Source of the DNA: a virus
IMG/VR virus record: IMGVR_UViG_3300009378_000050
Span: 1 to 26,570 of that record
DNA: 26,570 nt
Reading direction: 5' to 3' (one strand)
Shown here: positions 1-26,570 of the stretch, piece by piece
How positions within the stretch are numbered: position 1 is the stretch's first letter
How the letters are laid out: every line of letters starts with the position of its first letter
The notes under the pieces: generated by a model
What the model was told of the DNA's origin: nothing
Databases searched by the model: none
Seen by the model: only the letters and a program-made list of their open reading frames with translations
Program-made: the position numbers and the translations under genes

Positions 1-186
1 ACGATGACTGCCTGTTATTGACAGTTTACCGCGTACCATAGGCGATACGATTATGAGGCTACTAATACCTCGAAGTGATACACTCCACAAAGCCTACTTT
101 TACAAATAAACTTTAAGAAGTTACTTTAGCGTATAGTTAGCGCCACCATTCTTTTCTAAAGTCTACCTAGAAGAAGTTCACAATAA
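1..186. other. Left-edge intergenic sequence
   Basis: No supported gene is seen. A frame open to the left edge on the minus strand (from an ATG at about 39) has no ribosome binding site. A copy of the TTCTAGGTAG motif at 162-181 lies just after the last early gene and points left, so it could drive genes outside the window. A short GAGG/CCTC hairpin occurs near 54-70. Confidence 0.4.
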
Positions 187-387
187 TTATGCTCTTACAT
201 AATGTGTTTTATTTATAGTACAATCAGGTAATGCCAAGCATAAAGTATTGTTTTGATAACCTGCACATTTAACACAAGGTTTATTTTTATAATCTTCTGA
301 GCCAGTTTTGACTTCTACGAAATGTTTTACATGACCTTCAAGCACTATGGTTACAGGCCGACAATCCTTTTTCAATTCTTTGTTCAT
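187..387 (-). CDS. Cys-rich mini-protein (66 residues)
   Basis: The ATG at 387 lies inside the preceding gene and has GGGAG about ten bases upstream. The product has CVKC (38-41) followed by C50 and C56 in 'TLCLALPDC', a CxxC-x8-C-x5-C layout that could hold one zinc ion. Small phage proteins with a 'C-x-x-C...C-x-x-L-P-x-C' core are frequent and uncharacterised, as far as I recall. It is the last gene of the cluster visible here. The long overlap with its neighbour slightly lowers confidence, but the Cys pattern supports it. Confidence 0.6.
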   Translation of the reverse strand: MNKELKKDCRPVTIVLEGHVKHFVEVKTGSEDYKNKPCVKCAGYQNNTLCLALPDCTINKTHYVRA

Positions 388-814
388 CTTCTAACTTTCT
401 CCCTATTTTTTCAATTAGCTCTACAACTATATCACCACCCCAATAAGAAAGATTACGGCCACGACTATAATCTGTTAAATTTTCTATTAATACTATAAAT
501 AGAGGCTTTTCTAAATTCTTTAAGTTGTCATGTGCTTTTTGTATTCTAGACAGTATCTCTATTTCTTCGCAATCTAGGTCAAAACCTATAGACCTTTGTA
601 CAGCAATTTTTACTTTTGAATCAGTTATTACTTGGTTTTCTAATTCTTTCGAATATTCTTCATCAGTTATTATCTGCCCTATAGCACATTTATTACCACA
701 CTCTGTTCTATATACACAGCTACCATCAGGAAGCATAGCAGGCTTACCTTGTTTTACTAAACCTGTAATCATTTCCTTTAGTACATCTATAAAATCTTTT
801 CTTAACTCTTTCAT
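338..814 (-). CDS. Conserved phage hypothetical protein (158 residues, C-x-x-x-CAIG motif)
   Basis: The ATG at 814 follows AGGAGAATACC. The segment 'LPDGSCVYRTECGNKCAIGQ' then 'IITDEEYSKELEN' matches a recurring pattern in uncharacterised phage proteins, 'C-x-Y-R-x-x-x-G-x-K-C-A-x-G-x-L-I-x-D-x-x-Y', with C33, C39 and C43 here. The rest is helical (EEIEILSRIQKAHDNLKN) and ends with a charged tail. The Cys cluster may bind metal, but no catalytic site is evident. Its last 50 bases overlap the start of the next gene in another frame, an unusually long overlap for this compact cluster. Confidence 0.65.
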   Translation of the reverse strand: MKELRKDFIDVLKEMITGLVKQGKPAMLPDGSCVYRTECGNKCAIGQIITDEEYSKELENQVITDSKVKIAVQRSIGFDLDCEEIEILSRIQKAHDNLKNLEKPLFIVLIENLTDYSRGRNLSYWGGDIVVELIEKIGRKLEDEQRIEKGLSACNHSA

Positions 815-823
815 GGTATTCTC

Positions 824-1237
824 CTAAAGTTTAAAAATTGTTTCTTCATCCCAACCTAGCCATTTAACAGCTAATTTATCTGTTGGAGATTGCATTCTAG
901 TTTCTTTTGTACTCAATAGATTATCATACTTAAAGTTAAAATCTTTCATACATGAAAATAAGTTATTAGCATAGCCCTTATTACGCTGTTCAGGGTACAC
1001 AAATACTCCTAACTCTGTTGTTTCAGTGTATTGGTTATGAAAATATAGTACACAACCTATATCTGCAACGATTACACCTGTCACATTTATTCTATCTAGT
1101 TGCTTTTCAGAGGTCATCATCTGCTGCCATGAGCTAAAACTCCCATAAAAGCTTCTATTTAGTTTAGAATCAGCTAACATATCTTTCAAATACTTCAAAG
1201 GTATGTTTCTAAACGATGTTATGCCTGATATATTCAT
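824..1237 (-). CDS. GNAT-family N-acetyltransferase-like protein
   Basis: A 137-residue protein with AAGGAG eight bases before the ATG. Residues 75-95 (ELGVFVYPEQRNKGYANNLF) are the GNAT motif A: a strand ending in V-x-P, then Q-R-x-x-G-x-A, where the backbone binds the pyrophosphate of acetyl-CoA (R85, G88, A90). The preceding strand (VTGVIVADIGCVLYFHN) fits the GNAT core, and the end 'KLAVKWLGWDEETIFKL' fits the 'A-x-x-x-x-x-x-G-F' region. The family transfers an acetyl group to amines of proteins, RNAs or small molecules. The substrate is unknown; in an early phage cluster a host protein target or an anti-defence role is possible. The length is near the lower end for the family. Confidence 0.75.
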   Translation of the reverse strand: MNISGITSFRNIPLKYLKDMLADSKLNRSFYGSFSSWQQMMTSEKQLDRINVTGVIVADIGCVLYFHNQYTETTELGVFVYPEQRNKGYANNLFSCMKDFNFKYDNLLSTKETRMQSPTDKLAVKWLGWDEETIFKL

Positions 1238-1240
1238 TAG

Positions 1241-1447
1241 TTACTCCTTGTTGATTGGTTCTAAAAGGTGTAAATCATCATCTAACACTTCACACCATAC
1301 GGCACGTAGTCTAGACTCATATAGCTCTGTCTTTTCAAATTGGTGCCAGTAACCGTTACCGCTAAAGTTATATCCAATATAAGTAAGTTTTACATCGTCA
1401 TGGATAAACTTGTAGTTACCACCTATTTCTAAGTCCTCAGCTTTCAT
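1241..1447 (-). CDS. Hypothetical early protein (68 residues)
   Basis: AAGGAGAATAACTA precedes the ATG, and the start overlaps the stop of the gene before it. The product looks like a small SH3-like beta-barrel: 'DLEIGGNYKFIHDDVKLTYIG', then 'GYWHQFEKTELYESRLRAVW', then an acidic end (EVLDDDLHLLEPINKE). The opening 'L-x-x-G-x-x-Y' with a following 'L-T-Y-I-G' strand is common in small phage proteins that cap or bind partners, but no function can be named. It is followed three bases later by the acetyltransferase-like gene. Confidence 0.65.
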   Translation of the reverse strand: MKAEDLEIGGNYKFIHDDVKLTYIGYNFSGNGYWHQFEKTELYESRLRAVWCEVLDDDLHLLEPINKE

Positions 1448-1728
1448 TAGTTATTCTCCTTGTGAGCTGCATCAATATAATCTTGGCGGTTCTCGCCTGT
1501 TTCATTGAAGTATTCATTTAGCCAATATTCAACAGGAGTAGCACCAATACGATAAGCATGGAAAGCAATATAATAAGCAAGACCAACAGCCTTACGATTA
1601 GTAGCACGAGTAATATAAGCATCGCTGAAACTCGCATAAGCAGCAATATAATTCTCTTCTAATTGCTCTTTAGTGTAATTTTCAGGGTAAAGTAGCCAAC
1701 CCTGTATCATTAGTACAAATATATTCAT
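1447..1728 (-). CDS. Hypothetical early protein (93 residues)
   Basis: The ATG at 1728 follows an AGGTAG sequence about ten bases upstream, a weaker site than its neighbours use. The protein is rich in Tyr and Ala (YIAAYASFSDAYITRATNRK, then GLAYYIAFHAYRIGA) and ends with 'VEYWLNEYFNETGENRQDYID'. A similar 'W-L-N-E-Y-F-x-x-T-G-E-N-R-x-D-Y' tail recurs, as far as I recall, in small phage proteins of unknown function. Its TAA overlaps the next ATG (TAATG), showing tight coupling. No enzymatic motif or signal peptide is visible. Confidence 0.65.
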   Translation of the reverse strand: MNIFVLMIQGWLLYPENYTKEQLEENYIAAYASFSDAYITRATNRKAVGLAYYIAFHAYRIGATPVEYWLNEYFNETGENRQDYIDAAHKENN

Positions 1729-1734
1729 TAGCTA

Positions 1735-2109
1735 CTACCTATAATATATACGAACAGCATCATTAGGTATAGTGGGTACAGTATCCGATAACTTTACACC
1801 ATAATTAGGGTCTTCTGTATGGCTAATTATGCTATCTACACTATATGACAACCACAACCAAGTGTTAGTTTTAAAGTTAATTACTAAATACGAATCACTA
1901 GTTGGCGTATAATACGCATTAATGTGCTTAGGTATTAATAAGTCGTCTACCGTTGTTTTACTCAAAGTATTTATTAAGCTAGGTATCTTTGATTTTACCT
2001 CTTTAAGCAATTTAGCTGCTCGTCTGTTACCTATAATTTTAGCAATAACTCTTTTACCAGCACCACATACTGCTAAATATTGTGCATTCTTCATTGATGA
2101 TGTGTTCAT
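1735..2109 (-). CDS. Hypothetical early protein (124 residues)
   Basis: The ATG at 2109 has GGAG six bases upstream and is preferred over an ATG at 2121, which overlaps that site. The N-terminal third is basic and helical (KNAQYLAVCGAGKRVIAKII, then GNRRAAKLLKEVKSKI). The C-terminal part is beta-rich and aromatic (DSYLVINFKTNTWLWLSYSV, then PNDAVRIYYR). No domain family was recognised. It is the first gene after the repeat-rich control region and heads the cluster of six short genes, so it is probably expressed early and could be a DNA- or RNA-binding or host-modifying protein; the basic N-terminus is the only hint. Confidence 0.65.
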   Translation of the reverse strand: MNTSSMKNAQYLAVCGAGKRVIAKIIGNRRAAKLLKEVKSKIPSLINTLSKTTVDDLLIPKHINAYYTPTSDSYLVINFKTNTWLWLSYSVDSIISHTEDPNYGVKLSDTVPTIPNDAVRIYYR

Positions 2110-2751
2110 TAGATTCTCCATTGATTAAATATAAATGATTTACAGCCAGTGAGCCTGTACTATGTAGGACTATGTACGTAAGTTAAGGTATTATTAAGGA
2201 GTTAGTACGGGTTATTAGACATCTTGCTACATAGTGTTTTGCACATTATTAGTGATATGCTATGAACTGCCTAATAAACTCTACTAACTTATTAAATGCA
2301 CACTATGTCAGTGTATGTCTAAATAGTACTATATACTAACATAGTGTTAAGTGCTGATATGACACTCATCATAACCTAAATGTAATGATTTGTGTCTAAC
2401 TCGGTGAGTATTATGTCTTGTGAGTTGGTTGCTATGTCTATTAGTTGTAGGTCATGTGTCTAATTGTACCTTATTATTGTCTTAGTAGCTTGTCACCCTC
2501 GACACGCCCTTGACTCTCCCAAGTCTTACCAATAATTAACTAGACCTAACTAATCCCGTAACCCAGCAAAACAACTTACTATATTACGGTATGCCTCAAC
2601 AACCTCTACCCATATCTCCCACATTTACCCAGCTCAACCCTGTATTCTACCAAGGGTTCAGGTAAACAGGTCTACCCAGCCTGACCTAGCACCTATACAG
2701 TACTAGACCTATTCTACATAATATCCCCATTTGTTGAAATATAGGCTAGAC

Positions 2752-2866
2752 ATAACTACCCTACCTAGAATACTACCATACCTAGAATATGTGTATAAGA
2801 CTTGTCAAGCTCCACATTCGGATGCTCCCAAGTCTCAGCGAATACCCTACCTAGAAGAGATTCACT
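2752..2866 (-). promoter_or_regulatory. Cluster of TTCTAGGTAGGGTA-type motifs (candidate phage promoters)
   Basis: Three copies lie on the minus strand: TTCTAGGTAGGGTA ending near 2757 and again near 2843, and ATTCTAGGTATGGTA near 2776-2790. A related copy, TTCTTCTAGGTAGACT, lies at about 162-181, in which 17 of 20 bases match the 2846-2865 copy. They sit in gene-free DNA upstream of early genes, in the right orientation. A short repeated motif with a purine-rich GG start is what one expects for a single-subunit RNA polymerase promoter, but this is inference. Confidence 0.35.
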
Positions 2867-2897
2867 AATTGTCTTGACCTGCGAGTTTACGAGCCAT

Positions 2898-2936
2898 GTC
2901 TTTATTCCATGAGAGTCTCTTGCTCTTCATAAAGAC
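2898..2936. ncRNA. Potential structured RNA: bulged hairpin downstream of the RNA polymerase gene
   Basis: GTCTTT (2898-2903) pairs with AAAGAC (2931-2936). After a 5-base bulge ATTCC on the left, ATGAGAG (2909-2915) pairs with CTCTTCAT (2923-2930) with one bulged A, closing a 7-base loop. An outer GCGAGTT (2881-2887) can pair with GACTCGT (2948-2954), with two G-U pairs. No T-run follows on either strand, so it is not a simple terminator, and it lacks the arms of a tRNA. It may be a small RNA, a processing site or chance structure. Confidence 0.35.
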
Positions 2937-3056
2937 GGAACGCAGTAGACTCGTGGTAACTAATGGTCTGTATTTGCTAACGGACTAGTGTATAGCTAGT
3001 TATTAACAAGTTCTATAATAGGCTCTATCAAGAACCTACTAACAACTTACTATTAA

Positions 3057-5018
3057 CTACTTAGCGAAGTAGTATGATGTACCAAGTGCTTCAATTAACT
3101 CTGTAACTGGCACATTCATTATCTTAGTCATCTTACGTATGTTTCTACCATGTAAGTCTAAGAACTGTTTCATAGGTATTACTTTAGCATTTGGGTTAGT
3201 TACCTCAGACTGCATACCCTCAAAGAACATACCAAGTATATCAGTACCAAGAGGCATATCCTCTGTCTTGATGTTAGTACGTGACCCAAACAAGTCCATG
3301 TATGCATTCTTGATAGCTTGCTCTAGTAAGTGCATTTCAGTTACATTAACTCGGAAACAGTCATGTACTGCTATGATATGCTGAGCACCTAATCGTTTTA
3401 AGTGTACAATTATCAATCTAGCTATTAATGCATCTGTAGCTTGTATCATATTCACAAATGAGTTACGTATGAAGTTCTTAGTATTAACCTCTAGCGTGTT
3501 TAGTGCTAGCTTGATGAACTTGTAAGTATACTCACTAGTAGTAACAATTACATCAGGACACACTACATCATGCTCTATAGCTTGGTCTAGTATGTTATGT
3601 TGTACTTTATAGTTCATTTGCACACGAGAACCATCAGGCATCATATGACCTGTACGAGTCTCTATGTTGGCATCATTGTACTCTGCTATGCGTTGACGTA
3701 ATGCACACATCTTCTTACCAAATGACTTAGTTACAGCCTTATGAAATCTCTTAGCTACATCATCAGATACTATACCTTCTGGATAGAGTACAGCTACAAC
3801 CTCAAACTGTTCATCTTTTATTAACTGCTTAACATCAGTAAATGCAGCCCAGCCTTGTCCATAGAACACTCCCATGAATGACTTCTTAATACCTCCACGA
3901 GTGAAGCCTACAAAGCCAGCTTTCTCTAACTCTGTAATACAACGTTGATATGCATCTTCTAGCTTAGTTAGTGTCATACCACAAGCAGCAGCTATATCTT
4001 CATCACCTACCATCAGAGCACCTAACTGAGGCCCTGAACACTTAGCATCCAACCCAACAGCCATACCTATGTACGGACGATTACCTTTCTGTAATTCACT
4101 CCATATCATAGCTGCCTTAGTGAATGACCAAGGCTTGCTAGCTAGTCTATCTTTCTTATCTTTACCTAACTCTTCTATTATGAAGTCTACAGGATTAGCT
4201 ATTGCTTTAGACATTAGTTTGCCTACCTTGTTCTCTGGTATGCTTACCATGTCCATGACTTCTGCTTTTATAACTCTCTTAACTGTAGGAATGTCATACT
4301 CAGTAGTAACACCTGCTAAGTCCATAAGTGCACGACTTCTATCACTAGCTTGACCATTTGGCCCATGACAAGCAGCTTGATATGTACGAATACGTCTATC
4401 TGCTTTGAACTCACTAGTATATGCATTCTCTGCACTCATAGCATTACAACCAGCTAGTACATACGCTTCATCATCTGCCTCAGCGCCTCCCATAATAGTT
4501 TGTACTCTATTAGCTATGTCTACCATAACCTGACTTATTGTGAACTGACTAGCCTCTTGAGCATGTATAGCTTCTATAGCTAACTTACCCATTTGTCCTT
4601 TCTCTATACCATAGTTAGGGAAGCGTCTAGTGAATTCATCACCAACCTTAGTAGGTGCATAAGCCTCAGTACGTTGCTCCATAATCTGTATCATGCGGTC
4701 GCCTATAGTGCCATCTTCCTTAGCAAGCTGTGCTTCCATTAGGGCAAGATGTACATGCTCTTCTGGTATAGTTGTTTTATGCTCTACTACATCTATTGAG
4801 CCATTACCAGATACAGACGTTTGTAACTTAGCACTAGCTAGTGAGTGCTTTACTAAGTCTACGAAAGCCTCTGGCATGTCTAAGTCACCGACTAGCTTAG
4901 TAGCATCCACTACAGCACAGGCCAGTAGTACTGATACTCTAGCATTACCTATTTGATGGAATAGGTGAGCAGCAACAGTTGATGATAGGGCATTAGTGTT
5001 CATTTGTGTAGTATCCAT
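3057..5018 (-). CDS. Single-subunit (T7-like) DNA-dependent RNA polymerase, compact form
   Basis: The chosen ATG at 5018 has AGGAG six bases upstream and gives 653 residues. In-frame ATGs at 5078 (AGAGGAA site) and 5135 (weak site) would add up to 39 Asn/Thr-rich residues. Numbering from 5018, the polymerase landmarks are present: DRRIRTYQAACHGPNGQ (from 207), matching the T7 DWRGRVY...NPQGN block; motif A GLDAKCSGPQLGALM (D324); motif B FTRGGIKKSFMGVFYGQGW (R374, K378/K379, Y386, G387); and motif C HDCFRV (H552, D553). The C-terminus ends SYYFAK, near the conserved FAFA-type end of T7. T7 RNA polymerase has 883 residues. Here the part before the DRR block is about 200 residues shorter, so the promoter-recognition and melting region is reduced. 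The enzyme would transcribe phage genes from its own promoters. Confidence 0.9.
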   Translation of the reverse strand: MDTTQMNTNALSSTVAAHLFHQIGNARVSVLLACAVVDATKLVGDLDMPEAFVDLVKHSLASAKLQTSVSGNGSIDVVEHKTTIPEEHVHLALMEAQLAKEDGTIGDRMIQIMEQRTEAYAPTKVGDEFTRRFPNYGIEKGQMGKLAIEAIHAQEASQFTISQVMVDIANRVQTIMGGAEADDEAYVLAGCNAMSAENAYTSEFKADRRIRTYQAACHGPNGQASDRSRALMDLAGVTTEYDIPTVKRVIKAEVMDMVSIPENKVGKLMSKAIANPVDFIIEELGKDKKDRLASKPWSFTKAAMIWSELQKGNRPYIGMAVGLDAKCSGPQLGALMVGDEDIAAACGMTLTKLEDAYQRCITELEKAGFVGFTRGGIKKSFMGVFYGQGWAAFTDVKQLIKDEQFEVVAVLYPEGIVSDDVAKRFHKAVTKSFGKKMCALRQRIAEYNDANIETRTGHMMPDGSRVQMNYKVQHNILDQAIEHDVVCPDVIVTTSEYTYKFIKLALNTLEVNTKNFIRNSFVNMIQATDALIARLIIVHLKRLGAQHIIAVHDCFRVNVTEMHLLEQAIKNAYMDLFGSRTNIKTEDMPLGTDILGMFFEGMQSEVTNPNAKVIPMKQFLDLHGRNIRKMTKIMNVPVTELIEALGTSYYFAK

Positions 5019-5115
5019 GGTATTCTCCTGAGTATTGTTAGTAGTTGAGTTAGTTGTGTTGTTAGTTAAGTTAGTCATCGTAAGTTCCTCTTTAGTTAAT
5101 GTAAGTTGGTTGTTG

Positions 5116-5274
5116 TTATTCATTGTCAAGTTCATTACAAACTTCTTTCAAGTGTTGAACGTATTGCTTATCTTGTGCACTATTGCCATTCTTCTTAAAG
5201 TTATTGAACAAGCAAGAGTTAATGAATGCTGCTTCTCTTTGTGAACACTTTACGCCATTTATTAGTTGTATCAT
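5116..5274 (-). CDS. Hypothetical 52-residue protein upstream of the RNA polymerase
   Basis: The ATG at 5274 follows AAGGAGAATAAC. The frame is also open further upstream, to an ATG at 5424 (102 residues) with a GGGAG site. That longer version would overlap the 26-residue gene in another frame and starts with an odd hydrophobic-then-basic stretch, so the shorter start is preferred. The short product is Asn/Lys/Cys-containing and probably helical (CSQREAAFINSCLFNNF, then QDKQYVQHLKEVCNEL). No family was recognised. It sits directly before the polymerase gene and could regulate it or the host enzyme; this is inference. Confidence 0.5.
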   Translation of the reverse strand: MIQLINGVKCSQREAAFINSCLFNNFKKNGNSAQDKQYVQHLKEVCNELDNE

Positions 5275-5288
5275 GTTATTCTCCTTAG

Positions 5289-5369
5289 TTATGCAAACGC
5301 TATTATAAGCACTGTTAAAAGTATTGAACCATAAGCAGTTCCACGAACGATGTTGTTTAAGTCTATCAT
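5289..5369 (-). CDS. 26-residue single-helix membrane microprotein
   Basis: A 27-codon frame (with stop) begins at the ATG at 5369 behind AGGAGAATACT, the same leader used by the RNA polymerase and several early genes. The product starts MIDLNNIVRGTAYG and then has an unbroken hydrophobic run of about 12 residues (SILLTVLIIAFA) to its end, enough for a short membrane segment. Its TAA is followed at once by the AAGGAG site of the next gene, so the two look coupled. Phage microproteins of this type often alter host membrane functions, but nothing in the sequence identifies a target. It is supported by the ribosome binding site and composition only. Confidence 0.5.
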   Translation of the reverse strand: MIDLNNIVRGTAYGSILLTVLIIAFA

Positions 5370-5424
5370 AGTATTCTCCTGTTGTAGTAAATAGAAAAAG
5401 AAGCAAAGAGACTCCTTTATACAT

Positions 5425-5963
5425 CTGACTCCCTAAGCTCCGCAAGCAGATTCAGCACATATATATTTTATTTTCTAGATTCTAACTACAACTACCTATA
5501 GACTAAGTAGCCCGTAATCCCAACAACCAACTAATTATACTTACCTAGCTTATAATTATTTACTAACTAACATACATATAATTTCTAGCTAGCCTCTTCA
5601 TATATAATATTATGTTAGGGATATATTTATATGTAAGTAGGCACTAACTTGAGTGCATGATAGAGCTAGTGAGGCTAGGTATACCCGTAATATTGCATCA
5701 AATAATCAGTTAAATGAGCCAAAATTAGTGCCTAAATCGCTAAATATAGCGGCTTAAAATTCAATCCTGAGCCAATATATTATTTAAAATTTGGGCTTAA
5801 AATAGGCCGTTTTAGGGCTTTATTTGTAATTATATAGTGCTGGATAGTGGCAGTTATAACAGTCAAACAAGCCCCCAAAAGAGCCAAAAACAAAAGGAAT
5901 TAGCTATTTAAAGCACTTTCTCTATTAAATTAAGCCAATGTACAGCAAAATTAAAAGTGCTTT
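5425..5963. other. AT-rich intergenic region with hairpins, no supported gene
   Basis: No reading frame with a ribosome binding site is seen. The region holds a second inverted repeat (AAAGCACTTT at about 5920-5929 and AAAGTGCTTT at 5954-5963), a short hairpin CGCTA/TAGCG near 5738-5751, and several GGCTTAAAA/GAGCCAAAA-like words in both orientations. One candidate sigma70-like -10 box (TATAAT, minus strand, 5834-5829) lacks a convincing -35. A TATAGGTAG word on the minus strand near 5489-5507 resembles the motif near 2760-2865. Transcription of the polymerase block probably starts here; the exact promoter cannot be named. Confidence 0.5.
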
Positions 5964-6000
5964 AAAAAGCTCACTCAAAGCCTTTAATAGCTTGAGTGAG
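5964..6000 (-). terminator. Intrinsic terminator of the late operon
   Basis: Just after the last fibre gene the minus strand has a stem of about 11 bp with one bulged base: CTCACTCAAGC pairs with GCTTTGAGTGAG across a short AT-rich loop. It is followed by CTTTTTAAAG. Length, position and the T-run support an intrinsic terminator. Confidence 0.82.
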
Positions 6001-6013
6001 AAATATTGTTAGG

Positions 6014-7555
6014 TTAGTCAATCTTTTCTTCTACATACTTATTTAGATTGTCAATTTCTTCATAAGTAGTTTTGATAATCATATCTTGTTCAAGTACGGT
6101 AGTTTCTAACTCTTCTACACGTTCTCTTAGATTACCTAAATTATTTACAGTCTCTTCTAAAGATTCTATACGTCCCATAGCTTCCACTAAAGCACCTAAA
6201 GCTTTCATATAAAGTACAGAAGTTTTGACAGTTAAAGTTCCTTCGTTATCTTCCTGAACTAAACCGCCCATACCAGCTTCTTGTAAGTCTTGAGCCATTA
6301 CACCCAAATGTCTTACAGCATCTTCTCCATCTTTATCTACTTGCTTAGTGATTCTATAGTTATGCAACTGAACTTTCTTTATATCTTGCCATTGACTTTT
6401 AGCAGTAGATATATCTTGTTTTATTCTTCTATCTGAAATAGTGCCATAAGAGTTGTTAGCATTCTGTACATCACCATTTGAATGTACTCTGAAAGAAACG
6501 TCAGTTCCACCATCATCAATACCTACAAAATTGTAACGATTATTTCTAACTTGTACACTAATACCATCAGCTAAACTGGTATTATTTATAATTCTTGTAG
6601 CATAACTACCACTTGAAGACGAAGTAAATACATATAAAGGCTTATAACTAGTGACATCAACTTGGTCTACTTTTAACGCCCCATTACCATTAACTGATAT
6701 ACCTATACTATCTTGGGAAGGTGCATAAAATCCTGAGTTAGCGTCACTATAAAATGTGATGGCTGGAGCAGCTTCACTACCAGTAAGAAAATTTAAGGTA
6801 TTGTTTGCAGTTATCTCTGAGTCACTTATAGTTAGTCGGTTATTCCCTCCTGTTGATATACCAAGTACATCTGGTGAAACTTGATAAAAGCCAGTATTTA
6901 CATCACCGAAAGTAATAGTAGGAAAAGCTGCATTACCTGCTGCCATATTTAACTTATCACAACTTATGACATAGGCATCAATAGTTCCACTACTTGTCAT
7001 ATTCTTTGTAGTAATATTTTCTACTGCTGCTAAAGTATCTGCCTCTATATTGCCTGTAGCTGTTACTGTAATACACCCTACATCACCATTAACACTAATG
7101 CCAGTAGATAAAGTCTCTAGTTTTGAAGCACTGTTATGTAATAATCTAATACCTTGAGTAGAGTTTATATCTATACTACCCACAGTACTGTCTATCTTCA
7201 TAGCACTTCCAGTATGAAACACACTAGAATCATTACCAGTCCCAAAGAAAGCCTTTATGTTATCGTTATATCTAGTGCCAGCAGTACGAATGTCTAACTC
7301 ATTATTCCTTGTAGCATTTAGCTTATACTCAGAATTAGCTAAAGCATAAGGAGTGATAAACTTAGTAGCACTTACTCCTTCATTTACTTCTATTTCACTA
7401 GCTGAACCATACGTATACGGAGCAACTACTTGCCAAAACCCATCTGCACCTGAACCGCCGCTAGTGTCTTTCCAAGTATATCTAACTCCTTGGAAGTCAT
7501 AAGTTTGACCATTTAAAGGTGAGCTTGGAAAATCTATTGGACTATCTACACTCAT
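6014..7555 (-). CDS. Tail fibre / spike with C-terminal peptidase S74 intramolecular chaperone
   Basis: A 513-residue protein with an AGGAG ribosome binding site. The N-terminus (SPIDFPSSPLNGQTYDFQGV, then RYTWKD) is a short phage fibre unit. The middle is beta-rich and has two copies of a common fibre motif: 'PTITFGDVNTGFYQVSPDVLGIS' around 212-234 and 'PAITFYSDANSGFYAPSQDSIGIS' around 264-287. Residues 371-465 are a peptidase S74 domain: GTISDRRIKQDI with candidate catalytic S374 and K379, then 'HLGVMAQDLQEAG' and 'VKTSVLYMKALGALVEAM'. It ends in a coiled coil (460-510). S74 domains trimerise the fibre and cut themselves off by a Ser-Lys mechanism, so the mature fibre probably ends near residue 373. 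It is the last gene of the late operon and is followed by a terminator. Confidence 0.85.
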   Translation of the reverse strand: MSVDSPIDFPSSPLNGQTYDFQGVRYTWKDTSGGSGADGFWQVVAPYTYGSASEIEVNEGVSATKFITPYALANSEYKLNATRNNELDIRTAGTRYNDNIKAFFGTGNDSSVFHTGSAMKIDSTVGSIDINSTQGIRLLHNSASKLETLSTGISVNGDVGCITVTATGNIEADTLAAVENITTKNMTSSGTIDAYVISCDKLNMAAGNAAFPTITFGDVNTGFYQVSPDVLGISTGGNNRLTISDSEITANNTLNFLTGSEAAPAITFYSDANSGFYAPSQDSIGISVNGNGALKVDQVDVTSYKPLYVFTSSSSGSYATRIINNTSLADGISVQVRNNRYNFVGIDDGGTDVSFRVHSNGDVQNANNSYGTISDRRIKQDISTAKSQWQDIKKVQLHNYRITKQVDKDGEDAVRHLGVMAQDLQEAGMGGLVQEDNEGTLTVKTSVLYMKALGALVEAMGRIESLEETVNNLGNLRERVEELETTVLEQDMIIKTTYEEIDNLNKYVEEKID

Positions 7556-7570
7556 TATTATCTCCTGTTA

Positions 7571-9658
7571 TTAAGAAGTTCCTTTAGCCCAAACTAAAGT
7601 ACCACCCATGTTTAATTCTACTTGTTGAAGTGTACCATTTGAATCTGCATACATAACATCAACTACATTTTGACCATTATATTGTAAATTATTAGTATCA
7701 TCTGTAGGGTTAACTACCCAAGAGGATGCAGTGCCCCAACTAGTTACAGAGTTCATATTATCAAAATCTGTAGCTATTCTTTCATTACTAAGAGGCTGTT
7801 TTGATAATCTTACATCAGATACAGAACCATCCCACAACTCTTGACCGTTTAACTGCCTCCCTCTACCTATAAATAGAAAGCCACTTGCAAAGTTATTTAA
7901 TGTGCCCGAAGTAGGACTTTGAGCTTTTAAATCTCCTTGATAGTATATGTATCTATTTCCAGAGTTATAAGTCATGACAGTATTCTTGTACTCACCTAAT
8001 TCTTGTACTTGACCTGACCTCAACCAAGAATCTTCGGTATCGTAAATACCCCAATCATCAGGGTCATTATCGGCCATAAGCCTAGCACTGTCACTTAGCG
8101 ATTGGTCATAGAGAGTTACTAACCCTTGTCCTAGTGAGTCAGTAGAAGTAGTATCTATCTTCCCCCAAGCTTGTACAGTGAAGTCACTAGTCATAGCTAA
8201 AGGTTGGCCTTGTTTGTCTACTAAACTGTAAGTAGTTACAAAGTTCTCTAAGTGACCTCCACAATCAAAACCACCAGCTATTGTTTGGCCTTCTACTTTT
8301 CTTTCAATAGGATGTACAACAGCTTTATCTACATTACCTGTTTCATCATCTTCACTGTAACAATCATGTGAAACTATCCAGTAGTCAGACCATACCTCAT
8401 TCCTTCCATATTGTTCATCGTTAGCAGGTTGACTACCTCCTTCATCTACAATATACACAGTAGAACCTGTAGAAGCAGAAGGCATTTTAATATACATCAA
8501 TACTTCTGGACTAGCTCCTGTATCACATTTAACTATTTGCAAAGGCAATCTAGTTGTTTTAGTGATATTTGTATATACTCTAATACCTTGGCCATTCCCA
8601 ATAGAGTTAGTAGAACCGTCTATTGCTTCTGGTGGGAAATCTGATTCTTTCATTTGTAATACAAAATCAGTTAACGTACCATTTATACTTGGCAAGGTAT
8701 AAGTAAATGATTTATTTTCTGGCTCAGGATAAGGTGGTGGTTCAATATTCTGACCAAAGTAAGGTAAGACCTCAACTACGCCCTGCATAGGTGAATTGTC
8801 TGCAAACCCTGCATAGTTAGTTACATTTCTAACATCCCAATATGTAAGATTTTGATATATAATGGCAGAGTTATAGAACATCCTAAACATATTTGTAGCA
8901 TTGCTTACATCCCACATACCTATATCTTGATTGAACTTATCACAATCAAAAAACATTGAATAGAAAATCTCTACATTACTTACATCCCATGCACTAAGAT
9001 CTTGGTTAAACTCTCTACAGCCTGTAAACATTTGCTGCATATTTGTTACATTACTAACATCCCAACTGGATAAATCCTGATTTAATGCCCTACAGTTTCC
9101 TAGTCCTTGGTACATGTCAGTTATGTTACTTACATCCCAATTCCCAATAGGCCGATTGAAAATGGAGCAATTATAAAGCATACTTCTTATACTAGTAAGA
9201 TTAGTATTAAAAACCCAGTTACTTATATCTGAATTAAATTTAAAACAGCTAAAGAACATACGTTCAAAATTCAATACATTACTAACATTCCAACTAGATA
9301 TATTTCCACTAAACCTAGAACAGCTTCTAAACATTCTATTCATGTCAGTTACATTGCTTACATCCCAGCTATTAAGGCTGCGAAAGTATTTAGAACATCC
9401 ATAAAACATTTCAGACATGTCAGTTACATTACTTACATCCCAGCTATCAAGATTTTGTTCAAATTTATTACATCCTTTAAACATACCCTTCATGTTAGTA
9501 GCAGAGCTTACATTCCAGCCACTAACATTTTGATTAAAATCAGAGTTGCTAGCAGCTTCACATAAATAGCTAAAATCTTCTATTTCCGACACATCTGCAT
9601 TAGTTACATCTTGGTTAGTATTTATTAGTGTTATCAGTTCTTCTCTAGTTAATGCCAT
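7571..9658 (-). CDS. Putative adhesin: BspA-like leucine-rich repeats, DUF2341-like and LamG-like domains
   Basis: A 695-residue protein with a GGAG ribosome binding site in the end of the previous gene. Residues 41-293 hold ten repeats of about 25 residues, consensus FNQDLSxWDVSNVTxMxxMF followed by xxCxx. This is the BspA-like surface repeat (DUF285 type) known from bacterial, protist and giant-virus surface proteins. A Pro-rich linker (EPPPYPEPEN) is followed by a DUF2341-like sandwich (about 317-460: GTLTDFVLQMKESDFPP, GIRVYTNITKTTRLPLQI, VLMYIKMPSASTGSTVYIV). A LamG/concanavalin-like domain follows (about 480-640: FTVQAWGKID, NTVMTYNSGNRYIYYQGDL, FLFIGRG, WDGSVSDVRLSKQPLSNERI). It is probably an exposed tail adhesin. 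Confidence is high for the repeats and LamG-like part and moderate for DUF2341. Confidence 0.75.
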   Translation of the reverse strand: MALTREELITLINTNQDVTNADVSEIEDFSYLCEAASNSDFNQNVSGWNVSSATNMKGMFKGCNKFEQNLDSWDVSNVTDMSEMFYGCSKYFRSLNSWDVSNVTDMNRMFRSCSRFSGNISSWNVSNVLNFERMFFSCFKFNSDISNWVFNTNLTSIRSMLYNCSIFNRPIGNWDVSNITDMYQGLGNCRALNQDLSSWDVSNVTNMQQMFTGCREFNQDLSAWDVSNVEIFYSMFFDCDKFNQDIGMWDVSNATNMFRMFYNSAIIYQNLTYWDVRNVTNYAGFADNSPMQGVVEVLPYFGQNIEPPPYPEPENKSFTYTLPSINGTLTDFVLQMKESDFPPEAIDGSTNSIGNGQGIRVYTNITKTTRLPLQIVKCDTGASPEVLMYIKMPSASTGSTVYIVDEGGSQPANDEQYGRNEVWSDYWIVSHDCYSEDDETGNVDKAVVHPIERKVEGQTIAGGFDCGGHLENFVTTYSLVDKQGQPLAMTSDFTVQAWGKIDTTSTDSLGQGLVTLYDQSLSDSARLMADNDPDDWGIYDTEDSWLRSGQVQELGEYKNTVMTYNSGNRYIYYQGDLKAQSPTSGTLNNFASGFLFIGRGRQLNGQELWDGSVSDVRLSKQPLSNERIATDFDNMNSVTSWGTASSWVVNPTDDTNNLQYNGQNVVDVMYADSNGTLQQVELNMGGTLVWAKGTS
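8780..9538 (-). repeat. Ten BspA-like (DUF285-type) leucine-rich repeats
   Basis: The stretch encodes ten units spaced about 25 residues apart, each centred on W-D-V-S-N-V/A-T. One unit (NWVFNTNLTS) is degenerate. At DNA level the plus-strand words 'ttacatccca' and 'ttacattact' recur in register, so the array is a natural target for recombination between units. Confidence 0.88.
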
Positions 9659-9659
9659 G

Positions 9660-11390
9660 TTATACTCCTATTCTTTCAATTCTAACAGTTGCACCTAACT
9701 TCTTATAGCCTATTGCTATTAAGTCACTATCTCTGTCAGGGTCAGGGTCAGGGTCAGGTTCAGGTGTTAATTCACCATAGTCATAGCTTTCATTGGCAGA
9801 GCCATTTACAACTAATGTTGCAGGTGTTGCATAGCCATTATGACCAGAGCTAACAAACACTCTAGGGTCTAAACCTTCTATTAATAGTAACACTCCCATT
9901 GATTGTCCATTAATAAATACTTCTATAGTATTTTCTGTAGAGTCATGTAAGAAGGCTACTAAAGTGTTACTAGGTAAACTTTCTCCATAAACATCCAATT
10001 CTCCATCAGAGTAAGCACTATTTGAATAGAGGTTACCATTAGCACTAAACAAAGCTAATATATATTCCTCATAGTAATCATCACCAGTACCATCACCATA
10101 TACATCAGGGCCATTTCCTACTCCAACATATTGGGCATTGCCACCTACTATTAATACTTCATATAAAGTTCTACCTTCCGTAAAAGGAGTAGTCCATGCA
10201 TAACCATAAGTATTCCTACCATTATTATATGCAAGACCATTATTGAATATACCTCCTTCGTTACAGTCTTCGAACTTCATACTACCCACTACAGGTGGTT
10301 CAGGTACAGGGTCATAATCTATATCAGGGTCAGTAACTCCGTCAATAGTAATTACTGTATAGTAAGAGGAAGCACCATTACCATCAGAACTAGCTATAAA
10401 CTTACCATCCCCATAATACATCATAGAGCCTGTTACTACTATTCCACTATCATAAGGAAATTCACCAAGATACTCAAAGCCATTACCATTATCATGAAAA
10501 ATAAAGAACCACTGACCATTACGACTTTCTTGTGTTACTATATACTTATTATCATCAGAAATAGCTATAGAACTTGAATGAGATTGGTTGTTAGTCATAT
10601 TATTGATATAAGGACTTTCGTATGTTTTATTCCAGTCATTATCTTCTGTTCTAATAGTTATCCCATTGTTATATCTATGTACTAATAGTTTACCATCTTT
10701 ACTTACATATAATCGGTCTACTCCGCTAGAAGAAACAGTATCACCTTTATATATTTTTCTTTTATAAGTTGCACCATCCCACTCATACATTTCAGCTCTG
10801 GTACTTCCTACCCAAAAGTGAGAAAGATTAGGTGAAGCAGTTATAAAATAAGGAAAGTAAACACCATCAGACTCATAGCCCTCTAGTACCCATTCAGATT
10901 GTTTATCTGCACGAGTAAACTTATTTACACCTTGAGAACTATAGTCATACTTAATTAAACTAGTGCCATCCTTATTAAACTGTATATTACTATAGGCATA
11001 TACTTGTGTAGGTATAATACTTTGAACCCAATTACCTTCGGATACTTCATCTAATATTATCATTTCGTTATTGGGAGAATTTGCTTTATTACAAAAACCT
11101 ATAGTAGTTCCATCATATGATATACTTAAAGTTTGAAAAGCATTAGTTGGATACCTACCTATGTTAAAAGCTAAGCCAGTAAGTTGTATGATAGTTGTAG
11201 TAAAAGTACCATCACCAACTGGTGTCATAACATATAACTGCTCTCCACCAGATGCATTAGTAGTGTTATAGTTTTTAAGATTCAAACTAGCCCACCTTCC
11301 AGAACCAGACATAACACTATATTCGCCAACTCTTGATTGAGCTGGCTCGTCAAACATTACTTTTTCATGAGTAGGTGTGATAGCACTCAT
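9660..11390 (-). CDS. Putative adhesin: beta-propeller plus SPRY domain with Asp-Pro linker
   Basis: A 576-residue protein; its ATG sits one base after the upstream TAA. Residues 30-350 contain about six weakly similar units with an 'S-x-D-G/D-x-x-x-I/L' turn (ISYDGTTIGF, FNKDGTSLIKY, VSKDGKLLVHR, ISDDNKYIVTQ, YYGDGKFIASS), as in a WD40-like or YVTN-like beta-propeller. A Pro-rich linker (PDIDYDPVPEPPV) leads to a SPRY/B30.2-like sandwich at 366-530 (LYEVLIVGG, QYVGVGNG, YILALFSANGNLYS, NTLVAFLHDSTENTIEVFING). An acidic Asp-Pro repeat (545-552) and a short basic tail (YKKLGATVRIERIGV) follow. The combination suggests ligand or glycan binding at the tail tip. No full-length family was recognised; domain calls are by pattern. 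Confidence 0.65.
   Translation of the reverse strand: MSAITPTHEKVMFDEPAQSRVGEYSVMSGSGRWASLNLKNYNTTNASGGEQLYVMTPVGDGTFTTTIIQLTGLAFNIGRYPTNAFQTLSISYDGTTIGFCNKANSPNNEMIILDEVSEGNWVQSIIPTQVYAYSNIQFNKDGTSLIKYDYSSQGVNKFTRADKQSEWVLEGYESDGVYFPYFITASPNLSHFWVGSTRAEMYEWDGATYKRKIYKGDTVSSSGVDRLYVSKDGKLLVHRYNNGITIRTEDNDWNKTYESPYINNMTNNQSHSSSIAISDDNKYIVTQESRNGQWFFIFHDNGNGFEYLGEFPYDSGIVVTGSMMYYGDGKFIASSDGNGASSYYTVITIDGVTDPDIDYDPVPEPPVVGSMKFEDCNEGGIFNNGLAYNNGRNTYGYAWTTPFTEGRTLYEVLIVGGNAQYVGVGNGPDVYGDGTGDDYYEEYILALFSANGNLYSNSAYSDGELDVYGESLPSNTLVAFLHDSTENTIEVFINGQSMGVLLLIEGLDPRVFVSSGHNGYATPATLVVNGSANESYDYGELTPEPDPDPDPDRDSDLIAIGYKKLGATVRIERIGV
9736..9765 (-). repeat. Hexanucleotide repeat encoding an Asp-Pro linker
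   Basis: On the plus strand five consecutive units TCAGGG/TCAGGT lie in tandem (three exact TCAGGG, then two TCAGGT). Read on the minus strand they encode alternating Asp/Glu-Pro. Copy-number changes of six bases keep the frame, so slippage would only alter the linker length near the protein's C-terminus. Confidence 0.85.
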
Positions 11391-11391
11391 A

Positions 11392-14214
11392 TTAAACCAC
11401 CTTTATATACAACGTATTCGCATCAGGGCTAGCAGGGAATTCAGTAACTACTACTGTAGGTACAGAAGCATCAGGAGTGACCCAAGCTGTTTCACTGCTT
11501 GATTGAGCAACCATTACTTGTCCAGCAGAAGGTGCGTCTATAGGTAGGTCATAAGTATCAGTGCCAAGAGTATCAGACCTTAAAGTATCAAAAGTAGCTT
11601 CACCACCTTTGATGACTGCCTCTTCCATATTAAGTTCTGTACCAGCTTTGATATAAGAAATATCTCTACCTAGTATGATTTGACCTCTATTGTTCCCACC
11701 GCCTGAGATAAACACAGAGCCACTTCTATTAGCATCATCACTATTACTACCAGACTCTATGTAAACACTACCAGCATTCTCTGAACTAGAAGAGTTACTA
11801 CCACCTTTAAGGAATGCAGAACCACCTTGTCCACTATCTGATTGACCAGCTTGTATGGTTGCACTACCACCATCTACATTGACGCCGTATTGACCACTAC
11901 CTGCTTCGAAGGTAACACTACCAGCTCTACTATCTTCATGTACACAATCTCCAGCTTGTAATATAATTGCTCCACCGTCATCTGCTTTAGAGTCACCAGC
12001 TTTAAGCCTAATAATACCACCTGAGTCAGCTACACCAGTTCCGAAGGGGTTCTCAGTACCACTGATTATAAAGAGTCCACCACCATTACCTAGTAAGCAA
12101 GCTAAATCTCCATCTTCCTCAGTATCAACTAATATAGACTTAGATGATGAAGAAATATTTCCGTCACTATCTATACTTATTGAGCCTATACCATTAGCTA
12201 TACTAGTTGGAGAGCCTATCTGAGTAGGTCTAAATAAACCTTCTGACTCATTGTATACCCAAGCGTCACCATCTACTAAAGGTTGTGAGCTTTCGCCTAG
12301 GGCACTTGATTCTATTTTAAGTGTATAGCCTGTCCTTGTAGCATCTATACCAGCCCATGATAGTTGATGTATATTTGAAACAGCTGCACTATCATCATAA
12401 GATATTACTGCATTAGGGAATTCTAAAACATCATCGTAATATATGTTAGCGGTAGCCCCATCCAATAATGCGAAGTCAGTAAAGATTCCATCTATGTCAA
12501 GTGGGGATAGGTAGATTTTCCCACCACCAGCATTTAAAACATCACCTTCTGCTCCTTCTACATTAGGAGTTCCCCCATGTTGCCATGTTCGGGATGATAT
12601 TACTGTATATCTTTCAGCATCAGTAGCATCTTCCATTTTGAAATCAAATGCAGGTGTACTCTTCTCAGTATTCCATACTTTGTAACCTTCTTCTGGAGTA
12701 AAAGACTCACCTGTTAAGTCTATATAGATATCATTTAATCCACCTACTGATACAAAAGGAAACCATTCTGCACCTGTTGGTATGCTCTTTACAGAACCTT
12801 GGGCTACCCCATCTACTTTCACAGAAAACAAACCATCATCTAAATCAATAAATATATCAATTGGTATTTCAGGTTCTATTAAAGGTAAAGCTATATCTTC
12901 TACTATTTGAGGAAGTCCACTAGTAGGAAATTCGCCTATAATTCTGTATAAATTATTATAGGAACTATAGGCTATATAATCTCCTGTATCTGCGGTTATA
13001 TTTGAGTTAAGGTCTACTTCACTATCACATATACCTACAAAATTTGTATAGTTAAACTGTCCTGTACCAGCATTATCTAGAGGTATTTTACTTTTAAAAC
13101 GTATTTGATACTTGCCTGTACTTTTAGATAAAACGCCTCTTACAGAAGTATATACATTACTACCCACATCTTTGTGAGCTATTGTATTATTTTCTGCTAA
13201 TATTATGTCATTGGCTTTATCTAGAGGGTTCAGTATATCTGTTGTATTAACTGTTTCAGAATCTCCACCACCTTCTACTTCTACCCAGCTAGCATCTTTA
13301 CGTGCATATTGTTTACCATCAATAGGCGCTTCTTCTACATCTGGTACAACAGGTTCTCCAGATAGTATAACTTGTGGTGGACTAGCAGGTACCCATTGAG
13401 AACTGTTCCCATCATCTACATCTATATAGAAATGTCCATCAGCTAGGTTATACCAACCTTGTCCAGCTCCTAATAAAGCAGGTGGTGGCTCATTAGATAC
13501 AGTAGTAGAAGTTACAGGCAACCAATTACCATTACGTCTTGAGTAATACTTACCATCCAACGGAGCTTCTTCTACGCCATTTTCAACATCTGTTATATCA
13601 GGTTTGTGACCTTCATGGTATATACGATGTACATCATTATCATTTGGCAGAGTGCTTCTACCATCTGGAGAAGTTGTATTACCTGTATTGAAAACTACTA
13701 ACTCCCCATGAGAGTTACCTAAAACTAAGTTATCAAAACCATTAGTCTTGTTATATAACCCTATAAAAGCAGAAGAGTTTCTTAAAGTTATATCGTTAGT
13801 AGTCCAAGTATTTGTACTAGTTGATAAGCCCATGTTCTCAATATAGAAACCGAACTCTTGTTCAGGCTGTATTGTATCTGAACCACCTGCACTAATATAA
13901 TCACCCGTAACCCAATAGTTATTAATACTATCTGTTGTAGGGTCTTGGTTAATATTATCAGTTGTACAAGTGTAGTACACTCCGTCACTACCTAATACTC
14001 TCGCACCACTTACATAGTTTATTGAGTCTTCCCAGTTATGGTGACGTTGCTCTGCACCAACTAAAATGTTTCTTGAGTTATTGTTTAGAACAAAGTTAAA
14101 GTTTTGATAAGTTGGTATCTCTACTTCCCAACCTAAAGAATACTTCTCGTCAGTGGGGTCTAAAGTTCCACCAGTAGATGCCCAAACAAGTCCTAAATTT
14201 CTTTGTGTAGTCAT
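11392..14214 (-). CDS. Large tail fibre / adhesin with SPRY-like domain and Gly-rich repeats
   Basis: A 940-residue protein with an AGGAA ribosome binding site, directly after the baseplate module. The N-terminus (1-110) probably attaches to the baseplate. Two related tags, 'EEAPLDGKYYSRRNGNW' (215-231) and 'EEAPIDGKQYARKDASW' (294-310), belong to a linker unit common in phage fibres. So does the 'GQGWYNLADGHFYI...SSQWVPASPP' unit between them. Residues 335-505 look like a SPRY/B30.2 beta-sandwich (GKYQIRFKSK, FVGICDS, GDYIAYSSYNN, GLFSVKVDGVAQG). Residues 731-849 carry about seven glycine-rich units of 13-18 residues of the type G-G-x-x-x-L-x-A-G-x-S. The C-terminus (VVVTEFPASPDANTLYIKVV) resembles a frequent phage fibre end motif. 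It is probably a structural or receptor-binding fibre; no enzymatic motif was recognised. Confidence 0.72.
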   Translation of the reverse strand: MTTQRNLGLVWASTGGTLDPTDEKYSLGWEVEIPTYQNFNFVLNNNSRNILVGAEQRHHNWEDSINYVSGARVLGSDGVYYTCTTDNINQDPTTDSINNYWVTGDYISAGGSDTIQPEQEFGFYIENMGLSTSTNTWTTNDITLRNSSAFIGLYNKTNGFDNLVLGNSHGELVVFNTGNTTSPDGRSTLPNDNDVHRIYHEGHKPDITDVENGVEEAPLDGKYYSRRNGNWLPVTSTTVSNEPPPALLGAGQGWYNLADGHFYIDVDDGNSSQWVPASPPQVILSGEPVVPDVEEAPIDGKQYARKDASWVEVEGGGDSETVNTTDILNPLDKANDIILAENNTIAHKDVGSNVYTSVRGVLSKSTGKYQIRFKSKIPLDNAGTGQFNYTNFVGICDSEVDLNSNITADTGDYIAYSSYNNLYRIIGEFPTSGLPQIVEDIALPLIEPEIPIDIFIDLDDGLFSVKVDGVAQGSVKSIPTGAEWFPFVSVGGLNDIYIDLTGESFTPEEGYKVWNTEKSTPAFDFKMEDATDAERYTVISSRTWQHGGTPNVEGAEGDVLNAGGGKIYLSPLDIDGIFTDFALLDGATANIYYDDVLEFPNAVISYDDSAAVSNIHQLSWAGIDATRTGYTLKIESSALGESSQPLVDGDAWVYNESEGLFRPTQIGSPTSIANGIGSISIDSDGNISSSSKSILVDTEEDGDLACLLGNGGGLFIISGTENPFGTGVADSGGIIRLKAGDSKADDGGAIILQAGDCVHEDSRAGSVTFEAGSGQYGVNVDGGSATIQAGQSDSGQGGSAFLKGGSNSSSSENAGSVYIESGSNSDDANRSGSVFISGGGNNRGQIILGRDISYIKAGTELNMEEAVIKGGEATFDTLRSDTLGTDTYDLPIDAPSAGQVMVAQSSSETAWVTPDASVPTVVVTEFPASPDANTLYIKVV
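11668..12024 (-). repeat. Glycine-rich tandem protein repeats in the large fibre
   Basis: This stretch encodes about seven units such as GGIIRLKAGDS, GGAIILQAGD, AGSVTFEAGS, GGSATIQAGQS, GGSAFLKGGS, AGSVYIESGS and SGSVFISGGG, each followed by a variable polar loop of 3-8 residues. The alternating hydrophobic strand and AG-S turn suggest a stacked beta-solenoid, with the loops exposed on one side. Variable loops on such frames often bind receptors; that role is inferred here. Confidence 0.7.
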
Positions 14215-14222
14215 TTTAATTC

Positions 14223-14825
14223 CTATATTCTTTCTATGGTAAATGAAATACCTGTAGGTACAAAATACTTAGCCATATAATTTATTAATTGAATTTCTCT
14301 ATCAGTTTCATTAGTACTTAAAGTTAGCTTTACAGGCTTGTTGCCTTCTATTTTAAATAAGCTAGGAACTCTTCCAAGTATTGTAGATATTACTTCATAA
14401 GCTAAATTAATATCACAACTGTCTTTATTTAAAACTAAAGCCTTGGCTAGTAAAACCCTTCTATAAGTTTCATCATCAAGAGGTATTTTCTCTATTTGTT
14501 CAAGGTTAGCATCTTTAAATACTCCACCAATAGCAGGTGTGTTAACATCACCAAACCCTTCTACGTTAGAAGCACCTTCAAAACCGAAGTATATGTCAGG
14601 CAATTCTATAGCTCTGCTTTGTTGGAGTATAATACCTATAATATCTAGCTGCTCACCTACTGCAATGTCAATAAACCTTCCATAATATACCTTGTCTATT
14701 TCTTCAAACAGTATGTCCATTTCTTTAATAAATGCACCCATGTACTCTTTTAAGTTAGTACTGTTTTGATACTGTTCTAGTAATAGGCTATTAAATATAT
14801 CTGTGCCTTTAGTTGTATTACTCAT
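14223..14825 (-). CDS. DUF2612-like / gpI-like baseplate protein
   Basis: A 200-residue protein; its ATG overlaps the TAA of the J-like gene and has a GGAG site within that gene's last codons. The sequence fits DUF2612: an N-terminal helix 'LLLEQYQNSTNLKEYMGAF', then 'YYGRFIDIAVGEQLDIIGIILQQSR', then 'LDDETYRRVLLAKALVLNKDS' and 'YMAKYFVPTGISFTIERI'. In the family the 'G-x-x-L-D-x-I-G-x-I-x-G-x-x-R' and 'D-x-x-Y-R-x-x-L-x-A-K' blocks are characteristic. It takes the place of P2 gpI, joining the wedge to the tail fibres. This agrees with the adhesin genes that follow. Confidence 0.8.
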   Translation of the reverse strand: MSNTTKGTDIFNSLLLEQYQNSTNLKEYMGAFIKEMDILFEEIDKVYYGRFIDIAVGEQLDIIGIILQQSRAIELPDIYFGFEGASNVEGFGDVNTPAIGGVFKDANLEQIEKIPLDDETYRRVLLAKALVLNKDSCDINLAYEVISTILGRVPSLFKIEGNKPVKLTLSTNETDREIQLINYMAKYFVPTGISFTIERI

Positions 14826-15973
14826 TATGACTCCGTAATGCTTATTAACCCTATTTCAGTTTGAGCATATTCTGTGGCAGATATAGTCACGTTAGCAGCA
14901 GCTTGGTCAGATAAGTCAGGCAATCTACCTATAGTTAAAGAGTTAACTTGAGCTTTTGCATAAGGTGTTATTACACTAAATAGTCTTGACCATACCACAT
15001 CTTCACCAGCTAGTAAGCCGTTTATATGAGCAGTCAAGTCTCTTCTTATACCTTCTAATGCACCAGCTACCTCAGTATCTAAGAATGTAATATCCATTAT
15101 AATAAAGATATCCACACCTACTGCCTTGCTAAAGCTTACTTCATGTTGATGGCCTAATCTGTCATTAGTAGTTACTGTAGTACTTCCAAAAGTAGGACAG
15201 CCTAAACCTTTAGTATCTAATATAACTTGAGCTATCTGGTCATCTGTAACATTACCTACTTCACCTACTGTAACATGAATAGTGTTAGGTGGTGTTCCAT
15301 CTGGCAATGCATCAGTAGGGTCATCATTGTTTTGTATATCAGCTTGTTCTATACCTAACTCAAACAACCTAGCTTGAATAGTTTCACTAACACTAGTAAA
15401 GTTTCTAAGCACTGTTCTATTACGTTCATTCTTATAAGCTACCTCTGTTTGAGCTAGTTTACCAGTTATACCTGTAGTTGGCTGATTAACTCCATCCCAA
15501 CCTGCAACTGGTGACTTAATAGTAGTTATAGTACCAATGTCCATTACTATAGGGCCAGACACTCTAGCTACTACAACTACGGTAGTAGGTATAATAGCAT
15601 CTATGATAGTAGTAAATTCATTACCTGCATCATCTGTTACTACGCTACCTTGAGGTACTACTGTATCTGCAACACCTGTCAATTCTATAGAAGCTTGACT
15701 ACGAGTAGCTGCCCCTCTTGGTAAGCCAGTAATTAAACCTATATTTCTAAGTCCTGCCCCAATAGCTTGATTAGGGTCATAAGACTTGTAGACTAGAGAT
15801 AGTTCGCTCCAAGCTAAGGATAACTCTAAAGACATAATATCTATCAGTTGTCCATCTGGTGAAGTAGGTGAGAAGTCAAAGCCTTCATTAAATACTTCTA
15901 GTCTAGCTCTTATGCTAGTTTGTATTTCTTCAAATGTTTTGGGTACAAACCCGTCTCTGGTTAATCCAGCCAT
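14825..15973 (-). CDS. Baseplate J-like wedge protein
   Basis: A 382-residue protein following the gp25-like gene with adjacent stop and start, and a GGGAG ribosome binding site in the end of that gene. The N-terminus (GFVPKTFEEIQTSIRARLEV, then FSPTSPDGQLIDIMS) and the segment 'NIGLITGLPRGAATRSQASIEL' followed by 'VVPQGSVVTDDAGNEFTT' are hallmarks of the Baseplate_J family. So is the middle 'PVAGWDGVNQPTTGITGKL'. The family also includes P2 gpJ and T4 gp6, which make the wedge that triggers sheath contraction. The C-terminal domain (DLTAHINGLLAGEDVVWSRL, then SVITPYAKAQVNSL) is also typical. Gene order gp25, J, gpI-like is the standard module. Confidence 0.85.
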   Translation of the reverse strand: MAGLTRDGFVPKTFEEIQTSIRARLEVFNEGFDFSPTSPDGQLIDIMSLELSLAWSELSLVYKSYDPNQAIGAGLRNIGLITGLPRGAATRSQASIELTGVADTVVPQGSVVTDDAGNEFTTIIDAIIPTTVVVVARVSGPIVMDIGTITTIKSPVAGWDGVNQPTTGITGKLAQTEVAYKNERNRTVLRNFTSVSETIQARLFELGIEQADIQNNDDPTDALPDGTPPNTIHVTVGEVGNVTDDQIAQVILDTKGLGCPTFGSTTVTTNDRLGHQHEVSFSKAVGVDIFIIMDITFLDTEVAGALEGIRRDLTAHINGLLAGEDVVWSRLFSVITPYAKAQVNSLTIGRLPDLSDQAAANVTISATEYAQTEIGLISITES

Positions 15974-16324
15974 TTATAACTCCCAAGGCACTGTCAAGTC
16001 AATGCTTCCGTATATTGTAGTTGCTGTGAAACTAAGATAAAGGACTCTCTTAGTTAATTCTAAACTAATAGAATCTAAACTAAGGACTCCCTCAGTTTCT
16101 AGTATAATTTGTTGTGCCCTAATCTCTATGTTATACAAATTAGGGTTCTTCACATAATCATCTAAGTTTATAAATCCCAAGCTAGGGTCTAATAACCATT
16201 CGCCTAATCTTGTTTTAAGTTTTGATTGAAGAGACTGTATAACATACCTACCTTTATCTACTCTAAGTATGCCACCATTCTCTCCTTTTATAATATCGCC
16301 ACTCTTGCTTAAAGCTATTTGCAT
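15974..16324 (-). CDS. Baseplate wedge protein, gp25-like (GPW_gp25)
   Basis: A 116-residue protein of normal length for the GPW_gp25 family. Its core reads 'LKTRLGEWLLDPSLGFINLDDYV', then a helix 'YNIEIRAQQIILETEGVLSLDSI', then strands 'LSFTATTIYGSIDLTVPWEL'. In the family the L-x-T-x-x-G-E-x-x-x-x-P-x-x-G-x-x-x-x-x segment anchors the wedge core. The protein bridges the central hub and spike to the J-like wedge protein. The TAA of this gene and the ATG of the next are adjacent, so the two are probably translated together. No catalytic residues are expected; the family's 'lysozyme' label is historical. Confidence 0.83.
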   Translation of the reverse strand: MQIALSKSGDIIKGENGGILRVDKGRYVIQSLQSKLKTRLGEWLLDPSLGFINLDDYVKNPNLYNIEIRAQQIILETEGVLSLDSISLELTKRVLYLSFTATTIYGSIDLTVPWEL

Positions 16325-16332
16325 AATAGTTC

Positions 16333-17097
16333 CTATTCTGGTTTACCTGTTGGAGATACTTTACCAACTGGAGCTGTAGGCGAACCTATATGAGTATGGT
16401 CTTTCAATGACTTACCACCACCTACACAATCAGTCATGCCTGTTACAGTGCCATTACAATCTACATCACCCGACACTGTTAAGCTGCCAGACATTTCAAC
16501 TAATGGAGTAGTCAAAGTTACTTTAGTACTAGCTACTACTTCTACATCTGGTGACGTTACTGTTACTTTAGTATTAGCTGTAACCGTAGCTGATTCACAT
16601 ACAATATTTACATCTTTGTTAGTTTCAATATTAATATCTCCACCAGCATCTAATGATATAAATTGTGTTCTATCTTCATTCCTAAGCTCTAGATTATCTG
16701 CGCTATACTCTTTTATAGTTCTTGTTAAAGGATTAAACCCTACGAAACAAAAGCCATCATCTTCACTAAACTTACGCTTTAAGTGAGGCTTAGGTATAGC
16801 AGCTAGTAGTCCAGCAGTATCATTATCTTTGTAGAACCAGTGGTCATATCCAACTTGACTGAAACATATCATACAAGTATCACCTACCTTTACAGGTGCA
16901 GTTAAAGACCATCCACCACCTTGAGGCATATGAACAGGTACTTCTTCTATTGGTTTTCTCTCTATAACTTGGTTAGTTTCTTCTGAATCTTGTGCACATC
17001 TTTCAGCGCATATTAAAACGCTTGCTGTACAAGTCTCAGGAAAGAACTCAACTATCCTAGCTGGAAACATTATAGAATACATTTCAGTATTAAACAT
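16333..17097 (-). CDS. Baseplate central spike protein (gp138/gpV-like)
   Basis: A 254-residue membrane-piercing spike. The N-terminal region (residues 8-100) is an OB-fold-like domain: FPARIVEFFPETCTASVLI, then a 'P-V-H-M-P-Q-G-G-G' turn and 'APVKVGDTCMICFSQVGYDHW'. It matches the Gp138 N-terminal family. Residues 135-225 are a repetitive beta-helix rich in Val/Thr (DINIETNKDVNIVCE, ATVTANTKVTVTSPDVEVV). The end carries the apex motif KDHTHIGSPTAPVG with H234 and H236, the H-x-H pair that binds iron at the needle tip in P2 gpV-like spikes. The gene starts on TAATG at the end of the Dit-like gene. The spike would attach below the hub and puncture the outer membrane, which suggests a Gram-negative host. 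Confidence 0.85.
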   Translation of the reverse strand: MFNTEMYSIMFPARIVEFFPETCTASVLICAERCAQDSEETNQVIERKPIEEVPVHMPQGGGWSLTAPVKVGDTCMICFSQVGYDHWFYKDNDTAGLLAAIPKPHLKRKFSEDDGFCFVGFNPLTRTIKEYSADNLELRNEDRTQFISLDAGGDINIETNKDVNIVCESATVTANTKVTVTSPDVEVVASTKVTLTTPLVEMSGSLTVSGDVDCNGTVTGMTDCVGGGKSLKDHTHIGSPTAPVGKVSPTGKPE

Positions 17098-18287
17098 TAG
17101 ATTAAGTCTCCTAAGAAAGTAGTATTATTAGTACCACTTGTTATTTTGGTTAATGTAGTAGGAGCTACTCTCCCTATAGCACCTGAGATAGTTTCATCCC
17201 CTATACTAGCTGCTTGTCTTACAGCGTCATCAACAGTTATTAAGTCATTATCATTGAAGTCATCTTCGTCCACTAAACTAGGGTCAACAGCACCAATGGC
17301 ACCAGCTACACAACAATCAACAGCAAGTCCTATAAGAAGTTCACCAAACTCACTACCACTAGTGAATCCAAAGTTATCCTCTATAGCACCATATATTGAC
17401 TCAGTTAACTCTCCCATAGCTGTGTTAATAGTATCTTCTACAAGGTCATTCACTAGACCTTCTAATCCATCTACTAAACAGGCAGAAGCAGTATTTGCTC
17501 CAGCAGCTATGTCCACCCCTTCTAGTAACTCATTAGCTTCTTCTATTAATACAGAAATCATACTTAGACTATTTGCATCTGAGGCTTCTACTAGCTCTGT
17601 ATCAGTAGTGTGAACAGTGTAGTTATGTTTGCCTGTAGCAGCATCAAAACTTCTGAATTCGTAAGTTACTTGTATAGGCTTGCCATTAGTAGCAAAAGTA
17701 TCTATTACAAAACTTTCACCTATGTTTACATTAGCTACAGATATTTCTTGATAGTCTTGCACTACTACACTATTAGCTAATAACTTATCTATTTCTGCCT
17801 GTCTCTCTTCTGGTGAGATAGGATTAAATATTAAAGGTATAGGTGTAGTGTTGTTAGTACTTTCACTAACCTGAATCTCTTCGCCCATAATAGTAAACAT
17901 CATTGCATCTGTCATGCCTTCTGCTTGCTTGGTCTTAAACCTATTAAATATAACAGGTGTGTAAACTCCCAAGTTAGTTACTACATCACAAGGTATGCTT
18001 TGTCTCATTAAAGTTCTTAAAACATCAAACATCCATCTAGCATTATTAGTACTGTATTGATGATTCTCCATAGATGTTTCTATAACTGTATTAGTTACAA
18101 TGCCAGATATAGTAATTTTTCTATTCTTCTTTATTGCTGTATTGCTTACCACAAACCCTGCTTGTGTAGGATACTTAGTTATCTCAGAGGTTGTTTCATG
18201 TTCTTCTGAGATAACTGAGTGAAACCTCAATACAGACTCTTGCCCATTTACTTTAAAAGTAATTTGAGCTTTATCAGGTTTAGCCAT
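17097..18287 (-). CDS. Dit-like baseplate protein
   Basis: A 396-residue protein with an AGGAAG ribosome binding site. The N-terminal 150 residues follow the Dit-like pattern of myovirus baseplates. That pattern is a strand pair, then 'E-H-E-T-T-S-E-I-T-K-Y-P-x-Q-A-G-F-V-V-S-N' and 'KKNRKITISGIVTNT', then a helix (NARWMFDVLRTLM) and 'PCDVVTNLGVYTPVIFNRF'. The family equivalent reads 'S-x-S-T-S-S-E-V-T-x-x-P-V-E-x-G-x-x-x-x-D' then 'I-x-l-x-G-x-v'. The C-terminal half has a long acidic/alanine-rich helical stretch with a hydrophobic patch (FGELLIGLAVDCCVAGAIG) that I cannot assign. The protein probably forms a ring linking the hub to the wedge. Its end overlaps the next start (TAATG). The role is inferred from pattern and gene order. 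Confidence 0.6.
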   Translation of the reverse strand: MAKPDKAQITFKVNGQESVLRFHSVISEEHETTSEITKYPTQAGFVVSNTAIKKNRKITISGIVTNTVIETSMENHQYSTNNARWMFDVLRTLMRQSIPCDVVTNLGVYTPVIFNRFKTKQAEGMTDAMMFTIMGEEIQVSESTNNTTPIPLIFNPISPEERQAEIDKLLANSVVVQDYQEISVANVNIGESFVIDTFATNGKPIQVTYEFRSFDAATGKHNYTVHTTDTELVEASDANSLSMISVLIEEANELLEGVDIAAGANTASACLVDGLEGLVNDLVEDTINTAMGELTESIYGAIEDNFGFTSGSEFGELLIGLAVDCCVAGAIGAVDPSLVDEDDFNDNDLITVDDAVRQAASIGDETISGAIGRVAPTTLTKITSGTNNTTFLGDLI

Positions 18288-18295
18288 AATTCTTC

Positions 18296-19252
18296 CTAAT
18301 TAAACCAAGTGTTAACAGGCATGTCAGTACCTTCTGTTGGATTCGAGCCAAATACATGCGTACTCCATTCCTTGCTATAGTTAGAGCCTTTATGCTGCAC
18401 TGATAGTACTTGGTATGTTGCTGCACCAGCCACCGAATCTGCTAATAACTTGCTAGCTATTTGTAGTGCTTCTTCATCTACACTAGTTCCAGCAGTAAGC
18501 AACTTAGTGATATTTACGATACTACTAGGTCTTATCTTTTCATCTAAGTTTGCATGTACTGATATAGTGGCAGGGCCAAGTTTAGGATTAGTCCTCATGT
18601 TCCTAGTATCTAATACTATTTGGTCAGGACTACTTCTAAGGTCAGTACCAGATACATTCTTTGCATCAGGCTTATATACTATTACTATATTATCACCTTC
18701 TGTGTAGAAATTAAATTGGTATTGACTAGCTAGTCTCTCAAGACAAGTTATTGCTGAGCCTGTATGTTTAGCACTATCTTTGTCAGGTACGTAATTTAAA
18801 ACCTCTTCTGGAAAAGTCTTATATATTATCTTACCTGAGAAGCCTACTTCATTAAGAATACTTTCTATAGACTTCTTAACAGTGGGTGATTTTACATATA
18901 TTTCTATAGGCTTTTGTAAGTACAATTTATAAAGCTTAGAATAGCAATACATAGAGAAAATAGTATCAGGTACTTTCTTCTCTTCTAATGCATTACTTAT
19001 ATATAACTGGTTAGCTATTACTGTAGGTTCTCTATCATGTAAGCCTGTACTTAATGTTACGTACTTCTCACCTGTAGATAAATTGCCTACAGTAGTTTCT
19101 AGTAAGTTGTACAGACTGAACTTAGCTCTAGTGAAGCCATTGATATGCCTAATGTCAAAATCAATGCGTAGGTCATCTGATTCAAATACTACCGCACCTT
19201 TCTTGTCAGTAACTTTAATATTTACGTACTGTCCAAATTTACTTAGTGCCAT
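18296..19252 (-). CDS. Baseplate hub / gpD-like tail protein
   Basis: A 318-residue protein that starts two bases after the tape-measure stop; its AGGAGG ribosome binding site lies inside the end of that gene. The N-terminal strand pattern (YVNIKVTDKKGAVVFESDDL, then FDIRHINGFTRAKFSLYNL) is typical of hub proteins related to P2 gpD and T4 gp27. These form a ring between the tube and the central spike. The middle holds a 'KKSIESILNEVGFSGKI' helix and a 'TCLERLASQYQFNFYTEGDN' segment, which recur in the gpD/gp27-like second domain. A 'A-I-x-L-E-x-L-A-x-x-Y-x-F-x-F' motif of this kind is common in late-control gpD homologues. The order hub, Dit-like protein, spike and gp25 agrees. Family naming is moderately sure and the baseplate role is likely. 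Confidence 0.65.
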   Translation of the reverse strand: MALSKFGQYVNIKVTDKKGAVVFESDDLRIDFDIRHINGFTRAKFSLYNLLETTVGNLSTGEKYVTLSTGLHDREPTVIANQLYISNALEEKKVPDTIFSMYCYSKLYKLYLQKPIEIYVKSPTVKKSIESILNEVGFSGKIIYKTFPEEVLNYVPDKDSAKHTGSAITCLERLASQYQFNFYTEGDNIVIVYKPDAKNVSGTDLRSSPDQIVLDTRNMRTNPKLGPATISVHANLDEKIRPSSIVNITKLLTAGTSVDEEALQIASKLLADSVAGAATYQVLSVQHKGSNYSKEWSTHVFGSNPTEGTDMPVNTWFN

Positions 19253-19253
19253 A

Positions 19254-22200
19254 TTATCCTCCTGTGCCTATACCTGTTTCTTCATCTATATTTAAGTCGC
19301 CATCTACATCTACTGCTGTTCTTACTAGTTCAGGATTAACCTCAACATTAACATCAACATTAGTAGTTTTACTTTCAGCAGTTTCTATACCAACAGCTTT
19401 CATATGACCTATATCAGTAGCGGGAACAGCATCTTTTGCTACGTCCTCTTCCCATATAGTTCCAGCTCTCCAATCTCCACTGAACATAGAATCTCTTGCA
19501 TCTTTCTTTGCTTGGTTAACTTCATTACGTTCAGTACCAAACATTGATGCACTAAATTCATCTACTGCATCCATAGCAAAGTCTCCGACAGTGTAAGCAA
19601 CAGCTAGTGGCCCAGCTACCTTACCACCTACGTTCTTGAGATTGCTCATAGCTTTACTAGCAAAGTTACTAGGCTTAGCTCCTTTCAGAGCTTCTGCTGT
19701 ACCTACTTTAGTCTTAGCAGAACTCATTATAGATTGAGCTTTCTTGCCAGCTAAGTAGCTTACTCCAGCACCGACAGCAGGTGCAGCTATTGATACAGCA
19801 GCAGTACCAGTACCGAAGTTTTCTTCACCTACTAAACTACTTGCACCCTCTACTACATCAGCTTTCAAGTCACGGAAGTCATGTACTAAATCTTTTATAG
19901 CAGAGTCAACTTTCCTCATTGAAGCTTCATCAACATCACCACGAGCAGTCGCTAGTGTTTCAGCAGTTGCATCTGAAACAGTAAGCTCAGGAACGTTTAA
20001 TATTCCAGCTACCTGCGCTCTGTCTCTAGGATTAAGACCTCTCATTATTTCTTGAGATTGAGCTATGTAACTTTGAGCGTCCATAGACTCTCGATTAGCA
20101 TACAAGCCAGTTACGTCTAAGCCTTTTACATTGTCTGAACTAGATGCAGCAATAGCTGTTTGTATTCTAGCTGTTTCTTTAGCTGCTGTTATTTCATTCT
20201 TGTAAATACTTACTTGACTGCCAGCCGACAATATAGTTGATGTAGCTCCTGACTTATCTAAGCCAGACTCCATTAAGGCGTCACTTAAACCCCTTGCTTG
20301 GTTAGCTTCAATACCTGCTTTAGCTCCTAACTGTACTGCATCCATTTCTTCGTTTACAGTAGCCATAGTTATCTTAGCTATCTTTTGTAAAGTACTTGTA
20401 GCTTTCTTTACATTTTCTGAGAAGTTCTGTAATGACTCAGAAGCTTCATTAAGTTCATCGTCATTGCCACCATTACTAGGCGGTGGCGGCTTCTTCCAAC
20501 CCTCTCTAGGAACATGGTTTAGAATCCTACCAGCACTACCTCTTTTACCTCCGCCACCTGAGAAGTAATCAGCTTTCGGGCTACCTGCCGCTGCTTCAAC
20601 TGCCTTCTTAGTTTCTTCTTTGTTCGAAGTCTTCTGGTCATTGTTGATTTCTCCATCAGGTTGGGCAGTACTTACTTCTTCTTCTTTATCTTTAGCATAG
20701 GTAGACTTAGTAGGTTTCTTACTATATTTTCTACCATCAGGACTAAATGCTTTCATAGGTTCTTGTACATCAACTTCTTCCTTGAAAGCTTCTTCCTGAC
20801 CTTTGCCTTGATTCTTCTTACGTGGCTTTCTTGCGCCCTTAACATCTTCTGCCAAAGCGTATACCCCTCTGTTGTCAAGACTAGCAGCAATCTCTTGAGC
20901 CTCTTCACCAGCAGCTAAAATCTCAGCTTGCATATCAGAGTCTTCTTCTACTAGTTCGTAGAAAGATTCACCAGTGTATTTATTAAGAGCATAGAAGTGA
21001 GTTTGTTTCTCTCCTGTCTCCATCATTTGCATTTGCATTTGCACCATAGTATCAGCAAGTGCAGTTTTCATGCCTTTAGTATTAAAGTTCTTAATCTCTA
21101 ACAATCCAGCACTTTTGCCAGTAGTTTTATCAAACAACCTACCATCTGGTGAAGCACCAAAACCTTTATGTTTAGATTCAAAGAAGGCTTCTTCAAAACT
21201 TAAATTTTTACCTTCTCCAGCTAAGAAGCTTTCAACAGCTTTATCTTCTGACTCATTACCCTCACGAGTAAAAGCATTACCTTTAAAAGCATCGGCAGTG
21301 CCTAGCCTTTCTTTAGCTAGCTCAACTGCCATGCGCTCTGAGCCTCTGCCCATTGTTAAAGTCTTAGCTATAGAGCCAGTAATATTACCTTTACGTTGAG
21401 CAAGCCATTCAGGTGAACCCTGTTTAGGCATTGGGTTTTGTAATACTCGTAACTGGTAAGCTTCTTGGTCAGTTAACTCACGAGACTCCGATAGCTTTAA
21501 TAATGAATCTAACTTGCTAGCTTTCTGACTTTCTTCTGTCTCACTTTCAAGATAACCTTCAACAAATATTTGAGATTCTGATAACTCTTTCTCTCCATAT
21601 AACCCACCTTGTTGAGAACCTTTACCATGTCTTTCTATTTGTTCATTAGACATAGGTATAGCTTCTGGTCTATCTAAACTTAGGTCAAGCAAGAAAGCCT
21701 CATTACGAGCATTATCTAAGTTACGTTGTTCTTCTTGGTTAGCATCAAAGCCACGTGACCGTCCTCTACCTTCTGTTTCATCCCTTAATGTTGGCATCTG
21801 CTCCCTAAGAACTCTGGCAGCAAACTCAGCTTTCTCTTGATACAAATCCATCTTGCGTGTTTGTTCAGCCTTAGCATTAGCAAACCATTTAGCATTTTCA
21901 GGTGTACCATATCCATAAGGAGATTTACCAATAGGAAATAAAGAATTACGTAAGCTTGGCTTTTCATCCCAATACTCTTTAGACCTTTCATCTACAGGTA
22001 GCTTTTCATTAGCTAAAGCTACTTCACTAAAGCCAAACTGTAGCCTATCTAAAGCTGTGTTTCCCTTACCAGCCATTGTAGGTTTTATACCAGTTATGCC
22101 AGTTTCATTAGGCAAAGGTAATAATGCTTTACTATGTGCGCTCATGGTACTATCCATGAACCTTTTAGTAATAGCTTCTTCTAACCCTAACTGTCTTACA

Positions 22201-22862
22201 CCCTGTATAGTAGACCCTATAGTTTCTTCGTGTACATAGACAGAGGCTATATCTTTTACATGAGTCATAGCTAGCTTTAACTCTTCATCAGCCTTCATTT
22301 GCTTTTCTTGGCTTAACGTGTGACCAGCTAATTGACTACCTGCACCTTTGTCTAAATACTCCCCAGCGGTCTTACCTAACATACTTAAAGCTATAGATAC
22401 GTCAGTCTTTGAATTAGGAAATGGTATACCTCTTGGGAAGTCTTCACCTTTCATTTCTCTGGCAAAGTCTTTACCTTTCATACCAGTGACATCTTCAAAC
22501 TCTTCTACTACTGCCGCTATCTGTAAAGGGTCTACTCCAGAAGGAACAAACTCTCCACTTAGCAATCCACGTATACCAGCTTGTACATTAGGAGATACAC
22601 GAGACATACGACTTAGCTGCAAATCTCTTGCAGTCATCATGCCTTCTTGTTCTTGATTGACTCTACCTACTACTTCTTCTCTCAAGTCTCGGTAGGCATT
22701 CTCCATATTAGTTAATGTGCCATACTCTTCTAGTAATGAGTCTTCTGGTGAAAGTCCTTCATGTTCTTCTGAACCAATGATGGTTAAGCCAGATAATTCT
22801 TCATTTTCACTATCTCCATAGATGTCACCATCTAGGTCATCACCTAAGTAGTTACTAGACAT
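19254..22862 (-). CDS. Tape-measure-position protein with internal YqaJ-type nuclease domain
   Basis: A 1202-residue, mostly helical protein in the tape-measure slot, between the frameshifting chaperone pair and the baseplate hub. The ATG at 22862 has an AGGAG site five bases upstream. The C-terminal part, from residue 800, looks like a tape measure: long helices (LNEASESLQNFSENVKKAT) and Ala/Gly-rich hydrophobic segments near 1020-1040 and 1080-1100 that could enter a membrane. Residues 480-645 match the YqaJ/lambda exonuclease fold: GSPEWLAQRKGNITGS (482-497), REGNESEDKAV (533-543), GASPDGRL with D573, LLEIKNF with E589 and K591, and a glutamine-rich helix with Q608, Q610 and Q612 followed by TG. 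These are the expected PD-(D/E)xK catalytic positions, so the domain looks intact. Charged Lys/Glu linkers flank it (about 430-475 and 655-800, with KKPPPPSNGG). The tape-measure role is inferred from position. A DNase role during ejection or against competing DNA is inference. Confidence 0.75.
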   Translation of the reverse strand: MSSNYLGDDLDGDIYGDSENEELSGLTIIGSEEHEGLSPEDSLLEEYGTLTNMENAYRDLREEVVGRVNQEQEGMMTARDLQLSRMSRVSPNVQAGIRGLLSGEFVPSGVDPLQIAAVVEEFEDVTGMKGKDFAREMKGEDFPRGIPFPNSKTDVSIALSMLGKTAGEYLDKGAGSQLAGHTLSQEKQMKADEELKLAMTHVKDIASVYVHEETIGSTIQGVRQLGLEEAITKRFMDSTMSAHSKALLPLPNETGITGIKPTMAGKGNTALDRLQFGFSEVALANEKLPVDERSKEYWDEKPSLRNSLFPIGKSPYGYGTPENAKWFANAKAEQTRKMDLYQEKAEFAARVLREQMPTLRDETEGRGRSRGFDANQEEQRNLDNARNEAFLLDLSLDRPEAIPMSNEQIERHGKGSQQGGLYGEKELSESQIFVEGYLESETEESQKASKLDSLLKLSESRELTDQEAYQLRVLQNPMPKQGSPEWLAQRKGNITGSIAKTLTMGRGSERMAVELAKERLGTADAFKGNAFTREGNESEDKAVESFLAGEGKNLSFEEAFFESKHKGFGASPDGRLFDKTTGKSAGLLEIKNFNTKGMKTALADTMVQMQMQMMETGEKQTHFYALNKYTGESFYELVEEDSDMQAEILAAGEEAQEIAASLDNRGVYALAEDVKGARKPRKKNQGKGQEEAFKEEVDVQEPMKAFSPDGRKYSKKPTKSTYAKDKEEEVSTAQPDGEINNDQKTSNKEETKKAVEAAAGSPKADYFSGGGGKRGSAGRILNHVPREGWKKPPPPSNGGNDDELNEASESLQNFSENVKKATSTLQKIAKITMATVNEEMDAVQLGAKAGIEANQARGLSDALMESGLDKSGATSTILSAGSQVSIYKNEITAAKETARIQTAIAASSSDNVKGLDVTGLYANRESMDAQSYIAQSQEIMRGLNPRDRAQVAGILNVPELTVSDATAETLATARGDVDEASMRKVDSAIKDLVHDFRDLKADVVEGASSLVGEENFGTGTAAVSIAAPAVGAGVSYLAGKKAQSIMSSAKTKVGTAEALKGAKPSNFASKAMSNLKNVGGKVAGPLAVAYTVGDFAMDAVDEFSASMFGTERNEVNQAKKDARDSMFSGDWRAGTIWEEDVAKDAVPATDIGHMKAVGIETAESKTTNVDVNVEVNPELVRTAVDVDGDLNIDEETGIGTGG

Positions 22863-22873
22863 AATGTCTCCTA

Positions 22874-23074
22874 TTAATTCATATGTTGTTTAATTTCAAT
22901 TATCTGGTGCATCATTTCTAAATCATAAATAGTATAAGTTCCATCCTTTAGTTCTTTTAAAGAACACATAGGCGGATTTACTAACAAAGGTCTAATAAAA
23001 TACCCATTAAGTTCAGGGTATATTGAACTGTAATCAACGGGTAAAGTATTAGTCTCCCCACTGGCTATTTGTCG
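22874..23074 (-). CDS. -1 frameshift extension of the tail assembly chaperone (gpGT-like)
   Basis: This 66-codon stretch is open in the -1 frame relative to the chaperone, from codon CGA at 23074 to the TAA at 22874. It has no ribosome binding site of its own near the front and occupies almost the whole gap before the tape-measure gene. The 0-frame reads CAC TCC CCC GAC AAA TAG. A ribosome slipping back one base on the C-run would continue as CGA CAA ATA and make a fusion of about 189 residues. The extension is acidic to neutral and has coding character (PVDYSSIYPELNGYFIRPL, then LKDGTYTIYDLEMM). The arrangement matches the programmed frameshift that makes tail chaperone pairs in many long-tailed phages. 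Shift efficiency cannot be read from sequence. Confidence 0.72.
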   Translation of the reverse strand, partial: RQIASGETNTLPVDYSSIYPELNGYFIRPLLVNPPMCSLKELKDGTYTIYDLEMMHQIIEIKQHMN

Positions 23075-23080
23075 GGGGAG
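23054..23080 (-). promoter_or_regulatory. Slippery C-run with overlapping hairpin (programmed -1 frameshift site)
   Basis: On the minus strand CTCCCC (23080-23075) can pair with GGGGAG (23059-23054) across a 15-base loop that holds the 0-frame TAG. The slippery run TCCCCCG lets the proline tRNA re-pair perfectly on CCC after moving back one base. The hairpin includes the slip site rather than lying downstream of it, which is unusual, so its part in stimulation is uncertain. Confidence 0.55.
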
Positions 23081-23442
23081 TGTTCCTTTGCTAAGCCTAA
23101 GTCGAAAAAAGATGAATATTGAGAATGTATTACATGAGTGAATAACTCTGCAACTACACCTAAGTTTTCTTCAAACATTTCATCAATTGTCTCTTGAGTA
23201 ATCTTTTGATTATCTATACGAACTTGACAGATAAAGTGCTTAACTAGATTAGCTGCTTGTTTAGGGTCAGATGAACCCATAATAGCCACTACAGTAGAAG
23301 CTATATTTAATTCCGCTATGTTAATAATATTTTCTGTGCCTAGATACTTACCTGCTAAAGTTAAGTTTTCTAAGGCTACGCCTACACTCCATGAAGGTAT
23401 ATAAATTTCTCTACCATCTTTTATTGTAGCTGTATATGACAT
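23065..23442 (-). CDS. Tail assembly chaperone (short, unshifted form)
   Basis: A 125-residue protein between the tube and tape-measure genes, with an AGGAG ribosome binding site 5-6 bases before its ATG. This is the position of gpG in lambda and of its counterparts in P2, Mu and other tailed phages. The protein is mostly helical in its C-terminal half (KQAANLVKHFICQV, QETIDEMFEENLGVVAELFTHVI). The N-terminal 'Y-x-A-x-I-K-D-G-R-E-I-Y-I-P-x-W' strand block fits small chaperones that coat the tape-measure protein before tube assembly. It ends at a TAG shortly after a run of five C bases, where a -1 shift would give a longer form. No specific family was recognised with certainty; the role follows from position and the frameshift layout. 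Confidence 0.7.
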   Translation of the reverse strand: MSYTATIKDGREIYIPSWSVGVALENLTLAGKYLGTENIINIAELNIASTVVAIMGSSDPKQAANLVKHFICQVRIDNQKITQETIDEMFEENLGVVAELFTHVIHSQYSSFFDLGLAKEHSPDK

Positions 23443-23454
23443 TTTATTCTCCTA

Positions 23455-23487
23455 AAATAAAAAAGCCCCATCCTAGAAGGATAGAGC
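23455..23487 (-). terminator. Intrinsic terminator after the tail tube gene
   Basis: On the minus strand a 9-bp stem (arms GCTCTATCC and GGATGGGGC, with two G-U pairs) closes a 5-base loop TTCTA. It is followed directly by TTTTTTATTTT. It lies between the tube stop codon and the ribosome binding site of the chaperone gene. The downstream genes are clearly late genes without another obvious promoter here, so this is probably a leaky terminator that lowers expression after the very abundant sheath and tube. Confidence 0.8.
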
Positions 23488-23503
23488 AATTTGTTTGGTT
23501 TGT

Positions 23504-23998
23504 TTAGATTGATTCACCAATCTCTAGGTTGTCATTACCGAATGCACGATTCATAGCAACCTTTTCAAAAGTAAGTACCCAAGTTACGGTATTCATGGTT
23601 TGACCACGAGACATAGCTGGCATAGCTAAGATTACGCCATTAGTTAGTGTAGCTTCATCTTTACCCATGTTATCTTTCAACTTGGCTTGGATAGGCTTAA
23701 CTAAGGCACCATCTGCTTCTGCTAAAGACTGGAAGTAGTTTGCATAATCTTGCAAATATTTGTTCTCTTCCGAATTCATGAGTACTGGAAATGTTAAATC
23801 CCCAGCTACTATACGTTGCATACTTACAACCATATCACCATAAGCACCGAACTGAGTCGTTGCAATGGGTGCTCTACGCATAATGTTAATTAAGTTTTCA
23901 CCAGTAGAGAAACCACGTACTGATAATTTCTTAACAGAGCCAGAGGCAGAAGGAATCTCTAAGATTAAATCTACATTAGCAAAACTATATTGATACAT
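23504..23998 (-). CDS. Tail tube protein (DUF3277-like)
   Basis: A 164-residue protein with an AAGGAAT ribosome binding site. Its pattern fits DUF3277-type tail tube subunits: an N-terminal strand (YQYSFANVDLILEIP), an 'FSTGENLINIMRRAP' strand-turn, then 'FGAYGDMVVSMQRIVAGDLTFPVLMNSEENKYLQ'. The family typically shows 'G-x-x-G-x-x-x-x-S/R-x-x-x-x-x-G-x-I-T-x-x-L-x-x-S-x-x-N-x-x-L' in this place. The end is the usual tube C-terminus with 'W-x-L-x-F-E-K'. The protein would form stacked hexameric rings inside the sheath, through which DNA leaves the capsid. It sits directly after the sheath gene, the canonical order. A terminator hairpin follows its stop codon. Confidence 0.78.
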   Translation of the reverse strand: MYQYSFANVDLILEIPSASGSVKKLSVRGFSTGENLINIMRRAPIATTQFGAYGDMVVSMQRIVAGDLTFPVLMNSEENKYLQDYANYFQSLAEADGALVKPIQAKLKDNMGKDEATLTNGVILAMPAMSRGQTMNTVTWVLTFEKVAMNRAFGNDNLEIGESI

Positions 23999-24008
23999 TT
24001 ATTATTCC

Positions 24009-25454
24009 TTATTCTGAGAATGAGCCGCTTACAATTACTTCATGTAAAGCACCAGCGCCTACCATGTCAAAAGTCATACCTGAATAGATACGATTACCTT
24101 TGTCGCCAGCAGGTACTTGGTCAATTGTAGGAGCATTAATACGGAAACCACGAGGTAAGAAAGTGCCATCAGGTAAGAAACCTGCACTTGCTAGACCGTT
24201 AGTAACTGCTGCTTGTAAAGCTCTGTCTAATGCAGCTTCTACAATATTGATACCTGTTTGGTTGAAAGGAATCTTATCAGGTGACAAATACAATGTATTA
24301 AATAAGTCAGTTTCACAACGATTCTCTAACCATAATACACCGTGAGTAGTGTCTAACCATGTGCCAGAAGACATACGAGAATCTGTAAAAGCATTTACAC
24401 TCTTACCAATCTTCACTACAGCATTAGCAAACTTACTACGTAAGTGGCCTAACTCACTAGGGGTTAAATCTTCTGCGGTAACACCAGCTAACTGTTTAAG
24501 GTTAAGAGTCATTGTAGTGTTGAAACCATTAAAGTTAACACTTGCGACACGTCCAAATGCAGCAGCACTAGGGTACTCATTCGGTGAGTTAGAGAAAGTA
24601 GTCATTACAAAGTTTGAAGTAATTGCTTTCAATTTAGCTGCTACGTTATTTTCACTGCTAGTCAGTGTAGTAATATCATTAGTAGTATTACAAAAGATTT
24701 TCTTAAAGCCTGTAGCTGCCTGTGCAATTTCTACAACAGTAGAACCTGCTTTATCATCACGCATAGACTTGTCAGTTACAAGACCTACAAAGTCAATACC
24801 TTTATCGACTGCTGCTGCTAATGATTCTGTTGGAGTTTCTATATCCACACCTACAGAAGACCTTGCCTTACTTTGGTCTAGACCTAAGACTTCGGCTACA
24901 TCACCTGTTGCAAATGATACACTACTAGTTGCACCAGTGGTAACACTCTTGATTACAAACACACCGTTTTCATAAGTACAAGTACTGCCAGTACTGGCGC
25001 TATCTACTAGAGCATTTATAGTACTAGCTACATCGTCTAGAGTAGAAGCAGAAGATAAGTCAACTTCTACTGCACTTACTGTGCCACCATCTAGAGTTAC
25101 ATTAAACTCCATGTTAGGTGCAACGATTATTTCTTCTAAAGGTAAATGTAATCCACCTTTTAAGACAGCTTGTTGTGCAGTATCATAAGACATGATAGCT
25201 ACAAAATCTGTAGGTGTAGGTGTTTGACCATAGAAAGCTTGAGCAGCTTTAAAGACTTCTGAATTTGCATTCCAGTCTTCTGATACAGTCTTTAAGCTAG
25301 TATAAGCTCTAGCTCGTTCTGTCGGTGATATAGGATTAATAGCATCATCAGAGCTAAGTCCTAAGAAACCTAAGATGCCAAAATTACCACCAGAGACACC
25401 CACTGGCGATACTGAGATAGATACATCAGCAAATTCAGTTATTTCAATTGCCAT
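24009..25454 (-). CDS. Contractile tail sheath protein (DUF3383-like)
   Basis: A 481-residue protein whose ATG follows a GAGGAAT ribosome binding site. The N-terminus (ITEFADVSISVSPVGVSGGN, then FGILGFLG) and the 'RARAYTSLKTVSEDW...VFKAAQAFYGQTPTP' block match the DUF3383 family, which contains sheath subunits of contractile-tail phages. The C-terminal third has a sheath-like Pro/Asn-rich segment (FLPDGTFLPRGFRINAPTID) and ends with strands that would join neighbouring subunits. The sheath polymerises around the tail tube and contracts to drive it through the host envelope. It is followed at once by the tube gene, and both precede an intrinsic terminator. That layout fits the high copy number of these two proteins. 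Confidence 0.82.
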   Translation of the reverse strand: MAIEITEFADVSISVSPVGVSGGNFGILGFLGLSSDDAINPISPTERARAYTSLKTVSEDWNANSEVFKAAQAFYGQTPTPTDFVAIMSYDTAQQAVLKGGLHLPLEEIIVAPNMEFNVTLDGGTVSAVEVDLSSASTLDDVASTINALVDSASTGSTCTYENGVFVIKSVTTGATSSVSFATGDVAEVLGLDQSKARSSVGVDIETPTESLAAAVDKGIDFVGLVTDKSMRDDKAGSTVVEIAQAATGFKKIFCNTTNDITTLTSSENNVAAKLKAITSNFVMTTFSNSPNEYPSAAAFGRVASVNFNGFNTTMTLNLKQLAGVTAEDLTPSELGHLRSKFANAVVKIGKSVNAFTDSRMSSGTWLDTTHGVLWLENRCETDLFNTLYLSPDKIPFNQTGINIVEAALDRALQAAVTNGLASAGFLPDGTFLPRGFRINAPTIDQVPAGDKGNRIYSGMTFDMVGAGALHEVIVSGSFSE

Positions 25455-25456
25455 TG

Positions 25457-25987
25457 TTATTCCTCGTTAATATTAATATTTAAAAGTATACTATCCAAGT
25501 TTTCTGTTACGTATCTTCCAGTTGTTTCAACTGTACCAATAGTACTTATTACTTCTTCATATACTCTTGTTGTGTAAACTTCAAGAGAGAAACCTTGTCT
25601 GATTTCCCATTCCTTCTCAAGTTTAGCGTCTTCATTTGATAGAGGAGTTACCTTAATAAAACCTACACCAGTTTCCATCATAAGCTGTTTCATAGCTTCT
25701 GACGTCCAACCATGAAGGACTTTAGAACTAGGTACACCATTAGTATCTACAACACCTATTCTAAACCTTAGTCTAGCTGGGCTGTATGTACGGTAAGTTA
25801 TGCTCACATCATCTTGTGCTACTACTTGCTGGTTAGGTATTCCAACAGGGTATTCTTCTAGTAGTCTAATATGAGCAAATTCACCTTCTGGTCTTTTAGC
25901 ACCTTCTTGTCTGGCAGGATAAGAAAATCCTTCTATGCCTACCATACTATCAATGAAGACTTGGATAGCTTTTACATCTTCTCTCAT
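25457..25987 (-). CDS. Phage neck / tail terminator protein
   Basis: The product is 176 residues from the ATG at 25987, which overlaps the upstream stop as ATGA. An in-frame TTG three codons earlier is a less likely start. The sequence resembles phage neck terminator (gp12-like) proteins: an N-terminal helix (VKAIQVFIDSM), a 'PEGEFAHIRLLEEYPVG' strand-turn, a central 'YRTYSPARLRFRIGVVDTNG' strand, a helix with WTSEAMKQLMM, and C-terminal strands typical of the tail-terminator fold. These proteins cap the completed tail tube and help join it to the head. The gene lies immediately upstream of the sheath gene, which is the usual place for the terminator in contractile-tail phages. Confidence is good for the role and moderate for the exact family. 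Confidence 0.7.
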   Translation of the reverse strand: MREDVKAIQVFIDSMVGIEGFSYPARQEGAKRPEGEFAHIRLLEEYPVGIPNQQVVAQDDVSITYRTYSPARLRFRIGVVDTNGVPSSKVLHGWTSEAMKQLMMETGVGFIKVTPLSNEDAKLEKEWEIRQGFSLEVYTTRVYEEVISTIGTVETTGRYVTENLDSILLNININEE

Positions 25988-26358
25988 GGTTTCCAATTCT
26001 CCGATTCTTCTAACAAATACCCATTGAAGTTGAACTCTGATTCGTCAGATTGTTGCAGAACATTGTAGTACTTACCTTTATGCTCTATCTTATCACCTAT
26101 CTTTAAGGTGTATTTGCCTTGCATATAAAGAGAACGATAGTTGCTAAGCCTTATACCACCATCCATATTTTGGACAGCTATACCTTCATCAAATTGGGAG
26201 AACCTATTACCTCTAGTAAATACTCCCCATACATTGACTTTGGTTTTCCTACCTTCTATCCAGTCGTTGTTTTCGTCATAATGACCTTCTTCTATACTAT
26301 GACGAATGAGCTTAGTAGTCATACGACTATTAAAAGCTCCTTTCATATTCATAGCCAT
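25984..26358 (-). CDS. Putative head-tail adaptor / neck protein
   Basis: A 124-residue protein just downstream of the DUF4054-like gene. The ATG at 26358 lies two bases after the upstream TAA, and the GGGG of the upstream gene end acts as a Shine-Dalgarno-like element. The C-terminal half (KIGDKIEHKGKYYNVLQQ, then FNFNGYLLEE) has the beta-strand pattern of small head-tail joining proteins: 'gD-x-I-x-x-x-G-x-x-Y-x-V', then a polar turn and a 'G-Y' strand. Proteins of this size between connector and tail terminator seal the capsid portal or adapt it to the tail. No catalytic motif or membrane segment is visible. Its TGA overlaps the start of the next gene (ATGA), suggesting translational coupling. 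The role is inferred mainly from gene order. Confidence 0.55.
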   Translation of the reverse strand: MAMNMKGAFNSRMTTKLIRHSIEEGHYDENNDWIEGRKTKVNVWGVFTRGNRFSQFDEGIAVQNMDGGIRLSNYRSLYMQGKYTLKIGDKIEHKGKYYNVLQQSDESEFNFNGYLLEESENWKP

Positions 26359-26360
26359 AG

Positions 26361-26570
26361 TTAAACCCCGATTATTCCGACAGTAACTTTTCTGCGATAG
26401 CTAAGATATTGTTTACCATAAGAAGTACTATACAAGTTTTCTAAGGTGGGATTTAAATCACCTATAGCATTATGTATAACAACATCATCTACTTCTTGTT
26501 TCTTAGCTGGTGCCATTATACCTGAATCGCCTGACTCTGTATGTTCTGCTACAGCTAACAAGTGAGCTGC
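26361..26570 (-). CDS. DUF4054-like head-tail connector protein (partial, C-terminal part)
   Basis: The reading frame is open at the right edge of the window, so only about the last 69 residues are visible and the true start lies outside. The visible part starts with a helical segment (AAHLLAVAEHTESGDSG). It ends with a Tyr/Arg-rich stretch (TSYGKQYLSYRRK). This resembles the C-terminus of DUF4054 phage proteins, which usually have a helix, a glycine turn and then a 'T-x-YG-x-x-Y/F-x-x-L-x-R' segment. DUF4054 proteins sit in the head-tail connector block next to the neck genes, and that is the position here: the next gene downstream is a head-tail adaptor-like protein, followed by the tail terminator. 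The family call comes from pattern memory and position. Confidence 0.6.
   Translation of the reverse strand, partial: AAHLLAVAEHTESGDSGIMAPAKKQEVDDVVIHNAIGDLNPTLENLYSTSYGKQYLSYRRKVTVGIIGV

Follow-up and report, generated by a model that had tools for sequence, protein, structure and literature searches.

Here we report an intact, compact single-subunit RNA polymerase (RNAP) gene of the chasevirus type, found on a 26,570-nucleotide virus fragment (IMG/VR record IMGVR_UViG_3300009378_000050; this whole stretch is hereafter called the window). As judged from its genes, the window phage represents an uncultured chasevirus-like lineage that is sister to the known Chaseviridae. We consider it fairly probable that this RNAP is active and starts transcription at TTAATGAATMTCTTCTAGGTAGRGTA motifs located behind its own gene, from which the DNA would be read in one direction. 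What is new here is the promoter-candidate motif; the RNAP type itself is already known from Chaseviridae.

The RNAP gene

The 653-aa open reading frame matches Pfam RNA_pol (E=5e-5) and PHROG 414 'RNA polymerase' (E=3e-27), and an AGGAG ribosome-binding site precedes its ATG; an in-frame ATG at 5135 is an alternative start that would give 692 aa. Motif positions and spacings were obtained from an alignment of 45 single-subunit polymerases:

3057..5018, minus strand: single-subunit RNA polymerase, 653 aa (ORF list, Pfam, PHROG, alignment, AlphaFold2)
4386..4400, minus strand: DxxGR block, here DRRIR, residues 207-211 (alignment)
4026..4049, minus strand: motif A DAKCSGPQ, residues 324-331 (alignment)
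3858..3887, minus strand: motif B KKSFMGVFYG, residues 378-387 (alignment)
3360..3365, minus strand: motif C His552-Asp553 (alignment)
3099..3287, minus strand: C-terminal region with a lineage-specific insertion of ~30-35 residues (alignment)

All superfamily catalytic positions are kept in the window RNAP (D207, R211, D324, K378, Y386, H552, and D553), and the catalytic residues are complete in each of the 14 RNAPs of the window lineage. The glycine of the DxxGR block is replaced by Ile in the window RNAP and by I, L, S, A, or F in several lineage members. The dN/dS ratio of 0.15 between the window RNAP gene and that of its relative G001 (89% identical) indicates that the gene is under constraint. 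The enzyme is functional-looking, with RNA synthesis predicted from its residues and fold. A frameshift concealing an N-terminal part, which the sequence-only reading had raised as an objection to a compact enzyme, was looked for, and neither a frameshift in the RNAP gene nor a conserved upstream gene with the missing part was found; a hidden upstream part is ruled out by a stop just upstream that closes the frame. A small ORF at 5116-5445 (minus strand), with a relative only in G001, overlaps the possible upstream start.

The region before the DxxGR block comprises 206 residues in the window RNAP and 194-280 in its lineage, compared with 212-236 in Cleopatravirinae (276-280 in two divergent IMG/VR members), 235 in N4 RNAPII, 274-410 in Nefertitivirinae, and 420 in T7. 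The spacing between motifs A and B is 54 residues in the window RNAP and 53-58 in its lineage, 57-63 in RNAPs of the N4 RNAPII type, 59 in Syn5, 60-67 in Nefertitivirinae, 65-74 in Cleopatravirinae, and 94 in T7. Both reductions relative to T7 that had been noted from the sequence were therefore confirmed by the alignment (206 vs 420 and 54 vs 94), but the short A-to-B spacing is not distinctive, since it is T7, not the window RNAP, that represents the long extreme. Downstream of motif C, the RNAPs of the window lineage have 97-118 residues, whereas T7 RNAP has 72 and those of the other chaseviruses have 64-71.

Contractile tail genes

The tail region of the window contains the following genes, together with genes for the tape measure, baseplate hub, and tail terminator:

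24009..25454, minus strand: tail sheath protein (PHROG 205, E=8e-94; Pfam DUF3383)
23504..23998, minus strand: tail tube protein (PHROG 280; synteny with GJ1 gp59)
14825..15973, minus strand: baseplate wedge protein, J-like (Pfam, PHROG, synteny)

The top tblastn matches of the sheath protein belong to Chaseviridae (44% to VPs20), and the sheath and baseplate genes match those of GJ1 and VPs20 in order. With the polymerase motifs complete and sheath, tube, and baseplate genes present, the initial description of a compact single-subunit RNAP in a contractile-tail phage holds. Such an RNAP was reportedly already present in the contractile-tail phage phiEcoM-GJ1 (2008). The combination is not unusual, as had been thought, but is a trait of the family Chaseviridae (PMC12842549), and compact N-termini also occur in Cleopatravirinae and in N4 RNAPII.

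Three window proteins of the tail region have additional features. The protein at the tape-measure position (19254-22862, minus strand) contains a YqaJ/RecE-type exonuclease domain at residues 485-617 with an intact SPDG...LLEIK motif; all lineage genomes that cover the locus encode such a domain in the corresponding protein, and it was not detected in GJ1 or VPs20. This nuclease might be ejected together with the DNA. One tail fibre (7571-9658, minus strand) combines repeated SWDVSNVT-type units (DUF285, BspA-like leucine-rich repeats) with Laminin_G_3, and its repeat part was found by tblastn only in the window and in its closest relative, G001. Another fibre (6014-7555, minus strand) ends in a C-terminal Peptidase_S74 intramolecular chaperone, and its first ~80 residues alone are widely conserved in the lineage.

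Relatives and phylogeny

A tblastn search with the window RNAP against 50,697 phage records (INPHARED) identified 101 relatives at E<=1e-5, which are ~23-27% identical to it and nearly all belong to Chaseviridae, and IMG/VR contains further uncultured phages whose RNAPs are 34-89% identical. In the maximum-likelihood (ML) tree, the 14 RNAPs of the window lineage form one clade (support 100/100) that lies inside neither Chaseviridae subfamily and is sister to Cleopatravirinae plus Nefertitivirinae, with which it is joined at 100/100; a long-branch warning makes the outer joins of this tree less sure. The window lineage and the chaseviruses stand apart from the T7-like and N4-II enzymes, so that the grouping with full-length T7-like polymerases, against which the compact enzyme was to be checked, is not seen. 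Nor does the window RNAP group with N4 gp15/gp16, as it is a single chain in a separate clade (100/100).

The sister position is further supported by the identities of the large terminase subunit (TerL), DNA polymerase, and major capsid protein (MCP), which agree with the RNAP tree: GJ1 and VPs20 share 50-61%, while the window lineage shares 40-51% with either of them (ranges exclude the G009 TerL, for which the extracted ORF is short). The window covers the tail genes, the RNAP gene, and the first 3 kb of the early region. Five near-complete relatives (G004, G009, G010, G011, and G013) are syntenic in the core genes for DNA polymerase, primase-helicase, TerL, portal, and MCP, and, in near-complete relatives, the genes for replication, packaging, and the head match their GJ1 and VPs20 counterparts with their order kept. 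The longest lineage relatives reach 52.5-59.0 kb, and the G+C content is 37-47% in the lineage and 36.8% in the window fragment; the published profile of Chaseviridae comprises genomes of 52-56 kb with a G+C content of 39.3-52.5% and terminal repeats of ~3 kb (PMC12842549).

Predicted structure of the RNAP

An AlphaFold2 model of the RNAP, built with 33 lineage and chasevirus sequences, reached a pLDDT of 87.6 and a pTM of 0.85. Its top Foldseek match in BFVD is the phiEcoM-GJ1 RNAP (TM 0.73), and the matches among solved structures include T7 RNAP (Z 24-29 over ~450 residues; ~20-29 when mitochondrial RNAPs are included), so that the model shows the right-hand polymerase fold known from T7 RNAP. 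The N4 RNAPII chains were absent from the match lists of the structure searches, which is uninformative either way. The following elements were delimited in the models:

4689..5018, minus strand: reduced N-terminal domain, residues 1-110, with three helices, a beta-hairpin, and a helix (structural alignment to T7)
4779..4829, minus strand: beta-hairpin, residues 64-80, candidate intercalating hairpin or wing (both models)
3486..3575, minus strand: predicted beta-hairpin at the specificity-loop position, residues 482-511 (DSSP of the AlphaFold2 model)

Because the alignments with T7 RNAP mostly begin at model residue ~110, corresponding to T7 residue ~264, the ~265-residue N-terminal domain of T7 appears to be reduced to ~110 residues, which agrees with the earlier suggestion of an N-terminal promoter module unlike that of T7. 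When the N-terminal part was folded alone (residues 1-205), no convincing fold match was found (best Z 6.1), and the matches to ribosomal S19-type proteins (Z 5-6) and MarR-like winged helices (Z 3-4) are in the noise range. From its position, the hairpin at residues 64-80 could have a role in opening the duplex.

The second hairpin ends 41 residues before the His of motif C, and its strands (489-511) lie 63-41 residues before it; the specificity loop of T7 RNAP (residues 739-770) lies 72-41 residues before the motif C His of T7. By analogy in position, the hairpin at residues 482-511 is predicted to contact promoter DNA. Within the lineage, the RNAP evolves fastest in its N-terminal region and in this hairpin, as expected for promoter-reading elements.

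A repeated coding-strand motif behind the RNAP gene

The RNAP gene is followed by a long non-coding region, an equivalent of which is present after the RNAP genes of ST32, GJ1, PP101, PVN05, and pAh6-C. When the coding strand was screened for recurring 20-mers, a procedure that as a check recovered the annotated putative promoters of GJ1, the ~25-bp motif TTAATGAATMTCTTCTAGGTAGRGTA emerged in the window and in relatives, 200-300 bp past the end of the RNAP gene. The closest members served to define the motif, which was afterwards found at the same place in G008, G009, and G010. In the window, it comprises the following sites:

2129..3056, no strand: non-coding region of ~930 bp directly downstream of the RNAP gene (ORF list)
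2842..2868, minus strand: promoter-like copy 1, TTAGTGAATCTCTTCTAGGTAGGGTAT, core 2843-2856, 200 bp after the RNAP stop
2773..2799, minus strand: promoter-like copy 2, core 2774-2787
2756..2782, minus strand: promoter-like copy 3, core 2757-2770, overlapping copy 2
158..184, minus strand: promoter-like copy 4, core 159-172, in an intergenic stretch 2.9 kb past the RNAP gene

These four coding-strand cores and one match with two mismatches on the other strand make five matches in the window, compared with 1.0 expected on both strands of the shuffled window; five were reached in 0 of 100 shuffles. With <=2 mismatches allowed, the core TTCTAGGTAGRGTA has 22 forward and no reverse matches in the 14.9 kb behind the RNAP genes, whereas the other 490 kb contain 9 forward and 10 reverse matches. 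It is found behind the RNAP gene in 8 of the 14 genomes, and 7 of the 22 copies form a single tandem array in G003 (L064-L065, coding-orientation 23364-23625), with units of ~47-55 bp that each contain the core, so that the copies are not independent. A 33-column position weight matrix (PWM) trained on 20 sites found 31 forward and no reverse sites in 18 genomes, 11 of which had not been used for training. The first strong copy is located 200-294 bp past the RNAP stop in five genomes (the window, G001, G008, G009, and G010), and G005 and G012 have a weaker core variant at 242-254 bp. Isolated copies on the coding strand occur in the window (159-172), in G010 (26974), and in G004 (596 and 1058). 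In G011 and G014, which are the most distant members, no clear copy was found, nor did the PWM detect clear copies before the late genes of the full-length relatives.

The similarity of the motif to the consensus letters of T7, T3, SP6, and K11 is within chance. A scan of IMG/VR with the extended motif returned only two already known relatives plus apparent chance matches in contigs with no RNAP detected in the examined stretch, and is neutral. Around the RNAP gene, neither sigma-70 promoters of the host nor terminators exceeded the level of shuffles, and neither Rfam families nor tRNAs were found in the window.

The window motif corresponds in position to the putative promoters of GJ1, whose record annotates nine, one of them 298 bp behind the RNAP gene. 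In 11 Cleopatravirinae loci, the GJ1 motif occurs 49 times in forward and once in reverse orientation, with its first copy 20-342 bp past the RNAP stop in all 11 of them and, in several, another copy ~2.0-2.2 kb before the stop, just upstream of the gene. The GJ1-type motif is also spread over Cleopatravirinae genomes ahead of gene blocks, and VPs20 has a repeated coding-strand motif of its own. According to the ICTV, chasevirus promoters have not been identified (PMC12842549); putative ones were proposed earlier by the GJ1 record and by the PP101 authors. On the basis of the strand bias, the place behind the RNAP gene, and these counterparts in Cleopatravirinae and VPs20, we infer that the TTAATGAATMTCTTCTAGGTAGRGTA motif is the promoter of this polymerase.

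The same repeats may instead be replication-origin iterons or operators for another protein, with the true promoters elsewhere, an alternative that we judge unlikely. In the window and in G003, these repeats are arranged in tandem or overlap (spacing 16-55 bp), and those that overlap or are 16-22 bp apart (window copies 2 and 3; the G003 array) would be odd as independent promoters; some copies (e.g., in G008) are partly palindromic as a protein-binding site may be, and the motif is confined to the post-RNAP region, with none found before late genes. Behind the RNAP genes of G012 (L081, about 2474-2670) and G005 (L083), moreover, lies a different, palindromic 19-bp repeat, CTGTCGAGANNCTTAACAG, with some copies 21-22 bp apart; it was considered as a promoter of this subclade and dropped, since palindromy and spacing better suit a binding site, so that these repeats are possibly origin iterons or operators. 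However, both genomes also hold the core variant, the lineage motif is always on the coding strand, isolated copies included, and its Cleopatravirinae counterpart is distributed in the manner of promoters, across the genome ahead of gene blocks and in some cases also preceding the RNAP gene. The two functions may also be compatible: in T7, the promoters phi1.1A and phi1.1B lie directly behind RNAP gene 1 and form the primary replication origin.

Proposed mode of action

Under the promoter reading, the RNAP gene would first be transcribed, probably, by the host RNA polymerase. The phage RNAP would next initiate at the TTAATGAATMTCTTCTAGGTAGRGTA cluster, 200-300 bp past the end of its gene, with a putative RNA start at the GG of TCTAGGTAG, and would transcribe the early and middle genes in a single direction. 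To recognize the promoter, it would most likely use the predicted specificity-loop hairpin, which lies between motifs B and C, with a contribution from the reduced, lineage-specific N-terminal domain, whose hairpin could open the duplex. Speculatively, and by analogy with T7, the tandem sites may double as a replication start. A factor-independent, promoter-specific minimal RNAP, in which a ~110-residue helix-hairpin module (weakly winged-helix-like) replaces the N-terminal domain of T7 and which uses a new ~25-bp promoter behind its own gene, is a tentative proposal that we regard as possible but doubtful.

A polymerase similar to N4 RNAPII, having no double-strand promoter recognition of its own and being loaded by a phage ssDNA-binding partner at melted AT-rich sites, appears improbable to us. 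N4 RNAPII has a truncated N-terminal domain, shows no sequence specificity alone, and requires the ssDNA-binding protein gp2 (PMC4496689). The window RNAP resembles it in its near-equal size (653 vs 673 aa), the equal reduction before DxxGR (206 vs 235), and the short A-to-B spacing, and its N-terminal domain is without a clear fold match. Yet it is one chain rather than two, has a B-to-C spacing of 174 vs 203-207 residues, and is set apart from the N4-II enzymes in the ML tree; a gp1 or gp2 homologue was not found by tblastn in G004 and G009-G013, a search that is weak for small proteins. Direct promoter recognition is favored by the long strand-specific motif, which differs from the AT-rich N4 RNAPII promoter at -7 to +2 (PMC4496689). 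The sequence-only reading had held that promoters are necessarily recognized in another way than by T7 RNAP, perhaps with the help of a partner protein; the N-terminal difference stands, but this conclusion exceeds the evidence, as the predicted specificity-loop hairpin and the strand-specific repeats fit direct reading. A partner protein may still take part.

A decaying or non-transcribing relic, at which the replaced Gly of DRRIR might hint, is extremely improbable given the dN/dS of 0.15, the catalytic residues kept in 14 lineage members, the high-confidence predicted fold, and the example of SP6 RNAP, an active enzyme that also has another residue (S) in place of this Gly.

Together, the window-lineage motif and the GJ1 motif conserved in Cleopatravirinae provide a testable promoter set for Chaseviridae, which could show whether a single-subunit RNAP of ~650 aa reads double-stranded promoters alone. 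If the promoter reading is true, the enzyme and its promoter would form a pair orthogonal to T7. The uncultured sister group also widens the chasevirus-like diversity.

Comparison with known systems

The closest parallels are the RNAPs of phiEcoM-GJ1 and other Cleopatravirinae, which are likewise single chains from contractile-tail phages, in most cases of 630-661 aa with 212-236 residues before DxxGR, share a C-terminal YYF, and have, behind their genes, non-coding DNA in which a promoter-like motif occurs. They differ from the window RNAP in being only ~25% identical to it, in an A-to-B spacing of 65-74 vs 54 residues, in the absence of the C-terminal insertion, and in their own promoter-like motif, CATTAGTTGGATGTGAA, which is unlike that of the window lineage. 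The RNAPs of Nefertitivirinae (VPs20, Spp001, and pAh6-C) belong to one family with the window RNAP by tree and fold, and the tail genes of these phages are close to those of the window (sheath 44% to VPs20), but the RNAPs have a longer N-terminus (274-410 residues before DxxGR) and an A-to-B spacing of 60-67 residues. N4 RNAPII (gp15 and gp16; PDB 6dt7, 6dt8, and 6dta) is a similarly minimal enzyme with a truncated N-terminal domain, a short A-to-B spacing, and a total size of 673 aa vs 653 aa, whereas its two chains, separate clade, need for gp2, and ~30 residues longer B-to-C spacing distinguish it. Finally, the catalytic core of T7 RNAP superposes on the model from residue ~110 to 652, with the specificity-loop position occupied, and T7 RNAP differs by its ~265-residue N-terminal promoter domain and by an A-to-B segment that is ~40 residues longer.

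Follow-up and report, generated by a model that had tools for sequence, protein, structure and literature searches.

Background

Tape measure proteins normally leave the phage tail at infection, and the enzymes known thus far to reside within them breach the cell wall. Exonucleases of the lambda-exonuclease type require a free duplex DNA end on which to act, and long 3' single strands are poor substrates for RecBCD. During injection by phage lambda, the tape measure protein is found at the inner-membrane entry site and is the sole phage protein to be robustly labelled there (PMC13190303). The Chaseviridae, the family of concern here, have linear genomes with terminal repeats of about 3 kb (PMC12842549). 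In sampled records the gene at the tape measure position is labelled 'tail fiber', 'exonuclease', 'endonuclease' or 'tape measure protein', without these roles being connected to one another. In GenBank, for example, ZPAH14 gp34 is labelled 'exonuclease, yqaJ', and PHROG 149 is named exonuclease; hence annotators had already seen the domain. Searches confined to the open-access literature turned up no account of a tape measure with a nuclease domain.

Here one such gene is analysed within a 26,570-nucleotide stretch of viral DNA (termed the window, and meaning the whole of that stretch). An initial annotation, made from the letters alone, reported a YqaJ-like nuclease core within a protein at the tape measure position and proposed that the virion carries a nuclease into the cell. 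That observation turns out to be right, and stronger than was claimed; its interpretation is partly supported.

Results

Genomic context

The window combines a single-subunit RNA polymerase with a myovirus tail module in the gene order of the Chaseviridae (Table 1). Because of this polymerase and of a sheath sharing 44% identity with that of VPs20, the window is classified, on gene content, as part of the genome of a Chaseviridae-like myovirus. The family is defined by genomes of 52-56 kb with terminal repeats of about 3 kb, to be set beside a 26.6-kb fragment in the case of the window and 56.5 kb in that of the related contig L133.

Table 1. Features of the window, with residue numbers referring to the 1202-aa tape-measure-position protein
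Feature	Position	Strand	Basis
Tape-measure-position protein with embedded exonuclease domain	19254..22862	(-)	1202-aa ORF; between chaperone and hub; relatives annotated tape measure protein
N-terminal tape measure segment, residues 1-479 (25-36% identical to the rest of its clade)	21426..22862	(-)	
YqaJ/lambda-exonuclease domain, residues 480-645 (Pfam match 485-617 = 21012-21410)	20928..21425	(-)	Profiles and predicted fold
R490 codon, W-x3-R motif	21393..21395	(-)	Invariant
E539 codon, second acidic motif G-x3-E	21246..21248	(-)	Invariant
D573 codon, predicted metal-binding catalytic Asp	21144..21146	(-)	Invariant in 79 sequences; in all tape-measure forms
E589-I-K591 codons, predicted catalytic ExK	21090..21098	(-)	E589 and K591 invariant in 79 sequences
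C-terminal segment, residues 691-1202, hydrophobic stretches at 1021 and 1082	19257..20792	(-)	
Tail assembly chaperone (TAC), short product	23065..23442	(-)	PF21822 1.6e-8
Chaperone -1 frameshift extension, from slippery TTTTTTC	22874..23110	(-)	Conserved in L004, L045
Baseplate hub protein	18296..19252	(-)	phrog_196 1.2e-22
Dit-like / tail tube initiator-type protein	17097..18287	(-)	PF21821 5e-20
Tail tube-position protein (KPP10 ORF10 family)	23504..23998	(-)	PF11681 1.2e-7; phrog_280 1e-22
Tail sheath	24009..25454	(-)	phrog_205 8e-94; 44% identity to Vibrio phage VPs20
Single-subunit RNA polymerase (Chaseviridae hallmark)	3057..5135	(-)	phrog_414 1.4e-26

The nuclease-bearing gene belongs to the late structural operon, where it lies directly after a frameshifting chaperone and before the hub and Dit genes, as is characteristic of a tape measure. 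The slippery heptamer (T TTT TTC at 23104-23110) is in frame near the end of the chaperone, and a -1 slip upon it opens a 78-aa extension that stops just ahead of the tape-measure-position gene; both the heptamer and the extension are kept in two relatives, L004 and L045. The position between a frameshifting chaperone and a hub, on which the initial annotation had relied, is thus borne out by the slippery sequence, by the -1 extension and by the phrog_196 match of the hub. That some other gene might be the real tape measure is unsupported, inasmuch as the ORF list of the window contains no second long ORF in the chaperone-hub interval. Two hydrophobic segments, at residues 1021 and 1082, follow the nuclease within the 1202-aa protein, as had also been noted.

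Elsewhere in the window, a tail-fibre-region protein (7571-9658) couples a DUF285 repeat match (4.7e-81) to a C-terminal laminin-G-like lectin domain, a combination that is unusual for a phage adhesin; a tail fibre protein (6014-7555) ends in a C-terminal Peptidase_S74 self-cleaving chaperone domain; and a weak GNAT acetyltransferase match (824-1237) falls under the Pfam cut-off.

The exonuclease domain

The YqaJ-like core that the initial annotation had assigned to residues 480-645 is confirmed by three kinds of comparison: the Pfam YqaJ profile (PF09588) matches residues 485-617 over profile positions 1-148 of 150 (E=3.1e-12; 47.5 bits versus a cut-off of 22); a PHROG RecE-like exonuclease matches the domain at 6e-18; and plain phmmer finds LHK-Exo (PDB 3syy) by sequence at 4e-5. 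A profile search of the 26.6-kb record found no second YqaJ domain. Every motif named beforehand is present at its proposed residues, namely GSPEWLAQRKG (482-492), G535-x-E-x-E539, SPDG with D573, E589-I-K591, Q608/Q610/Q612 and TG (616-617). When the domain is aligned with 78 viral-contig relatives (n=79, eight of which, including the window's, are tape-measure forms and the others standalone exonucleases), nine columns are fully invariant: W486, R490, G535, E539, P572, D573, E589, K591 and Q608. By sequence correspondence, these nine are the predicted lambda-exonuclease active-site set.

An AlphaFold2 model of the domain, obtained with the 79-sequence alignment as input, has a pLDDT of 85.2 and a pTM of 0.81. 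(A single-sequence model, with a pLDDT of 40, was discarded.) The top structural matches to this model, as found by Foldseek and VIA-align, are LHK-Exo and lambda exonuclease (E 9e-11 to 1e-7), with a Z score of 20.2 over 180 residues for LHK-Exo (3syy) and of 19.4-19.9 over 180-190 residues for lambda exonuclease. The domain is thus predicted to adopt the lambda-exonuclease fold, and alignment to the solved enzymes suggests that D573, E589 and K591 cluster into one site.

Occurrence across Chaseviridae and relatives

The domain was found in all Chaseviridae checked: it is present in the tape-measure-position genes of phiEcoM-GJ1, ST32, 4HA13, Y2, PP101, Myduc, Faunus, ZPAH14, VPs20 and Shewanella phage SppYZU05. 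Those records of Chaseviridae and close relatives that have a YqaJ match have one per genome, and always in the tape-measure-position ORF. Hence what had been implied to be a one-off protein is instead a family-wide arrangement, for which some GenBank entries already say 'exonuclease'. For two viral contigs (G008 and G009) the profile search gave no match and tblastn nevertheless finds the domain, which reveals a limit of the YqaJ profile search. Among viral contigs there is a clean split by size: the tape-measure forms lie in ORFs 786-1290 aa long, the standalone exonucleases in ORFs of about 210-440 aa; D...ExK is retained in each tape-measure form examined. Standalone relatives adjoin Erf in recombination modules. 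Other phage matches of the domain were also considered as tape measures and rejected, since the non-Chaseviridae ones that were checked are either standalone exonucleases or located in recombination modules.

The clade to which the window belongs includes L004, L133, L134/L135/L136, L045/L137 and L138. Within Cleopatravirinae (L009, L031, L032, L033, L125, L127), the tape measure harbors both the YqaJ exonuclease and a C-terminal SLT (lysozyme/transglycosylase) domain; with the SLT domain in the same molecule, this protein is in any case a vehicle for enzymes. In GenBank, the tape measure genes of phiA050 (L128) and Spp001 (L129) are annotated incompletely or as two pieces, and the nuclease part of phiA050 is unannotated.

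Constraint upon the nuclease and divergence of its flanks

Conservation is concentrated in the nuclease. Among full-length members of the window clade, identity is 39-57% in the nuclease, 21-36% in the N-terminal part and 15-24% in the C-terminal part, and the invariant columns per residue amount to 0.211 in the nuclease versus 0.010-0.085 elsewhere in the protein. The density of invariant residues in Cleopatravirinae is 0.35 for the nuclease, 0.33 for SLT, 0.21 for the N-terminal part and 0.17 for the C-terminal part. Compared with L004, the window protein has a dN/dS of 0.13 across the domain, as against 0.53 for its final 200 residues. Profile comparison found no confident match in other clades for the N- and C-terminal flanks of the window clade, the nuclease of which retains all active-site residues; likewise, BLASTP of the entire window protein against VPs20 and ZPAH14 gave no match. 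Profile comparison does link the C-terminal flanks of the two Chaseviridae subfamilies to one another (1e-13). In a phylogenetic tree, the window clade groups with the tape-measure nucleases of Nefertitivirinae (support 91/83); a single clade for all three tape-measure nuclease groups is not rejected (p-AU 0.435), and a multiple origin is likewise compatible.

The tape measure genes of GJ1, ST32 and MLP1 (L015, L125 and L126, respectively) are mosaic. GJ1 and ST32 share 90-100% identity over residues 1-180 and mostly 83-98% after residue 720, and 37-72% in between; within this divergent middle, GJ1 and MLP1 share 88-100% up to residue 660, so that the swapped block includes the nuclease. This exchange of residues ~181-690 among the three phages is the sole hint of rapid selection there. 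Between the window and L004, 25% of the fourfold-degenerate sites differ in the nuclease region (20793-21425), a smaller share than over the remainder of the gene (one comparison, Fisher p = 0.04); this could be due either to block exchange or to synonymous constraint.

Synthesis of the nuclease

The sole candidate start near the domain, an internal ATG at residue 478, has no Shine-Dalgarno sequence, with which nearly all real genes of the window are provided; hence the nuclease is in all likelihood not produced apart from the tail protein. The tape measure of L138 (1395-5031) reads as two ORFs, of 431 and 768 aa. A natural separation of the nuclease was considered for this contig and rejected, given that homology spans the break and that the second ORF has no Shine-Dalgarno sequence; a frameshift in the contig seems the likelier cause.

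Virion carriage and tail length

The 4HA13 tape measure protein was detected by LC-MS/MS in CsCl-purified virions (PMC9699118), which answers, for a homologue, the question raised by the initial annotation of whether the protein is present in virions. A profile search finds both YqaJ and SLT domains in the corresponding 1204-aa gene. The homologue is distant, and its identification is at the level of the tape measure protein, which may be cleaved; by homology, virion carriage of the window nuclease is probable.

The uncontracted tail of 4HA13, with a tape measure of 1204 aa, measures 116.5 nm; the tail of ST32, with one of 1241 aa, measures 132 nm. Tape measures span about 0.15 nm per residue, at which rate a 116.5 nm tail needs about 777 aa; for comparison, the shorter tape measures of Felix O1 and KPP10 have 742 and 778 aa. 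Both the 4HA13 and the ST32 proteins are therefore longer than their tails need, as would be expected if folded domains do not count, and the 4HA13 surplus of about 430 aa is consistent with a folded, non-measuring cargo. The tail lumen is roughly 4 nm, within which a folded 19-kDa domain must either fit or unfold.

Discussion

Delivery and role at genome entry

The explanation that is slightly favoured overall is that the window encodes a virion-borne, active, end-dependent dsDNA exonuclease that would be delivered with the genome as part of the tape measure. An intact nuclease of the lambda-exonuclease (PD-(D/E)xK) type would sit between the N- and C-terminal rod segments of the tape measure; being made only within that protein, it would be assembled into the tail and, upon sheath contraction, would exit together with the tape measure. 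In the infected cell it would then digest dsDNA from free ends at the point where the genome enters, its most likely substrate being the linear ends of the incoming genome itself. Resection of 5' strands across the terminal repeats would leave 3' single strands, which RecBCD-type enzymes could not load upon and which, being complementary between the two repeats, could anneal. That the nuclease should travel in the virion, and not merely be expressed, is easiest to understand if it has to act immediately. The first duplex end to appear at the entry site belongs to the linear genome of the phage itself, and end processing is therefore favoured. It is accordingly suggested, tentatively and as one possibility, that an active 5'-3' exonuclease is injected family-wide to process the phage's own genome ends, either denying RecBCD-type nucleases a loadable end, or preparing the 3-kb repeats for annealing, or both. 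Such a virion-delivered step of end processing or counter-defence may, just as tentatively, be regarded as new. Counted against this explanation are the narrowness of the tail lumen and the distance of the 4HA13 homologue; a further point is that Chaseviridae have another gene for a 5'-3' exonuclease (GJ1 gp40). Moreover, neither RecT nor Erf annealing proteins were found in Chaseviridae records (the Erf model did match the control phage phiAC-1), which weakens the recombination half of the end-processing proposal.

Alternative explanations

The ejected nuclease might instead serve as a weapon or exclusion factor that, once in a freshly infected cell, destroys the DNA of the host, of plasmids or of rival phages, as the initial annotation also envisaged. 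Virion carriage, as judged by homology to 4HA13, would suit this role, and the swapping of the nuclease-containing central block among the close coliphages GJ1, ST32 and MLP1 is what host- or rival-driven selection would be expected to produce. It is somewhat unlikely, however: lambda-exonuclease-type enzymes need a free duplex end, which intact circular chromosomes and plasmids do not have; few copies enter per virion; and no immunity or self-protection gene was noticed beside the nuclease gene. Of the earlier proposal, the fold, the intact catalytic set, the gene position and, by homology, carriage in the virion are supported, whereas the requirement for an end speaks against host or plasmid DNA as the target.

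It is unlikely that the domain does its work during tape measure synthesis, serving late replication, recombination or the processing of concatemers in the producing cell, and is then simply trapped in the tail. Such dual use is suggested by its being the sole YqaJ/lambda-exonuclease-type enzyme of the genome and by the location of its standalone relatives beside Erf in recombination modules, but the gene lies in a late structural operon, has no internal start with a Shine-Dalgarno sequence, and comes from phages in which a RecT/Erf partner was not found (Chaseviridae records) and which possess another 5'-3' exonuclease.

A non-catalytic structural or DNA-binding module, such as a clamp on the leading genome end, is very improbable. 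The lambda-exonuclease fold does bind duplex ends (PDB entries) and, according to PMC11661146, the tape measure of another phage reaches towards DNA in the neck; against this, lineages with little else in common have every catalytic residue, K591 included, unchanged. An artefact (a chimeric contig or chance motif match) can be dismissed, for even though the window is a metagenomic fragment, the same ORF occurs in contigs L002 and L003, is 73% identical in L004, and has the same architecture in many complete cultured phages.

Implications and comparison with known systems

As predicted from sequence, the arrangement is that of a tape measure whose enzymatic cargo is of a novel kind and is shared by the members of an established phage family. 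With a conserved DNA exonuclease in the tape measure, tailed phages would be sending enzymes that process nucleic acids down the tail as the genome enters. The fate of the incoming linear genome ends, as well as their escape from RecBCD-type attack, can thereby be probed through a single active-site change in a coliphage that grows in culture. More immediately, annotation is corrected: the four labels used in the sampled records refer to one gene.

The window domain shares with the YqaJ / lambda exonuclease / LHK-Exo family (PF09588) a full-length profile match, the fold and the catalytic residues; however, known phage members of that family are standalone proteins of about 200-300 aa in replication or recombination modules, whereas this domain lies inside a tail protein. 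With the tape measures of Chaseviridae (4HA13_0067, PP101_67, GJ1 gp62, Y2 gp76, ZPAH14 gp34 and VPs20 gp24; PHROG 149, 19855) the window protein has in common its gene position, a size of 1.2-1.29 kaa, a single embedded YqaJ domain with D...ExK, and the order sheath-tube-TAC-TMP-hub, but beyond the nuclease no confident sequence match joins the window clade to them and, unlike the tape measures of Cleopatravirinae, the window protein lacks a C-terminal SLT domain. The T6SS effector Tde1 (PMC10240207) likewise is a DNase delivered by a contractile device, with an N-terminal part that is similar to tape measure proteins and contains glycine zippers (the window protein's zipper being only marginal); it is, however, an Ntox15 DNase toxin without a tape measure function. 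Finally, tape measures with peptidoglycan hydrolase motifs, such as that of mycobacteriophage TM4 (cited in a passage of PMC13277306), also place an enzyme within the tape measure for delivery at infection: theirs is a cell-wall enzyme, whereas the one described here is a predicted DNA exonuclease.
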